Assembly: GCA_943787745.1 (NCBI GenBank)
Contig: CALSNJ010000002.1
Span: forward strand, 1,298,668-1,362,667
DNA length: 64,000 nt
Reading direction: 5' to 3'
Origin: an uncultured Alphaproteobacteria bacterium
GTDB taxonomy: Bacteria; Pseudomonadota; Alphaproteobacteria; UBA6615
The notes below the pieces were generated by a model that worked only from the letters and a program-made list of their open reading frames with translations, had not been told where the DNA came from and searched no databases. This document shows, one piece after another, positions 1 to 64,000 of the stretch. Numbering within the stretch: the first letter of the stretch is position 1; each line of letters opens with the position of its first letter. Position numbers and translations under genes: made by a program.

Positions 1-67
1 AATCCGCGAGGTCGCTGTTGAATCCATGGACCGGAGCGACTGGTTGCGTCTGGATCCAAGCCTTTAG
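1..67 (+). CDS. C-terminal end of an unidentified gene (partial)
   Basis: An open frame enters the window and stops at TAG 65-67; its last 21 codons end in SDWLRLDPSL. The gene converges on the ClC channel gene 9 bp away, which fits a real gene end. The fragment is too short to name, and it could be a chance open frame. Confidence 0.35.
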   Translation, partial: IREVAVESMDRSDWLRLDPSL

Positions 68-76
68 AATGTTTGA

Positions 77-1924
77 CTAGGCGTGCTCTTCGTCACGCGC
101 GCTCAGCAATGCATCGTTGTGCGCGCGCGTGACATCAAGTGCATTCACGATGCCGCGCAACAGCATGCTGTCCTTGCTCGCCACGACAGCGACGCTTTGC
201 CGGTCGAGCCCCTCGATCAGCCGCATGGCTTGCTCCAGGCTGTCTGAAACAGTCAGAACATCCCCGGCGGAATGCGCCAGCTCGCCAACAATCTGAGGGC
301 GGCCTTCAGCATCTGGGCTCATCAGAGCCGCATTCAGGTCAGCGTAGTTCACGAGCCCGCGCAGCATGCCTTCATCATTTACGACATAAACCTCGCCGAG
401 CGGCGATTCACGCAGCTTGCTGTGCAATTGTTCCAACGGTGCGCTTTCCGAAATCGACGCCATGTTGCGCCGCATGACGCGTGCGACCGATATCCCCTGC
501 AGAACAGCCTGGTCGTGACCGCTCGAAACGTTGAGGCCCCGACCGCGAAGTTGGGCGTGGAAGAAAGATTTGCCAAAGAACTGATGGGTCAGGATCGACG
601 CCACAGCGGTGGCGATCATCACCGCAACGGTCAGTTCCGAAGACCCTGTGAGCTCAAAGATAATGAAGATCGTCGACAACGGCGCGCCCATCACGGCACC
701 CGCCAAAGCCCCGGTCCCAATTAGCGCATAAGCAGGCACGCCCGAGAACAACTCGGGAAACACACCGCCAGCAACAAAGCCAAATGCGCCACCAACTGTC
801 GCGCCAAGCACAAGCGATGGCGAAAACACGCCGCCGCCAAAGCCGAAGCCGATGCACACAGCGACCGCCGCAATCTTTGCGACAATCAGCAACAACAGGA
901 AATCAAGCGCAAAGCCACCGCGAAGCGCGACATCCGCCGTTGTGAAGCCAACACCAAGAATTTCGGGCACCTCCAGCGCCAGCGCCCCGAGCAACAACCC
1001 GCCAATTGCAGGCTGAATCCATTTTGGAATTGGGGTCTTGGCCATACCAGCATCAACGGCGAGAATGGTTTTCATGAACGCAATCCCAACCACAGCGCAC
1101 ATCACGCCAAGCAGGATAAACGCGGGAAATTCCCAAAGCGAAATAAGCTCATGCGCAGGCACGGTGAAAGACGGTTCGGAGCCAAAATAGAAACGTCCGA
1201 TCGCTGTGCCGGTGACAGCCGCGATAAAAATCGGCGCGCCAGCCTTAAGCGAGAGATTGCCGACAACGAGTTCGATAGCGAAGACAGCCCCCGCAACAGG
1301 CGCGTTGAAGAGTGACCCAATCGCCGCGGCCACACCACAGCCAATCAGGGTGCGGCTTTGCGACCGATCCAGATGCAGCTTCTCCGAGATCCAGGCACTC
1401 ATGGTTGCGCCCAGATGCACAAGCGGTCCTTCACGACCCGTTGATGCCCCAACGCCAAGCGATGCGCCATGGGCGACAGCCGATACAAGACCGTCCTTGA
1501 GAGACATCTTGCCCCCGCGCAGAGCGGAAGCCTCGATCACATGCGCGATCGCATGGGCACGACCGCCGCCATGAAAGAAATGCAGGAACAAACCAATAAG
1601 AAGACCGCCCAACGCGGGCACGAGCAATATCTGCCACCAGGCAGTCGTCTCAATTGTCGGGATCACCTGATCAAGGGCGGCGCCAAAGGCCACCGACTGC
1701 AATGCATCGACAGCAACCCGAAAGACCAGCGCGCCATAGGCTGCCACAGCGCCGACAGCAAGAGCCATCACACCGAGCAGTAGATGTTCATTCCGAAGCA
1801 CGCGGCGCATCTGCAACCGCGCCCGGACAACAATTGGCGGACGCACGCGTTTCCCTCCAGCCGGTATCCCGACCGGAACTTTGTAACACGTTGATTCTTT
1901 AGAAGTCAGCGCACCGAAGTGCAC
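77..1924 (-). CDS. ClC-family chloride channel/antiporter with C-terminal CBS domains
   Basis: A 615-residue inner-membrane protein. Residues of about 50-460 form the ClC core of many hydrophobic helices, with the selectivity-filter motif GREGPLVHLG near residue 165 and GGGVFSPSLVLG near residue 365. About 150 C-terminal residues form a CBS pair, which usually senses nucleotides. ClC proteins move chloride or fluoride, some by exchange for protons. The annotated start is a GTG 5 bp after the stop of the upstream diguanylate cyclase gene, so the two are probably co-transcribed; an ATG at about 1810 (MRRVLRN) is an alternative start that would remove a poorly conserved hydrophilic leader. The family is certain; the ion and the mechanism are not. 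Confidence 0.9.
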   Translation of the reverse strand: MHFGALTSKESTCYKVPVGIPAGGKRVRPPIVVRARLQMRRVLRNEHLLLGVMALAVGAVAAYGALVFRVAVDALQSVAFGAALDQVIPTIETTAWWQILLVPALGGLLIGLFLHFFHGGGRAHAIAHVIEASALRGGKMSLKDGLVSAVAHGASLGVGASTGREGPLVHLGATMSAWISEKLHLDRSQSRTLIGCGVAAAIGSLFNAPVAGAVFAIELVVGNLSLKAGAPIFIAAVTGTAIGRFYFGSEPSFTVPAHELISLWEFPAFILLGVMCAVVGIAFMKTILAVDAGMAKTPIPKWIQPAIGGLLLGALALEVPEILGVGFTTADVALRGGFALDFLLLLIVAKIAAVAVCIGFGFGGGVFSPSLVLGATVGGAFGFVAGGVFPELFSGVPAYALIGTGALAGAVMGAPLSTIFIIFELTGSSELTVAVMIATAVASILTHQFFGKSFFHAQLRGRGLNVSSGHDQAVLQGISVARVMRRNMASISESAPLEQLHSKLRESPLGEVYVVNDEGMLRGLVNYADLNAALMSPDAEGRPQIVGELAHSAGDVLTVSDSLEQAMRLIEGLDRQSVAVVASKDSMLLRGIVNALDVTRAHNDALLSARDEEHA

Positions 1925-1929
1925 ATCAG

Positions 1930-3015
1930 CTATGCTCCGCCAGAATTCGCGACAACGCGCAGAACCGGTCCGCCAAGGGCCACTTCCACACGATTTCGTC
2001 CCGCATTCTTTGCAGCATAAAGCGCGGTATCGGCCCGCTCGATCAGTTCCTCGGGACTTTCAGAACCGCCAAATTGGGCCGCACCAATCGAAATCGTCAC
2101 GCCGCCAAGATTTTCGCCTGTGGCTTTGCGACGGATGCGTTTGCTGGCCACAATTTCACATATTTGCTCCGCCACAGAGACAGCACCTTCCACATCCGTG
2201 TTGGGGAGGATTATGGCGAACTCTTCGCCGCCATATCTGGCCGCTGTGTCATGACCTTTGGTGCAATCTGTCAAACACTTCGCCACCAGCTTAATCACCT
2301 GATCGCCAAGAAGGTGTCCATGGGTGTCATTGAATTTCTTAAAGTGATCGATATCCAGAATCAGAAGCGAAAGCTCGGACGCCCCCCCATTTGAATCGGC
2401 CACAGCTCTGCCCAAAGCAAGATCGAACGCGCGCCGGTTGTCGAGCCCGGTCAGTCCATCACACATCGCTTCCTTGCGCGCATCGGTGATGCGTTCGTTC
2501 AGTTCGGCAATTTCACGGTTGGACTGTTCAAGCCGGTCATTGACCTTTCGGTTCTGGTCGGCGACGCGCTTGGTCTCCTCGACAAGATTGGAAACGATCT
2601 TCCGAACGGCACCAGCAGCCTCCGCTGAGGCCAGTTCACCACCAGCAGATGTCAGCGTTTCGGTATAACGCTCTGCATCTGCGCTGGCTTCATCGAGCAT
2701 CGCCATGACTTCGGCCACGGATTTCTCCACACCAGCGCTCGCGCTCTGGAGCGCTGTGTCGCGCTTTTCACCATCTTCACTGGCGGCAAGCGTCATACAT
2801 CTAAGGTAAAGCCCGTTGCATTCTTCTGCGTCAAATATCCGACCGTGCTGAAGCATCCAATCGATGCGCTGACAGATGTCGGGGTCCTTCTTGGCTACAT
2901 AGCTGTACCAGACCATAAAATTGTCCGGGGTCGGCGCAATATCCTGCCTGGCCATATGGGCCATAGCTTCCTTGGCAAAATTGTTCGTTTCTTCCGCAGA
3001 TATAGGCTGTGACAT
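1930..3015 (-). CDS. Diguanylate cyclase (GGDEF domain)
   Basis: A 361-residue soluble protein predicted to make cyclic di-GMP from two GTP. Residues 1-100 are an N-terminal region containing a DNFMVWYSYV motif, followed by a likely coiled coil (about 100-185) and a GGDEF domain (about 185-345) with the active-site motif GGEEF and LILDIDHFKKFND for metal and substrate binding. The upstream inhibitory site reads K-x-x-D (KGHD) where feedback-inhibited enzymes have R-x-x-D, so product inhibition may be weakened. There is no transmembrane segment and no sensory domain I recognise. The ClC gene follows 5 bp downstream. Confidence 0.92.
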   Translation of the reverse strand: MSQPISAEETNNFAKEAMAHMARQDIAPTPDNFMVWYSYVAKKDPDICQRIDWMLQHGRIFDAEECNGLYLRCMTLAASEDGEKRDTALQSASAGVEKSVAEVMAMLDEASADAERYTETLTSAGGELASAEAAGAVRKIVSNLVEETKRVADQNRKVNDRLEQSNREIAELNERITDARKEAMCDGLTGLDNRRAFDLALGRAVADSNGGASELSLLILDIDHFKKFNDTHGHLLGDQVIKLVAKCLTDCTKGHDTAARYGGEEFAIILPNTDVEGAVSVAEQICEIVASKRIRRKATGENLGGVTISIGAAQFGGSESPEELIERADTALYAAKNAGRNRVEVALGGPVLRVVANSGGA

Positions 3016-3054
3016 ACAAGCCCCCAGTGGCTCTTATTTGTTGGGTACCATTGT

Positions 3055-3090
3055 GCGACACACGACTTAAGAAAGTCTTACTTGTGTCGC
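3055..3090 (-). promoter_or_regulatory. Nested inverted repeat in the leader of the diguanylate cyclase gene
   Basis: Outer arms GCGACACA (3055-3062) and TGTGTCGC (3083-3090) are perfectly complementary. They enclose a second small hairpin, GACTT (3064-3068) with AAGTC (3073-3077). The element lies 40-75 bp upstream of the diguanylate cyclase start, where an operator or a leader hairpin would be expected. I cannot tell which it is. Confidence 0.35.
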
Positions 3091-3161
3091 GAAATTCTGC
3101 GGAACTCCGGGGCTTGCGATAGTGATAATTCGTCTATTACGGACTGCCGAAGACGAAAAAG

Positions 3162-3345
3162 TCACACAGCATCAGCAGCTTGAGAAGACGATGATAAACG
3201 CGCGAGCCGGTCGACTTCGGCCTTGATGACCAACCAGTTTCGAAAGCGCACGATCTTGCCTTGCCCGTCTGTCGCCCTGGGACTCACCACGAAACATCCA
3301 TAGGGCGCAGGCTGCGATACGTCGAACAGCCGCACAAGTTTTGGC
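3162..3345 (-). pseudogene. Remnant of a LysR-type regulator (C-terminal end only)
   Basis: On the minus strand the frame ending at 3162 reads LVRLFDVSQPAP, then GCFVVSPRATDGQG and VRFRNWL. This is the characteristic end of GcvA-like LysR regulators (substrate-binding domain: 'FD...P..Y.......P....KV..FRDWL'). The similarity stops abruptly at about 3345, where a DUF1127 gene of opposite strand takes over. No helix-turn-helix or effector-domain core is present, so this is a gene tail left by a rearrangement. The assignment is by eye from a short segment. Confidence 0.5.
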
Positions 3346-3452
3346 GTCGCCACAACCAACGGAACGCTCTGGCGAGGCTCGACGATCACCTGTTGCACGA
3401 TATCGGTCTGACAGCCGAGGATGCTGCCAGGGAAGCAAAAAGGCCATTCTGA
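3261..3452 (+). CDS. DUF1127 small protein
   Basis: A 63-residue basic protein. Its C-terminal half carries the DUF1127 signature: FWRRHNQRNALARLDD, then HLLHDIGLT, then a short acidic/basic tail ending KRPF. DUF1127 proteins are small, common in alphaproteobacteria, and in some species bind RNA or influence phosphate and carbon metabolism. The N-terminal 27 residues overlap the LysR remnant on the other strand and are probably not native; a shorter start inside this frame is possible. The coding potential of the conserved half is clear, but whether the gene is intact is not. Confidence 0.6.
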   Translation: MPVCRPGTHHETSIGRRLRYVEQPHKFWRRHNQRNALARLDDHLLHDIGLTAEDAAREAKRPF

Positions 3453-3578
3453 CAGGGGCCTAGACGGGCAGACAGCGGGGCGCCCCAGAGGCAGCAAACT
3501 CCGTTTTCGGCAGGCGATCTTGCGCGAGCATCATTTTCCAGATCGCCATGGCGGGGGAAACCGGGCAAAACTGTGCAA

Positions 3579-4478
3579 ATGGATATTCGACAAATCCGAT
3601 ACGCACTTGCCGTGGCACGGGAACGCAGCTTTACCGGAGCCGCCCAGCGCCTCCATATCTCGCAATCTTCTGTCAGTGAACAGGTCGCATTGCTGGAAGA
3701 CGAGATCGGGTTTCGATTGTTCCGGCGCACCGGACGCGGCGTGGAGACCACCGAACAGGGCCGCAGTTTTCTCGCCGAAGCCGACCGGGTGGCACAGGAC
3801 TTCTACGGCCTTTCCGACACAGCACGGCGCCTGACCGGCGCGAGTTTTGAAACCTTCACTTTGGGTATGGGCTCGGGCATGGCGGGCTTGGTCGTCCCAC
3901 GCGGCTTGAGCCATTTTGCCGACATCTTTCCCAATGTTCAGCTGCGCATCATCACGGCACCCACGCGCAGCATCTACGACCAGCTTCATACCGAGCGCCT
4001 CGACGTCGGCATCGCCATCGAACTCCCACCGGACGAACTTCCCGCAGGTCTGATTGCCTCTCCGATCGGCAAAAGCGAGATGGTTCTTATCTGCCATCCC
4101 GATCACGCGCTGGTGCAAGATCAGGACCCTGTAGATCTGGCATTGTTGATCGAGGAACCACTGATCACGAACGAACTGACAATTGGCTATGGCCAGATTG
4201 TCACCACGATGTTCTCGGATATTGGTGCCCAGCCAAACATTCGAGCTGTCGCAGACAACATCGATACCTTGCGGGAAATGGTCTCTACCGGACTGGGGGT
4301 CGCGATCATTCCACGCTCTTCTATTGATATCATTGGATCACCGGCATCGGTCGTCGTCCGCGAGATCAAACCACGACGCCAGATTGGGTTCTGCATCGTG
4401 CGACGACGTCAGGCCATGTCGCGGAATCGCGAGACCTACTTCGCCTTCCTCAGCGAAGCCTTGACCCAAAACGACTAG
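3579..4478 (+). CDS. LysR-type transcriptional regulator
   Basis: 299 residues. The N-terminal winged helix-turn-helix begins MDIRQIRYALAVA, with the recognition-helix region SFTGAAQRLHISQSSVSEQV, followed by the periplasmic-binding-like effector domain from about residue 90. I chose the ATG at 3579, which matches the usual LysR start; the GTG at 3573 would add only two residues. It stands alone in its direction, 131 bp before the hydantoinase fragment, so it most likely controlled the operon that the IS element later truncated. The effector is unknown. Confidence 0.9.
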   Translation: MDIRQIRYALAVARERSFTGAAQRLHISQSSVSEQVALLEDEIGFRLFRRTGRGVETTEQGRSFLAEADRVAQDFYGLSDTARRLTGASFETFTLGMGSGMAGLVVPRGLSHFADIFPNVQLRIITAPTRSIYDQLHTERLDVGIAIELPPDELPAGLIASPIGKSEMVLICHPDHALVQDQDPVDLALLIEEPLITNELTIGYGQIVTTMFSDIGAQPNIRAVADNIDTLREMVSTGLGVAIIPRSSIDIIGSPASVVVREIKPRRQIGFCIVRRRQAMSRNRETYFAFLSEALTQND

Positions 4479-4490
4479 ATATCGGTTTTA

Positions 4491-4506
4491 CCTATAGTTC
4501 TATAGG
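4491..4506. promoter_or_regulatory. Perfect 16-bp palindrome between lysR and the hydantoinase fragment
   Basis: CCTATAG and CTATAGG flank a 2-bp centre (TT). The site is 104 bp before the hydantoinase start. It is a plausible operator for a dimeric regulator, but it directly abuts the hairpin at 4505-4527 and could be part of one terminator structure. Confidence 0.3.
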
Positions 4507-4527
4507 CAGAGTCCTTTGGACTCTGCC
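4505..4527 (+). terminator. Strong hairpin after lysR
   Basis: GGCAGAGTCC and GGACTCTGCC form a perfect 10-bp stem with a TTT loop, 27 bp after the LysR stop codon. The T-run behind it is short (TGTT), so intrinsic termination may be weak. Confidence 0.5.
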
Positions 4528-4609
4528 TGTTCGCGCACGATACGCTTCCCGGACGGATAGGCTTTCATATCCATAACTATTTGTTTTCAAAGAGAATTGT
4601 GAAACATAC

Positions 4610-5124
4610 ATGGACGTCGGATCAGGCAAAGGCAGCCTTAGAATCGGAATCGACACGGGCGGCACATTCACTGATATCGTTTCAATCGATGTTTCGCGGG
4701 GAACAATGGACGTCACAAAGGTGGCGAGCACACCCGCCAATCCAGCAGTCGGGCTGGTGCAGGGCATCCATGAGGTTCTCGCCAAATCCGGTGCAGACAC
4801 ACAAGATGTCGGTGTCATTTGCCATGGCACAACCGTCGCAACCAACGCACTCCTACAGGGACAAATCGAAGGCCTTGGCCTGATTGTTACCGAAGGCTTC
4901 CGCAACATTCTCGAGATCGCACGCCAAGCCGTCCCCGACGGTTATGGCAACTCGTATTTCTGGGTCAAGCCAGAGCGGCTCGTTCCGCTGCACCATGTCC
5001 ACGAGGTGGGCGGTCGCCTGAACTTCAAGGGCGAGGAACTCAAGACACTCAATGAAGACAGCATTCGCGAAGCTGCGCGTGGCCTGAAGAAGCAGGGCGT
5101 CGGCGCCATCGGGGTTTGCCTGAT
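4610..5124 (+). pseudogene. Hydantoinase A / oxoprolinase family gene, N-terminal fragment cut by an IS element
   Basis: The first 171 or so residues of a HyuA-type protein: the nucleotide-binding start RIGIDTGGTFTDIV at residues 11-24 and the HGTTVATNALLQG motif near residue 70. Full HyuA proteins are about 680-720 residues, so roughly three quarters are missing. The native frame ends at GVCLI (5124); the stop codon TGA is supplied by the left end of the IS. HyuA-type enzymes hydrolyse hydantoins, oxoproline or related cyclic amides in an ATP-dependent way, usually with a HyuB partner, which is absent here. The ATG follows the lysR gene. The fragment cannot be active. Confidence 0.88.
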
Positions 5125-5189
5125 TGTCTGACGTCAGCGCCTATGGAACAAACTAGCCGGATTTCATAAGGGAGGATTTCTGGCTCATC
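5125..5189. repeat. Left terminal inverted repeat of the IS3-family element
   Basis: Pairs with 6576-6637 read on the other strand. Shared blocks are TGTC at the tip, CGTCA, TGGAACAA, AAGGGAGGAT and CTGGCTCATC, with small gaps between them. Confidence 0.85.
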
Positions 5190-5211
5190 GTAGTGACCGA
5201 AGGGAACGAAG

Positions 5212-5586
5212 ATGAGACAGAAATCGCAGACCCGCCAGACGGGTGCCGCCAAGGCGATCAAGGACATCCGCCGGGCAACGCGCAAGCAATATTCTGCTGA
5301 AGAGAAGATCCGCATTGTGCTGGACGGATTGCGTGGTGAAGAAACGATCGCGGAGTTATGCCGCCGGGAAGGCATTGCGCAGAGCATTTATTACAAGTGG
5401 TCGAAAGAGTTTCTTGAAGCTGGCAAGCGTCGACTTGCGGGTGATACGGCTCGTGCGGCTTCTACGGGCGAGGTTCAAGCCCTTCGCCGTGAAGCACGTG
5501 ATTTGAAGGAGGTTGTTGCTGAGCAGACCCTGGAGCTCAGGTTGCTTAAAAAAAGCATGACCGCGGATGGGGGAGACGACGAATGA
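5212..5586 (+). CDS. IS3-family transposase OrfA
   Basis: 124 residues with a helix-turn-helix of the transposase-8 type (SAEEKIRIVLDGL, then TIAELCRREGIAQSIYYKW) and a C-terminal leucine-zipper-like coiled coil (residues about 85-118). It binds the IS ends. A run of seven A residues at 5548-5554 lies near its 3' end. Slipping back one base there opens a frame that runs without a stop into orfB, as expected for the -1 frameshift that makes the OrfAB transposase of IS3 elements. The orfA stop and an orfB start also overlap as ATGA. Confidence 0.9.
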   Translation: MRQKSQTRQTGAAKAIKDIRRATRKQYSAEEKIRIVLDGLRGEETIAELCRREGIAQSIYYKWSKEFLEAGKRRLAGDTARAASTGEVQALRREARDLKEVVAEQTLELRLLKKSMTADGGDDE

Positions 5587-6563
5587 GATACCCCGCATCT
5601 GAGAAACTTGAGATCATCCGCCTTGTCGAGCAGTCTCACCTGCCCATCAAGCAGACGCTGGACAAGCTAGGTATCCCCCGCACCACGTTTTATCGCTGGT
5701 ATGACCGCTATCAGCTTGGTGGTTCGGAGGCCCTGGAAGATCAATCGCCCAGGCCATCGCGGGTCTGGAACCGCATTCCTGATGACGTTCGCCGGCGGAT
5801 CATTGCCCTGGCCCTGGATGTGCCGGAACTGTCTCCTCGCGAACTGGCAGTACGCTTCACTGATACAGAAAGCTACTTTGTCTCAGAGGCTTCCGTCTAT
5901 CGCCTGCTTAAATCCCTTGATCTGATTACCAGCCGTGCATTCATCGTCATCAAGGCTGCTGATGAGTTCAAGGAAAAGACGACCGCGATCAATCAACTGT
6001 GGCAGACCGACTTCACCTATCTGAAGGTCATCGGCTGGGGCTGGATGTACTTATCGACGATCCTTGATGATTACTCTCGCTATATCATTGCCTGGAAGCT
6101 GTGCACGACCATGAAGACCAGCGATGTGACCGAGACGCTGAACCTCGCCTTGCAGGCATCGGACTGTGATCAGGCCCATGTTGTGCACAAGCCGAGACTG
6201 TTATCGGACAATGGCTCCAGCTACGTCTCTGGTGAGCTGGCGGAATGGCTGGATGAAAAGAAGATGAAGCACGTCAGGGGTGCACCGTATCATCCGCAAA
6301 CTCAGGGTAAGATCGAACGATGGCATCAGACGCTGAAGAACCGCATCCTGCTGGAAAACTACTTCTTCCCGGCAGATCTTGAGGCGCAGATCGAGGCGTT
6401 CGTCGATCATTACAACCATCAACGCTACCACGAGAGCATCAACAACCTTACCCCTGCAGACGTCTACTTCGGGCGGGGCCAAGCCATTTTACAACAACGG
6501 GAAAGGATCAAACGGAAAACGATGAAGGCCCGGCGCTTGCAATACCGCAAATACGCCGCCTAA
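5583..6563 (+). CDS. IS3-family transposase OrfB (integrase core)
   Basis: 326 residues: an HTH-like region (residues about 5-55) followed by the rve integrase core. The DDE residues are visible as D in [11 protein letters not shown] in [10 protein letters not shown] and E in [11 protein letters not shown], in the usual IS3 D-D-(35)-E spacing. The frame is full length with no stops, so the element may still be active. It is produced either by the frameshift in orfA or by reinitiation at the ATGA overlap. Confidence 0.92.
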
Positions 6564-6575
6564 CATCTTAAACCA

Positions 6576-6637
6576 GATGAGCCAGATCCTCCCTTGGATC
6601 AGCCCGCCAGTTGTTCCAATTTATATGACGACGGACA
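6576..6637. repeat. Right terminal inverted repeat of the IS3-family element
   Basis: Reverse complement of the left end, beginning GATGAGCCAG and ending GACGGACA. It defines the right boundary, at which the permease frame starts without an intervening base. Confidence 0.85.
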
Positions 6638-6862
6638 GTGGGACTGCGCAACGGTGTATCACTGGCGCTGGTTATCGTGATCGTGGCAGAAATGTTCATC
6701 GGCTCTGTCGATGGTTTGGGGCACAATGTGCTCGACAACCAGATGCTGTTCGAAATGCCCCGGATGTATGCGGCGATCTTTGTCGCCGGGGCACTTGGCT
6801 ACGGGTTCAATCTGTTGTTCCTGTTGGTCGAACGGCGCTATGTACATTGGTCGGGCCGTTAA
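6638..6862 (+). pseudogene. ABC transporter permease, C-terminal fragment
   Basis: 74 codons starting exactly at the IS boundary. The sequence [18 protein letters not shown] followed by a second hydrophobic helix ([20 protein letters not shown]) and the basic end [10 protein letters not shown] matches the last two membrane segments of SsuC/TauC/NrtB-type permeases (binding-protein-dependent inner membrane component). The first two thirds, including the EAA loop, are gone. The fragment shows that an uptake system once preceded the amidohydrolase gene 74 bp downstream. Confidence 0.75.
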
Positions 6863-6936
6863 TTCGTCGACCAGCGTTTAAAGTATGTTCAATCAAAATG
6901 CGTACCCGATGGGTCCGCGAAGAAGAGGAAGAAAAT

Positions 6937-8031
6937 ATGGCCATTGAAGTCCGAAAAATCGAAATCAAGAGTGTGTCCGACGCTTCGGGACTCGATGAAT
7001 GGATTGAATCCGGCGAGGTCACAGCTGACCAGATCGTTGCAGCTATCGGCAAAACCGAAGGCAATGGCGGCGTGAACGATTTCACCCGCATTCTGTCCGA
7101 CCAGGCCTTCCGCGCCGTCCTGATGAAGCACGGCTCGCGAAGCGAAACCGACATCAAGGAAATCCCGATGGTGTGGTCAGGCGGTTGTGACGGCGTCATC
7201 ACCCCGCATGCGGTCGCCTTCGCGCGCAACGACAAGACCGGACCCTCCGATCAGGACCGGATTGTGATGGGCACGGCCATGAGCGCCGAGCTGTTTCCCG
7301 AAGACATCGGCCGACCGGCAATGGTCGAGAAGGTTGCCGATGCGGTCCGCGCGGCCATGGCCGATGCCGGCATCGACGACCCGAAGGACGTCCACTACGT
7401 CCAGACCAAGACACCGCTCCTAACCGTTGAGGGCGTCATGGACGCCCATGCACGCGGCGAGAGCACCGCGTGTGAAGTCCACGATTCCATGGGTGTCTCC
7501 AACGGGACGACCGCATTGGGCATTGGTGTGGCACTGGGCGAATTCGAGATGCCCGCCGCCGAAGATATCTGCAAGAACCTCGACATCTATTCGGCCGTGT
7601 CATCCTGCTCCTCGGGCGTTGAGCTTGACCGCGCACAGATCGTTCTGTTCGGCAACAAGGCCGGCGCCGGCGGCCGCTACCGGATCGGCCATTCGGTCAT
7701 GAAAGACGCGCTGGATATTGATGGCATTTATGACTCGATCCGGGATGCCGGCCTCGAGCTTCCCGACCGTCCCCGTGCCGAAGACCTGAACGGTAAAGTC
7801 GTGAACTGCTTCATGAAATCGGAAGCCGATCCACGCGCACGTTTGCGTGGGCGTCGTCAGATTATGCTGGACGATTCCGACGTGCATCACCATCGCCACT
7901 CCAAAGCAGCTGTGGGTGGCGTTGCGGCGCTGGCCATCGGCGACCCCGCTGTTTTTGTGTCGGTGGATGCAATGCATCAGGGCCCGCAAGGTGGAGGCCC
8001 CGTGATCGCGATTGTCGATCTGGGCGAATAA
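6937..8031 (+). CDS. Ring-opening amidohydrolase (cyanuric acid amidohydrolase / barbiturase family)
   Basis: 364 residues. The family's three repeated domains are visible: [13 protein letters not shown] (about 40-52) with [12 protein letters not shown] (about 83-94), then a central domain with [11 protein letters not shown] (about 223-233), and the C-terminal [19 protein letters not shown]. The conserved Lys and Ser of each domain form the three-fold active site that hydrolyses the cyclic amide of cyanurate or barbiturate. I chose the ATG at 6937 because a GAGGAAG ribosome site lies just before it and because the length then equals the family's. The amidase that follows would suit the next step. 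By eye, the VRK...SVSDASGL start looks more like barbiturase than AtzD, but the substrate is unproven. Confidence 0.85.
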
Positions 8032-8049
8032 ACCCGTTGCAAATCACGG

Positions 8050-8129
8050 TCATCGCGAGCCGCCACAGGCGGCGAGGCAATCCAGAGCGAACTGGATTGC
8101 GTCGTCGGCCTCCGGCTTCCTCGCTATGA
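8050..8129. repeat. Intergenic palindromic repeat element (about 80 bp)
   Basis: Imperfect inverted repeat from TCATCGCGAGCC... to ...CCTCGCTATGA. The core is GCAATCCAG (8077-8085), loop AGCGAA, CTGGATTGC (8092-8100). This form, with TCAT/ATGA ends and a GCAATCCAG centre, is typical of the dispersed intergenic repeats of alphaproteobacterial genomes. It separates the amidohydrolase from the amidase. Confidence 0.75.
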
Positions 8130-8145
8130 TAGATGAGACAAAACC

Positions 8146-9327
8146 ATGCCCCTGCCTTTTGACGACCCCTACAACGCGTTCTGCACCGATACCGATGCTT
8201 TCCTCGAAGGCGCGGCGGGCGGTCCGCTCTCCGGGCTGACCTTCGCGGCAAAGGACCTGTACGACGTCAAAGGTCACGTCACTGGTGGCGGCAATCCGGA
8301 CTGGAAACGCACCCATGGACCTGCCACGGAGCATTCCTGGCCGGTGGCAGCGCTTGTAAAAGCGGGGGCCACCATGGTGGGCAAAACCCACACCGACGAA
8401 TTGTCGCGCGGCATCTTCGGTGAGAATGCCCATTACGGCACCCCAATCAATCCCGCGGCACCTGGTCACGTCCCGGGCGGGTCGTCGAGCGGGTCCGTCG
8501 CAGCTGTCGCCGGAGGACTGGTTGATTTCGCGCTGGGAACAGACACTGGCGGCTCGGTTCGCGTGCCCGCGAGCTTTTGCGGGGTCGTCGGCATGCGCAC
8601 GTCCCATGGCCGCATCCCCTTTACCCATGCCATCGATCAGGCCCCGAGTTTCGACACGGTGGGATGGTTTGCGCGGGACGCCATAACCTTCGCAGGCGCC
8701 GGTGAAGTGCTGCTGGAAAACACCATCGAAGACCATGCAGCGCCCCGTCTGATTGTGGCCGACGACCTTTTCACATATGCCGACGCGGCCGTCCGGGACG
8801 CTTTGGCCGAACCCTTGAACAAGGTTCGCGCCGCAACGCGCGATCATGAATCCGTCACGCTGGCTCCTGCAGGGGTGGACACGTGGTTTGGTCATCAGGC
8901 GGTTCTTCAAGGCCGAGAGGCCTGGGAGACATTCGGAGACTGGGTGGACGCGAACGACCCGCGCTTCGGGTTTGAAGTCGCCGAAAACTATCTGATTGGA
9001 CGCAACTGGTCCGATGATGCACGCGCTGAGGCGGCTGCTGCGCGACCCGGGTATCGTACGCGCATCGAAGATCTGCTCGGTGATGATGGGGTGATCGCGA
9101 TGCCAACCACTCCCTTCCCCGCACCACCCCGGAATTCGCTGCGATCGGAACAAAAAGCACGGCGCTTTCGGGTGATTGCCATGACCTGCATCTCCGGTCT
9201 CGCGGGCACACCGCAAATCAATCTGCCCCTTGCAACCGTTGATGGACGCCCCCAGGGCCTGTCCCTGATCGGTCCCCGCGGCAAAGACGAACTGCTGATT
9301 GATCTGGCACGGAAAATTCTCGATTAA
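8146..9327 (+). CDS. Amidase (amidase-signature family)
   Basis: 393 residues. The amidase-signature Ser-cisSer-Lys triad is visible: K in FAAKDLYDV (residue about 36), GGSSSGSVAAVA (about 110-121) with the cis-Ser, and the nucleophile Ser in GTDTGGSVRVPA (about 128-139). The N-terminus resembles short AMI1-type amidases. Such enzymes hydrolyse a terminal amide to acid and ammonia. Given the ring-opening amidohydrolase 114 bp upstream, a role on the opened ring product (a ureido acid or carboxybiuret-like compound) is likely but inferred. The gene is uninterrupted and of normal length for this subgroup. Confidence 0.85.
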   Translation: MPLPFDDPYNAFCTDTDAFLEGAAGGPLSGLTFAAKDLYDVKGHVTGGGNPDWKRTHGPATEHSWPVAALVKAGATMVGKTHTDELSRGIFGENAHYGTPINPAAPGHVPGGSSSGSVAAVAGGLVDFALGTDTGGSVRVPASFCGVVGMRTSHGRIPFTHAIDQAPSFDTVGWFARDAITFAGAGEVLLENTIEDHAAPRLIVADDLFTYADAAVRDALAEPLNKVRAATRDHESVTLAPAGVDTWFGHQAVLQGREAWETFGDWVDANDPRFGFEVAENYLIGRNWSDDARAEAAAARPGYRTRIEDLLGDDGVIAMPTTPFPAPPRNSLRSEQKARRFRVIAMTCISGLAGTPQINLPLATVDGRPQGLSLIGPRGKDELLIDLARKILD

Positions 9328-9455
9328 AGTTAACGCGCCGCGCACGAATTATTCGATACAGACTGCACGGAAAATAGATCGAATTTCATCCTTTCTTCAG
9401 ATTTAGACAACCTTGCGGCGCGATACTCCCGTGTAGCGAAAATCAGCAGGAGCGC

Positions 9456-9968
9456 ATGACCGGACAGCCTTTGCCCAATGGTTATCGAAACAAAATGGAC
9501 ACACCCAAAATTAAACAGATCGTGTATATTTCCAAAGCTACCACGGGTCTCGAGCGCAAGGATGTTGAGGATATTCTCGAATCCGCGCGCGACAAAAACC
9601 AAGGCCTCGACATCACAGGCTTCCTCCTGTTTAACGGAAAATCATTTGTCCAGCTTCTCGAAGGAGCCCCGGAAGACGTTTCGAACCTCTACGGTCAGAT
9701 CGAACGCGACCCCCGGCATGAAGGCACCGTGATCATACTCGAACATCAAGTGGAATCGCGCCTGCTATCGAGCTGGGCGATGGCCTACTCCTACCTCGAA
9801 GGTCCCGACGCAGGTATATTCGGAGGCACGTTGGATCAGGGGTCGGTTCGCGAAATGGCTTCTATCCTGCGCTCCGGCGACTCTGCACTCAGGGAAACTA
9901 TCGCCGACACTCTCCTGCACCTTGCTGGTCTGGAAAAATATTCAAAGAAGAGCTTCTTCGCCGCATAG
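9456..9968 (+). CDS. BLUF-domain blue-light photoreceptor
   Basis: 170 residues: a BLUF domain (residues about 20-112) and a short C-terminal tail with helices. The flavin-binding residues stand at Tyr24, Asn48 and Gln66, with Trp107 and Met109. This spacing is identical to AppA Tyr21, Asn45, Gln63, Trp104 and Met106, so the photocycle should be intact. Other motifs are DITGFLLFNGKSFVQLLEG (about 52-70) and RDPRHEGTV. There is no output domain, so it is a stand-alone sensor working through protein contacts. The ATG at 9456 has a CAGGAG site just upstream; a second ATG (9495) would remove 13 residues. It sits inside a catabolic island without an obvious partner. Confidence 0.93.
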   Translation: MTGQPLPNGYRNKMDTPKIKQIVYISKATTGLERKDVEDILESARDKNQGLDITGFLLFNGKSFVQLLEGAPEDVSNLYGQIERDPRHEGTVIILEHQVESRLLSSWAMAYSYLEGPDAGIFGGTLDQGSVREMASILRSGDSALRETIADTLLHLAGLEKYSKKSFFAA

Positions 9969-9976
9969 AGCACGGA

Positions 9977-10069
9977 GATATCCGGACCTGTTGCACCCAT
10001 TGTCTTGCAGATTGGGATGGGACACCCTGTGGATTGAAAAAATTCATCCACGTCTCAGGTCGGGATATC
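9977..10069 (+). promoter_or_regulatory. Structured leader (three-way-junction-like) before the FAD monooxygenase
   Basis: The whole gap between the BLUF stop and the next ATG folds on itself. The outer stem is GATATCCGGACCTG (9977-9990) with CAGGTCGGGATATC (10056-10069), 13 of 14 pairs. Hairpin 1 is CCCAT (9996-10000) with ATGGG (10017-10021). Hairpin 2 is GTGGATTGAA (10029-10038) with TTCATCCAC (10043-10051), 9 pairs and one bulge. The 3' outer arm ends 2 bp before the ATG and contains the only purine-rich stretch usable as a ribosome site. It could be a cis-regulatory RNA; it matches no riboswitch class I can name. Confidence 0.45.
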
Positions 10070-10070
10070 C

Positions 10071-11291
10071 ATGAACGGCAAACGCGCAGTCATCATCGGC
10101 GGCTCGGTCGGCGGCCTCTTTGCCGGCAACTTCCTCATCAAACATGGCTGGACCGTCGACATCGTCGAGCAGGCGCAGGCAAACCTCGCCTCGCGGGGGA
10201 CGGGAATCGCGCGCCATGACGAACTCGAGGCCATTTTCAAGGAACTGGGTATCCCGCCCGACGATACGGTCGGGGTCGACGTCAATGGTCGCACGGCCTT
10301 TGACCGAACGGGGGCGATCATCTCCCATTTCGACCTGACCCAACGCCTGGGCGCGTGGAACCGCGTGTTCCAACCGCTCTATGACGCCTTCCCGAAAGCC
10401 CGTTATCACAATGGCGCGCGCATGGAACACCTGGAGACGAATGGCGATATCTCGACGATCACGACGACTGACGGTCGGAAATTCGAAGCTGACGTTGTAA
10501 TCGGGGCCGATGGATTTCGATCCTCGGTTCGAAAAATTGTCGCCCCGGAGATCGACCCGTCTTACAGCGGCTACGTCGCATGGCGCGGGGTTAGCCAGGA
10601 GGCCAATCTGTCGGAAGAGTTTCGCGCCAATGTCTTCCACCATTATGCCTTCCTGTTTATGCGCTCGAGCCTTTTGATCGGTTATCCAATGGCTGGGGAA
10701 GACGGCTCCATCGAACCAGGCGGACGGCGCTACAACTACCTCTGGTACTACCCCGCCCCGGGACAGCAACTCACTGACATCCTCACGGACACCGGCGGCA
10801 AGGTGCATGACTACGGCATTCCACCGCCGCTTATGCAGCCAGAGCACGTAGAAGCTGTCAGGGCCAACGCAAAACGCGATATGCCCGCAAGCTTCCACGA
10901 TGCAATCAACATGGCAGACACCACCATCGTGCAGCCGATCTATGACGTCCTGTCTCAGCGCATCACTTTCGGAAACGTCGCTCTGATCGGTGACGCCGCA
11001 TTTGTCGCCCGGCCCCATGTTGGTGTCGGCGTTCTGAAAGCCGGACAGGATGCCGTCGCACTCACAAAAGCGCTGGCGGAATGTGAGACGGTTCCGGCGG
11101 CTATGGCCCGTTATGAAAACGAGCGATTGCTGGCCGGTCAGCGATCCGTGTGGCATGGACGTGATTTGGGATCATTTATCGAACGCGGCCTCGATCGGCC
11201 CGAGGATGACCCCAACTACAACTTGCCGCCTGAACGCGCGATCAAGATCAGCGGCCGTCCGGTCGAACACATGTTCGAGCAGGGCCTGTAA
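10071..11291 (+). CDS. FAD-dependent aromatic monooxygenase (2,6-dihydroxypyridine 3-hydroxylase-like)
   Basis: 406 residues. Class A flavoprotein hydroxylase: the Rossmann dinucleotide motif AVIIGGSVGGLFAG at residues 5-18, the DG motif VVIGADGFRSSVR (about 142-154) and the second FAD motif VALIGDAAFVARPHVGVG (about 303-320). Proteins of this subgroup hydroxylate electron-rich rings such as 2,6-dihydroxypyridine or salicylate with NAD(P)H and O2. The N-heterocycle enzymes around it favour a pyridine- or pyrimidine-like substrate, by inference. It is followed 38 bp later by an SDR gene in the same direction. The ribosome site lies in the 3' arm of the structured leader. Confidence 0.85.
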   Translation: MNGKRAVIIGGSVGGLFAGNFLIKHGWTVDIVEQAQANLASRGTGIARHDELEAIFKELGIPPDDTVGVDVNGRTAFDRTGAIISHFDLTQRLGAWNRVFQPLYDAFPKARYHNGARMEHLETNGDISTITTTDGRKFEADVVIGADGFRSSVRKIVAPEIDPSYSGYVAWRGVSQEANLSEEFRANVFHHYAFLFMRSSLLIGYPMAGEDGSIEPGGRRYNYLWYYPAPGQQLTDILTDTGGKVHDYGIPPPLMQPEHVEAVRANAKRDMPASFHDAINMADTTIVQPIYDVLSQRITFGNVALIGDAAFVARPHVGVGVLKAGQDAVALTKALAECETVPAAMARYENERLLAGQRSVWHGRDLGSFIERGLDRPEDDPNYNLPPERAIKISGRPVEHMFEQGL

Positions 11292-11329
11292 CCGGTGGTG
11301 CTGAAAAACCAAAACGGGAGGAACAAGCC

Positions 11330-12139
11330 ATGATGCTCGACGGCAAGACAATCATCGTGACCGGCGGCGCGAGCGGCATAGGCCGGGCGACCGCTCTCTT
11401 GGCCGCGCAGGAAGGTGCCAAAGTGGTGATCGGCGACATTGATCGTGCCCAGGCCGAAATCACCGCAGAACTTGTTCGAGAGACCGGCCAGCACGCCCAT
11501 GTTGTTGAACTGGACACCTCAAAACCGGCTCACGCCGAACGCCTCGCCTCCGAAACAGTGAAAACATTCGGCACCATCGACGGCATTGTCTGCGGTGCGA
11601 TCAAACTTAAACCCTCAAAGCTGGAGGATCTCAGCGAAGAAGACTGGGACATGGTCATTGATATCGGACTTAAAGGGTACTTCCTCTGCGCGCAGGCCGC
11701 GGGCCGCGTGATGCTCGAAAAAGGTCGTGGCTCGATTGTTTTCGTCTCATCGATCGGTGGTGTGCAGGCCTATAACGGCGCCGGGGCTTACTCAGTCGCC
11801 AAGGCGGGCAACGTCATGCTGGGCAACTTGTTTGGTGTTGAATGGGGCGCGCGCGGCGTTCGCGCAAACACTGTGCTGCCCGGTCAGGTGCACACACCCA
11901 TGACCCAGGCCATGTTCGAAGACCCGGAAGTCGCGGCCGGACGCGCCGCGGTTGTCCCGATGGGACGTATCGGCCAGCCCGAGGAGATCGCCGAAGCCTG
12001 TGTCTTCCTTCTCTCTGATCGGGCCAGCTATGTGAACGCCGCCATGCTCAAGGTCGATGGCGGGCAGGCCGAAAGCAAGATGATGCACACCCCTGGTCGA
12101 GACTGGGGCGGGCGGAAAATGGACTATACGGCGGGCTAG
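11330..12139 (+). CDS. Short-chain dehydrogenase/reductase
   Basis: 269 residues. Cofactor motif TGGASGIGRAT near residue 13, the NAG position changed to CGA in IVCGAIKLK, and the catalytic Ser (FVSSIGGVQ), Tyr and Lys (YSVAK) in their normal places; the C-terminal motif is VDGGQAES. The acidic residue in VVIGDIDRA after the second strand favours NAD(H). GGGAGGAA precedes the start. It is probably co-transcribed with the monooxygenase. The substrate is unknown. Confidence 0.88.
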   Translation: MMLDGKTIIVTGGASGIGRATALLAAQEGAKVVIGDIDRAQAEITAELVRETGQHAHVVELDTSKPAHAERLASETVKTFGTIDGIVCGAIKLKPSKLEDLSEEDWDMVIDIGLKGYFLCAQAAGRVMLEKGRGSIVFVSSIGGVQAYNGAGAYSVAKAGNVMLGNLFGVEWGARGVRANTVLPGQVHTPMTQAMFEDPEVAAGRAAVVPMGRIGQPEEIAEACVFLLSDRASYVNAAMLKVDGGQAESKMMHTPGRDWGGRKMDYTAG

Positions 12140-12157
12140 AATAAACCCGCGAGTTGG

Positions 12158-12574
12158 TCAGTCGCGCGGTGCAAGGCTGTCCTCTGCCGTCAAATGCGCA
12201 ACCTCCACATCCGAACCCGCAAAGGTCCGGGTCACATGGTCCGAACCGTAAATCCAGAGGATCACCATGGGTTCATCACCGACATTGAGGAAATAGTGTT
12301 CCTTGCCCGCGGCGACATAGGTTGAATCATAGGCCTTGAGCCGTGTGCGCTTACCCTCGATATCAACTTCGGCTTCACCGGACAGCAAGGTGACCTGCTC
12401 GTCGCAATTATGCTTGTGCATCGGGGCAGAACTGCCCGCCGGGAAAGAACTGATTCCCGTCGTGAACGCCGCATTCGGGCGCACGCTGGGAACCACGAGC
12501 GGCGTAGACACAACGCCGCCACCGCGTTCGAGTTTCTCGACTTCATCAAACTTCAGGACAACGGATTCAGACAT
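12158..12574 (-). CDS. Cupin-domain protein
   Basis: 138 residues forming a single beta-barrel cupin. Motif 1 is visible as MHKHNCDEQVTLLSGEAEV, and motif 2 as GKEHYFLNVGDEPMVILWIYG. The metal ligands would be His (HKH), the Glu/Gln after it and the motif-2 His. It is convergent with the SDR gene and about 37 bp downstream of a second cupin gene in the same direction. The role is unknown; small cupins in catabolic islands are often isomerases, dioxygenases or sensors. Confidence 0.8.
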   Translation of the reverse strand: MSESVVLKFDEVEKLERGGGVVSTPLVVPSVRPNAAFTTGISSFPAGSSAPMHKHNCDEQVTLLSGEAEVDIEGKRTRLKAYDSTYVAAGKEHYFLNVGDEPMVILWIYGSDHVTRTFAGSDVEVAHLTAEDSLAPRD

Positions 12575-12611
12575 GGCTTCCCCAACAATTCCGATTTCAA
12601 CAGTTGCGGGA

Positions 12612-13292
12612 CTATAGCGTGGCTGGCGCCTCTGCGTAGCGCAGATTTCCGGTTTTGACCCAGACCCGTGCGCCTTCAGCGCCAGTGCGCGCGCTGACCA
12701 TCATGCCATCAGGCAATCGCAGCCAGGAATTCGCACGCAGGGTGTCTCCGCCTTCCGCAAACCCACCTGAAAGCACGAAATATTCCGCACCCCCATCTGC
12801 ACCAATCATGATCTCGGTATTGGGTTCCCATTGCTCGATCCGGACATCCTCACGCGGATCGAGAAACAGCGGCGTGACGGACACGCCCGGCCTCCCGGCA
12901 TCCGCGACGGCGCCAATTTTGTTTGTATCGATGCGCACATGGGTCCGGTCATCGGGGTCGAACTGCCAGAGTTTCACCAAAATTGTGCAACCCGGTTCCG
13001 ACGCCGGCGTGTGGCGGGATTCGGGAGGGTTGCGGATATACGAACCGGCCGGGAAGTCACCGTGCTCATCCTGAAAGACCCCTTCCAGCACGACGAACTC
13101 TTCTCCACCCGTGTGTATATGCGGCGAAAACGAACTGCCGGGCGCGTACCGGACGATCGAGGTGGCACGCGCCACCTCGTCGCCAATCCGGTCCAGCATG
13201 CGTCGGTCGACGCCCGCCATGGGAGAACTGAGCCATTCGATCTCGTCTCCATGCATAACCACCCGCTGGGTGAAATCTGCGTTCAGTTCCAT
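12612..13292 (-). CDS. Two-domain cupin protein, ChrR-like
   Basis: 226 residues from the ATG at 13292, which has AAGGAC upstream; a longer frame to 13502 has no support. The first cupin domain (about residues 30-120) has the ChrR-type metal motif FSPHIHTGGEEFVVLEGVF, then GSYIRNPPESRHTP. The second domain (about 140-220) lacks a full set of ligands but has EYFVLSGGF. ChrR-type cupins act as anti-sigma factors or as enzymes; there is no sigma-binding N-terminal domain or ECF sigma gene here, so an enzymatic or binding role is more likely. Confidence 0.75.
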   Translation of the reverse strand: MELNADFTQRVVMHGDEIEWLSSPMAGVDRRMLDRIGDEVARATSIVRYAPGSSFSPHIHTGGEEFVVLEGVFQDEHGDFPAGSYIRNPPESRHTPASEPGCTILVKLWQFDPDDRTHVRIDTNKIGAVADAGRPGVSVTPLFLDPREDVRIEQWEPNTEIMIGADGGAEYFVLSGGFAEGGDTLRANSWLRLPDGMMVSARTGAEGARVWVKTGNLRYAEAPATL

Positions 13293-13320
13293 GGCAGGGT
13301 CCTTTTCTCTTGTTCTCTCG

Positions 13321-13947
13321 TCAGGCTGCCTGTGCAGCGCTGGGGCGGGCCGACACGCGTGTTCGCCAGTCCTGAAGATGCGCGCAGGTTTCGGGAATAT
13401 CCAGAGACACGAAATCCGCAAAGGCAAAACCGGCCATCGCGGTGATGTCAGCGACCGTAAACTGATCTCCGGCGAGATAAGCCTGATCGGCCAGAATGCC
13501 ATCCATCCAATGCATTGTCTTTACGGCGGTTTCTTTCTGACGGGCACCCCAGGCATCGTTGCGGTAGCTCTCGATGTCGGATCCCAGCCCGTCGGTTCCC
13601 ACATGAAAGTAGAAGCCGACAGCATCGAGCAAACCCGCCTCAACTTTTCGCTGCATCATGGAAATCACAGCGCGCTCTTTGGGCGTTTTGCCCGTGAGTT
13701 CAGGGTCGCCGGCAAAGTGGTCGAGATATTCCGTAATCGCCGTGGATTCCGAAATATGGGTTCCATCCGCCAGTTCGAGAACGGGAACAGCTGCGGAAGG
13801 GTTTTTTGCCAGAAACTCAGGTGTCAGGTGTTCACCCGCGGTAACGTCCACTTGGACAAACTCGACATCATCAAACAGGCCCTTCTCGGCCAATGCGATG
13901 CGGACCCGGGCAGGATTGGGGAACCCTTTGTATTCGTAAATCTTCAT
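13321..13947 (-). CDS. Glutathione S-transferase
   Basis: 208 residues: a thioredoxin-like N-terminal domain (1-80) with the glutathione-binding AAVPVLEL (cis-Pro) and DGTHISESTAI (Ser contacting the gamma-glutamyl group), then an all-helical domain with the N-capping box FTVADITAMAG. It begins MKIYEYKGFPNPARVRI. It is divergent from a tetR gene with two palindromic sites between them, so TetR probably controls it. It may remove a reactive intermediate of the neighbouring pathway, or simply detoxify. Confidence 0.92.
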   Translation of the reverse strand: MKIYEYKGFPNPARVRIALAEKGLFDDVEFVQVDVTAGEHLTPEFLAKNPSAAVPVLELADGTHISESTAITEYLDHFAGDPELTGKTPKERAVISMMQRKVEAGLLDAVGFYFHVGTDGLGSDIESYRNDAWGARQKETAVKTMHWMDGILADQAYLAGDQFTVADITAMAGFAFADFVSLDIPETCAHLQDWRTRVSARPSAAQAA

Positions 13948-13975
13948 GATCGTCTCCTCGGTAATGTTTACCTAT

Positions 13976-13985
13976 CTATCGATAG
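13976..13985. promoter_or_regulatory. Palindrome CTATCGATAG, candidate TetR operator 1
   Basis: Perfect 10-bp palindrome within ACCTATCTATCGATAGGG, 28 bp upstream of the GST start and in the GST-tetR divergent gap. It shares the half-site CTATC with the second palindrome. Confidence 0.5.
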
Positions 13986-14022
13986 GGAGACAATGTGTTT
14001 ATCGAGCACCCTTGTCAACACC

Positions 14023-14038
14023 TATCTACTGGTAGATA
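14023..14038. promoter_or_regulatory. Palindrome TATCTAC-TG-GTAGATA, candidate TetR operator 2
   Basis: Perfect 7-bp arms around a 2-bp centre, ending 9 bp before the tetR ATG. Both palindromes are preceded by ACCTATCTA. The position suggests autoregulation of tetR and joint control of the divergent GST gene. Confidence 0.6.
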
Positions 14039-14047
14039 AAATCCCCT

Positions 14048-14614
14048 ATGGAAAACACTGAGCACACCGCCTTGACAGGTAAGGCCGAAGAAATATTGGA
14101 AGTGGCTGAGCGGCATATGCGAGCGGGCGGTTTCGACGCCGTGAGTTTTCGCGATATTGCGACCGAGGTCGGCATCAAAAGCGCGAGTGTTCACTATCAC
14201 TTCCCCCAGAAAGCAGATTTGGGCGCCGCCGTGGTTCAGCGTTACACCGCGCGTGTGATCGCGGCCGTCGGGGCACCTGACAATTCCGACGACTCCACAA
14301 AGGAGCGAATCTCCCGCCTGATCGGCGTTTACCGTTCAGCGATGATCGATGATGGCCTGATCTGCCTGTGCTGTGTCCTTGGTGCAGAGACGCTGGATCT
14401 CCCCGACCCTGTCGCCGAGGCCGTCAGCAGCTTTTTCGCACTGGTGCTCAAATGGACAGAGACAGCGCTGAGCGCACCGCCGGCGGCCGGTGAAACCACA
14501 ACAGCCGCGCAAATCATCTCCAGCCTGCAAGGCGCGATGGTTCTGTCGCTGGCGACAAAAAACCCGCAGCATTTTTCAGATACTGCAAATGGCATACTCA
14601 AAGCCATAGACTGA
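14048..14614 (+). CDS. TetR-family transcriptional regulator
   Basis: 188 residues. The N-terminal helix-turn-helix is clear: MRAGGFDAVSFRDIATEVGI, then KSASVHYHFPQKADL (about 22-57). The C-terminal ligand domain is of the type found in TetR proteins with a Cys pair (LICLCCVLGAE). It is divergent from GST and 16 bp upstream of the amidohydrolase gene, with which it is probably co-transcribed. The two palindromes before it are the likely operators. Confidence 0.93.
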   Translation: MENTEHTALTGKAEEILEVAERHMRAGGFDAVSFRDIATEVGIKSASVHYHFPQKADLGAAVVQRYTARVIAAVGAPDNSDDSTKERISRLIGVYRSAMIDDGLICLCCVLGAETLDLPDPVAEAVSSFFALVLKWTETALSAPPAAGETTTAAQIISSLQGAMVLSLATKNPQHFSDTANGILKAID

Positions 14615-14630
14615 GGCAGGAAACAGCGCC

Positions 14631-15890
14631 ATGACATCCACCACACTGGCCGACGACTTAATCGTCCGAAACGCACGTGTCTGGGGCGAAACAGGAACGC
14701 GTGATCTCGCTATTTCCGAAGGAATTTACATCGCACCCGAGAGTCTTTCGAACCCCGATGCAAGTGAGATCGATGCAGCGGGCTGTCTCTGCGTCCCCGG
14801 ATTCGCGGAGCCGCACATCCATCTGGATAAAGTGCTGCTGGCAGAAAGCTGCCCGGTCAATGTCAGCGGCAATCTGGACGAAGCCATCGAGATACTCGGC
14901 GCTCGCAAGGCACTTTATACCCGTGAGGATATCGCCGCCCGCGCAGCCGCGATCATTCAATCAGCCATCGCCCATGGCGTCACCCGCATACGCACCCATA
15001 TCGACATCGATACCGGGTGCGGACTTACAGCATTCGATGCCCTGTGCGAGGTCCGCGACCGATACGCCGACCTTGTCGAGCTCCAGATCGTCGCATTCCC
15101 GCAAAAGGGTATTGTCGGCGACCCCGGTGTCGAAACGTTATTGCGGGAGGCCATGTCTCGGGGAGCGAACCAGATCGGCGGCATGCCGTTCAACGAGGCC
15201 GGACCGGCCGAGAGCCGCGAGCACATCGAAATCGGTTTTGCCATCGCGAAGGACTTTGGGTGTGATGTCGACATGCATATCGACGAAACCGATGATCCCG
15301 ATGCGCGCACCCTGGAAATGTTGTGTGACGCCACTATCCGGCACGGCTATCAGGGCCGGGTGACCGCGGGCCACACCTGCGCGCTGGCCGCCTACCCCGA
15401 TGACTATGCCAACCGGGTCATCGACAGGGTTGCCGAAGCTGGTATCAACATCATCACCAACCCGGGAACCAACATGATGTTGCAGGGCCGGGACGATGCC
15501 CACCCCAAGCGGCGTGGAATCACGCGGGTAAAGGAATTGATGGACCGGGGCGTCAACGTCGCCTTCGGGCAGGACAATCTCCAGGACATGTTTTATCCGT
15601 TCGGCACCGACGACCCTCTAGAACTGGCATTTCTGCTTGCACACGCCGCACATATGAGTGGCCCCGATGAGATCGACGCTGTCTTTTCGATGACCAACAC
15701 GAATGCCGCACGCGTTCTGGGCGCGACCGATTATGGGACAACAGCAGGATGTGTGGGGGACCTCGTCATCCTGGATGCCAGAACACCACTCGAAGCAATC
15801 GTACGGCGCTCTCCGCAGCGCACAGTGATACGACGCGGACGCCTTATCGCGAAAACCGAGATACAACAAACACTGAAAGTGACGGCTTAA
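14631..15890 (+). CDS. Cytosine-deaminase-like amidohydrolase
   Basis: 419 residues, metal-dependent TIM-barrel amidohydrolase of the CodA/AtzC type. Metal and catalytic motifs: [10 protein letters not shown] (about 56-65), [10 protein letters not shown] (about 210-219; His and the catalytic Glu), [10 protein letters not shown] (about 241-250) and [11 protein letters not shown] (about 310-320; Asp). CodA-type enzymes deaminate cytosine, isocytosine or related N-heterocycles. Its last 4 bases overlap the end of the convergent metH gene. In this island it could feed a pyrimidine-like ring to the ring-opening amidohydrolase; this is inference. Confidence 0.88.
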
Positions 15891-18565
15891 GCCGCCGCAT
15901 CGCGGTTCTCGTATTCGGCGGGGTCATAATTCAGGTTGGGCGACAACCAGCGTTCTGCAACGTGGAGATCGATACCCTTGCGACGCGCATAATCCTCAAC
16001 CTGATCGCGCTCGATCTTTCCCACACCGAAATAACGCGCCTCGGGATGGGCGAAATAAAACCCGCTGACCGAAGACGGTGGCCACATAGCGTAGCTCTCG
16101 GTCAGGCTGACTCCGGTTTCTTCTTCGGCATTGAGCAGCTCGAACAAGGTCCCCTTCTCGGTGTGATCGGGAGAGGCCGGATAACCCGGTGCGGGGCGAA
16201 TCCCGCGATACTCTTCGCTGATCAGGTCCGCGTTTGTCAGACCCTCATCAGGTGCATAACCCCAGAACTCCATCCGCACGCGCTGATGCATGCGTTCGGC
16301 AAAGGCTTCGGCCAGACGATCAGCGAGCGCCTTGGCGAGGATCGAATTGTAATCATCGTTCTTGGCTTCAAATCGCTCGGCAATCGCATCGATTTCCGAG
16401 CCTGCCGTCACCACAAATCCGCCGACATAGTCGATATGACCTTCCTCAGCCGGGCAGACAAAATCCGACAACGCAAAGTTGGGACGCGTGTTGTTGCGCA
16501 TCATCTGCTGACGCAGGGTTCGGACCATGGCCAATTCTTCAGAACGCTCGGGATCGCTATAGATGGCGATATCATCGCCCACGGCATTTGCCGGCCAGAA
16601 CCCGACGACAGCGCGCGGCACCAGCCAACGCTCATGCACCATACGATCGAGCATCTCCTGCGCATCGGCAAACAGTTCACGCGCGCTCTCACCCACCACC
16701 TCATCCTCGAGGATATCGGGATATTTTCCCGCGAGTTCCCAGGTACGGAAAAACGGCGTCCAATCGATAAATTCGCGGAGCTCCGCCAGGTCGTAGGCAT
16801 GGAAGGTTCGCGTTCCCAAAAATGACGGTGTGGGCGCTTCATATTGTGCCCAGTCGATAGGCGCAGAGTTGGCGCGTGCGCCCTCGATGGTCTGGCGCTT
16901 GGATTTCCGACCGCTGCCCGCGTGTTTTACCCGGGCTGCTTCATATTCCTCGCGGATGCCCGCGACATAATCATCGCGTGCGGTCTCAGAGAGCAGATTA
17001 CTCATGACCCCGACAGCCTTCGACGCGTCGTTCACATGGATGACCGGATTTTCATAGCCCGGTGCGATTTTGACCGCGGTGTGCAATCGGCTTGTGGTTG
17101 CTCCGCCGATCAGAAGCGGCAATTCAAAGTTCTGGCGTTTCATTTCCCGCGCCAGATTCACCATCTCATCAAGACTCGGTGTGATCAGGCCGGAGACGCC
17201 GATAATATCGACCTTTTCTTCGAGCGCCGTCGCAAGGATGCGCTCTGCGGGCACCATCACGCCCAGATCGACGACGTCATAATTGTTACACTGGAGCACG
17301 ACCCCGACGATGTTTTTGCCGATGTCATGAACATCACCTTTGACCGTCGCCATCAGGATCTTTCCATTCGGCTTGGCCGCCTGCCCCGAGGCCTCGCGTT
17401 CCGCCTCCATGAACGGAGTCAGATGGGCCACAGCCTGCTTCATGACTCGCGCGCTCTTCACGACCTGCGGCAAGAACATCTTGCCCGCACCGAACAGGTC
17501 TCCGACAACATTCATGCCGTCCATCAGCGGCCCTTCAATCACATGCAGCGGGCGCTCGGCTTCCAGGCGCGCTTCCTCGGCATCCTCCAGAATGAAATCG
17601 GTAATCCCGTGAACAAGGGAGTACTCCATGCGCTCGGTCACATTGCCGTCGCGCCACTCCAGATTCTTCTCCTGCGCGGCTGTCCCGGCATCACGATAGT
17701 CATCGGCAACCTCAAGAAGCCGGTCGGTCGAATCCTCGCGGCGGTTGAACAGCACATCCTCGATCCGCTCCAGAAGGTCCGGCGGAATATCGTCATAGAC
17801 CATGATCTGGCCGGCATTGACGATCCCCATATCCATGCCCGCACGGATCGCATGCAGCAGGAAAGCGGAATGCATCGCTTCACGGACTGCGTTGTTGCCA
17901 CGGAACGAAAACGACAGGTTCGAGACCCCGCCTGACACATGCACATGGGGCAGTTCGGCACGAATGCGCTTGGTCGCCTCGATAAAAGCGATCGCGTAGT
18001 CATTGTGCTCTTCGATCCCTGTCGCCACCGCAAAGATGTTGGGATCGAAGATGATGTCTTCGGACGGAAACCCCATTCCTGTCAGCAAATCATAGGAACG
18101 CTTGCAGATTTCGAACTTGCGATCCGCCGTATCGGCCTGACCTTCCTCATCGAAAGCCATGACAACGGTGGCCGCGCCATAGCGACGTATCTTTCGGGCC
18201 TGCTCCAGAAAAGGCTCTTCGCCCTCCTTGAGGCTGATCGAGTTGACGATCGCCTTGCCCTGCACACATTTGAGGCCGGCCTCGATCACCGACCATTTGG
18301 AAGAATCGATCATCACAGGTACGCGGGAGATGTCTGGTTCAGCTGCTATCAGATTGAGGAAGCGCACCATCGCGGCCTCGGAATCGAGCATCCCCTCATC
18401 CATGTTGATGTCGATGACCTGCGCGCCGTTTTCGACCTGCTGACGTGCAACCTCCAATGCGGTGTCGAAATCATCGCCTTTGATCAGGTCGCGGAATCGT
18501 GCAGATCCAGTGACATTCGTGCGCTCGCCGATATTGACAAATTGGCTGCCCGACGCCGTGCTCAT
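15887..18565 (-). CDS. metH: Methionine synthase, C-terminal modules (folate, B12 and activation domains)
   Basis: 892 residues equal to modules 2-4 of E. coli MetH. The pterin-binding domain starts [16 protein letters not shown]. The cobalamin cap and Rossmann domains carry the B12 ligand His in [13 protein letters not shown] (about residue 415). The C-terminal activation domain contains [14 protein letters not shown], which binds S-adenosylmethionine. It transfers methyl from methyltetrahydrofolate to cobalamin. The homocysteine-binding module is a separate gene just upstream, sharing ATGA (18562-18565). Together the two proteins total 1248 residues, about the length of single-chain MetH, so the split is a clean gene fission. 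Confidence 0.96.
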
Positions 18566-19632
18566 GACGCCACCGCTGCAGCGACGGTAAACGGCTCAAG
18601 GCCAGACAGACGCATCGCCGGATCACGTTCCGGAATCTCACGCGGGGCCAGTCCTTCGACCGCCTCATGAAGCGCCTTGATATGGGCCGGGGTGGTGCCG
18701 CAACAGCCTCCGACAATATTCACGAGCCCCTCTTCTGCCCATTCACGCACAAATGACGCCGTGGTCTCGGGCTGTTCGTCATATTCACCAAATTCATTCG
18801 GCAAACCGGCATTGGGATAGGCGCAGACATAGGTGTCGGCGATCCGGGACAAGTCCAGCAGGTAGGGACGCATATCCTTTGCCCCCAGCGAACAGTTCAA
18901 ACCAATGGTCACGGGCTGCGCATGCCGCACGGAATTCCAGAATGCTTCAGGCGTCTGACCGGTCAGGGTACGCCCGGAAAGATCGGTAATCGTGCCCGAG
19001 ATCATGATCGGGCGCCGTTCCCCTGTTTCCTCGAACAGTTCCTCGAGCGCGAAAATCGCGCATTTGGCGTTCAACGTGTCGAAGATGGTTTCGACCAGGA
19101 ACAGGTCGACCCCCCCGGACAGCAAAGCTCTGGCGGCTTGCTTGTAAGCATTTTTGAGAGTGTCAAAATCAATCGCACGAAAACCCGGATCGTTGACGTC
19201 GGGCGAAATTGAAGTCGTCCGGTTTGTCGGGCCAATCGCACCAGCTGCCCAGCAAACCCTGCCGGGTTCGCGTGCCATCACATCCTCGCATGCCAACTTT
19301 GCCAGACGCGCGCCCTCAACATTGATGACATCGACATAGTCCTCCATGCCGTAATCGGCCTGCGAGATTGTCGTGGCATTAAATGTATTGGTGGCAATGA
19401 TATCGGCACCAGCTTCGAGATAGCTGATGTGAATGTCGCGGATTGCATCCGGCACTGTGAGATTGAGGATATCGTTGTTGCCGGTCAGGTCGTTGCCCAA
19501 CCCCTCAAAATGTTTGCCGTGAAAATCAGCAGTTTCAAGTTTCAAAGCCTGAATCTCTGTTCCCATGGCGCCATCCAGAACCAGAATGCGTTCCGCCAGT
19601 GCTGTCTTGATATCGCGGTCGAGCGCGGTCAT
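18562..19632 (-). CDS. metH: Methionine synthase, N-terminal homocysteine-binding module
   Basis: 356 residues: a homocysteine S-methyltransferase barrel. It begins with [12 protein letters not shown], has [15 protein letters not shown] in the middle, and its zinc cysteines lie in GLNCSLG and in the C-terminal [14 protein letters not shown]. It activates homocysteine thiol for methylation by the cobalamin carried on the partner protein. It overlaps metF by 4 bp upstream and the rest of metH by 4 bp downstream, so the three are translationally coupled. Confidence 0.96.
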
Positions 19633-20522
19633 CGGTTCGCCCCTTCTGTAACATTCGAGGTGATACCGAGATTCTCACACACAGCTTGTGTGAGAGCTGC
19701 ACGGTTGAGCGTGTAGAAATGAAACATGGAGACATCCTGTGCCATCAGGTCCCGGCATTGCCGGCTGGCCAGATCAATAGCGACTTGCCGACGCTCATAT
19801 GGGCTCTCGTCGAGACCAACGAACTTCTCTGCGAGGAACGCTGGCACACTGGCCCCGCACATGGCGGCAAACCGGGTCATGCTCTTGAAATTCCCGACCG
19901 GCATAATCCCCGGAACCAGCGGCACGGTAATGCCCGCCGCCGCAACGCGATCGCGGAACCGAAGAAACACGTCATTGTCAAAAAAGAACTGTGTGATTGC
20001 CTGGGTCGCGCCAGCATCGATCTTGCGTTTCAGGTTATCAAGATCGAGATCAGCGCTTTCTGCCTCCGGATGGGTCTCGGGATACGCAGCAACAGATATC
20101 TCGAAATCCGCGACATCACGCAGGCCTGTGACCAAATCCGAAGCGTAGGCATAGCCATCAGCTTGCGGCACATAGCCTGTCTCTGCATCAGGTGCATCGC
20201 CACGCAGGGCGACGATATGTCGAACGCCCGCATCCCAATAACTTTGCGCAACCTCGTCGATTTCGGAGCGCGATGCCTCGACACAGGTCAGGTGCGCTGC
20301 TGCCGTGAGGCCCGCCTCCGCGACGATACGCGAGACTGTCGCGTGAGTGCGTTCACGGGTTGACCCGCCAGCACCATAGGTCACCGACACAAACGCCGGG
20401 GCAAGAGGCGCGAGCGCGCACACTGTATCCCACAGGGTTTCTTCCATTGCCGGTGTCTTTGGCGGAAAGAACTCAAAACTGACCGCCGGTGTCTGATGCG
20501 ATTTCACTGCACCAACACTCAT
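19629..20522 (-). CDS. metF: 5,10-Methylenetetrahydrofolate reductase
   Basis: 297 residues, the usual length of bacterial MetF. An FAD-binding TIM barrel with FEFFPPKT (Glu used in proton transfer) near residue 17, [16 protein letters not shown] (about 41-56), [12 protein letters not shown], and [11 protein letters not shown] (about 183-193). It reduces methylene-THF to methyl-THF, the donor for the MetH pair encoded directly downstream. The start follows the regulator's stop by 2 bp. Confidence 0.97.
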
Positions 20523-20524
20523 CG

Positions 20525-21499
20525 TTAAAGGTTGCTTTGCCGGGATGGTGCCGGCTCCAATTCATGTATTTCAGCCGGACGCGACAACTTCCAAATGCTG
20601 ACGGTCAGCTGATTGCCTGGCAGATTTCTGATCTCAACACTGTCGAGTCCGGCTCCGGTGGCCCAGTCTTCAACATCCGACGCGCGAAACCCCAACCGCC
20701 GATGGGCATGCTCGTCACGCAAGGCTTCCATCTCATGGCGCGCGAAATCGACCACAAAAAACTGACCTCCGGGGCGCAGGACGCGTGCGGCTTCCCGCAC
20801 GACGTCATGAGGTCGGTCGGCGAAATGCAGGACCATATGCAGGACAACCAGATCGAATGATTTCTCGCCGAACGGCAGATCGTACATGTCGGCCTGACGC
20901 ACGGTGCAGTTCTGATAGTCGGCTTCAGCAAGGTTTGTGCGCGCCACCGAAAGCATATCGCGCGACTGGTCGACACCGATGGCTTCCCGCGCGCGGCTGC
21001 TGAGGACCTGCAACATCCGCCCGGTGCCGGTTCCGATGTCCAGCAATGCTTCGACCAGGGTCGTTCCCAGCATATTGAGAAGGGTCTGTTCGACTTCTGC
21101 CTCGTCCACATGAAGTGCACGAACCCGGTCCCAACGCGCAGCATTCTCGCGAAAGTACTGGTCCGAACGCATAGCCCGTTCCTGTCGAATATCGGCAAAC
21201 CGCGACCGGTCGCGTGACACATAGGTGTCATCATCTTCGATCTGGTCGACGAGAAATCGGGCAATCCGAGCGTTCTCACCGCCGGTCGGAAGATGAAAGA
21301 ATGCCCAGCTTCCCTCCTGATAACGCTCCAACAATCCGGCATCACAAAGCAACTTCAAATGACGGGAGACCCCGGGTTGGCTTTGTCCGAGGATTCGGGT
21401 GATTTCACTCACCGTCAGATCTCCCGCCGCACAAAGCGCGAGAATTCTCAGACGGTTCGGCTCCCCGGCAGCGCGCAGAACGGTGATCAACTGATCCAA
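20525..21499 (-). CDS. ArsR-type regulator fused to a SAM-dependent methyltransferase domain
   Basis: 324 residues: an ArsR winged helix (residues about 1-85; LTVSEITRILGQSQPGVSRH as recognition region) joined to a class I methyltransferase domain (about 145-260; motif I LLDIGTGTGRML, motif FDLVVLHMVLHF). Proteins of this architecture commonly head metF-metH operons in alphaproteobacteria. The methyltransferase fold probably senses SAM or S-adenosylhomocysteine rather than methylating, which is an inference from context. It is the first gene of the operon, and a 28-bp palindrome in its promoter is the likely autoregulatory operator. Confidence 0.92.
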   Translation of the reverse strand: MDQLITVLRAAGEPNRLRILALCAAGDLTVSEITRILGQSQPGVSRHLKLLCDAGLLERYQEGSWAFFHLPTGGENARIARFLVDQIEDDDTYVSRDRSRFADIRQERAMRSDQYFRENAARWDRVRALHVDEAEVEQTLLNMLGTTLVEALLDIGTGTGRMLQVLSSRAREAIGVDQSRDMLSVARTNLAEADYQNCTVRQADMYDLPFGEKSFDLVVLHMVLHFADRPHDVVREAARVLRPGGQFFVVDFARHEMEALRDEHAHRRLGFRASDVEDWATGAGLDSVEIRNLPGNQLTVSIWKLSRPAEIHELEPAPSRQSNL

Positions 21500-21577
21500 A
21501 ACAAGGTTCCAAGTGGTTGCAAATCGAAGACTCCAAACCGACTCGGAAGGAAAAACCGAATCCGTCAGGCCATAAAT

Positions 21578-21608
21578 ACATAAACATATATATATATGAT
21601 TATGTCAA
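21578..21608 (-). promoter_or_regulatory. 28-bp palindrome over the promoter of the methionine operon
   Basis: Positions 21578-21605 form two 14-bp arms, ACATAAACATATAT and the complement of ACATAATCATATAT, with one mismatched pair. On the minus strand a TTGACA -35 box (21603-21608) overlaps its edge, and a GTTTAT-like -10 falls inside at 17-bp spacing. This is the expected layout for repression by the ArsR-type protein encoded 79 bp downstream. Confidence 0.65.
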
Positions 21609-21881
21609 TTGGTTTCAAACTCCGACTTGCGCGCGATTCGAGCGCCAGATCTGTATCAATTTTGCAACAGTTTTCCAGACCGAGGCCCCACCACGATCTT
21701 GCTTTGTGGCTTTGGACAATTCACTGTGGTAGCAGACTGTGCAGCCAGGTTGATATCGTCTGAACTCGGGGGCGAAGGTGTTAACACTCCTTCAATAGCG
21801 TTCAGGCAATGTGAGCTGACTTTTTTTGGCGCGTATTACAGGAATGGCTTTGTTTCTGGGTAAGGGGGCCGAACTTGTGAT
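21609..21881. other. Gene-free stretch before mlaA
   Basis: About 270 bp between the methionine-operon promoter and mlaA. Short open frames occur on both strands, but none has a recognisable protein or a ribosome site. It presumably holds the mlaA promoter; I see no clear hexamers. Confidence 0.4.
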
Positions 21882-22706
21882 GTGGACGAAAGCAATATGT
21901 TGAATTCTGTCTTTGATATAAAAGTCATTCGGTTTGCAGCAGCCGTGACAGTTATGGGCGCGCTAAGCGCTTGTGCAACGCCACCACCAGCTGGCGATCA
22001 GGACGCACGCGCTGCTTATGAAGAGGCAAACGATCCGTTTGAGCCAGCAAACCGTCTCATGTTCTCAGCGAACGTGATGGTTGATCAACTGGTTCTGCAG
22101 CCGGCCGCCGTGACGTACCGCGACCTGTTTCCCGACGTACTGAAACCGCCGGTTGAAAACTTCATCACAAACCTATTCCAGCCACTCAGCTTCCTCCACG
22201 CCCTGCTCCAGGGTGATATGGACCGCGCCGAGCAGGCCGCCGCGCGATTCTTTACCGCGCTACCGACGCTTCTGCTGGCAGATACATTTCCAGACCGCAA
22301 ACCGGTCTTTGAAGATGGTGGACAGACTTTGGCAGTTTGGGGCTTTGAAGAAGGCCCCTACGTTATGCTGCCGTTGCTCGGCCCCTCTTCTGTCCGCGAT
22401 ACGTTCGGGACAATTGGCGATTTCTTTGCAGACCCCGTTCGTCTGATCGCTGGCAGCGAGGTCACAACCGGTCGCTCTGTTGGCAATGCCGTTGTGACGC
22501 GTTCGAAAAACCTCGAACAGGTTCGTGAACTTCAGCGCACGTCGCTCGACTACTACGCCGCCGTGCGAAGCCTGTACCGTCAGCAGCGCGCCGCGCAGAT
22601 TCGCAATGGCATCTCAGAGCCAGCGCATTCCGCGCCGACCATCGGTCTTGATCTCGATGAGCCCGACACCGACGGTGGCAAGAAAGAAACAGCAGCAACC
22701 AACTGA
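21882..22706 (+). CDS. mlaA: MlaA-type outer-membrane lipoprotein (phospholipid transport)
   Basis: 274 residues. The signal peptide ends in a lipobox, LSAC, with the lipidated Cys at residue 31 (GTG start at 21882; an ATG at 21897 would place it at 26). The MlaA/VacJ core follows: NDPFEPANRLMF, VENFITNLFQPLSFLHALLQ and MLPLLGPSSVRDTFG. MlaA sits in the outer membrane and removes phospholipids from the outer leaflet, passing them to periplasmic MlaC, which the next gene encodes 17 bp downstream. The MlaFEDB inner-membrane complex is not in the window. Confidence 0.95.
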   Translation: MDESNMLNSVFDIKVIRFAAAVTVMGALSACATPPPAGDQDARAAYEEANDPFEPANRLMFSANVMVDQLVLQPAAVTYRDLFPDVLKPPVENFITNLFQPLSFLHALLQGDMDRAEQAAARFFTALPTLLLADTFPDRKPVFEDGGQTLAVWGFEEGPYVMLPLLGPSSVRDTFGTIGDFFADPVRLIAGSEVTTGRSVGNAVVTRSKNLEQVRELQRTSLDYYAAVRSLYRQQRAAQIRNGISEPAHSAPTIGLDLDEPDTDGGKKETAATN

Positions 22707-22723
22707 CTTAGAGGATACTGCCT

Positions 22724-23338
22724 GTGCGAACCATCGCAGCATTCGTCCTCGTTGTGGCTTTCTCTATTGGTACGTCAGCCGCGCGCGCGGATTCTCACAT
22801 AGACACATCAGTCAAGTTCATCAACAGCCTGTCGAATCAGGCCATTGAGACCCTCACTGATGCATCAATAACAACCGAACAGCGGCGCGCGGAGTTCCGC
22901 AGACTGTTTCGTGATGGCTTTGCCGTGAACGGAATCGCCCGCTTCGTTGCAGGACGCTACTGGCGCAAGGCCAGCGATGCCGACCGCGCCGAGTACCTCA
23001 AACTCTTTGAAGACGTGATTGTGAACACCTGGGCAGATCGTTTCTCACAGTATTCCGGTCAAAAATTTGAAGTGCGGGGGGCCACAGACGCAACTCCGGA
23101 AAAATCTGCCGAAGACGTCGCGCTCGTCGAAAGCCTTTTCTTTACAAGCCCGACATCGCCAGTTCGTCTGGAATGGCGGGTTGCCAGCAAAGGCGATCTG
23201 TTCAAGATCGTTGACGTCAAGCTGGAAGGCATCAGCATGGCAACGACCCAGCGCGACGAATTCAACTCTGTTGTCAGCAAAAACGGCCGCTCGCTTGAAG
23301 CGCTGATCGAAGAATTGCGTCGCCGCCGCGACGGCTGA
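22724..23338 (+). CDS. mlaC: MlaC-type periplasmic phospholipid carrier
   Basis: 204 residues from a GTG start preceded by GAGGAT. The signal peptide has a hydrophobic stretch (AAFVLVVAFSIGTSA) and a cleavage site after ARA near residue 22. The mature part has the MlaC fold with FRRLFRDGFAVNGIARFVAGRYW written in two blocks (about 65-87) and the tail FNSVVSKNGRSLEALIEELR. It shuttles phospholipid between MlaA and the MlaFEDB complex. It converges on ettA 11 bp away. Confidence 0.93.
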   Translation: MRTIAAFVLVVAFSIGTSAARADSHIDTSVKFINSLSNQAIETLTDASITTEQRRAEFRRLFRDGFAVNGIARFVAGRYWRKASDADRAEYLKLFEDVIVNTWADRFSQYSGQKFEVRGATDATPEKSAEDVALVESLFFTSPTSPVRLEWRVASKGDLFKIVDVKLEGISMATTQRDEFNSVVSKNGRSLEALIEELRRRRDG

Positions 23339-23349
23339 TCACACCAAAA

Positions 23350-25029
23350 TCAGCGCTTTAGCGGCTTGAACTTGATGCGGTGGGGTCGATCCGCATCCGC
23401 ACCCTTTCGCCGGCGAAGGTCTTCGGCATAGGAATCATAGTTTCCTTCAAACCAGACCACTTCGCTGTCACCTTCGAATGCGAGGATATGGGTCGCGATC
23501 CGGTCCAGAAACCAGCGATCATGGCTGACCACAATGGCGCTGCCGGGGAACCCGAGCAGGGCTTCCTCAAGTGCGCGCAGCGTATCCACATCGAGATCAT
23601 TCGTCGGCTCATCGAGCAACAAGACGTTTGAACCGGATTTCAGAACCTTGGCCAAATGGACGCGGTTGCGTTCACCGCCCGAGAGTTGACCCACGCGCTT
23701 TTGCTGGTCCGAACCCTTGAAGTTGAACCCCGCCACATAGGACCGGCTCTGCACTGAGCGCTTGCCCAGTTCGATCACATCAAGGCCGTCGGAGATCTCC
23801 TCCCAAACCGTCTTGTCATCAGCCAATGCATCGCGGCTCTGATCCACATAGCCGAGCACCACGGTCTCGCCGATACGCAGGGAACCGGAATCAGGCTGCT
23901 CGTGGCCTGTCACCATCTTGCAGAAGGTGGTCTTGCCGGCACCATTGGGTCCAATCACACCCACAATCGCACCTTGCGGCATACGAAAGCTCAGATCATC
24001 AATCAGCAGGTGATTTCCAAAACCCTTACGCAGGTTTTCAGACTCCATCACCAGGTCCCCAAGCCGCGGTCCGGGCGGGATCGTAATCTGCTGGCCCTCA
24101 GGTGCCAAATCCTGACTGTCGGCAACGAGTTTCTCATAAGCCGACACACGCGCCTTGCTCTTGGCCTGACGCGCACGAGGACTTTGCCGAACCCATTCCA
24201 GCTCTTCCTTGATGGTCCGCTGGCGCGAGCTTTCCTCGCGCTCTTCCTGCGCCAGACGCTTTTCCTTGGCTTCCAGCCAGCCCGTATAGTTCCCCTCGAA
24301 TGGGAGACCCTTGCCGCGATCAAGCTCGAGGATCCAGCCGGCGACATTGTCGAGGAAATATCGATCATGAGTTACGGCGACAACGGTTCCCGGATAACCC
24401 TCCAGAAACTGCTCCAACCAGGCCACAGATTCTGCATCCAGATGGTTCGTCGGTTCATCAAGCAAAAGCATATCGGGACGCGAGAGAAGAAGACGGCACA
24501 GCGCAACGCGACGTCGCTCACCGCCTGACAACATGGTCACATCGGCTTCGCCGGCGGGACACCGCAGCGCATCCATGGCGATCTCGATCTGTCGGTCGAG
24601 TTCCCATGCATCAGACGCATCAATCTCGTTCTGAAGCTCGGCCTGTTCGGCAATCAGCGCGTCCATTTCGTCGGCGCTGAGATCCTCACCAAAGCGCATG
24701 CTGACCTCGTTGAAGCGGTCCAATAGAGCTTTCGTCCCGGCCACGCCTTCCATGACATTGCCCAGCACATCCTTATCCGGGTCCAGATCGGGCTCCTGCG
24801 GCAGAAACCCGATCTTGATTCCGTCTGCCGCCCATGCTTCCCCCGAATACTCGGTGTCGAGCCCAGCCATGATACGCAGCAAAGTGGATTTGCCCGATCC
24901 GTTCAGGCCCAGCACGCCAATCTTGGCGCCGGGCATGAAGCTTAACCAGACATCTTCCACGACCTTGCGGCCACCGGGATAGGCCTTGGTCAGGCCCTTC
25001 ATCACATAAACGTATTGGGGATTTGCCAT
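23350..25029 (-). CDS. ettA: Energy-dependent translational throttle protein EttA (ABC-F)
   Basis: 559 residues with two ABC ATPase domains and no membrane part. Walker A motifs: GLNGSGKST (about 41-49) and GPNGAGKTT (about 358-366). Signatures: LSGGERRRVAL and LSGGERNRVHL. Walker B: LLLDEPTNHLDA and LLLDEPTNDLDV. The inter-domain linker is highly charged, as in ABC-F proteins, and the start NPQYVYVMKGLTKAYPGG is typical of EttA. It binds the ribosomal E site and couples initiation of elongation to the ATP/ADP ratio. Confidence 0.95.
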   Translation of the reverse strand: MANPQYVYVMKGLTKAYPGGRKVVEDVWLSFMPGAKIGVLGLNGSGKSTLLRIMAGLDTEYSGEAWAADGIKIGFLPQEPDLDPDKDVLGNVMEGVAGTKALLDRFNEVSMRFGEDLSADEMDALIAEQAELQNEIDASDAWELDRQIEIAMDALRCPAGEADVTMLSGGERRRVALCRLLLSRPDMLLLDEPTNHLDAESVAWLEQFLEGYPGTVVAVTHDRYFLDNVAGWILELDRGKGLPFEGNYTGWLEAKEKRLAQEEREESSRQRTIKEELEWVRQSPRARQAKSKARVSAYEKLVADSQDLAPEGQQITIPPGPRLGDLVMESENLRKGFGNHLLIDDLSFRMPQGAIVGVIGPNGAGKTTFCKMVTGHEQPDSGSLRIGETVVLGYVDQSRDALADDKTVWEEISDGLDVIELGKRSVQSRSYVAGFNFKGSDQQKRVGQLSGGERNRVHLAKVLKSGSNVLLLDEPTNDLDVDTLRALEEALLGFPGSAIVVSHDRWFLDRIATHILAFEGDSEVVWFEGNYDSYAEDLRRRKGADADRPHRIKFKPLKR

Positions 25030-25121
25030 TTCGCGTTTCCGTAAGTTCGGTTGCGCGGGCGTGTATAGAGTATTTGCGCCAGTTGGAAAACGGCTTGCGC
25101 CACCTCCCGGGAAAGAAAGCG

Positions 25122-25727
25122 TCAGTGCCGCCCACCAAAGCGCCAGGGCAGAATTTCAAATCGCGCGTAGAGGCCATCTTTGGTGTAGGGCTCGTCAGCA
25201 AAAAACGCTTCGATATAGGCAACGTCTGGCGCTTCCAGCAGGAAAATACTCCCCACCCATTCTTCACCTGATGCGTCCCAGAGCGGCCCCCGAAGAATGC
25301 CATGCTCGACACGACCTGGAGCATTCAAATAGGCGCGATGGGCTTCGAGAAGCTCGTTACGACGTGCCGTCACGTCCTGCCCCTGCGGTCCGTGACCGAT
25401 GAACAGGAACCGCGGATTGGCATCATCTCCTTCGAAATCCCACATTGTCCGATTCAGAGCATTGGTCCAGCGGTGGATCGATATATCGGCAAAGACGCCA
25501 GCCTTGGCATAAGGCTCGTCATAGGCAAATGTCCTGGCATCTTCCTCACTCTCCAGGTCGACAATATGCATGGACCCTGTGGGGGTCTTACGATCCTCGG
25601 ACAAGGTCGGACCGCGGGCGATCATTCGCGAATCGTACTGATCCATGAAGGCCCAGTGCGCCTCGATATGTTCGGCGCGAAGCGCATGAACATCCGGTTT
25701 ATTCCGGCAGTAAACGAAGTATTCCAT
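25122..25727 (-). CDS. Tandem YCII-domain protein
   Basis: 201 residues from the ATG at 25727, which has TGGAGATC upstream; a longer frame into queG has no support. Two ferredoxin-like YCII domains lie in tandem. Domain 1 (1-95) begins MEYFVYCRNKPD and includes ARGPTLSEDRKTPTGSMHIV. Domain 2 (about 105-200) includes RFLFIGHGPQGQDV and ILRGPLWDASGEEWVGSIF. Each contains the Asp-Xn-Pro/Tyr stretch ending YAKAGVFADISIHRW or YTKDGLYARFEILPW. YciI-like proteins include dechlorinases and isomerases; no activity can be assigned. Confidence 0.8.
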   Translation of the reverse strand: MEYFVYCRNKPDVHALRAEHIEAHWAFMDQYDSRMIARGPTLSEDRKTPTGSMHIVDLESEEDARTFAYDEPYAKAGVFADISIHRWTNALNRTMWDFEGDDANPRFLFIGHGPQGQDVTARRNELLEAHRAYLNAPGRVEHGILRGPLWDASGEEWVGSIFLLEAPDVAYIEAFFADEPYTKDGLYARFEILPWRFGGRH

Positions 25728-25762
25728 AGTGATCTCCAGAGCGATCGGGAACCGACACCATT

Positions 25763-26914
25763 CTAAACAGACGGGGTAACAGCTGAAATCTCTGCGGCGC
25801 CACTTTCCCACTCCTTGAGCACATCGGGATCAAGTTCAGCAGCACGTTCTTTTTGTCTCAATTTTTCAAAGGCAGCCGTTTCCAAGAGGCGCGAAAGCGC
25901 CCAGACAGCTGCACCCCGCACCAGTGGAGACTCATCCTCAAGCCGCTCTTTTGCCACCATGACCGCATTCTCCGCACCAACATTGCCAAGGGCGATCATG
26001 ACATTGCGGACAAAGCGATCCCGACCAATCCGTTTGATCGCTGTTCGGGAGAAGAAAGTCCGGAACTCGGCATCACTTAACCTGGCAAGATATGCCAGAT
26101 CCGGTGTGGCGAACTCCGGCCGTCCTCGCAGTTCTGAGACAGGCGCTGTCTGCGCGAACTTGTTCCATGGGCATGCGGCCAGACAGTCATCGCAGCCATA
26201 TATCCGATTGCCCATAAGGGGCCGCAAATCCCGGTCGATTGGCCCCTTGTGCTCGATGGTCAGGTAGGAAATGCAGCGCCGCGCATCAATCTTGTACGGC
26301 GCAGGAAACGCCCCCGTCGGGCAGGCGTCCAGACAACTCCGGCAGCTCCCGCAATGATCTGTCTCCGTCGGGCTTTCGGCGAGATCGAGAGTTGTAAAGA
26401 CCTCCCCCAGAAACAACCATGACCCATGCTCACGCGAGACCAGATTGGTGTGTTTGCCCTGCCACCCAAGCCCGGCCTGCTGCGCCACCGGCTTCTCCAT
26501 CACTGGCGCGGTATCGACAAACACTTTCACCTCGCCGGGAAACGTCTCGCAAATCCAGCGCCCGAGAACCTTGAGCTGCTTCTTGACCACGTCATGGTAG
26601 TCGCGCCCCCGCGCATAAACCGAAAGATGCCCAATTCCAGACCGGTCGAGACTATCAAGGGCCCCCTCTGGGGGCGTGTAGTTCATTGCCAGGGCAATAA
26701 CCGAGCGCGCATCAGGCCAAAGGGCAGACGGTTGGCGGCGGCGGTCGGCCTTTGTGACCATCCAATCCATTTCGCCATGCATGCCATCTGCCAGATAACC
26801 GTCAAGATTGGACTGGATGCGCGTATCCAGCGACACAGGCGCAAAGCCCACAACATCGAAACCAAGCGCAAGCGCCTTGTCCCGGATGCGATCGCGTGGC
26901 GAAGTTACGGGCAT
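25763..26914 (-). CDS. queG: Epoxyqueuosine reductase
   Basis: 383 residues from the ATG at 26914 (MPVTSPRDRIRDKA), 7 bp after the queF stop; the longer frame overlaps queF and is rejected. A cobalamin-dependent iron-sulfur enzyme with two 4Fe-4S motifs, CGSCRSCLDACPTGAF and CDDCLAACPWN, and a C-terminal HEAT-like region (from about 290). The catalytic Asp is in VFVDTAPVMEKP. It performs the last step of queuosine formation in tRNA, reducing epoxyqueuosine. It is in one operon with queF and queA. Confidence 0.95.
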   Translation of the reverse strand: MPVTSPRDRIRDKALALGFDVVGFAPVSLDTRIQSNLDGYLADGMHGEMDWMVTKADRRRQPSALWPDARSVIALAMNYTPPEGALDSLDRSGIGHLSVYARGRDYHDVVKKQLKVLGRWICETFPGEVKVFVDTAPVMEKPVAQQAGLGWQGKHTNLVSREHGSWLFLGEVFTTLDLAESPTETDHCGSCRSCLDACPTGAFPAPYKIDARRCISYLTIEHKGPIDRDLRPLMGNRIYGCDDCLAACPWNKFAQTAPVSELRGRPEFATPDLAYLARLSDAEFRTFFSRTAIKRIGRDRFVRNVMIALGNVGAENAVMVAKERLEDESPLVRGAAVWALSRLLETAAFEKLRQKERAAELDPDVLKEWESGAAEISAVTPSV

Positions 26915-26921
26915 ACGAGGC

Positions 26922-27386
26922 CTAGCCGCGACCGCGATAAGGCGCGACACCCTGGTCGGGCAACCACACGCCTTCTGGCGGCGGGCCAGACTGATAGAAC
27001 ACATCGATCGGGATCCCGCCGCGCGGATACCAGTACCCCCCGATGCGGATCCAAACCGGTTCGAGAAGCTGCTCAAGACGGTTTGCAATATCCACCGTGC
27101 ACGCCTCATGGAACGCACCGTGATTGCGGAACGAACCCAGGAAGAGTTTCAGTGACTTGCTTTCCACCAGCCAGTCGTTCGGGACGTAATCGATCACCAG
27201 ATGTGCAAAATCCGGCTGTCCGGTAATCGGACAGAGCGAGGTAAACTCCGGCGCTGCAAACCGCACAAGATAAGTCGAGTCCGGCTTTGGGTTTGGCACC
27301 CGCTCCATCTTGGCTTCTTCCGGAGATGCCGGAAGTTTGGAACTGCCCCCGAGCTGGGTCAGGCCTTCATAAATATCGTCACTCAT
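26922..27386 (-). CDS. queF: NADPH-dependent 7-cyano-7-deazaguanine reductase (short QueF)
   Basis: 154 residues, single-domain YkvM-type QueF with a T-fold. The catalytic Cys is in [14 protein letters not shown] (residue about 51), the QueF motif is [16 protein letters not shown], and the nearby His is in RNHGAFHE. It reduces preQ0 to preQ1, the base inserted into tRNA. It lies between queA and queG. Confidence 0.96.
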
Positions 27387-27429
27387 ATTGCTTCCTTCCG
27401 CGATCCATCATCGCACAAACCCAACGCCG

Positions 27430-28458
27430 TCAGGATGCCCGCTCCAACAGGGTCGCATCCCCGTAAGAAAAGAACCGATACTGGTTCTCGACGGCATGCG
27501 CATAAGCCGCCTGCATCCGGTCCATTCCCGCAAACGCACAAACCAGCATGAACAGCGTGGATCGCGGCAGATGAAAATTGGTCAACAACTGATCGACAAC
27601 CCGAAACTCAAACCCGGGCGTTATGAACAGATCAGTATCTCCCCCAAACGCGGGAAGATGCCCATCTGCCTGCACGGCTGATTCCAGCAATCGCAGCGGC
27701 GTGGTCCCGACAGAAATAACCTTACGACCCGCCGCGCGCGCCGCATTGATTCGGGCAGCGGCAATTTCAGATATCTCGCCATACTCGAAATGCATCTTGT
27801 GATCGCGCACTTCATCGGCTGTCACCGGCAAGAACGTACCCGCGCCCACATGAAGGGTCAGCGAAACAAAATCAAGCCCTGCCGCCGTGAGCCGTTTCAC
27901 CAAGTCGGGCGTAAAATGCAGGCCCGCCGTCGGGGCCGCAACGGCCCCTTCTCGTGCCGCAAACATTGTCTGGTAGTCAGAAACGTCATTCGGGTCAGCT
28001 TCCCCCGCACGCTTGATGTAAGGAGGGAGCGGCGGACGCCCATACGCTTCAAGCGCATTGCGAAATGCCTCTGCAGATGTGTTGAATCGCAGGCGAACTT
28101 CCGCACCGTCGCGCACCAGAACTTCGGCAGAAAAGTCTCCCCCAAAGGTGATCACATCACCCACCTTGAGCCGACGCGCGTTCTTTGCGAAAGCCAGCCA
28201 CTCTCCATTGCCTTCATCTTTATGAAGGGTCACGCCGATCTTTGCTTCCCCCCGACGCCCATCGAGCTGTGCCGGAATAACGCGGGTATCGTTGATAACC
28301 AGCAAGCTGCCGGATGCAAGAATATCAGGCAAATCGCCGACAAACCGATCAATCAGATTTTCCCGCACATCCAGCAAGCGCGCAGAATCGCGAGGGTCGG
28401 CCGGGCGCTGGGCAATCAATTCACCCGGCAAGTCAAAATCAAAGTCCGACGTCTTCAC
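27430..28458 (-). CDS. queA: S-adenosylmethionine:tRNA ribosyltransferase-isomerase
   Basis: 342 residues, normal length. Family motifs: FDFDLPGELIAQRPADPRD at residues 5-23, TAGLHFTPDLV and LHVGAGTFLPV in the middle, and FLITNFHLPRS-like LLTNFHLPRSTLFMLV near 290. It transfers the ribose of SAM to preQ1 in tRNA, giving epoxyqueuosine for QueG. It is the first gene of the leftward queA-queF-queG set, divergent from the transporter gene yhhQ. Confidence 0.97.
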   Translation of the reverse strand: MKTSDFDFDLPGELIAQRPADPRDSARLLDVRENLIDRFVGDLPDILASGSLLVINDTRVIPAQLDGRRGEAKIGVTLHKDEGNGEWLAFAKNARRLKVGDVITFGGDFSAEVLVRDGAEVRLRFNTSAEAFRNALEAYGRPPLPPYIKRAGEADPNDVSDYQTMFAAREGAVAAPTAGLHFTPDLVKRLTAAGLDFVSLTLHVGAGTFLPVTADEVRDHKMHFEYGEISEIAAARINAARAAGRKVISVGTTPLRLLESAVQADGHLPAFGGDTDLFITPGFEFRVVDQLLTNFHLPRSTLFMLVCAFAGMDRMQAAYAHAVENQYRFFSYGDATLLERAS

Positions 28459-28554
28459 GTGATACTCCCTGTCAGAACGCGTTCGATTGACAGTTCCGGC
28501 ATTCGGCTGTCATTAGCGGTCTCAACCAACAAACAATAAACACAAGAGAACAAC

Positions 28555-29238
28555 ATGCCCGGCCTCACACCGCGATTTCTGATCATCGCAGTCCTGTTTG
28601 TCACGTGCCTGATCGTCTCTAACATCACGGCGGTCAAGCTGATCGATGTGATGGGGTACATCATCCCCGGCGCCATCGTCATTTTCCCAATCAGTTACAT
28701 TATCGGCGACGTTCTGACGGAAGTTTATGGTTTCGCCAAGGCCCGCACAGTCATATGGCTTGGATTTGGAGCCAATCTGTTTGCTGTGGCCACGTTCCTG
28801 CTGGTTGGCGCTCTTCCTGCTGCCGGGTTCTGGGAGGGTGGCGATGCCTATGACGCGATCCTCGGAGCCACGCCACGCATTCTGGCGGCCTCGTTTGCGG
28901 CATATCTGATCGGCGAGTTCGCAAACTCATACATTCTGGCGCGCCTCAAAGTCGCGATGGCCGGTCGCCACCTTTGGGTTCGAACCATTGGATCATCCGT
29001 TGTGGGCCAAACTCTGGATTCGAGTGTTTTCATCACAATCGCCTTTTACGGGGTATTTCCGACCAAGGTCCTTGTTTCCCTTGTGGCCACCCAGATCGTG
29101 TTCAAGCTGGGATATGAAATTCTCGCCACACCGATCACCTACGCCGTCGTGAACTGGTTGAAAAAAAGTGAGGGTGTCGATCACTTCGACCGCGCGACCG
29201 TGTTCAACCCATTCGCCATCACGAAAAACTCCGACTGA
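28555..29238 (+). CDS. yhhQ: Queuosine precursor transporter, YhhQ family
   Basis: 227 residues with about six transmembrane helices. Typical motifs: VSNITAVKLIDVMGYIIPGA (about 21-40), FPISYIIGDVLTEVYGF (about 44-60), GEFANSYILARLK and the C-terminal YEILATPITYAVVNWLK. The family imports preQ0/preQ1. Divergent placement from queA-queF-queG supports this. GTP-based preQ0 synthesis genes (queD, queE, queC) are absent from the window. The stop shares one base with the start of the next gene. Confidence 0.92.
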   Translation: MPGLTPRFLIIAVLFVTCLIVSNITAVKLIDVMGYIIPGAIVIFPISYIIGDVLTEVYGFAKARTVIWLGFGANLFAVATFLLVGALPAAGFWEGGDAYDAILGATPRILAASFAAYLIGEFANSYILARLKVAMAGRHLWVRTIGSSVVGQTLDSSVFITIAFYGVFPTKVLVSLVATQIVFKLGYEILATPITYAVVNWLKKSEGVDHFDRATVFNPFAITKNSD

Positions 29239-30245
29239 TGCTTAAACCCGTTTTCCTCGTCATCCTTCTGCTGCCATTTGCGGCCGGCACTGCAGGACAG
29301 GCAAAGGCGTCGGGAGACACATATTCGGTCCAATGGGAAAATGACCGGATCGCCAAGACCGATCGTCACTATACGAATGGATTTCGCCTGTCATGGGTGT
29401 CCGAGGAGAAGGCATCCGACCCCGAATGGGTGCGCGACCTGCTCAACCGTATTTATCCCTTTGCGGCGCTGAAATCTGGCCGCGCCGGTGCCGCCTTTGG
29501 ACAAAGCATTTATACTCCGGAAGACACTTCGGCGACGGCACTGGTTCAAAACGATCGCCCTTATGCGGGATGGCTGTATGGCGGCATTTCCGTGCACGCC
29601 GAGACCAGCAAGAATGCAGATCCATCATCCCTCGACATGCTCGACACCGTTGAGCTCGATTTCGGGATTGTCGGCCCCTATGCGCTGGGGAAACAGGTGC
29701 AGAACGGCGTCCATGAACTGATCAATGTCGCCAATTCAGATGGCTGGGACAATCAACTCGACAACGAGCCTGGCCTGATGCTCATAGGTGAGCGCCGCTG
29801 GCGCACCGCACCCCTTGATGTCATGGGATTAAAACTCGATGTCATTCCTCACTTGGGCGGCAGCATCGGAAACGTGATGACCTTCGCCGGGGCCGGCGCC
29901 ATGATCCGAATTGGTCAGGAACTCGATGTGGATTTCGGACCGCCCTTGATACGCCCGTCCCTGAGTGGATTGGCAGCGGTCGAGAAGCAGGCCGAATTCG
30001 CCTGGTATGTATTTGCCGGTGCTCAGGGTCGCGCTGTGGCGCGGGATATATTCCTCGACGGCAACACATTCTCGAGCAGTCATAGTGTCGACAAGAAGGT
30101 GTTTGTCGGTGATTTCCAGTTTGGTGCGGCGGCCATTTATCGCGGCGTACGCCTTGCGATCACGCAGGTATATCGAACCCGCGAGTTCAAACAGCAACGC
30201 CAGGCAGACCGCTTTGGTGCGATCAGCCTTTCGGTCCGATTTTAG
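29238..30245 (+). CDS. LpxR-like outer-membrane protein (DUF2219)
   Basis: 335 residues. The signal peptide (residues 1-25) ends near KASG. The mature protein is a predicted beta-barrel of the lipid A 3'-O-deacylase LpxR family: WENDRIAKTDRHYTNGFRLS (about 33-52) includes the Asn-Asp and downstream residues used in catalysis and calcium binding, NDRPYAGWLYGG follows, then FGIVGPYALGKQVQNG, and it ends in the barrel signature SLSVRF with terminal Phe. It might trim lipid A. The ATG overlaps the yhhQ stop (TGATG), implying coupling that has no obvious functional reason. Confidence 0.8.
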   Translation: MLKPVFLVILLLPFAAGTAGQAKASGDTYSVQWENDRIAKTDRHYTNGFRLSWVSEEKASDPEWVRDLLNRIYPFAALKSGRAGAAFGQSIYTPEDTSATALVQNDRPYAGWLYGGISVHAETSKNADPSSLDMLDTVELDFGIVGPYALGKQVQNGVHELINVANSDGWDNQLDNEPGLMLIGERRWRTAPLDVMGLKLDVIPHLGGSIGNVMTFAGAGAMIRIGQELDVDFGPPLIRPSLSGLAAVEKQAEFAWYVFAGAQGRAVARDIFLDGNTFSSSHSVDKKVFVGDFQFGAAAIYRGVRLAITQVYRTREFKQQRQADRFGAISLSVRF

Positions 30246-30319
30246 CAAAGCAACCACGCCTTCCCTGCTGTTCATCCCGTGCTAGAGTTTGCCGGACGCT
30301 CATATGTTGGGAGGCACTT

Positions 30320-30952
30320 ATGACCAGTCTCGAATTACACATCGACGGCATTTCCGAAGGCCAGAGGATCGCAGAAGAGTTCGCATTCGGCATCCGGACC
30401 GCAGACACCCCCTTTACGTTTGGACCAAATATAAGTCCGGGCATCCGTTGGAGCGGCGGCCCGGACGGCACCAAATCCTATGCCGTCATCATGCATGATC
30501 GCAGTGTGCCGACCGTCTTCGACGACGCCAATCAGGAGGGCAAAACCATTCCAGCCGATCTGGAGCGGATGGATTTTATGCACTGGATTCTCGTCGATAT
30601 TCCTGCAACGACAACCAGTCTCGCCAAGGGTGTTGAATCCGAAGGTGTGACACCAAAGGGCAAAGACACAGGCCCCACGACGAATGGCGTCCGCGGTGCT
30701 AATGACTTTGGCATGTTCATGGCATCCAACCCCGACATGGCAGGCAATTATGGTGGCTATGATGGACCGGCACCGCCCTGGAACGATGAACTGATGCACG
30801 AATACGTCTTTACGGTATTCGCATTGGATGTTGAGACGCTCGGCCTGACGGGCGTTTTCGGCGGTGCTGATGCCCGCGCGGCCATGGAAGGCCATGTGTT
30901 GGCGAGCGGTCAAGTGATGGGAACCTACACGCTAAATCCGGACCTTTTATAG
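30320..30952 (+). CDS. YbhB/YbcL-type PEBP family protein
   Basis: 210 residues, phosphatidylethanolamine-binding-protein fold. Motifs: PNISPGIRWSGGPDGTKSYAVI written as two blocks (about 35-56), FMHWILVDIPATTTSL (about 90-105) with the HW pair, and YGGYDGPAPPWND (about 136-148), the ligand-pocket GP/DG segment. There is no signal peptide. The function of bacterial YbhB proteins is not established. A GGGAGG ribosome site precedes the ATG and a clear terminator follows. Confidence 0.88.
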   Translation: MTSLELHIDGISEGQRIAEEFAFGIRTADTPFTFGPNISPGIRWSGGPDGTKSYAVIMHDRSVPTVFDDANQEGKTIPADLERMDFMHWILVDIPATTTSLAKGVESEGVTPKGKDTGPTTNGVRGANDFGMFMASNPDMAGNYGGYDGPAPPWNDELMHEYVFTVFALDVETLGLTGVFGGADARAAMEGHVLASGQVMGTYTLNPDLL

Positions 30953-30976
30953 AATCGAAGATCCCGAATTCGAGTG

Positions 30977-31005
30977 AAACGGCGACCAGTAGGTCGCCGT
31001 TTTTG
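30977..31005 (+). terminator. Intrinsic terminator after the PEBP gene
   Basis: ACGGCGACC, loop AGTA, GGTCGCCGT followed by TTTTG; flanking A and T runs extend the stem. Confidence 0.88.
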
Positions 31006-31092
31006 TTTGCGCTTCGTGTGATGTCAGTCACTTTGAAACCCCGAAATTCCCCCTAGGTGTAACTCCAGGCTTCACGAAACCCGGAGAGCAGC

Positions 31093-32226
31093 ATGTCCAA
31101 ACCCCGCAATGAGACCACCATCGAACGGATGCGAAACGGCGAACGTATCTACGGCACCAAGGAAGACGATGCGCTAACGGGAACAGCTGATGACGACACC
31201 CTGCATGGCTACAGCGGTGATGATGAAATCCATGCCGGTCAGGGGCATGATTATCTCTGGGGCGGCAAGGGCAACGACCGGCTCGATGGCGAAGACGGCA
31301 ACGACCATCTGTTCGGAAATGACGGCGATGATCATCTGTCAGGCGGCGATGGCGACGATTGGCTCGATGGGGGTTCGGGAAACGATTCGCTCTATGGCGA
31401 CCGGGCCGGCGAAACCGGTGATGACACGCTTCTCGGCGGTGAAGGAGATGACGAGCTCCATGGAGGCGCGGGAAATGATCTCATCGAAGGGGGCCGAGGC
31501 GAAGACCAGCTTTATGGCGAGAATGGTGATGACTGGCTTCAAGCCGGTGCCGGCAATGATGAACTTTGGGGCGGGAACGGTAACGACAAACTCTGGGGCC
31601 TCGATGGGGAAGACCGCCTGTCCGGTGGTGACGGAGAAGATCAACTCCATGGGGGAGCAGGCAATGACCGACTTCACGGTGGCGATGATGATGATCTTCT
31701 CTTCGGAAATGACGGCGAAGACAGATTGTTTGGCGATGGCGGGAACGACACACTTCGTGGCGGGCGCGACGATGATGAGCTCGACGGCGATCTCGGCAAT
31801 GACAGCCTCTATGGCGAGCAGGGCAACGACACGCTCCAGGGCGGTCAGGGACTGGATGTCCTGATCGGTGGCGAGGGTGACGATATTCTCGATGGTGGCG
31901 CAGATCAGGATTTTCTGTTCGGCGGCGATGGCAACGACAGTCTCAATGGCGGTAACGGAGATAACACCGAAGACCATTTATGGGGACATGCCGGCGACGA
32001 CCTGTTCGTTTTCTCATCCAATGGCGGTCATGACTGGGTCGAAGATTTCACGACAGGCGCGGACAAGCTCGACGTTTCCGCTCTCGGCTTTGCCGATTTC
32101 GATGAACTTCTGACTGCCACAAGCGATATCTCGGGACACGCGACAATTGCCCATGGGACCGGAGACACGATTACAATCGTGGGTGTGACTTCAAACGCCC
32201 TGACAAGTGATGATTTCCTGTTTTGA
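31093..32226 (+). CDS. RTX-type calcium-binding repeat protein
   Basis: 377 residues, almost entirely nonapeptide repeats of the form GGxGxDxLx (examples GGKGNDRLDGEDGNDHL and GGDGDDWLDGGSGNDSL), from about residue 15 to 305. A non-repeat C-terminal segment (about 310-377, VFSSNGGHDWVEDF onward) is of the kind that carries type I secretion information. There is no signal peptide and no catalytic domain. The repeats bind calcium and fold outside the cell. No type I exporter genes are nearby. It may be a surface-layer, adhesion or matrix protein. Upstream ribosome site: GGAGAG. Confidence 0.88.
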   Translation: MSKPRNETTIERMRNGERIYGTKEDDALTGTADDDTLHGYSGDDEIHAGQGHDYLWGGKGNDRLDGEDGNDHLFGNDGDDHLSGGDGDDWLDGGSGNDSLYGDRAGETGDDTLLGGEGDDELHGGAGNDLIEGGRGEDQLYGENGDDWLQAGAGNDELWGGNGNDKLWGLDGEDRLSGGDGEDQLHGGAGNDRLHGGDDDDLLFGNDGEDRLFGDGGNDTLRGGRDDDELDGDLGNDSLYGEQGNDTLQGGQGLDVLIGGEGDDILDGGADQDFLFGGDGNDSLNGGNGDNTEDHLWGHAGDDLFVFSSNGGHDWVEDFTTGADKLDVSALGFADFDELLTATSDISGHATIAHGTGDTITIVGVTSNALTSDDFLF

Positions 32227-32229
32227 CGT

Positions 32230-33561
32230 TCACTCCGCAGCTTCGCAATAGTCGACAAGCTTGCTCTTGTAGTCCGAACGCGGCAGCGCGTTAAACGGCA
32301 CCAGTTCGACCTTTGCGGTGAAAATCAATCGCGCCCGTATCGCCTTTTCGATGGCTTCGGCCAGCCCTGCTTCGCCGTCTCGACCTTCTGCGGTTTCCAC
32401 GCAGATTTTCAACGGCGGAAGTTGCTGCACACCGGTCTTGGACGGTCGCACGGATATCTGACCGCTGACATCGGGTTGAAAATCGTTCACCACTTCACGG
32501 ATCGCGCTTGGGAAGACATTCACGCCGCGCACGATCAGCATATCGTCCGTCCGGCCGATGCAGCGAATGCGCGGGCCGGTGCGACCACTCGCAACCGGCC
32601 CCATGCTGACCTTCACATGATCCCTTGAGCGGAAGCGCAGCAATGGTGCGCCTTCCTGCATCAGGTGGGTGTAGACCGGCTCACCTTCGGCGCCGTCCTC
32701 AAACGGTATCGGCTGCTCGGTCGAAGGATCAATCAATTCCATATGGATGTAGTCACGGGCCAGAAAGCTCATACCGTCCTGCTCTGGACCTTCCCCGAAC
32801 ATAGAAATTGACAACTCACCGAGCCCAAGTACCTCGTGCACCTTTGCATCGAACGCGTCCTCAATCTGGGCACGAACGGTCGGCTCGCCACCACCGGGCT
32901 CACCGCCCGCCACGAGCGTTTTCAGGCCAACCTTGCGGGGGTCGATGCCACGCGCGCGCGCGGCTTCTGCGATATAAAGAAAATAGGACGGTGTGCCAGG
33001 CATGGCCTGCACCTGAAACCGCTCCAGCGCGGTGAGCAGACGCTCAGTGTTTCCACTTCCGACCGGCACCATCCGAACCCCCAGCGCGATCATCGATTCA
33101 TGCACGGCTCCGGCCGCGAACGGCCCGGAATTATAGGTTGTGACAACACGATGGTGCGGACGAATCCCGGCCGCGTAGTAGCTGCGGTTCGAGGTGTGTA
33201 TCCAGCGTTTCAGATCACCTTGCGTGACCGGAATATAAAGCGGCGCACCCGAGGTTCCGCTCGTTGAATAGATACGCACGATATCTTCGAGCGGTGCAGC
33301 TAGCTGCTTGCCCAGTGGAAGATGTTCGGCCTGACTGACCCGAAGGTCATCTTTCACCGTAAACGGCAGATGACGCAGATCATCAAGCCCACCCACGGAT
33401 TCAGGGGTCTTGAAACCGGCCTCCCCCAACTTCTCCCGGTAGAAGCCAGAATGGGCAAACAGGTATTCGACCTGCTTCCGGTAAACCGGTTCATCCTTGG
33501 CCTTCTGGTCTTCCGGACTTCGTGTTTCGGCCTCTGGGTCGAACAGTTCTGGCGCGCTCAT
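32230..33561 (-). CDS. Phenylacetate-CoA ligase-like adenylate-forming enzyme
   Basis: 443 residues, ANL superfamily, PaaK type. P-loop STSGTSGAPLYIPVTQGD (about 104-121), A5-like GLGELSISMFGEG, hinge and C-terminal GRTDDMLIVRGVNVFPSAIR. It activates an aromatic or other carboxylic acid with ATP and CoA. It is coupled to the upstream citrate-synthase-like gene (5-bp gap), and that pair diverges from the mutase operon, so it probably provides the CoA ester that the operon consumes. Substrate unknown. Confidence 0.85.
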   Translation of the reverse strand: MSAPELFDPEAETRSPEDQKAKDEPVYRKQVEYLFAHSGFYREKLGEAGFKTPESVGGLDDLRHLPFTVKDDLRVSQAEHLPLGKQLAAPLEDIVRIYSTSGTSGAPLYIPVTQGDLKRWIHTSNRSYYAAGIRPHHRVVTTYNSGPFAAGAVHESMIALGVRMVPVGSGNTERLLTALERFQVQAMPGTPSYFLYIAEAARARGIDPRKVGLKTLVAGGEPGGGEPTVRAQIEDAFDAKVHEVLGLGELSISMFGEGPEQDGMSFLARDYIHMELIDPSTEQPIPFEDGAEGEPVYTHLMQEGAPLLRFRSRDHVKVSMGPVASGRTGPRIRCIGRTDDMLIVRGVNVFPSAIREVVNDFQPDVSGQISVRPSKTGVQQLPPLKICVETAEGRDGEAGLAEAIEKAIRARLIFTAKVELVPFNALPRSDYKSKLVDYCEAAE

Positions 33562-33566
33562 GACGT

Positions 33567-34346
33567 TCAGGCCCCATCATATTCGATGGCTTCTTCCCCG
33601 TGATGGGCCAACAGGAAACCAATCGGGCGTTCGATCTCCTCATTCAGGTGACCAATCAAACCGATCGTCCGCGCAAGGATCGGGATGCCACGGATCGCGG
33701 TCTTCGGGAAATCCAGATCAAGCAGGACCGCGGCCATCGGGCCTTGCAGGTTCATGGGGAGCGGCTTGCCCCAGACCTCTTCTACAGCAGCGGGGAACGC
33801 ACGCAGCGCATTCACATGACGACCAGACACCCCACGCTCATCTGACAATTCCAGGATACGAACAGCACGGGGATCAACAGGGTGATGGATCGGATGCCCA
33901 AAGCTTGGGATGAACTTGCCAGCGTCCTTATGCTCACGCGCGATGGCGAGCGCAGCCTCTTCCGGTGACGCGCCCGCTTCAATCCGGGTGGCCGCATCGT
34001 CGAGCATCACACCGGCCACATCCGCGCTGCCAAGAATGACCGAGCCAACACCCAGAATGCCGGCGGCGACAGCACCATGGAAGGCCTCAGGGGCCGCAGC
34101 CAAGGTCATACGGGCCGCCTGAACACTCGGCGTCAGGCCATGCTCGGCGAGCGCCACCACAAGAAGGTCGAGAAAGAACGCCTGATCTTCCGTCGGCTCG
34201 CGCCCGGTCAGGTGGAAATAGAAGAACTCGGCCATCGACGCATAGCCCATGACTTCGTTGCAAAGATCCTTGCCACGAACGGTGATCGAAGACGCGTCTG
34301 CGGTTTCTATAGCGCTCTTCGCTTCGCCTTTTTTCCCAATCAACAT
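33567..34346 (-). CDS. Citryl-CoA lyase-like protein (citrate synthase superfamily)
   Basis: 259 residues, far shorter than citrate synthase (about 430) and matching the small citryl-CoA-lyase-type subgroup. Motifs: EHGLTPSVQAARMTLAAAP (about 89-107), FIPSFGHPIHHPVDPRA (about 165-181) with the active-site His, and GLIGHLNEE near the end. Members cleave or form citryl-CoA-like 2-hydroxyacyl-CoA esters. It is the first gene of the leftward pair with a strong ribosome site (GGAGGGAAG). Within this region it may cleave a hydroxylated CoA ester; inferred. Confidence 0.75.
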   Translation of the reverse strand: MLIGKKGEAKSAIETADASSITVRGKDLCNEVMGYASMAEFFYFHLTGREPTEDQAFFLDLLVVALAEHGLTPSVQAARMTLAAAPEAFHGAVAAGILGVGSVILGSADVAGVMLDDAATRIEAGASPEEAALAIAREHKDAGKFIPSFGHPIHHPVDPRAVRILELSDERGVSGRHVNALRAFPAAVEEVWGKPLPMNLQGPMAAVLLDLDFPKTAIRGIPILARTIGLIGHLNEEIERPIGFLLAHHGEEAIEYDGA

Positions 34347-34427
34347 GTTTTACTTCCCTCCAAGTATCTCGCGACGATAGGGCGTCTCCCACGACCCGAC
34401 AACTTTTCTTATATGTGAAAAACTATT

Positions 34428-34455
34428 CGCAGAGTTGAACGATATTGACTCTGCG
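34428..34455. promoter_or_regulatory. Inverted repeat between the divergent catabolic operons
   Basis: CGCAGAGT (34428-34435) and ACTCTGCG (34448-34455) are perfect arms around a 12-bp spacer. They lie between the leftward lyase/ligase pair and the rightward mutase operon, as expected for an operator of a shared regulator such as the IclR protein at 44619-45374. Confidence 0.45.
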
Positions 34456-34539
34456 TATCCCTCTCCCCCTACAATGGTCGCTCAAAGCGAACCAATGTGG
34501 CGCAAAGCCACTTCGCCAGATGTCTGTGGGAGACACGCC

Positions 34540-35655
34540 ATGAAATACGGAATGTTCAGCATGCCGCTCCGCCCGCCCGGGGGAGACGTAAACGGTAACT
34601 ATCATCGTGATATCCAGACCTATATTCACGCTGACAAGCTCGGCTATTCAGAAGGCTGGATGGGGGAGCATTACACCATCCCGTGGGAGCCGATCCCGGC
34701 AACGGATTTGTTCGCCGCCACGGTGTTTGCTCAGACCGAGAATATTCGCGTCGGCACCGGCGTCACCCTTCTGCCCATGCACGACCCACGGCTCGTGGCG
34801 CTGCGGATCGCCTATCTCGATCACCTGTCAAAAGGTCGACTGAACTTCGGAATCGGCGCCGGTGGCGCCCCGACGGATTTCCAGTTCTTCGACATCGACT
34901 ATCAGGAAGGCGAGCATCGCGAGCGTATGCGCGAATCGATTGATGCGATTCAGCGCCTGTGGACCGAGGACGACCCCTTCGAACACAACGGAAAATTCTG
35001 GCAGTTCAAAGTGCCCGAACCGATGCCCCATATTCCGCTGTATCACCACATCCGACCCTATCAGGATCCGCATCCGCCTATCGCGGTGGCCGGGCTACAC
35101 AAATATTCGGAATCTCTGGAAACAGCTGGCCGCGAAGGCTGGATACCGATGAGTGTGAACTACCTGCCCGCGGCCAACCTCAACACCCACTGGGACGCCG
35201 TCCTGAAAGGCGCCAAGGACAGCGGTCGGACGCCACACCGCAAGGACTGGCGTGTTGCCCGCGAAATCTTCGTTGGCAAGACCGATGCTGAAGCTCGCGA
35301 ACATGCGCTCAGTGGCGGCATGGCCAAAGCCTATAACGACTACATGTACAACGTGCTCAAGTCGCTTGGCGTCGTCGATCTCTACAAGGAGAACGAGGAC
35401 ATCAAGGACGAGGATCTGACCGCGGAATATATCTGCGACAATATCTGGATCGTCGGCAGCCCCGATACGGTCACCGAAAAGCTGCGTAAGCTTTACGATG
35501 ACACCGGTGGCTTCGGAACGGTGCTGCAGGTGCAGTATGTCTATGAGCCGTTTGATAAATGGCTGTCGAACATGGATTTGTTCGCCAAGGAGGTCATGCC
35601 GAACCTGGCTGACCTTGTTCCGGCAGATGAAGCGTCGGCTACCGCCGCGCAGTAA
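34540..35655 (+). CDS. Luciferase-like flavin monooxygenase
   Basis: 371 residues from the ATG at 34540 (MKYGMFSMPLRPPG) with TGGGAGA upstream; the longer frame from 34435 crosses the inverted repeat and is rejected. LLM TIM-barrel fold: GEHYTIPWEPIPATDLFAA (about 47-65), IRVGTGVTLLPMHDP (about 73-87), GRLNFGIGAGGAPTDF (about 102-117). Such enzymes use reduced FMN or F420 and O2. A free-standing flavin reductase gene at 47889 could supply FMNH2, though it is 5 kb beyond the operon. First gene of the eight-gene operon. Confidence 0.88.
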   Translation: MKYGMFSMPLRPPGGDVNGNYHRDIQTYIHADKLGYSEGWMGEHYTIPWEPIPATDLFAATVFAQTENIRVGTGVTLLPMHDPRLVALRIAYLDHLSKGRLNFGIGAGGAPTDFQFFDIDYQEGEHRERMRESIDAIQRLWTEDDPFEHNGKFWQFKVPEPMPHIPLYHHIRPYQDPHPPIAVAGLHKYSESLETAGREGWIPMSVNYLPAANLNTHWDAVLKGAKDSGRTPHRKDWRVAREIFVGKTDAEAREHALSGGMAKAYNDYMYNVLKSLGVVDLYKENEDIKDEDLTAEYICDNIWIVGSPDTVTEKLRKLYDDTGGFGTVLQVQYVYEPFDKWLSNMDLFAKEVMPNLADLVPADEASATAAQ

Positions 35656-35729
35656 CCTCAGAAATAGAGACAATCCGGGCCACAGCACACATGTTGTGGC
35701 CCGGCCTCTCAAAACGATGGAGAACCGCC

Positions 35730-36761
35730 ATGTCCGTCGCCTCTGACTCCGGTTTGCAGATTTCCAGCTACGTCACGGATTGCCTCGCAAATGAGCGCAT
35801 CCCCATCATCGATGTCGGGGACTACCTTTCCGGCGATGTTGATGCGCGGGAACAATTTGCCACCGACCTGCGTGCCATCCAGGAGGGTCTCGGCTTCTAT
35901 TGCATCGTGAATCACGGGATCGACCAGGCGCTCATCGATTCGAGTTTCGACCAGATTGCAGAACTCTTTGCACTTCCCGAAGAAACCAAGATGGCCCATC
36001 GGGTCGACTTCCATCATCAGGGGTTCATCCCCAACAAGTCATTGATCCTGCGATGGTCAAAGATCGCCAAAAACGAGAAGAAGGATCTCAACGAAGCATG
36101 GGCCTTCATGCGTGAACGCGAAGCTGACGACCCAAAGGTTGTCGCCAATATGCGCCACCGTGGCTTGAATCAATGGCCCGAGGAGCTTCCCGAATTTCGC
36201 AAAGTGCTGCTGAAATATCAGGAGACAATGGCCGATCTCGCCACACGCATGCTGCCCGCCTATGCGCGCGCGCTTGACCTCCCCGCCACCTATCTCGATG
36301 AAAAATTCTCACATCCCGAATACTACAATCGGTGCGCCTGGTACCCGCCAGTGGACGCAGAGGAAGGTCAATATTCTCTCTCACCGCACTCCGACCACAG
36401 CTCGATGACTTACCTTCCGTTGATGGACGTACCAGGTTTACAGGTGATGTCCCCGACGAAGAAGTGGATCGAACTTGAACCGGTCCGCGGCGCCATCGTT
36501 GTGAACACCGGTGAATTCTTCAATCGCTGGACCAATGGTCGTTTCATCGCGACACCACATCGCGTGGTGCCCCCGAAGAAAGACCGTTACGCACTTACTT
36601 TCTTCTACAATTGCAATGATGAAACCATCGCCGACCCATTCCCGACTTGCATTGCGCCGGGTGAAACGCCGAAATACGAACCCATGTCCTTCCACGACTT
36701 CTTCGTGACCTATATGGACGGCAATTACATCTACCGCACAGCGGAAATGGACGAGGATTGA
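35730..36761 (+). CDS. 2-Oxoglutarate/Fe(II)-type oxygenase (isopenicillin N synthase superfamily)
   Basis: 343 residues from the ATG at 35730 (ATGGAGAA just before it). DIOX_N-like start IPIIDVGDYLSGD, then the jelly-roll core with the iron triad: HSDHSSMTYL (His and Asp, about 217-221) and ATPHRVV (His, about 277). The 2-oxoglutarate-binding RxS motif reads DRYAL, with Arg kept and Ser changed to Ala. It would hydroxylate, desaturate or cyclise a small acid. It is 74 bp after the flavin monooxygenase in the same operon. Substrate unknown. Confidence 0.87.
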   Translation: MSVASDSGLQISSYVTDCLANERIPIIDVGDYLSGDVDAREQFATDLRAIQEGLGFYCIVNHGIDQALIDSSFDQIAELFALPEETKMAHRVDFHHQGFIPNKSLILRWSKIAKNEKKDLNEAWAFMREREADDPKVVANMRHRGLNQWPEELPEFRKVLLKYQETMADLATRMLPAYARALDLPATYLDEKFSHPEYYNRCAWYPPVDAEEGQYSLSPHSDHSSMTYLPLMDVPGLQVMSPTKKWIELEPVRGAIVVNTGEFFNRWTNGRFIATPHRVVPPKKDRYALTFFYNCNDETIADPFPTCIAPGETPKYEPMSFHDFFVTYMDGNYIYRTAEMDED

Positions 36762-36815
36762 TCCCCAAATTGCGGGACCGTCGATCTCCAGTACGTAACC
36801 GGACGGAATAGTGCC

Positions 36816-37592
36816 ATGAGCGCCGATCAGATTCATACCGAGACGCGAGACCGCGTCCTCTACGTCACCATCAACAGGGTGGAGAAGCACAACGCGTTGA
36901 GCCTTGCCATCATCGCCAGGCTCGGAAGGGTCTTTAAGGATGCTGCAGCGGACCAAAGCCTGATCGCCGCCGTCCTGCGCGGTGCCGGGGAAAAAACCTT
37001 TGCTGCAGGTGGTGACCTGCGTGAGCTGGCAAACCTGCGGACCGAACAGGAAGCCCGGCAGATGGCACTCGATGCCAAAGACACCTTCAACGCGATTCGT
37101 GATTTCCCGGTACCGGTCATTGCCGCCATGAACGGCAATGCTTTTGGGGGCGGTGGCGAACTTGCTGTTTCCTGCGACTTCCGCGTTGCCACATCCCGTG
37201 CCCGGATCGGGTTCGTGCAGGGCCGCCTGGCACTGGCCACTGCATGGGGTGGCGGCCCCGACCTGCTGGACCTTGTCGGACGGTCGCGCGGCCTGCGTCT
37301 GCTCACCACCTGTGAAATGTTGGAGGCCCACCAGGCCCTGGAGATCGGTCTCTATGACGCCGTTGGCGCAGAGGGAGAAGACTTCAACGACACGGTCGAA
37401 AATTTTCTCGAACCCATGCGCAAACAAGCCCCACAGTCGATGCGCGCGTTCAAGGCCGTTACAAACGCGCATCGCCGCGGCGAGACCCGTGCGGCAATGC
37501 ATGAGATCGAAACCGATATGTTCGTGAAAACCTGGATTCATGACGATCACTGGGAGGCTGCCGAAAAAGTTCTCCCTTCAAAGAAGGGCTAA
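36816..37592 (+). CDS. Enoyl-CoA hydratase/isomerase family protein
   Basis: 258 residues, crotonase fold. N-terminal strand-turn LYVTINRVEKHNALS, oxyanion-hole segment EKTFAAGGDLREL (about 60-72) and the second oxyanion Gly with nearby Glu in GNAFGGGGELAVSCDFR (about 107-123). It hydrates or isomerises an enoyl-CoA. It is 4 bp before the mutase large subunit, so the two are coupled. Confidence 0.9.
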   Translation: MSADQIHTETRDRVLYVTINRVEKHNALSLAIIARLGRVFKDAAADQSLIAAVLRGAGEKTFAAGGDLRELANLRTEQEARQMALDAKDTFNAIRDFPVPVIAAMNGNAFGGGGELAVSCDFRVATSRARIGFVQGRLALATAWGGGPDLLDLVGRSRGLRLLTTCEMLEAHQALEIGLYDAVGAEGEDFNDTVENFLEPMRKQAPQSMRAFKAVTNAHRRGETRAAMHEIETDMFVKTWIHDDHWEAAEKVLPSKKG

Positions 37593-37596
37593 GCGG

Positions 37597-39240
37597 ATGA
37601 GCGACGCATCTTCGGCCCCCAAAAGCGAGAAACAAGGCGCCTATATGGAGCCACCGACCCGTCCTTCAACGACGACCCCGTCGGGGATCGAGGTTCCGCC
37701 TGTCGTGACAGCAGATATGGTCCGAGAGCCCGATCAGGGGATGCCGGGCGAATTTCCCTTCACACGCGGGATATTCCCCGATGGATTTCGAGGCCGGCTC
37801 TGGACCATCCGCCAGTATTCCGGGTTTGGCACAGCTGAAGAATCCAACGAGCGCTATCGGTTCCTTCTTGATCAAGGCCAAACAGGTCTGTCTGTTGCGC
37901 TCGATCTGCCGACCCAGTGCGGCTACGACCCGGTTGACCCGATCGCCAAACACGAAGTCGGCAAAGTGGGCGTGTCCCTGTCCAATTTGGCAGAGGCCGA
38001 AATCCTGTTCGATGGCATCGACGTCTCGGGCATCTCGACCTCTTTCACAATCAACGGCACAGCCTCGATCATCTACGCCATGTATTGCGCCGTCGCCGAC
38101 AAGCAGGGTGTGCCACGTGAAAAACTGACCGGCACAATCCAGAACGACATCCTGAAAGAATATGTCGCGCGCGGAACCTGGATCTTCCCGGTTAAGCCGT
38201 CCATGCGCCTGATCGCAGACACCATCCTGTTTTCCAACGAGCAGACCCCACGCTTCAACGCCATCAGCATCGCCGGGGCCCATGTCCGGGATGCCGGCTC
38301 CACGGCGGTCGAAGAGATGGGCTACACCCTGGCGAACGGCCTGGCCTATATCGACGAGTTGATCCGACGTGGTGGTGATGTTGAAAAATTCGCCCGGCGC
38401 CTGAGCTTCTTTTTCTATGTCCACATGGATTTCTTCGAAGAGGTCTGCAAGTTCCGTGCGGGCCGCCGCCTGTGGGCAAAATTGCTTACCGAACGCTACG
38501 GCGTGAAGGACCCCAAGGCCCTGATGTTCCGCTTTGGTGTGGTCTGTGGCGGATCTTCGCTCGTCGGCGCCCAGCCCTACAACAACGTCGTCCGGGTCGG
38601 CATCGAGAACATGGCGGCCGTGATGGGGGGTGCCCAGTCGATCTTCACGGCGGCCTTCGATGAGGCCTACCAGATCCCAACCGAACATTCTGCGGAAATC
38701 GCGGTTCGCACCCAACAGATCGTGGCGCATGAATCCGGTATCGCGCGCACCGTCGATCCTCTGGGCGGCAGTTATTATGTCGAGTGGCTGACCGACCAGA
38801 TGGAAGATGAGATCACAAAGGTGATCGACGAGATCGAGGTCTATGGTGGCGTCACCAAGGCGGTGGAAGACGGCTGGCTGCAAATGAAGATTGCGCAACG
38901 CGCCGCTGAACGAAAACGGAAGGTCGATAGCGGTGAAACCGTGATCGTCGGGCAGAACTACTTCCGACGGGAAGATCAGAATGAGGGTGTTGCCGAACTC
39001 TTCAAGCTCGACCCTCAGGCTTCGGCCCGGGTGATCGAAAAATTCGAACGCCTGCGTGACTCCCGCAATGACGCTGAAGTTGCCAAATCTCTTGCCGCGC
39101 TTGAGAAAGCCGCAGCTGACGACAAACAAAACCTGATGCCCTATCTGGTGGATTGTTGCCATGCCTACGCCACTGTGGGCGAGATGGTCGCGACCCTGAA
39201 AACCCAATGGGGTGAGTTCGAAGAACCCGTCCGGTTATAA
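37597..39240 (+). CDS. B12-dependent acyl-CoA mutase, large (substrate-binding) subunit, methylmalonyl-CoA mutase family
   Basis: 547 residues from the ATG at 37597; the longer frame runs back into the enoyl-CoA hydratase gene. The protein is a TIM-barrel substrate domain without a B12 domain, as in split mutases; the next gene supplies B12 binding. By eye, Tyr74 (IRQYSGF) and Arg192 (EYVARGTW) have the 118-residue spacing of P. shermanii Tyr89 and Arg207, and His229 matches His244, pointing to a substrate with a free carboxylate such as methylmalonyl- or succinyl-CoA. The residue matching Tyr243 is Ala228, and the THRGYDSD motif is TQCGYDPV, so it is divergent. The exact reaction is unknown. 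Confidence 0.9.
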   Translation: MSDASSAPKSEKQGAYMEPPTRPSTTTPSGIEVPPVVTADMVREPDQGMPGEFPFTRGIFPDGFRGRLWTIRQYSGFGTAEESNERYRFLLDQGQTGLSVALDLPTQCGYDPVDPIAKHEVGKVGVSLSNLAEAEILFDGIDVSGISTSFTINGTASIIYAMYCAVADKQGVPREKLTGTIQNDILKEYVARGTWIFPVKPSMRLIADTILFSNEQTPRFNAISIAGAHVRDAGSTAVEEMGYTLANGLAYIDELIRRGGDVEKFARRLSFFFYVHMDFFEEVCKFRAGRRLWAKLLTERYGVKDPKALMFRFGVVCGGSSLVGAQPYNNVVRVGIENMAAVMGGAQSIFTAAFDEAYQIPTEHSAEIAVRTQQIVAHESGIARTVDPLGGSYYVEWLTDQMEDEITKVIDEIEVYGGVTKAVEDGWLQMKIAQRAAERKRKVDSGETVIVGQNYFRREDQNEGVAELFKLDPQASARVIEKFERLRDSRNDAEVAKSLAALEKAAADDKQNLMPYLVDCCHAYATVGEMVATLKTQWGEFEEPVRL

Positions 39241-39249
39241 GGTGACGTT

Positions 39250-39648
39250 ATGAGTTTGAATGGAAAACGTATCCTGATCGCCAAACCCGGCCTCGATGGT
39301 CACGACGTGGGCGCCAAAATCATTGCGCTCGCCCTGCGCGATGCCGGTGCCGACGTGATCTACACGGGCCTGCGGCGCAGCCCGGATTATATTGCCCGGG
39401 TCGCTGTGGACGAGGATGTCGACGCCGTTGGCCTTTCCATTTTGTCGGGCAGCCACAAGGAACTCGTCGCGGAAACCGTGCGTTGCCTGGAAGAGCTGGA
39501 TGCCAGCGACATTCATCTGTTCGTCGGTGGCACGATCCCGCGCGAAGACCAGGACGAGCTGCGTGAGGCCGGCGCACGCGCCATCTTCACAGCTGAAATG
39601 CCACTCGACGATGTGGTTGCCGCCATTGATGCGGATCTCGCTTCATGA
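39250..39648 (+). CDS. B12-binding small subunit of the acyl-CoA mutase
   Basis: 132 residues, a free cobalamin-binding Rossmann domain. The base-off motif DGHDVGAKI (residues about 15-23) provides the His ligand; SILSGSH and FVGGTIPRED are the remaining cobalamin-contact loops. It binds adenosylcobalamin and docks on the large subunit encoded 9 bp upstream. It overlaps the CoA transferase gene by ATGA. Confidence 0.95.
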   Translation: MSLNGKRILIAKPGLDGHDVGAKIIALALRDAGADVIYTGLRRSPDYIARVAVDEDVDAVGLSILSGSHKELVAETVRCLEELDASDIHLFVGGTIPREDQDELREAGARAIFTAEMPLDDVVAAIDADLAS

Positions 39649-40787
39649 GCGACGGTCCGCTTTCCGGCATTCGGATTATCGAGGTCTGTCACGTCCTTGC
39701 CGGCCCCTTCAGCGGTATGATTCTCGGTGACCTTGGGGCAGACGTGATCAAGGTCGAACCACCGGGCGGCGATATGGCCCGCAACATCACCAAGCAATTC
39801 ACCGGGCCCTACAATGACTATTTTGCCAGCCTGAACCGCAACAAGCGGTCCGTCATACTGGACTTGAATACGGATGCCGGGAAAGCACAGCTTGGCGAGC
39901 TTGCCCGCGATTCCCACGGCCTGATCAGCAATCTGCGACCCGCCGCAATCCGACGCTTCGGCCTCACTTATCAGGATATGAAGCCCTACAATGAGAAACT
40001 TGTTTGCGTGGCGCTGACAGGCTTTGGCCTGGACGGGCCCTACTCCGAAAAGCCGGCCTATGATTACATCGTTCAGGCGCTGACCGGTGTGATGTCCCTG
40101 ACCGGTGACCCGGGTGGCACGCCGACAAAAGCCGGATATTCCGCGGTCGACAATTCCACCGGCATGATGGGCACCATCGGCCTGCTTGCAAAGATCATCG
40201 AAGGCAAAGGAGGTCAGGTGGATGTTTCACTCTTCGACACCATGCTCGCCCAGCTCAACTATCTGGCGTCGGGCTACCTGAACCACGGCATTGCCCCCCA
40301 GCGCATGGCCAACAGCGCGCACCCCTATATGGTCCCCGCGCAGGTCTTTGAGTCATCCGACGGCTTTGTCATGCTGTTTGTCTCCACTGACAAGTTCTGG
40401 CAGCGCTTCTGCAAAGTGGTGGATTGGCCCGAACACGCAGATAACCCGCTCTTCGCAACCATGGAGGCGCGCGCACAAAACCGGGAGGTCGTCATCGCCG
40501 CGGTTGCCGCCCTCATGAAGACACGCAGCACCACAGATTGGGTCAGCCTTTTGGGAGATGAAGGAATCGTAATCTCCGGTGTCGAGACCCTGGAGACAGC
40601 GCTGGAAAGCGATATGGCAGCCTCACGCGATATGATCGCGGTTATCCCCACGCCCGATGGCGCACTTCGTGTTGTTGGGAGCCCGATCAAGCTATCCGGG
40701 CACAAAGCGGATTACCGACTCCCGCCCCTGCTCGGCGAGCATACCGAGGAAATTCTTGGAAAACCGAGGGTTATTGCGGCCAAATGA
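39645..40787 (+). CDS. Class III CoA transferase (CaiB/BaiF family)
   Basis: 380 residues. N-terminal IRIIEVCHVLAGPFSGMILG, then DVIKVEPPGGD, LNRNKRSVILDL and the active-site Asp in SAVDNSTGMMG (about 165-175). It moves CoA from one acid to another through an aspartyl-CoA thioester. It overlaps both neighbours (ATGA each), so it belongs tightly with the mutase and its chaperone; it probably loads or unloads the mutase substrate. The acids are unknown. Confidence 0.92.
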   Translation: MSDGPLSGIRIIEVCHVLAGPFSGMILGDLGADVIKVEPPGGDMARNITKQFTGPYNDYFASLNRNKRSVILDLNTDAGKAQLGELARDSHGLISNLRPAAIRRFGLTYQDMKPYNEKLVCVALTGFGLDGPYSEKPAYDYIVQALTGVMSLTGDPGGTPTKAGYSAVDNSTGMMGTIGLLAKIIEGKGGQVDVSLFDTMLAQLNYLASGYLNHGIAPQRMANSAHPYMVPAQVFESSDGFVMLFVSTDKFWQRFCKVVDWPEHADNPLFATMEARAQNREVVIAAVAALMKTRSTTDWVSLLGDEGIVISGVETLETALESDMAASRDMIAVIPTPDGALRVVGSPIKLSGHKADYRLPPLLGEHTEEILGKPRVIAAK

Positions 40788-41683
40788 ACGAGGTTTCCCG
40801 CAATCCAAGGCGCGCGCTCAGCCGTGCCCTATCCCGCATCGCAAATGCCGATGTGTCGGAAACTCTGGCCCAGCAGAACGCCAGCACACCCGCCACACTT
40901 TCCCGGATCGGGATCACCGGCGCACCGGGCGCCGGCAAGAGCACGCTGATTGCCCGTCTGGCCCATCTGCGCAAGGGCGTTGACCGGAAGATCGCTGTGT
41001 TGGCCATCGATCCGACGAGCCCGGTCTCGCAAGGCTCCATTCTGGGGGATCGTATTCGAATGGATTCGATCGCCGACGATCCCGATATTTTCATTCGGTC
41101 CATCCCAAGCCGGCGCGCCCATGACGGCTTGACCGACAATACCGCTGATCTTTTGAACGCGATGGAAGGGCATGGTTTCGACGAGGTCATTCTCGAAAGT
41201 GTCGGCGTCGGCCAGGCTGAATATACAATCCGCACTCTCGTCGACACGGTGGTACTTGTCCTGCTGCCCGAATCCGGTGATGCCATTCAGGCCATGAAGG
41301 CCGGAATTCTGGAGATGGCGGACATCTACGTCGTCAACAAGGCCGACCTGCCCGGGGCTGAACTGTTGGAATCCCATATCCAACAGGTCGCCGAACGCCA
41401 AAGCCGCAATGGCTGGACCCCGCCCGTTATCTGCACAACCCGCAGCGATCCCGCCGGGTTCGCTTTGCTTGATAAGGCGATCCGCGATCATGCGCACTGG
41501 CGCGCCACCCACACGGACGAAACTGCCGTTCGACGTGCGCGTGCGCGGTATCAGGCGCATGGTCTGATCGCCCGCCGTATTGATGAAATCCTCGAAGATG
41601 ACGATGGCGGATTGCTGGACCTCGATCCCCGTGGCTTGTTTGATGCGCTGCACGCCAAACTCAAACCAGACATGGAAGACTGA
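40784..41683 (+). CDS. meaB: MeaB/ArgK-type G-protein chaperone of B12 mutases
   Basis: 299 residues. GTPase motifs: P-loop GAPGAGKSTL (about 46-55), AIDPTSPVSQGSILGDR (about 83-99), the G3 region ILESVGVGQAE and NKAD for guanine (about 185). C-terminal helical dimerisation arm. MeaB protects and reloads the adenosylcobalamin of methylmalonyl-CoA-type mutases, consistent with overlap in the same operon as the split mutase. Confidence 0.95.
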   Translation: MNEVSRNPRRALSRALSRIANADVSETLAQQNASTPATLSRIGITGAPGAGKSTLIARLAHLRKGVDRKIAVLAIDPTSPVSQGSILGDRIRMDSIADDPDIFIRSIPSRRAHDGLTDNTADLLNAMEGHGFDEVILESVGVGQAEYTIRTLVDTVVLVLLPESGDAIQAMKAGILEMADIYVVNKADLPGAELLESHIQQVAERQSRNGWTPPVICTTRSDPAGFALLDKAIRDHAHWRATHTDETAVRRARARYQAHGLIARRIDEILEDDDGGLLDLDPRGLFDALHAKLKPDMED

Positions 41684-41686
41684 ATC

Positions 41687-42601
41687 ATGTTTGCTGCCCC
41701 TCCGGTGATCGAGACCAAAATCCTTGTCGATATCAATGCTGCATTCGGCATTACAGATCGCCAATCCGAATGGGCCAAGCTCCTCTTTGGGCGTCCCAAC
41801 ACGCCGAGTTTCCTGGAAGGTCCGTCCTTTGACCGTGACGGCAATCTTTGGCTTGTGGATGTGGCCTGGGGTCGGCTGTTTCGGGTATCCCCGTCAGGTG
41901 CCCTCGATGTCGCGTGCCAGTATGACGGCGAGCCCAACGGGCTGGCCTTCCACCGCGACGGTTACGGCGTCATTGCTGACCATTATCACGGTCTGATGCG
42001 GCTGGACCCGGCAAGCAGAGCCGTAGAGCCGCTTCTTCTGCGCAACACAAATGAGCGTTTTCGCGGCACCAACGACCTGACATATGCGTCGAACGGCGAC
42101 CTCTATTTCACCGATCAGGGCACATCGGACCTGATCGACCGATCGGGCCGCGTGTTCTGCCTGCGGGCCAATGGTACCCTCGATCTCATCTGCGACCATC
42201 TCCCCAGTCCAAATGGGCTGGTCCTCAATCCCGATGAGAATGTGCTGTTTGTCGGCCTCACGCGGGACAATGCGGTCTGGCGAATGCGGCTCAATGACAA
42301 TGGCCGCGCCGATCAGGTGGGACGCCTGATACGCCTGTCGGGTGGCACCGGCCCCGACGGGATGGCCGCAGATGCAGACGGAAACATCCTCGTCTGCCAT
42401 GTCGGGTTTGGTGCGATCTGGGTTTTCAGTCCGACCGGCGAACCGCTCTATCGCGTGAATTCCTGCAAAGGGCTTGCGATCACCAATTGCGCCTTTGGCG
42501 GACCCGACAATCGCACCCTCTACATCACGGAATCATCAAGCGGCTGCGTCCTGACAGCAGAACTTCCAACACCGGGGCGGGTGCTCTACGCCCACATGTA
42601 A
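41687..42601 (+). CDS. SMP-30/gluconolactonase-like beta-propeller hydrolase
   Basis: 304 residues, six-bladed propeller. Metal-site residues are in FLEGPSFDRDGNLWLVDV (Glu, about 43-60), EPNGLAF, RGTNDLTYASNGDLYFTDQG (Asn/Asp, about 125-144) and GPDGMAADADGNILVCHVG. It hydrolyses lactones in sugar-acid and related pathways. It is the last gene of the operon, 3 bp after meaB, so a lactone probably arises in the pathway. It converges on the dehydrogenase gene. Confidence 0.88.
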   Translation: MFAAPPVIETKILVDINAAFGITDRQSEWAKLLFGRPNTPSFLEGPSFDRDGNLWLVDVAWGRLFRVSPSGALDVACQYDGEPNGLAFHRDGYGVIADHYHGLMRLDPASRAVEPLLLRNTNERFRGTNDLTYASNGDLYFTDQGTSDLIDRSGRVFCLRANGTLDLICDHLPSPNGLVLNPDENVLFVGLTRDNAVWRMRLNDNGRADQVGRLIRLSGGTGPDGMAADADGNILVCHVGFGAIWVFSPTGEPLYRVNSCKGLAITNCAFGGPDNRTLYITESSSGCVLTAELPTPGRVLYAHM

Positions 42602-42610
42602 GCTTCGGAG

Positions 42611-43495
42611 CTACTCTGCCGCGGCTTTGGTCTCCGCTTCCAGAATCTCATAGACCACCGCGCACTCGTCTTCGAGGCGACCGGCCTTCTCAATCTTCTT
42701 GTAGTAGTCATTGCACAGTCGGAGGATCGGTGCGGACAGACCAAGTTCATCAGCCTGTTCCTCAACAATATCGAGATCTTTCCAGAGCAGTTTGCTCGGG
42801 CCTGCGCAGGGCTGCCAGGCACGATCCTTGATAATGCCGGAGCGAATATTGAAAACGGTCGACCCGGCCGCACTGGGTCCGACGATATCGATCATCAATT
42901 GTGGGTCGAGCCCCATTGAGGCCCCGAACAGCATGCCTTCTGCCAACGCGACAGTATTGGCACCGACCATGAAGTTGATCATGAGCTTCAGTTTGATGCC
43001 GGTCCCATAGTCGCCAACATAAAATGTCTTTGGACAGATCTTCTCGAGAACCGGTTTCACCGCGTTGCAGCGCGCCTCATCCCCGCTCATCATGATGACG
43101 CCGTTGCCGGCACGGATGATCGGCTGGGTACCACTGACCGGACAATCAAGAATAGACGCCGGCGTTGCATCAACCAGCGCCTTGATCTCTTCTTTCACGG
43201 CCACCCCGAAGGTGTTCATCTCGACGATGGTCAGGCCGTCATGGGCGCCCGCCAGAAGACCGTCCGGGCCTTCCATTGCTGTCTTGGCAGATTCCACATT
43301 GGGAAGTGCCGAAATCACAATATCCGAGACTTCTGCGAGCTCACGGGCCGTTTCGACGAGTTTTCCGCCAACATCAGGGAAATCTTCCGTACTCGGCCGG
43401 CGCACCGCAATGCACTCATAACCTTCGGGCATCAGTTTTTCTGCAGCCACACGTCCGATCAGTCCAAGACCAAGAATTCCGACCTTCTCCGCCAT
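42611..43495 (-). CDS. Beta-hydroxyacid dehydrogenase (3-hydroxyisobutyrate dehydrogenase family)
   Basis: 294 residues. NAD(P) motif ILGLGLIGRVAAEKL at residues 6-20, substrate-site DCPVSGTQPIIRAGN (about 117-131), and the catalytic Lys in GIKLKLMINFMVGAN (about 165-179). Members oxidise or reduce 3-hydroxy acids such as 3-hydroxyisobutyrate, tartronate semialdehyde or sulfolactaldehyde. It is the last gene of the IclR-decarboxylase operon; it may reduce the aldehyde made by the ThDP enzyme. Start ATG at 43495, after GGAGGAA. Confidence 0.9.
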   Translation of the reverse strand: MAEKVGILGLGLIGRVAAEKLMPEGYECIAVRRPSTEDFPDVGGKLVETARELAEVSDIVISALPNVESAKTAMEGPDGLLAGAHDGLTIVEMNTFGVAVKEEIKALVDATPASILDCPVSGTQPIIRAGNGVIMMSGDEARCNAVKPVLEKICPKTFYVGDYGTGIKLKLMINFMVGANTVALAEGMLFGASMGLDPQLMIDIVGPSAAGSTVFNIRSGIIKDRAWQPCAGPSKLLWKDLDIVEEQADELGLSAPILRLCNDYYKKIEKAGRLEDECAVVYEILEAETKAAAE

Positions 43496-43508
43496 GTTTT
43501 CCTCCGGT

Positions 43509-44099
43509 TTAGGGTGCGTTGCCCAATACAGCTTCGCGAAAGCGCGATCTCAACCAAGGCCCATCGCGCGCAGGCAGCACGCGTGGATAGTCCCGCGCAT
43601 CAATTTTGATATTGGCAAACAGCGGCCCGTCGGTCCGATGCAGACGTTCGGCCAGCGTGCCCACCGCGTTCATATCGCGAATGTCCTCAGGTGCATCAAG
43701 ACCACAGGCTCGGGCGACACCAGTCAGGTTCACACCATGGGCAATTGCTGTCGGCTGCGCACCTGTTTCGCCATAGCGTTCATTATCGAGAACGACAACG
43801 GACAGATTGGCCGGCTGCTTGGCCCCAATTGTCGCCAGGGTCCCCATCCCCATCAGCATATCGCCATCGCCCGTGATCGCGACCACAGGACGGTTCGGCT
43901 GGGCCAGCGCCAGACCCAGTGCCAGCGCCGCCGTGCCGCCCATAGCACCCCAAAGGTAGAAATTGCGGGGATCATCACCGGCAGCCGCGACATCATAAGT
44001 TGCCGATCCCAACCCGGTGACGACCAGAAGGTCACCCCGGTCGCGCAAGAGACGCGCGACGGTTTCGCGGCGATCAAGCAATGGCGGGTTGTCTGTCAT
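43509..44099 (-). CDS. ThDP-dependent decarboxylase, beta (ThDP-binding) subunit, ComE-like
   Basis: 196 residues from the ATG at 44099, 1 bp after the alpha-subunit stop. ThDP/Mg motif GDGDMLMGMGTLATIG ending LDNERYGETG (about 88-120), and the AMGGTAALALGLALAQ helix before it. It matches the pyrophosphate-binding half of sulfopyruvate or phosphonopyruvate decarboxylase. With the alpha subunit upstream it would decarboxylate a 2-oxo acid to an aldehyde. Substrate unknown; comDE-like similarity is the best guess. Confidence 0.85.
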   Translation of the reverse strand: MTDNPPLLDRRETVARLLRDRGDLLVVTGLGSATYDVAAAGDDPRNFYLWGAMGGTAALALGLALAQPNRPVVAITGDGDMLMGMGTLATIGAKQPANLSVVVLDNERYGETGAQPTAIAHGVNLTGVARACGLDAPEDIRDMNAVGTLAERLHRTDGPLFANIKIDARDYPRVLPARDGPWLRSRFREAVLGNAP

Positions 44100-44100
44100 C

Positions 44101-44622
44101 TCAGTCCTCCGCCTCAAAATCCTTACGGCCAATCAAGCGCTGGGACAAAAGCACCGCAGATGCCAGCATCCCGTCATAGGATTGCGCGATGGCGGCCTCA
44201 AGCGTCGGCGCCGCCAGATCGGGTTCATCGACGCGGTGCACCTGCACATTCATGCGCGTCAGCACGTCAGGCGTCGCGAGGCCCATCGGCGCCTGCCACG
44301 GATTGAACTCGCCCCACTCCCCACGCATCGTGATCAGAGATACAAATGGCATGCGGCAGTTTTCAAGCAGAGAAAGCATGTTCACGCAGTTGCCAACGCC
44401 AGATGACTGCATCAACAACACGCCCCGGTCCCCGCCGAGCCAGGCACCGGACAGAAGTGCAATCCCATCTTCCTCCGTGGTCAGAACAGTTGTTTCCATA
44501 TCCGGATTGGCAGTGCAGAGATCGATGAGGCGGGAATGGCCTGCATCGGGCACATAAGCGATCTGGCGCACCTTCTGGCGCAGAAGAACGTCAAACAGGC
44601 TATCTGGCCAGCTCTTGCTCAT
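44101..44622 (-). CDS. ThDP-dependent decarboxylase, alpha (pyrimidine-binding) subunit, ComD-like
   Basis: 173 residues. The conserved Glu that activates ThDP is in VLTTEEDGIALLSGAWLGG (about 45-63); LLMQSSGVGNCVNML (about 69-83) and FVSLITMRGEWGEFN (about 93-107) are typical of sulfopyruvate decarboxylase alpha subunits. The start overlaps the iclR stop by 4 bp (44619-44622) and the beta subunit follows after 1 bp, so the trio is translationally coupled. Confidence 0.85.
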   Translation of the reverse strand: MSKSWPDSLFDVLLRQKVRQIAYVPDAGHSRLIDLCTANPDMETTVLTTEEDGIALLSGAWLGGDRGVLLMQSSGVGNCVNMLSLLENCRMPFVSLITMRGEWGEFNPWQAPMGLATPDVLTRMNVQVHRVDEPDLAAPTLEAAIAQSYDGMLASAVLLSQRLIGRKDFEAED

Positions 44623-45374
44623 TGGCTGCCTCCCAGCGCCTGCAACTGCACGCGCGCGGACATCAATCGTGCGGCCTGCACTTCAACGTCATTCTCCATC
44701 CGGGCCAAAGGCGCAGCGATTCCGATCCCGAACACATCGCCGTAAACTTCAGCTGTGGTGGCAAGCCCCATCACATCGACCACATTCTCACCGCGCGTGA
44801 TGAAGTAACCTTTGGCAATGCCCTCAATCAGATCGGCCTCAAGAGTTTCCCGCGCCGTAATCGTTTTGGGGGTGTGCAGGTCCAGCGGCAGACGTGCGAT
44901 CTGAGCCAAACGCTCACCCGAACTCAAACGGCCAAGAAACGCCTTCCCGATGGCGCTCGAATGCAGTGGTTTGATATCGCCGGCACCCGCCGAATAGCGA
45001 ACAGTCTGACCGCCTTCGTACACATCAAGATAGAGGATTGCCTCACCTTGTCGGCGGCCCAGCAGAACGGTCTCATTTGTCTCGTCGCGCAGGGCTTCAA
45101 GAATCGGCACCATGCTCTCGAGCACAGGATCATGCGCGGAGATCACCGTGGCAATTTCAAGCAGTCGCTTGGTCGGGTAGATCGCGCGTGTCTGTTCGGA
45201 GGTATAGAGGTATCCCATCGCACTCAGGGTTCGAACCAGCCCGTGACAACTGCTGATGGGCGCTGAGAGACTCTCCGAAATCTGCGTGAGCGTCATCGGC
45301 CCCTTTCGACGCGCAAAGGCCTCGAACAGGTTGACGGTACGAACCGCAGTTTTTACGCCTTCATTCATGTTCAT
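44619..45374 (-). CDS. IclR-type transcriptional regulator
   Basis: 251 residues from the ATG at 45374 (MNMNEGVKTAVRTVN); the ORF extends to 45485, but the extra N-terminus is not IclR-like. No strong ribosome site is seen, so the start is uncertain. Winged helix with MTLTQISESLSAPISSCHGL (about 26-45), then the GAF-like effector domain with HSSAIGKAFLG (about 138-148) and GIGIAAPLARMEND near the end. It heads the operon with the ThDP decarboxylase and dehydrogenase and is the only regulator gene near the mutase operon. Confidence 0.88.
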   Translation of the reverse strand: MNMNEGVKTAVRTVNLFEAFARRKGPMTLTQISESLSAPISSCHGLVRTLSAMGYLYTSEQTRAIYPTKRLLEIATVISAHDPVLESMVPILEALRDETNETVLLGRRQGEAILYLDVYEGGQTVRYSAGAGDIKPLHSSAIGKAFLGRLSSGERLAQIARLPLDLHTPKTITARETLEADLIEGIAKGYFITRGENVVDVMGLATTAEVYGDVFGIGIAAPLARMENDVEVQAARLMSARVQLQALGGSQ

Positions 45375-45520
45375 GAAAATGATTTTGGAATGACGAAACA
45401 TTGGGGTCAACCCATTTGGGCCGAACCGCACCAGAATGCAAAACAGCAATAAAACCTTAACGCAATCAGTGGATTGTCTTTCCACTGCCGATTTTATCGG
45501 CGTTATATGAGACGCATGCT

Positions 45521-46969
45521 GTGCTGGACACGCTGATTAACGAGATTCCCGGGCAGGACGACACGAGCTCGGCCTATGATTACGACCTCGTCGTTCTGGG
45601 CTCTGGGCCGGCCGGGCAGCGCGCCGCAATTCAGGCAGCCAAGCTCGGAAAACATGTCGCGGTTATCGAGAAACGCGCCGTTGTCGGCGGTGTCTGCATA
45701 AATACAGGCACCATTCCGTCAAAAACCCTGCGCGAGGCCGCCTTGCACCTCTCCGGGTTTCTGCATCGCAATGCCTACGGCTCATCCTACGCGGTGAAGA
45801 CCGACATCACGATGCAGGACCTGATGGTTCGCACCGATCATGTTATTCGCACCGAAATTGACGTCACCCATCACCAACTGCGGCGCAACGGTGTTGAGGT
45901 TATCTCGGCCTCTGCTGCTTTCTCAGGGGCCCACACGATCCTTCTCGATTTCGCAGATGGTCGCGGCGAGCGGGAAATCTCCACCGACAAGGTGGTGATC
46001 GCGGTCGGCACAGAATGCACCCGCGCGGCCGATATTCCCTTTGACGGGAAGACGATATTCACCAGTGATGACATTCTGAGCCTGGAAGAAATTCCGCGTT
46101 CACTGGCCATTATTGGGGCCGGGGTTATCGGACTGGAATACGCAACGATTTTTGCGACACTGGGCGTCCGGGTCACACTGATCGACAAACGCCCGACCCT
46201 GCTCGATTTTGTGGATGGAGAGATCACTGACGCGCTGGCCTATCTGATGCGCCAACACCGGGTTGCCCTGCGGCTGGGTGAAGGCGTTGAGAGCGTGCGC
46301 CGCTGTGATGATGGAAACGGCCCCCGGGTCCGCATCGATCTCGAAAGCGGCAAGCAGGTCTTCACCCAGAAGGCGCTTTATAGTATCGGGCGCACCGGCG
46401 CGACGGAAAACCTGAACCTCGACGCCGCTGGGTTGACGACTGATGAACGCGGCCGTCTCTCCGTCAACGACAATTACCAAACCCATGTTGAGAACATCTA
46501 CGCCGCCGGAGACGTGATCGGCTTCCCGAGCCTGGCCTCCACCTCCATGGAACAGGGTCGCCTCGCCTCCTGTCATGCCTTCGGAGAGAGTGCCAGTTCC
46601 TTCGCGCAGCTGTTCCCCTACGGGATCTATACGATCCCGGAAATCTCCGTGGTTGGCGCCAATGAAGAGGAACTCACCCGCGCTGGCGTGCCTTACGAGG
46701 TCGGCAAAGCGTTCTACCGCGAAATCGCGCGCGGCCAGATCATCGGCGACCACACTGGCATGCTGAAGATTCTGTTTCACATCGAAACCCGCGAGGTGCT
46801 GGGTGTCAGCATCCTGGGTGAAGGGGCTGCCGAACTGATCCATATCGGACAGGCCGTGATGGCCCATAAAGGCACGATCGACTATTTCGTGGACACGGTG
46901 TTCAATTATCCGACCCTGGCCGAATGCTACAAGACCGCCGCCTTCGACGGCCTGAACCGGCTGGAATAG
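45521..46969 (+). CDS. sthA: Soluble (Si-specific) pyridine nucleotide transhydrogenase
   Basis: 482 residues, flavoprotein of the lipoamide-dehydrogenase superfamily. FAD motif LVVLGSGPAGQRAAIQAA (about 24-41), and GGVCINTGTIPSKTLREA (about 56-73) with the second redox Cys replaced by Thr, as in SthA. NAD(P) motif AIIGAGVIGLEYATIFATLG (about 195-214), FAD site YAAGDVIGFPSLASTSMEQG, and a C-terminal dimer domain lacking the His-Glu of reductases. It equilibrates NADPH and NADH. The start is a GTG. Confidence 0.93.
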   Translation: MLDTLINEIPGQDDTSSAYDYDLVVLGSGPAGQRAAIQAAKLGKHVAVIEKRAVVGGVCINTGTIPSKTLREAALHLSGFLHRNAYGSSYAVKTDITMQDLMVRTDHVIRTEIDVTHHQLRRNGVEVISASAAFSGAHTILLDFADGRGEREISTDKVVIAVGTECTRAADIPFDGKTIFTSDDILSLEEIPRSLAIIGAGVIGLEYATIFATLGVRVTLIDKRPTLLDFVDGEITDALAYLMRQHRVALRLGEGVESVRRCDDGNGPRVRIDLESGKQVFTQKALYSIGRTGATENLNLDAAGLTTDERGRLSVNDNYQTHVENIYAAGDVIGFPSLASTSMEQGRLASCHAFGESASSFAQLFPYGIYTIPEISVVGANEEELTRAGVPYEVGKAFYREIARGQIIGDHTGMLKILFHIETREVLGVSILGEGAAELIHIGQAVMAHKGTIDYFVDTVFNYPTLAECYKTAAFDGLNRLE

Positions 46970-46977
46970 GCGCACAC

Positions 46978-47052
46978 CGTCATACCCGGGCTGGACCCGG
47001 GTACCTCAACGCACATCGAGACAAGATGCGCGGATCAGGTCCGCGCATGACG
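46978..47052. repeat. Intergenic palindromic repeat, CGTCAT...ATGACG type
   Basis: CGTCAT (46978) and ATGACG (to 47052) bound two hairpins: ACCCGGG-ctgga-CCCGGGT (46984-47002) and TGCGCGG-atcaggt-CCGCGCA (47027-47047). This composite form is common in alphaproteobacterial genomes. It lies between the convergent sthA and hemerythrin genes and may also act as a bidirectional terminator. Confidence 0.75.
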
Positions 47053-47063
47053 ATTATTCTGGG

Positions 47064-47657
47064 CTAGTGCATTCCCAGCGCAGCTTCAGACCGGTCGAGG
47101 ATCAGCGGCACGACTAGGTCTTCCTCATCATCGAGATGGCGCTTCAGGCCCTTGTCCAATGCGGCCAGATCATCGCCCATGCGCGGGACCAGCCCCATGA
47201 CATCGTCGGGCTTTTCCTGAATGGCCGCGTCCAGCGCGATAATTGTGTCATAGGCCCCGCGCAACAGGTCATGGATCACCTCGTGATCGCCCTCCAACAG
47301 CGCCACACCCTTCTCCATGCGCGGGTCCGCCTGCGAAAGCAGCGGGAAATAGTGATATTCCTCGACCTTGTGATGGGTATCGAGTTCGCCGAGAAAGAAG
47401 CTCGCGCGTGGCATGAACCACTCATGGAAGCCCTTGGGATCCACTTGCGCAGCGGCAAGCTTTTCGCACGCATCGATCAGCCCTTCCCCGAATTCCCGGA
47501 ACATCTTGTGCCGTGCCAGCCAGAACTGACACCACTGTCCATTGTTGGGATGGCCTTCCCAGGTCGGACGTGGATGCTCGGCCAGCAGAAAGGCATAATC
47601 GCCCGGCAAGGCGGTGCGACGGTCGAGGGCAAGTTCGGCGGGGATTGATCCAGACAT
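47064..47657 (-). CDS. Hemerythrin-like (HHE domain) protein
   Basis: 197 residues from the ATG at 47657. A four-helix-bundle HHE domain follows a Trp-rich N-terminal segment. Di-iron ligand residues are His and Glu in DTHHKVEEYHYFPLL (about 97-111), EGDHEVIHDLL (about 125-135) and the C-terminal HLDDEEDLVVPLIL (about 177-190). It binds O2 or NO or takes part in iron/redox stress; not resolvable from sequence. The frame extends upstream to 47741, but no ribosome site supports that. Confidence 0.82.
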   Translation of the reverse strand: MSGSIPAELALDRRTALPGDYAFLLAEHPRPTWEGHPNNGQWCQFWLARHKMFREFGEGLIDACEKLAAAQVDPKGFHEWFMPRASFFLGELDTHHKVEEYHYFPLLSQADPRMEKGVALLEGDHEVIHDLLRGAYDTIIALDAAIQEKPDDVMGLVPRMGDDLAALDKGLKRHLDDEEDLVVPLILDRSEAALGMH

Positions 47658-47707
47658 GATGGATCCGGGATACACGAAGCTTGCGTGCGAGGCAAAGTCC
47701 GGCACGT

Positions 47708-47818
47708 CCCCCACCTCACCCGGTTCGCTGGCGCTCACCACCCTCTCCTCCCGGGAGGAGAGGGTCAGCTGCTTCTCCCTCTCCTCCTTGGGAGGAGAGG
47801 GCCGGGGTGAGGTGGGGG
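47708..47818. repeat. Large intergenic hairpin repeat (CCCTCTCC type)
   Basis: Outer arms CCCCCACCTCACCCGG (47708-47723) and CCGGGGTGAGGTGGGGG (47802-47818). Inside are a perfect 24-bp palindrome centred on CCCGGG (47741-47764) and a second hairpin CCCTCTCCTCC (47777-47787) with GGAGGAGAGGG (47791-47801). It is typical of dispersed repeats in proteobacterial genomes. It sits between divergent hemerythrin and flavin reductase genes and would be transcribed in either leader. Confidence 0.8.
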
Positions 47819-47888
47819 TTCACACCGGTTGCGGGCGCGAACGTCATTCGCCACACTCCGCGGCAATTATTTTGGGAGGGGAACGACC

Positions 47889-48542
47889 ATGGATTACCGG
47901 ATTTTCAACAGTGACGAGATCGACCACCAGCAATGCTATCGCCTGCTGATCGGCTCGATCGTGCCACGGCCCATCGCCTGGGTGAGCTCCATGGATGAGG
48001 ACGGTGTCCCCAACCTTGCGCCGTTCAGCTTCTTCTCCATCGTTTCCCATTACCCACCATTGGTCACGATCACAGTCGGCGAGAAGGAAAAACACCACAA
48101 GGACACATCGGCCAACATCGCGGCCACCAAAGGCTACGTCATTCACACGGTGACCGAAGGCTGGGAAAATCAGATGAACGAGAGTTCGGCCAGCCTGCCC
48201 CGCAATGTCAGCGAGTTCGAGCATATCGGGATCGAGACCGAGCCGTCAGACCTCGTCGACGCCCCGCGCATCAAGGGCTGCCCTGTCGCGATGGAATGCG
48301 AATACCAGCAGACCCTGGAGTTCGGCGATGACTGGAAGACCTATGTGGTGATCGGCAAGGTGCTGCGCTGGCATGTGCGCGAGGACCTGATGCTGGACGA
48401 CAAATACGTCAATCCGCATCTGCTCAAACCCATCGGCCGCCTCGGCGGCCCCCGCTACTGCCACACCGACGATATCTTCGAAATGCAGGCCCCCTATGTG
48501 CAGCCCGATATCGGCCACCCGAACACCGGTGAGCGGAACTAG
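47889..48542 (+). CDS. Flavin reductase family protein (FMN-binding split barrel)
   Basis: 217 residues from the ATG at 47889, with TGGGAGGGG upstream. Flavin-reductase-like domain: LIGSIVPRPIAWVSSMD (about 20-36), NLAPFSFFSIVSHYPP (about 42-57) that holds FMN phosphate, and VTEGWENQMN (about 87-96). It could reduce FMN for the luciferase-like monooxygenase at 34540, or be a flavoprotein in its own right. It is divergent from the hemerythrin gene. Confidence 0.88.
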   Translation: MDYRIFNSDEIDHQQCYRLLIGSIVPRPIAWVSSMDEDGVPNLAPFSFFSIVSHYPPLVTITVGEKEKHHKDTSANIAATKGYVIHTVTEGWENQMNESSASLPRNVSEFEHIGIETEPSDLVDAPRIKGCPVAMECEYQQTLEFGDDWKTYVVIGKVLRWHVREDLMLDDKYVNPHLLKPIGRLGGPRYCHTDDIFEMQAPYVQPDIGHPNTGERN

Positions 48543-48692
48543 CGGCGGGACACAATACCGGCACTTGGATTCCCGCAACAATTTTGGGCATGCCGAAGTT
48601 CATTGCCTGAGTTGAATTCACCTCATCCAATTCCAGCGCCACAAAAACCATTTTCTGAATAGCAATTTCTGGACCTCCACCGAGCAACGCGA

Positions 48693-48992
48693 TTAAATCA
48701 CTGAGCCGCTCAACCAATGGGTCGCACTCCACTCCAATAACGTGCCAAGCACCAGCGGGATCGACGCTACTACCGCGAAAATGCCAAACCATTTGATGCC
48801 GTACAATCTCGTGAAAAAGTACAAGAACACGAGAAAGAGATGCACGAGAGCGGAAATTGAAATCCCATACACTGGAGATACCAATAGAGAATCACCGAGC
48901 AGGAAAATGACGATCAAAGTCTGAGCCAACAAAAAATAGCTTCGACCCGGCTGGCGGGAGAAATCGGCGAGGGAAGGCAGGCGAAGGATCAT
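48693..48992 (-). CDS. Small three-helix membrane protein, unknown function
   Basis: 99 residues with three hydrophobic stretches (about 19-39, 44-64 and 68-84) and basic residues facing inward. I recognise no family. It starts 24 bp after the stop of the acyl-CoA synthetase gene in the same direction, but lacks a clear ribosome site. Its DNA is visibly AT-richer than the surroundings, which suggests acquisition or weak constraint. The hydrophobic pattern is the main reason to believe it. Confidence 0.5.
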   Translation of the reverse strand: MILRLPSLADFSRQPGRSYFLLAQTLIVIFLLGDSLLVSPVYGISISALVHLFLVFLYFFTRLYGIKWFGIFAVVASIPLVLGTLLEWSATHWLSGSVI

Positions 48993-49015
48993 GACACAAA
49001 CGCAAACGGCCCCGA

Positions 49016-50707
49016 CTAAGCCGTCTTCTCTTCCACGAGACCCAGCTCTGCAATCGTTACTTCACGCATGGCGAATTTCTGGATCTTTCCCGTGACGGTC
49101 ATCGGGAAGTCATCGACGAACTTTACGTAGCGCGGGATTTTCTGGTGGGCGATCTGGCCCTGGCAGAAATCGCGGATATCCTCATCCGTGGCGGTTTCGC
49201 CATCCACGAGTTTAACCCAGGCGCAAAGTTCCTCGCCGTATTTGGCGTCCGGCACGCCGATCACCTGCACGTCTGCGATCTTGGGATGGCGGTAGAGATA
49301 CTCCTCGATCTCGCGCGGATACAGGTTCTCCCCGCCCCGGATCACCAAATCCTTGATCCGGCCGACGATGTTGAAATAGCCGTCTTCGTCCATGGTCGCG
49401 AGGTCGCCGGTGTGCATCCAGCCGGCATCGTCGATGGCTTCCGCGGTTTTCTCGTCATCGTTCCAGTAGCCGCGCATCACCAGATAGCCGCGGGTGCAGA
49501 ACTCGCCAGTCGCCCCGACCGGAACAATACGGCCGGCCTCGTCGACAATCTTTACCTCCACATGGGGCAGCGCACGGCCCACCGTGGAGACGCGGCGTTC
49601 GAGCTCGTCATGGACACTTGTTTGGGTCGAACCCGGGCTGGTTTCGGTCATGCCATAGGCAATCGTCACCTGCTCCATATGCATCTTGTCGATCACCCGG
49701 CGCATGACTTCGACCGGACAGGGCGAGCCCGCCATCACGCCGGTGCGCAGACTGGTCAGATCGAAGCTTTCAAATTCGGGGTGGTCGAGCTGGGCGATGA
49801 ACATCGTCGGCACACCATAAAGCGAGGTGCAGCGTTCCGCGGCGATCGTCTCGAGGGTGGCCAGCGGGTCGAACGCATCGGACGGATAGACCATGGCCGA
49901 ACCGTGGGTCACAGCCGCCAGATTGCCGATCACCATGCCGAAACAGTGGTAGAGCGGCACCGGAATACAGATGCGGTCAGCCTCGCTGTATTCCAGCGTC
50001 TCGCCCAGAAAGAGGCCGTTGTTGAGAATGTTGTGGTGGGTGAGCGTTGCACCCTTGGGGGCGCCGGTGGTGCCCGAAGTAAACTGGATGTTGATCGGGT
50101 CATCGAACTGGAGCGTCGGGGCCAGCGCTTCGATGGCCGCGTGACCCGCCTTTGTCCCCATCGCCATCACATCCGCAAAGGCATAGGTGCCGGGGATGTC
50201 AGATTCACCAATCTGAACAACGGTCTTCAGATGCGGCAGGGCTTTCGCCGAAAGTTCTCCCGGCGCGGCGCTGTCGATCTCGGGCGCAAGCTCGCGCAGC
50301 ATGCCGAGATAGTCACTGGTCTTGAACCGCACCGCCGTCACCAGCGCCGCGCATTCGACCTTGTTCAGGGCATATTCGAGTTCGGACAGGCGATAGGCCG
50401 GGTTGATATTGACCAGCACCAGGCCGGCCTTGGCCGTGGCGAACTGGGTGATCGTCCATTCCGCACAATTGGGAGACCAGATACCGATGCGTGACCCCGG
50501 CGCGAGCCCCAGTGTCAGCAATCCGGCGGCAAAGTCATCGACGCGTGCCTTGAGGTCATTCCAGGTCCATGCAATCCCCTGGTGCCGGGAGATCAAAGCA
50601 TCGCTGTCGCCCCAACGGGTGCAGGCAGCGTCAAAATGCTGGCCGATCGTATCGCCGAGCAGCGGCACGTCTGAGGCGCCATGAACGTAGCTTTGTTGCA
50701 ACTTCAT
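49016..50707 (-). CDS. Medium/long-chain acyl-CoA synthetase (AMP-binding)
   Basis: 563 residues from the ATG at 50707 ([18 protein letters not shown]) with GGGGAAG upstream. ANL fold: P-loop [16 protein letters not shown] (about 192-207), [12 protein letters not shown] (about 337-348), [21 protein letters not shown] (about 430-450, in two blocks) and the C-terminal Lys in [14 protein letters not shown]. It makes acyl-CoA from fatty or aryl acids with ATP. It stands apart from the mutase region. Confidence 0.92.
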
Positions 50708-50857
50708 TCCGCTTCCCCTGCTCCCAACCTCGAACCTGTATCCCCGGAAACCCGCGCGGCCTCCCCCAAAAGGTTCATCACCTGTTAACGCGACTCTGTC
50801 ACAAAACAACAATTGAATTATGCCGTAAAGGACCGCCCCTCATAGCGGAATATTTCT

Positions 50858-51847
50858 ATGCCGCTTGCCCTTCGTCGCCTCGGAAACTCCCTTGGCGGCC
50901 CGATCCGATACCTCAAACGACGGCGGCCATTATGGTCCCGGCGCGATCCCGCGACAGATGGGGATTCGCGGACTCATAGCATTCAGGACGTGCGTGGAAC
51001 GGGTGACAGTGCAATCCCCGGAAACGGAAGCGCCGACACGCCGGCCCTGACCTGGAGCGACGACCGCATCGCGTTCTGCAGGCGGTTGTGGGGCGACGAC
51101 GCCGAAGACACATCCATTGAGCCGGGCGGCAGTGCCTACTATCGAGAACTGCTTCAGGCCGCGGCCATCAGTTCCTCCAAAGTCACGCTCGACCTGTCTG
51201 CCAGCCTTGGCGGCGGTCTGCGCCACATGGCAGACAAACTGAACTTGTGGATGACAGGAATGGAAGCCGACCCCGAGCTCGCCAAACGTGCCATGGCTCT
51301 CTCGGTGAAACAGAAGCTCGCCAAGAAAGCACCGGTTTCCAACTATGACCCCGCGAAACTTGACCTTCCGAAAAACAAGTATCACGCCGTGATTATGCGC
51401 GAGCGCCTTCACCGGGTCGCAAGCAAGGCAGATATGCTTAAAACGATCCAGGCATCCCTCAAAGCCGACGGCTACTTTGTGCTGACCGATTTCGCGCTGC
51501 CCAATGAATCCGCACGCACGGCCAAATCGGTGACCTCTTGGTTGGACCTGCAAAATGACCCGATCACCCTCTGGACGACCGAAGATTACAAACAGGCCCT
51601 CTCCGAACTCGATTTCAAACCCAGCATATTTCAGGACGAGAGTGCACAGTATCGTGCGTTGATACTGCGGGGCTGGGCGCGCCTGGTCGGCGGGCTCGAA
51701 CGCCCTGAGCTCTCCCGAGCCTTCGTGGACACCATGATGCGCGAAGCAACCTATTGGGTTCGTCTGGAACGCGCACTGGCGCGCGGTGAGTTGATTTATC
51801 TTCACACATTGTGTGTTGCCCGGAAGCCGAAACCAGAACCCGCCTGA
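50858..51847 (+). CDS. Class I methyltransferase-like protein
   Basis: 329 residues. A basic, low-complexity N-terminus (1-50) precedes a Rossmann methyltransferase domain (about 105-215). Motif I reads TLDLSASLGGGLRHMA instead of DxGxGxG, then MEADPELAKRAM and YHAVIMRERLHRVASKADML (motif IV/V region) and LKADGYFVLTDFAL. The weak motif I raises the possibility that it no longer binds SAM. The extra C-terminal helices (about 255-310) are unassigned. It is divergent from the acyl-CoA synthetase gene. Confidence 0.65.
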   Translation: MPLALRRLGNSLGGPIRYLKRRRPLWSRRDPATDGDSRTHSIQDVRGTGDSAIPGNGSADTPALTWSDDRIAFCRRLWGDDAEDTSIEPGGSAYYRELLQAAAISSSKVTLDLSASLGGGLRHMADKLNLWMTGMEADPELAKRAMALSVKQKLAKKAPVSNYDPAKLDLPKNKYHAVIMRERLHRVASKADMLKTIQASLKADGYFVLTDFALPNESARTAKSVTSWLDLQNDPITLWTTEDYKQALSELDFKPSIFQDESAQYRALILRGWARLVGGLERPELSRAFVDTMMREATYWVRLERALARGELIYLHTLCVARKPKPEPA

Positions 51848-51878
51848 CAACGCAGCGCGAATACACCACAAACGAAAA

Positions 51879-51904
51879 CCCCACCCCCGTTACCGGGGAT
51901 GGGG
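51879..51904 (-). terminator. Terminator of the peroxiredoxin-like gene
   Basis: Read on the minus strand: CCCCATCCCCG, loop GTAA, CGGGGGTGGGG followed by TTTTCGTTTG. It lies between convergent genes and has a T-run only on this strand. Confidence 0.75.
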
Positions 51905-51934
51905 CTCCGCTACATCCATCAAGGCGGTTCGGGT

Positions 51935-52582
51935 TTAACCGATGGCCTTCACGTCTGCGAGTGTCTTCTCGGGCTCGGGGCGCGAGGTGTAGTTCGGGTC
52001 GATATCCGTGGCCCGAACGATGCCGTCACTGCTGACCACGATGCGCGCAGGCATCGGAAGGGTCCAGCTGTCGTCACCATTCGTCTCTTCCATGGGCAGC
52101 TTGAAGCCCTGGTAGATTTTCTTCACTTCGGCCGGAACCTCGAAACGCAGGCCAAGTTCGGCTGCATATTCGTTGCCCGGGTCACTCAACATATCGAACT
52201 CGATACCGTGCTTCTCGATCATACCCTGGCTGAAGGAAGCCAGTTGGGGTGTCAGCGCGACAACAATTGCGCCGGCGGCTTTAAATTGGTCGTTCGTTGC
52301 TTGCATAGCGTACAGCTCTGCATTGCAATAGGGTCACCAATGGCCGCGGAAAACTGTGAGAACCAGCGTCCCTTTGGCGAGCAGGTCAGCCGAACTGACG
52401 TCTTCACCGTTGGCATTCTTGAGAGTGAAAGACGGCAGCTTGTCGCCGACCTTGATGGTCCGGTCCATAATTCCGGATTCGCGAAGTTCGTTGGTGGCAC
52501 GCCCCATCGTGGCGCGCACCTCCTCCGGCATCCGCTTGGCACCCGCGGCGCTAATCTCCGCGAGTTGTTCCTGCAGGCTCAT
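51935..52582 (-). CDS. Peroxiredoxin-like protein, probable selenoprotein (in-frame TGA at the redox cysteine)
   Basis: One frame of 216 codons broken only by TGA at 52334-52336 (codon 83). The text on both sides joins as FRGHW-[TGA]-PYCNAELYAM. AhpC/TSA-type proteins of this family, about 215 residues long, have WCPYC here, so TGA replaces exactly the first, peroxidatic-type Cys. Before it: KVGDKLPSFTLKNANGED (about 45-62); after it: MLSDPGNEYAAELGLRFEVP and WTLPMPARIVV (about 172-182). Conservation after the TGA rules out a true stop. A weak hairpin follows the TGA. Expected role: thiol/selenol peroxide or disulfide reduction in the cytoplasm. A nonsense mutation is the alternative, but it would have to hit this one codon. 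Confidence 0.8.
52301..52328 (-). promoter_or_regulatory. Candidate bacterial SECIS hairpin after the in-frame TGA
   Basis: Starting 6 nt after the TGA, TTGCA pairs with TGCAA, then a 2x2 internal loop, then GC/GC, leaving a 10-nt loop AGAGCTGTAC. G residues fall 16 and 18 nt after the TGA, within the distance reported for bacterial SECIS loops. The stem is weak and lies in coding sequence, so this is suggestive only. Confidence 0.4.
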
Positions 52583-52718
52583 ATAGGCCTCCTGTTTTGG
52601 TTACGATAAAAAAGCACCTATAAGCTAAGCTTGATCCCGGTGAACGGCCACCATTGCGATGGCATTTTCCGGCACAAGTCCTTTAACCCAGTTGAAATTC
52701 AGTATCCGAGGAAAAGAC

Positions 52719-53642
52719 ATGAGCGACCCGATCCAGATTCGCATGGGCGGCTACGGACCCGAAACCACCACCCACAGCCGCGCCCTGAAGTTCATCGGCG
52801 ACAAGCTCGAAGCCCAGTTCGGCGACGGCGTCGACATCAAATACATCTGGAACATCATGGATTTCGGCTATCGCGCCGATGAAATCCTCTGGCTGACCGA
52901 ATGTGGCATCCTGACCATGTCCTATCAGTCGACGGCCTATCTGACCGACCGGGTGCCCGAACTCGGCTTTGTGGACCTGCCGTTCCTGTTTCCCAATCTG
53001 GATCATGCACGTGCCGCCTTTGATGGTGATCTCGGCCGCTATCTCGATACCTGCATTGAGCGCGAATACAACTACCGCATGCTCGGTTATTTCGAGAACG
53101 GCTTCCGCCATATCTCCAACAAGGAACGGGCGATCCACCTTCCAGAGGACCTCGACGGCCTGAAAATCCGGATGCTGCCCAGCGACACCCATGTCCGGAC
53201 CTTCGACTTGCTAGGTGCCGTGCCCCTGCGCATGGATCTGACCGAAGCCATCGAGGGCGTCATCGACGGTTCGCTGGATGCACAGGAAAACCCGCTCGCC
53301 AACACTGTCACCTATGGCGTGCACAAATATCATCACTTCCACACGCTCAGTGGTCATTTCTATCTCTCCCGCGGGGTCTATGGGCATCGTGAGAGCGTGG
53401 ATGGCTGGCCCGAAGAACTTCGCACCGCCATGCGGGCTGCCGTGCAGGAGGCGACCGCCTACCAGCGTGGACTGGCCGTTGCAGAAGAAGAAATCTCGCA
53501 GCAGGCACTGGTTGCGGAAAACTGTGAAATCACAGAACTTTCTGACGAAGAACGTTCGGCATTCCGGGCCGCTGTCGCTCCGATGTACGATGAAGCTCGG
53601 GCACAGTTCGGCAATACAATGTTCGACCTGCTGGAGGGGTAA
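52719..53642 (+). CDS. TRAP-type substrate-binding protein (DctP family) lacking a signal peptide
   Basis: 307 residues from the ATG at 52719 (GAGGAAAA upstream). DctP/TAXI-like fold: LDGLKIRMLPSDTHVRTFDLLGA in two blocks (about 145-167) with the ligand Arg, then EGVIDGSLDAQENPLANTV (about 181-199) and KYHHFHTLSGHFYLSRGV (about 205-222). These proteins normally work in the periplasm, but the N-terminus (MSDPIQIRMGGYGP) starts directly in the first strand and an in-frame TGA precedes any usable upstream start. No dctQ or dctM gene is adjacent. It is divergent from the peroxiredoxin-like gene. Confidence 0.85.
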   Translation: MSDPIQIRMGGYGPETTTHSRALKFIGDKLEAQFGDGVDIKYIWNIMDFGYRADEILWLTECGILTMSYQSTAYLTDRVPELGFVDLPFLFPNLDHARAAFDGDLGRYLDTCIEREYNYRMLGYFENGFRHISNKERAIHLPEDLDGLKIRMLPSDTHVRTFDLLGAVPLRMDLTEAIEGVIDGSLDAQENPLANTVTYGVHKYHHFHTLSGHFYLSRGVYGHRESVDGWPEELRTAMRAAVQEATAYQRGLAVAEEEISQQALVAENCEITELSDEERSAFRAAVAPMYDEARAQFGNTMFDLLEG

Positions 53643-53770
53643 CCTGCCAGGGGGCCGTGAGGCCGTTTAGCGGCACCGGCCCCTCGCAGCATGGTCCTGT
53701 GGCTCAACATGACGACCGCAGACGACATACAATAGGGGTTTGCAGGTCGTGTGGAAGAAGTGGCGAATTC

Positions 53771-56077
53771 TCAGACTGCGTTTGTCGCTCTGGCCGACGG
53801 TTTTTCGGCCTCGGCAACCCATTGTTCAATCTTGGCAAACATGTCGTCCGAGCGGATTGGCTTTTCAATATAATCGTTCATCCCCGCAGCGATGAAACGT
53901 TCCCGGTCTCCCTTCAGGGCATGGGCCGTGACGCCGATAATCGGAATATTCGCCACCGATCCCGCGAACTCACGCACACGCCCTGTGGCCTCAATGCCAT
54001 CCATCACGGGCATCTGCACATCCATCAGGACGATATCAAAGGGCAGGTCTCGCAACGCGCGGAGTGCCTCCTGACCGTTGGCCACAAGTTCGACGCGATA
54101 ACCCCGTTTCTTGAGTACGGTGCTGATGATCAACTGATTTGTCGCATTGTCCTCGGCCACCAGCACTCTGGTTGAAGTTGAAGAAGCCTCGACCGGAGCA
54201 GTCTGTTGAGCCGCACCAATCGTTGTCACTTCAGCCGTCTGCGTAACGGGGACTTGCTGCAATTCAGTGCCTTCGCCCCACCAGCACAGGGCTTCGCGCA
54301 AGGCTCCCGGGCGGAGCGGTTTTGGCAACGCATGATCAAACCCGCTCTGGCGTGCTTTTCCATCGGTATTCACCACGCCGGATGAGGAGGACAACACCAG
54401 TGTCATACCGGCATCCCATCCCCGGTCACGAATCATGGCGCAAAGATCGATACCGTCCGTGCCGGGCATCATGTGGTCCAGAATCGCGAGTTCAAAAGGC
54501 TGACCACATTCCAGGGCCACTTCAATTCTCGACAACGCGGACTGTGCGCTCATCGCGGTCGTGACCTCGGCACCCAGCGAAAGCAGTTGCCGTTCGAAGA
54601 TCATACGGTTGATCTCGTTGTCATCGACAATCAAGACACGACACCCCGCGAGCGAGGCTTCAACCTCACCAGCCCAGCGTTGCTGCGGGTGGCTCAGTGG
54701 CAATGTCAGCGTAAACCAAAAGACAGAACCACCTTCCGGTCGCGCATCAACACCTATCGCCCCTCCCATCAATTCGATCAAACGCCTGCAGATCGTAAGA
54801 CCCAACCCGGTTCCGCCATGCGCGCGGGTCACAGAGCCATCGGCCTAGGCAAACTGTCCGAAAATACGCTCACGGGCCTCCTCGGGAATGCCCATCCCGG
54901 TATCCGAGACCTGAAACCGCAACGTGACGTTGTCATTATCCAAATCGGGCTGTCCGGTCACCTCGACCATGACACCACCGCGTTCGGTAAACTTGATCGC
55001 ATTGTGAATGAGGTTCAGCAGGATCTGACGCAACCGGCCATCATCGCCGACAAAGGTCTTTGAAATCGACGGATCAACAAACACGGAAAGATCCAGAGAC
55101 TTGGCCTGCGCCGAAGCCGCCAAGAGGTCAACAGTGCCATCCAGAAGGTCAATGACATCAAATTCGACCGCCTCGATCTCCAGGCTTCCCGCCTCAATTT
55201 TTGAGAAATCAAGTATGTCGTTCAGAACCCGCAGCAGCGATTCACCCGACATCGAAATGGTGCTGACATAGGAAGCCTGCTCTTCATCGAGATCCGTATC
55301 AATCAACAGCCCGGCTGTCCCGAGAACGCCGTTGAGTGGCGTGCGGATTTCATGACTCATATTGGCAAGGAATTCGGATTTCGCCTGCTCCGCGGCTACC
55401 GCGCGGTCGCGTTCCTCTGACAGCATCTGGTTTCGCGTACGGACCGTACGGACCATCGCGAGCAACGCCAATCCCGGTAACAACAGCGCCAGAAGAACAA
55501 GTGCTCCGATCTCCAGACCAAATATCTCAAATTCCTGATTGATCGCAGCTGCATTCGCTGTCTGGTCTACATAAACCTCAACAATGGCAATCGTCTTGCC
55601 GTCGCGAATCACTGGGGCGTAACTTTCGGCATACACATCGGGTCGGTTTTCGTTCGCCCGGCCATCCGCGACCACCGTGAAGGGTTTTCCGCTCGAAAGA
55701 ACCGACACCGCCATGGAATTGTGTTCACTAAGTGTCTTGCTATTGGCAGACTCCGTATTGAGATCATCAGAGACGAGCCGAAGGTGACCTTCGGAATCAA
55801 AAAGTTTGAAGCGAAAGACGTCTCCGAATTGCCGTGCACGGTCCAGAAAGGCCTCTTCGTCCGGCCGAATAGACGCGCCCGCGGCGATCTCCTCAATACG
55901 GTCCAGTTCGCCGCCCAAATAATTTGCCCATCCCATCGAAATGCTTTCCGCATTGTCGGCCACAATGCGATTGGAGGCATGGCTGAGGATGAAAGCTCCA
56001 GAGATAACGATGACGACAAGTGCAACAGGCATCATCGCCACGACAGCAATGACGCGCGAACGCGACCAAAAATCCAT
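53771..56077 (-). pseudogene. Hybrid sensor histidine kinase interrupted by an amber codon
   Basis: A single 769-codon frame with TAG at 54845-54847. Upstream part (410 residues): N-terminal transmembrane helix, a periplasmic sensor region, a second helix (about 187-212), the dimerisation/phosphoacceptor site [11 protein letters not shown] and ATPase N and G1 boxes ([11 protein letters not shown]). Just after IFGQFA the TAG replaces the Gln of the usual FAQADGS; reading through gives ADGSVTRAHGGTGLGL (G2 box), then two receiver domains with phosphoacceptor Asp in AILDHMMPGTDG and IVLMDVQMPVMDG. A C-to-T change would create TAG from CAG. As it stands the kinase lacks its full ATP site and receivers. 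A sequencing error or suppression is also possible. Confidence 0.85.
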
Positions 56078-56165
56078 GGAAAAACCCTTCTGATATCACG
56101 GGTATCAAAGCACGCGCAGAGTAAACAACTCCCTAACGGGGAGAACACTTCCCTGTGGAGAAAAT

Positions 56166-56242
56166 TGGTAGGCCCGGCAGGATTCGAACCTGCGACATAA
56201 CCGTTATGAGCGGTCCGTTCTAACCAGCTGAACTACGGGCCC
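56166..56242 (-). tRNA. tRNA with anticodon CAU (Ile2 or elongator Met)
   Basis: 77 nt including an encoded CCA. Acceptor GGGCCCG pairs with CGGGCCT; D stem GTTC/GAAC; anticodon stem-loop GACCG-CTCATAA-CGGTT; T stem-loop GCAGG-TTCGAAT-CCTGC. The CAU anticodon fits elongator Met or, after lysidine modification, Ile (AUA). The GGGCCC acceptor resembles Ile2 tRNAs more, but I cannot settle it. It is not an initiator, since the 1-72 pair is not the unpaired type and the anticodon stem lacks three G-C pairs. Confidence 0.95.
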
Positions 56243-56282
56243 GTTGCACCAAGTTGGGAGAGTTTTCTATAGCACACAGCAC

Positions 56283-56315
56283 AAAAGAAAAGAGGCCGGT
56301 TTGAAAACCGACCTC
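56283..56315 (-). terminator. Intrinsic terminator of rpoD
   Basis: On the minus strand GAGGTCGGTTT and AAACCGGCCTC form an 11-bp stem (one G-T pair) with a 2-nt loop, followed by TTTTCTTTT. It lies 23 bp after the rpoD stop. Confidence 0.9.
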
Positions 56316-56338
56316 CAAATTCTTATCAGAACAAAAAC

Positions 56339-58357
<2,019 letters not shown>

Positions 58358-58418
58358 AAGTATCCCTCGCCGCGGCGCTCAATCGTGAGCGCGCATTCGC
58401 TCGATCAAAATTCTTGTC

Positions 58419-60236
58419 TTAGAGTCCGCCTGCACCCGACTCTTCGCGTACCAGATTCAACAATTTGTTGCTCTTCGGTTCGCTCATGTCGTCTGCAAGC
58501 TCCCTTTTTGCTTCCGCGCGATCGGCAACCATCCGTCCACGCCCATAACGCAGCAGCATCTCATTCAATGCTGCGCGTGCATCCGTAACTGTTGCTTCCG
58601 GCCCCGCAAACGAAGCCTGACGATACACTTGCGCATGCAGCACACCCGCCAACAGCCTATCGTATCCATCTTCGATCAAATGGCGCTGAAGGTCCCGAGT
58701 GTCAAGCACTGGCGCGGTAAAGGCGAGGTTTAAAATCACCTGAAGCAAACTGTCAAGTTCCCTGCTTTGCAGGGAAATTTCGTTCAGGGCCTCAATTGAG
58801 TCATGAATCAGGTCCGGATGGTTGATCAAAGTGGCGATCAGAGCCCTCTCCTGCATCGCTTTCATGGCCCCGATATCGCCGCGCGCGCCCAATCCGGGGG
58901 CCAAAACCGGCTTTTTGGGGCCCCATTTGCCGCCCTTTTGACCAGCTGATCTGCCGGGGCCACCGCGCGGCTGGAAAAACAAGTCCCGCAGTCGCTGCCG
59001 GAAACTTTGCTGATAATGATATTTCACGCCCTCATCCGCGATCACGGCAATCCGGCCGTTTATCCGACGCTCGAGGTCGGCGCGACGTTCCGGGGTATCG
59101 TGGGGAGACGCCGAAGATTCTGTTTGCCAGATCACATCGGCGAGCTGACGGGCACTGCCCATGATATGACGAAATCCGTCGGCGCCCCGGGACTGCACAA
59201 GTGAATCCGGGTCTTCGCCAGCGGGCAAGCCCATAAAGCGCAAGGTTTTGCCCGGCTTGAGCAATGGCAGGGCTCGTTCGGCAGCCCGCAGGGCCGCGCG
59301 CTCGCCAGCCGTATCCCCATCAAAACACAACACCGGTTCGTCGGCGACGCGCCACAGCAAACCAATCTGCTCTTCCGTGACCGCTGTTCCCAGCGGTGCG
59401 ACGGCGTTGGGCAACCCGGCCTGAGCCAGCGCGATCACATCGGTATAACCTTCCGCCACAATGACCGTCCCCAGATCACGTGAAGCTTCCCGGGCCATAG
59501 CGAAATTGTAGAGATTGCGTCCCTTGTGGAAGAGCGGCGTCTCAGGCGAGTTCAGATATTTGGGCTGACCATCGCCGAGAATGCGCCCGCCAAACGCGAT
59601 CACCCGGCCGCGGCCATCAGAAATCGGGAACATCACCCGATTGAAAAAATAGTCCCGCGGATCCCCGCCCCCCTCGGGCAGCTTGATCAACCCGGCTTCA
59701 ACCAATTGGTCTTTCCGAATGCCCTTGGCCTCCATGGCCTGCAGCAATCGCCCACGACCATCGGGTGAATAGCCCAGCCGAAACGTCCGAATGGTTTCTT
59801 CGGTAAATCCACGCCCCCGCAGATAATCAAGCGCCTCGCGGCCGCCGGTCTGGCGCAGATTGTCCTCGTACCAGGCACAAACCTGTTCAACGACGTCATA
59901 GAGCGTGTTGCGAACCTTTGCCCGCTCGCGTTCTTCCGGCGAGGACTGAGGCACCTGCAGACCCGCCTGGGACGCCAGTCGCTCGACGGCCTCAGGAAAG
60001 CTCAGGCCTTCGGTCTCCATAACAAAGGTGATCACATCGCCATGCTGGCCACAGCCAAAGCAATGATAGAAGGCCTTCTCGTCATTGACCGTGAAGGACG
60101 GCGTCTTCTCATTGTGGAAGGGACACAATCCGGAATGCTCTCGCCCCTTGCGGACCAGACGCACCTTTCGCCCGACGACCTCCGATACCGGAAGGCGCGC
60201 ACGCAACTCATCGAGAAATTGCGGCGGAAAGGCCAT
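58419..60236 (-). CDS. dnaG: DNA primase
   Basis: 605 residues. N-terminal zinc-binding domain CPFHNEKTPSFTV ending YHCFGCGQHGD (about 38-66), catalytic TOPRIM core with VAEGYTDVIAL (Glu) and FDGDTAGERAA (Asp-x-Asp; about 265-320), and a C-terminal helicase-binding domain from about 450. It makes RNA primers at the replication fork. Next upstream on the same strand is the yqeY-like gene. Confidence 0.97.
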   Translation of the reverse strand: MAFPPQFLDELRARLPVSEVVGRKVRLVRKGREHSGLCPFHNEKTPSFTVNDEKAFYHCFGCGQHGDVITFVMETEGLSFPEAVERLASQAGLQVPQSSPEERERAKVRNTLYDVVEQVCAWYEDNLRQTGGREALDYLRGRGFTEETIRTFRLGYSPDGRGRLLQAMEAKGIRKDQLVEAGLIKLPEGGGDPRDYFFNRVMFPISDGRGRVIAFGGRILGDGQPKYLNSPETPLFHKGRNLYNFAMAREASRDLGTVIVAEGYTDVIALAQAGLPNAVAPLGTAVTEEQIGLLWRVADEPVLCFDGDTAGERAALRAAERALPLLKPGKTLRFMGLPAGEDPDSLVQSRGADGFRHIMGSARQLADVIWQTESSASPHDTPERRADLERRINGRIAVIADEGVKYHYQQSFRQRLRDLFFQPRGGPGRSAGQKGGKWGPKKPVLAPGLGARGDIGAMKAMQERALIATLINHPDLIHDSIEALNEISLQSRELDSLLQVILNLAFTAPVLDTRDLQRHLIEDGYDRLLAGVLHAQVYRQASFAGPEATVTDARAALNEMLLRYGRGRMVADRAEAKRELADDMSEPKSNKLLNLVREESGAGGL

Positions 60237-60333
60237 GACACTTCTTTGTAAGGACTGATGACAATCCGAAGACTACCGCGTCGCGGAGTCGGCGGCGATG
60301 CCTGAATAACGGGGATAAAGCGGTGGGGCTGAA

Positions 60334-60792
60334 CTAGCCGCCCAAACGCGCCTTCACAATGCCGCTGGCACGCCCGAAATCCATCTGCCCGGCGTAATTG
60401 TCACGCAGGGCCCCCATCACACCACCCATATCCTTGAGGCCGGTCGCCCCAAGATCGGCAATGGTCTTTTCCACGGCAGCTTCAGTGGCCGCCGCATCAA
60501 GTTGTTCGGGCAGAAACCGCTGAATGATTTTGATTTCCTCGGCCTCCTGCTCGGCAAGCTCAAGGCGACCGCCCTTTTCATACATGGTGATCGATTCCCG
60601 GCGCTGCTTCACCATGGTTTGCAGCATCTGCAGAATTTCATCGTCGCCAATGCCATCGGCATTGCCCTTGCTGCGCGCGGCGATATCGCGATCTTTGAGC
60701 GCGGCCATAATCAGCCGGAACGTGGAAACGGCACGTTGGTCTTTCTCTTTCAACGCAGATTTCAGCGCGTCGGGAAGCTGTTCGCGGATCAT
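60334..60792 (-). CDS. GatB/YqeY domain protein
   Basis: 152 residues from the ATG at 60792 (MIREQLPDALKSALKE); the longer frame to 60849 lacks family similarity. All-helical: MAALKDRDIAARSKGN, QTMVKQRRESITMYEKGGR and the C-terminal GatB/tRNA-binding-like ADLGATGLKDMGGVMGALR (about 111-129). The family is related to the tRNA-binding tail of GatB; its role is not established. Its place before dnaG-rpoD and divergent from carAB is common in alphaproteobacteria. Confidence 0.93.
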   Translation of the reverse strand: MIREQLPDALKSALKEKDQRAVSTFRLIMAALKDRDIAARSKGNADGIGDDEILQMLQTMVKQRRESITMYEKGGRLELAEQEAEEIKIIQRFLPEQLDAAATEAAVEKTIADLGATGLKDMGGVMGALRDNYAGQMDFGRASGIVKARLGG

Positions 60793-60908
60793 AGTTTCGG
60801 GCCCTATTTGGAAGTCGGGGAAGGTAGCGGATTTGATGTTTGAGCGCAATCAAACCGCCAAACTGTTAAGCATCTGTTTTTACTGTAACTTTTCATCCCC
60901 AGCCCAGC

Positions 60909-60937
60909 TTGACGACTCTGACCCTGTGCCGTAAACA
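60909..60937 (+). promoter_or_regulatory. Sigma-70-type promoter of carAB
   Basis: TTGACG (60909-60914), 17-bp spacer, TAAACA (60932-60937), about 120 bp before the carA ATG. The leader between holds no clear attenuator. Confidence 0.6.
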
Positions 60938-61057
60938 ACGCGGCAATTTGCGTGTCCGTGCTGACATGCTCCGGCTGCGAAACAGTCGGCTTGAAATCAA
61001 TCTTGCCCCGGTGTCCCGCGCTCTGCGCCTGGCCACCATCCCGAGGATCGGAGCGAT

Positions 61058-62230
61058 ATGCCCGCTTCCGCGCCACAAGACCGGAGCCAGCCTGAATGGG
61101 CCACCGGCGCATTGGTGCTGCCCGATGGCGCAGTATTCTGGGGACGCGGGATCGGCGCCACCGGTGCCTCGGTCGGTGAGGTATGTTTCAACACCTCGCT
61201 CACCGGCTACCAGGAAATCATGACCGACCCGTCCTATGCCGGGCAGATCATCAACTTCACCTTCCCCCATATCGGCAATGTCGGTGCCAACGACGAAGAC
61301 ATCGAAACGATCACGCCGGCCGCACGCGGCTGCGTGTTGCGCGCCGATATCACCGATCCTTCGAACTGGCGCGCCGTCCAGCATCTCGACGCCTGGCTCA
61401 AATCCATGGGCCTTGTCGGCATCGCGGGAGTCGACACCCGCCGCCTGACACGACACATCCGGGACACCGGCGCACCCAATGGCGCGATCGTTCATCAGCC
61501 CGACAGCCCCATCAACACAGCCACCCTTCGTGCCGCGGGCAGCGATTGGCGCGGATTGGAAGGCACCGATCTTGCCAAAGAAGTTTCCTGCACCCAGACC
61601 TACGAGTGGAGCGAGACACCGTGGACGTTGGGCAAGGGCTTTGGCGAACTGAAAAAGCCCAAGCGCCATGTGGTCGCGGTCGATTTCGGGGCCAAGCGCA
61701 ACATCCTGCGTTCGCTCGCCGGTCTGGATTGCAAGGTCACGGTCGTGCCCGCATCCACAAGCGCGGCGGATGTCCTGCGCCACAAGCCCGACGGCGTGTT
61801 TCTCTCCAATGGTCCGGGCGATCCGGCGGCCACCGGCCAATACGCTGTGCCCATGATCCAGGGTGTTCTGAAGTCCGGTACGCCGACGTTCGGAATTTGT
61901 CTTGGCCATCAGATGCTTTGCCTCGCGCTCGGCGCCAAGACCGAAAAGATGCATCACGGCCATCGCGGCGCGAACCATCCGGTCAAGGACCTCGCCACGG
62001 GCAAGGTCGAGATCACGAGCCAGAACCACGGCTTTGTGGTGATGGAAAGCTCACTTCCCGCCAATGTGGAAATGAGCCACCAGTCCCTGTTTGACGGCTC
62101 GCTCGAAGGCATCCGCGTCAAGGACGCGCCGGTCTTCTCGGTCCAGTACCATCCCGAGGCCTCCCCCGGACCCCATGACAGCCACTATTTGTTCGAGCGG
62201 TTCGTCGAAATGATCGACGGACAAAGCTGA
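61058..62230 (+). CDS. carA: Carbamoyl-phosphate synthase small subunit
   Basis: 390 residues. The N-terminal CPSase domain has [20 protein letters not shown] (about 45-64) and [10 protein letters not shown]. The C-terminal class I glutamine amidotransferase domain has the catalytic Cys in [14 protein letters not shown] (about 280-293) and the His-Glu pair in [12 protein letters not shown] (about 363-374). It splits glutamine and passes ammonia to CarB, encoded 1 bp downstream. Confidence 0.98.
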
Positions 62231-62231
62231 A

Positions 62232-64000
62232 ATGCCAAAACGCACTGACATTAAATCCATCATGATCGTCGGCGCCGGCCCGATCATCATTGGTCAGGCC
62301 TGCGAGTTCGATTATTCGGGCACTCAGGCCGTAAAGGCACTCAAAGACGAAGGCTACCGGGTTGTTCTTGTGAACTCGAACCCCGCCACGATCATGACCG
62401 ATCCGGCATTTGCGGATGCGACCTATATCGAGCCGATCACCCCAGAGATGGTAACCAAGATTCTCGAGGCCGAACGTCCCGATGCGATCCTGCCAACCAT
62501 GGGCGGCCAGACCGCGCTGAACACCTGTCTGACCCTGGCACGTGATGGCACTCTCGACCGCCTTGGGATCGAGATGATCGGCGCCAAGGCCGATGTGATC
62601 GACAAGGCCGAAGATCGCCTGCAGTTCCGCGAAGCCATGAGCAAGATCGGGCTGGAATCACCGCGTTCGATGCAGGTGAACAATCGCGAGGATGCCGAAA
62701 AGGCTCTCGAGTTTGTGCGCCTGCCCGCGATCATCCGCCCCTCCTTCACGCTGGGCGGACTGGGCGGCGGCATCGCGTATAACCGCGAAGAATTTTTCGA
62801 TATCGCCATGGGCGGTATTGATGCCTCGCCCGTCGGTGAAGTTCTCGTCGAGGAATCTGTTCTCGGCTGGAAGGAATTTGAGATGGAGGTCGTCCGCGAC
62901 AAGGCGGACAACTGCATCATCATCTGCGCGATCGAAAACATCGACCCGATGGGCGTTCACACCGGGGATTCGATCACGGTCGCCCCGGCACTGACCCTGA
63001 CGGACAAGGAATACCAGATCATGCGCAACGCCTCGATCGCGTGTCTGCGCGAGATCGGGGTCGAAACAGGTGGGTCGAACGTTCAGTTCGCGATCAACCC
63101 GAAGAACGGCCGCATGGTCGTGATCGAGATGAACCCGCGCGTCAGCCGTTCCTCGGCGCTGGCCTCCAAGGCCACCGGCTTTCCGATCGCCAAGGTCGCG
63201 GCGAAACTGGCCGTCGGCTACACCCTCGACGAGCTGGACAACGAGATTACCGGCGTCACGCCCGCCAGCTTCGAGCCGACCATCGACTACGTCGTCACCA
63301 AGATGCCGCGCTTCACCTTCGAGAAGTTCCCGGGCACGGACGCGACCCTGACCACGTCGATGAAATCTGTCGGCGAAGTCATGTCCATCGGGCGCACCTT
63401 TGCCGAAAGCCTTCAGAAGGCCTATCGCTCCATGGAAACCGGCCTGACGGGCCTGAACGAGGTCACGATCCCCGGTGTGCGATCACGTGGCGAAGGACAG
63501 GGCATCGATGTAGACGCGGTCTTTGCCGCGCTGGGCCAGCCAACGCCCGATCGTCTTCTGGTGATTGCGCAGGCTTTCCGCCTTGGCCTGTCGGCTTCCG
63601 ACATCCACCGGGTCACCAAATACGATCCGTGGTTCCTCGAGCAGATTTCCTCGATCGTGCAGGCTGAAGCACGCATCCGCGACAAGGGCCTGCCCGACGA
63701 TTACGACAAGCTGATGAAACTCAAAAAGATGGGCTTCGCGGATGAACGTCTTGCCGAACTGACGGGCACAGATGAAGCAACTGTCGTTTCGTTGCGCACC
63801 AAGCTCGACTTGCACCCGGTGTTCAAACGGATCGACACCTGCGCGGCCGAGTTCCCGAGCCAGACGCCCTATATGTATTCGACCTATGAGGGAGATTCGA
63901 CCCTGCGCGGGGAATGCGAGGCCGAACCGACGGACCGCCAGAAGGTCATTATTCTCGGTGGCGGACCCAACCGGATCGGACAGGGCATCGAGTTCGACTA
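62232..64000 (+). CDS. carB: Carbamoyl-phosphate synthase large subunit (5' part; runs off the window)
   Basis: 589 complete codons with no stop before the end of the window; a full CarB has about 1080. The first carboxy-phosphate domain begins [20 protein letters not shown] (about 10-29) and continues with [20 protein letters not shown] (about 173-192) and [20 protein letters not shown] (about 296-315). The oligomerisation domain follows, and the second domain is just starting ([15 protein letters not shown]) at 64000. It makes carbamoyl phosphate for pyrimidines and arginine with CarA. Confidence 0.98.

Follow-up and report, generated by a model that had tools for sequence, protein, structure and literature searches.

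The window analysed here, a 64,000-nucleotide stretch of an uncultured alphaproteobacterial genome, carries a peroxiredoxin-like gene on its minus strand (51935-52582) with exactly one in-frame TGA, at codon 83 (52334-52336), in the context RGHW-U-PYCNAEL. With the TGA read as selenocysteine (Sec, U), the frame runs uninterrupted through 215 residues to a TAA stop, and re-reading the strand thus reproduced the single frame of 216 codons that a first-pass annotation had described. Two plus-strand genes flank the gene, one for a TRAP-type DctP protein (52659-53642) and one for a methyltransferase (50858-51847), and it stands by itself between them. The features of the gene are as follows:

51935-52582, minus strand: predicted selenoprotein gene, peroxiredoxin-like, 215 residues, Sec83, stop TAA (from PF00578, homologues, dN/dS and the structural model)
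52334-52336, minus strand: putative Sec codon TGA, residue 83, opening the UxxC motif U83-P84-Y85-C86 (from TGA and Cys homologues)
52588-52593, minus strand: Shine-Dalgarno sequence AGGAGG, 5 nt upstream of the ATG (from sequence)
52297-52328, minus strand: whole predicted SECIS stem-loop, lower stem 52328-52325 with 52300-52297 (MFE -10.4 kcal/mol)
52302-52322, minus strand: upper hairpin of the predicted SECIS, stem 52322-52315 with 52309-52302, one G-A mismatch (from folding and the model constraints of PMC13188914)
51875-51908, minus strand: intrinsic-terminator-like hairpin directly 3' of the stop codon, 15 pairs, TTTT at its end

Under translation table 11 the gene is split into fragments of 82 aa (52334-52582) and 123 aa (51935-52306), the two false proteins that the first-pass annotation had expected from a gene caller. 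Its assignment of both sides of the TGA to the peroxiredoxin family also held: the matches to PF00578 (AhpC-TSA; 88.5 bits, gathering cut-off 26) and PF08534 (Redoxin; 81.3 bits) each span the TGA.

Selenocysteine insertion would require the host to encode selA, selB, selC and selD, and all four were found in the window's genome (3.27 Mb, 97.87% complete). Scores for selA (582 bits), selB (458 bits), tRNA-Sec (71 bits, anticodon UCA) and selD (295 bits) are all above the curated cut-offs, and the four genes lie on one contig, spanning about 16 kb. The selD gene (L039:2495-5182, minus strand) shares its frame with an NADH-dehydrogenase-like domain that precedes it, and its SelD site is apparently Cys; Ndh-SelD fusions are already described in an earlier study (PMC2398784).

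A class-wide search of 385 genomes, together with one scan of named GTDB genomes, provided 117 distinct homologues. The codon for residue 83 is TGA in 52 of them and TGC or TGT in 65; the 65 homologues that lack TGA have Cys there and never Trp. In the first search, of 60 relatives, 12 genes in 10 genomes had TGA at codon 83, the window's included, with 50-93% identity to the window gene in the other nine genomes, and SelB and tRNA-Sec scored above cut-off in all ten. The nearest relatives retain TGA; close relatives with TGC or TGT, combined with a TGA unsupported by reads in this strain, had been named beforehand as grounds against the selenoprotein reading. Sec carriers occur in Alphaproteobacteria (Rhodospirillales and Reyranella among those named), Gammaproteobacteria, Acidobacteriota, Thermodesulfobacteriota and one Bacillota bin. 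The selA gene is present in 46 of 50 Sec genomes versus 5 of 30 Cys genomes (Fisher p 6e-12, a value overstated because related genomes are not independent, although the contrast is still large); it was undetected in four of the 50 Sec genomes, whose completeness is not reported. Four unannotated plasmid matches (H1, H8, H9 and H16), considered as missed Sec genes, were ruled out by Cys codons in all of them.

The sequence downstream of the TGA is still under selection, as had been claimed. Between the window gene and a relative of 93% identity, dN/dS is 0.099 on the 5' side of the TGA and 0.085 on the 3' side; against a relative of 83% identity the values are 0.18 before and 0.098 after it. 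Both halves are therefore under similar purifying selection, with dN/dS of about 0.1, and neutral evolution of the downstream codons is not seen. The values for the 3' half (0.085-0.10, within the genus) indicate that it is translated in frame and constrained, and the similarity of the two halves indicates that the gene is not a pseudogene.

The RNA 3' of the UGA folds into a stem-loop located 6-37 nt after the TGA, where the first-pass annotation had placed a candidate SECIS hairpin with G in its loop. The upper stem has seven pairs and one G-A mismatch, and the apical loop UGUAC (52314-52310, 5 nt) carries G at loop position 2, with 19 nt from UGA to loop. The published bacterial SECIS model (PMC13188914) specifies a loop of 3-9 nt with a G within its first two nucleotides, a stem of 4-16 bp, a UGA-to-loop distance of 16-37 nt and an MFE of -7.5 kcal/mol or lower. 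The window's stem-loop fits this model, with the MFE of -10.4 kcal/mol belonging to the whole stem-loop and only -6.4 kcal/mol to the upper hairpin alone. Against dinucleotide shuffles the whole stem-loop of the window gene has a z of -1.88; against synonymous shuffles the fold of this gene alone is not significant (p 0.085). Across the family, mean z against synonymous shuffles is -1.41 for Sec genes versus -0.31 for Cys genes, and a hairpin fitting the model is found in 47 of 52 Sec genes versus 17 of 65 Cys genes.

Codon usage separates the two forms more sharply. Of the 52 Sec genes, 45 carry the core GAGCUGNNNGCU behind the TGA, and all 65 Cys genes lack it. The Glu codon is GAG in 52/52 Sec genes versus 32/54 Cys genes, the Leu codon CTG in 51/52 versus 18/59, and the Ala codon GCT in 45/49 versus 7/58, while elsewhere in Sec genes GCT makes up 10% of Ala codons. 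Synonymous codons that are frozen in Sec genes only are the strongest evidence for a SECIS, and on these sequence grounds the conserved hairpin after the TGA is a predicted bacterial SECIS. Compensatory covariation was dropped as the main proof in favour of codon freezing, which tests better; it is weak (two pairs, four cells changed on both sides, shuffle controls mildly exceeded) because coding constraint fixes most pairs. An Rfam scan of the region returned no SECIS match, only one chance match below its cut-off.

Several other readings of the interrupted frame were weighed. A Cys codon turned into TGA by mutation or misreading, in a dead or mis-called gene, would account for a TGA that is one base away from TGC/TGT and for the division of the gene under table 11. 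This explanation is exceedingly improbable: the TGA is common to 52 distinct homologues over several phyla, the frozen codons are specific to Sec genes, and the conserved TGA combined with selection on the downstream half refutes it. It is equally hard to maintain that two proteins are made, one an N-terminal fragment of 82 residues and the other started at an internal ATG (52306) and 123 residues long. Both frames are indeed open under table 11, but the split would lie within the active-site motif of one compact modelled domain (pLDDT 96.8), the frame stays joined in TGA relatives and the product is a single chain in Cys relatives, which leaves this reading, too, with almost no probability.

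Selection on the 3' half would also be explained by a product with Trp or some other residue decoded at the UGA, through a changed code or near-cognate readthrough. This is very improbable, since the residue in homologues without TGA is Cys, and the TGA tracks both selA and the SECIS core. The frequent use of TGA as a stop in the window further speaks against a recoded genome: it closes 31 of the 65 open frames that reach 250 codons or more, a figure that is supporting only, as not all of these frames are genes. Taken with the computed conservation of the TGA, the machinery, the predicted SECIS and selection, the first-pass reading of a probable selenoprotein is very probably right, and the seemingly broken gene very probably encodes a real selenium-containing redox protein.

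A full-length structural model was built with 61 family members. It shows one compact domain (pTM 0.92), and its best PDB fold matches are Bcp/PrxQ proteins (TM about 0.8-0.9 by target length); the modelled fold is of the PrxQ/Bcp thioredoxin type with an extra N-terminal helix pair. In the model, UPYC lies at the start of the active-site helix (84-95). Profile alignment with PrxQ pairs U83 with the Thr and C86 with the peroxidatic Cys, and alignment with ResA puts the U83/C86 pair on the CxxC (CPHC in ResA). The PxxxTxxC motif is absent, with Sec83 replacing its Thr and its Pro missing. The earlier label of peroxiredoxin-like is thus borne out for the fold and PF00578 membership but not for the canonical catalytic motif. 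The term names the fold rather than the catalysis because the protein lacks the Thr and Pro of PxxxTxxC and has a thioredoxin-like UxxC. As judged from the alignments and the model, the protein is not a catalytically canonical peroxiredoxin; it combines a thioredoxin/ResA-like UxxC active site with a PrxQ-like fold. Because its UxxC opens the active-site helix, the protein is assigned to the Trx/ResA-type thiol-disulfide oxidoreductases, an activity that is predicted for it.

Our strongly preferred reading, held with near certainty, is a single-domain selenoprotein in which SelB and the SECIS would insert Sec83 and translation would continue to residue 215, giving a UxxC redox centre that probably serves in cytosolic reductive defence. 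The putative SECIS, in the mRNA just 3' of the UGA, would recruit SelB carrying Sec-tRNA, and it is because the downstream hairpin recruits SelB that the Sec-tRNA would be brought to the in-frame UGA. In the resulting redox centre, Sec83-Pro-Tyr-Cys86, the Sec83 selenolate would most likely attack a disulfide or a peroxide/electrophile, Cys86 would resolve the intermediate as a selenylsulfide, and a cellular thiol system would then reduce it. The gene structure, the conserved TGA, the machinery, the SECIS, selection and the fold model come from computation, whereas selenium incorporation, substrate and reductant are inferred. The probable role in cytosolic reductive defence against a disulfide, peroxide or electrophile is suggested because plasmid-borne Cys homologues adjoin genes for glutathione S-transferase, alkene reductase and short-chain dehydrogenase, and several homologues have a TetR-like regulator as neighbour. 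Two annotated plasmid-borne copies adjoin glutathione S-transferase and short-chain dehydrogenase-type genes, one of them also an alkene reductase gene, and a third Cys copy sits between alkene reductase and dehydrogenase genes. A TetR-like gene, named by eye from sequence, is near 16 loci (12 Cys, 4 Sec). Most of this operon and TetR evidence derives from Cys homologues, which also account for the majority of the TetR neighbours; for the Sec clade, no conserved neighbourhood was found beyond near relatives.

Comparison with known systems places the window gene as an additional member of a class of Sec UxxC peroxiredoxin-like proteins known since 2005. A Sec peroxiredoxin-like protein was described in the Sargasso Sea set in 2005 (PMC1088965), the GOS survey lists Prx-like 1 (pfam00578, UxxC; PMC2398784), and a 2026 inventory lists a Prx-like thiol:disulfide oxidoreductase (PF00578, UxxC) and gives the name 'peroxiredoxin-like family protein' only with UxxS (PMC13188914). 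The UxxC proteins of the three sources have in common with the window protein PF00578, Sec as the first residue of UxxC, a SECIS directly after the UGA and the existence of Cys homologues; for GOS Prx-like 1 the comparison is by domain PF00578 and motif UxxC only. The Cys-containing RefSeq 'peroxiredoxin-like family protein' entries, such as WP_278333090.1 from Rhizobium tumorigenes, show full-length homology (about 38-47% identity) and the motif RGxWCPYC, but differ in having Cys at the site, and the Cys forms tested lack the SECIS core. The Sec-peroxiredoxins of the TxxU type (PxxxTxxU) share the Pfam family and overall fold, but their Sec is at the peroxidatic Cys, whereas the window protein has Sec at the Thr position and keeps Cys86 at the peroxidatic one. 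ResA-type proteins align their CxxC with U83-C86 in a similar WCPxC context; the alignment starts at residue 45, leaving the N-terminal helices of the window protein without a counterpart, and the score against NF002854 (ResA-type) is 43 bits versus a cut-off of 170. The SelL-related redox protein NF040769 has a Prx-like redox domain in common, aligned over residues 48-145, but at 28.7 bits versus a cut-off of 120 the window protein is not a member. The protein falls short of every NCBIfam cut-off, and a search of papers found no mention of WUPYC. In genomes the Sec form is readily overlooked, because the standard code gives two fragments and no NCBIfam model captures it.

The tree of the family places 46 of the 52 Sec rows in one group, together with a single Cys row, and the remaining six, mostly from Thermodesulfobacteriota, among Cys rows. 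A single clade of all Sec rows was rejected (AU p 0.003, only indicative because the test was made after the tree had been seen); paired-comparison tests found two supported independent pairs and had no power. The hairpins also differ between lineages. The large proteobacterial and acidobacterial clade has GAGC-UGNNN-GCUC, several Thermodesulfobacteriota have a shifted hairpin, GCUGC-loop-GCAGC, and the Bacillota bin has another hairpin further downstream. Sec homologues whose SECIS register differs from the window's are found at L114:3001-3663 and in L118, L126, L128 and L111 (Thermodesulfobacteriota and the Bacillota bin); the hairpin reads CGAGCUG-CGGUCAUUG-CAGCUCG in L114 and GCUGC-AGGCCAU-GCAGC in L126. 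The chances are about even that Cys and Sec changed more than once at this one site and that lineages built different SECIS elements on the same coding stretch. The outlying Sec genes may reflect repeated gain of Sec, or an old Sec form that was lost many times with the SECIS rebuilt. If the change was repeated, the family would offer a natural series in which to follow the gain or loss of Sec by a Cys enzyme. The family lends itself to clean comparison: among the members found, one codon is Sec in about half and Cys in about half, the frozen synonymous codons of the Sec members make their SECIS legible, and the SECIS comes in at least two layouts.

The window's genome holds at least three candidate Prx-like Sec genes. 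The second (L039:10056-10568, minus strand), in the selenium gene cluster, encodes 171 aa with a TGA in the context YRGHW-U-PYC and matches PF00578 at 78.6 bits; the third (L041:1466-2062, minus strand) encodes 198 aa, has WUPYC and starts with an N-terminus that resembles a signal peptide. These candidates, in a bacterium whose named relatives are Rhodospirillales and other Alphaproteobacteria, contrast with a 2006 survey in which formate dehydrogenase was the only selenoprotein of Alphaproteobacteria (PMC1794560). Two further genomes of the same family carry the gene twice, as tandem Sec copies in G009 (L042:4727-5368 and 5640-6281, plus strand) and as two copies on separate contigs in G012. 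Two Cys-type homologues, L017 and L153, have an in-frame TAG, at the family's Trp position in L017, which may represent a pseudogene, a sequencing error or recoding.
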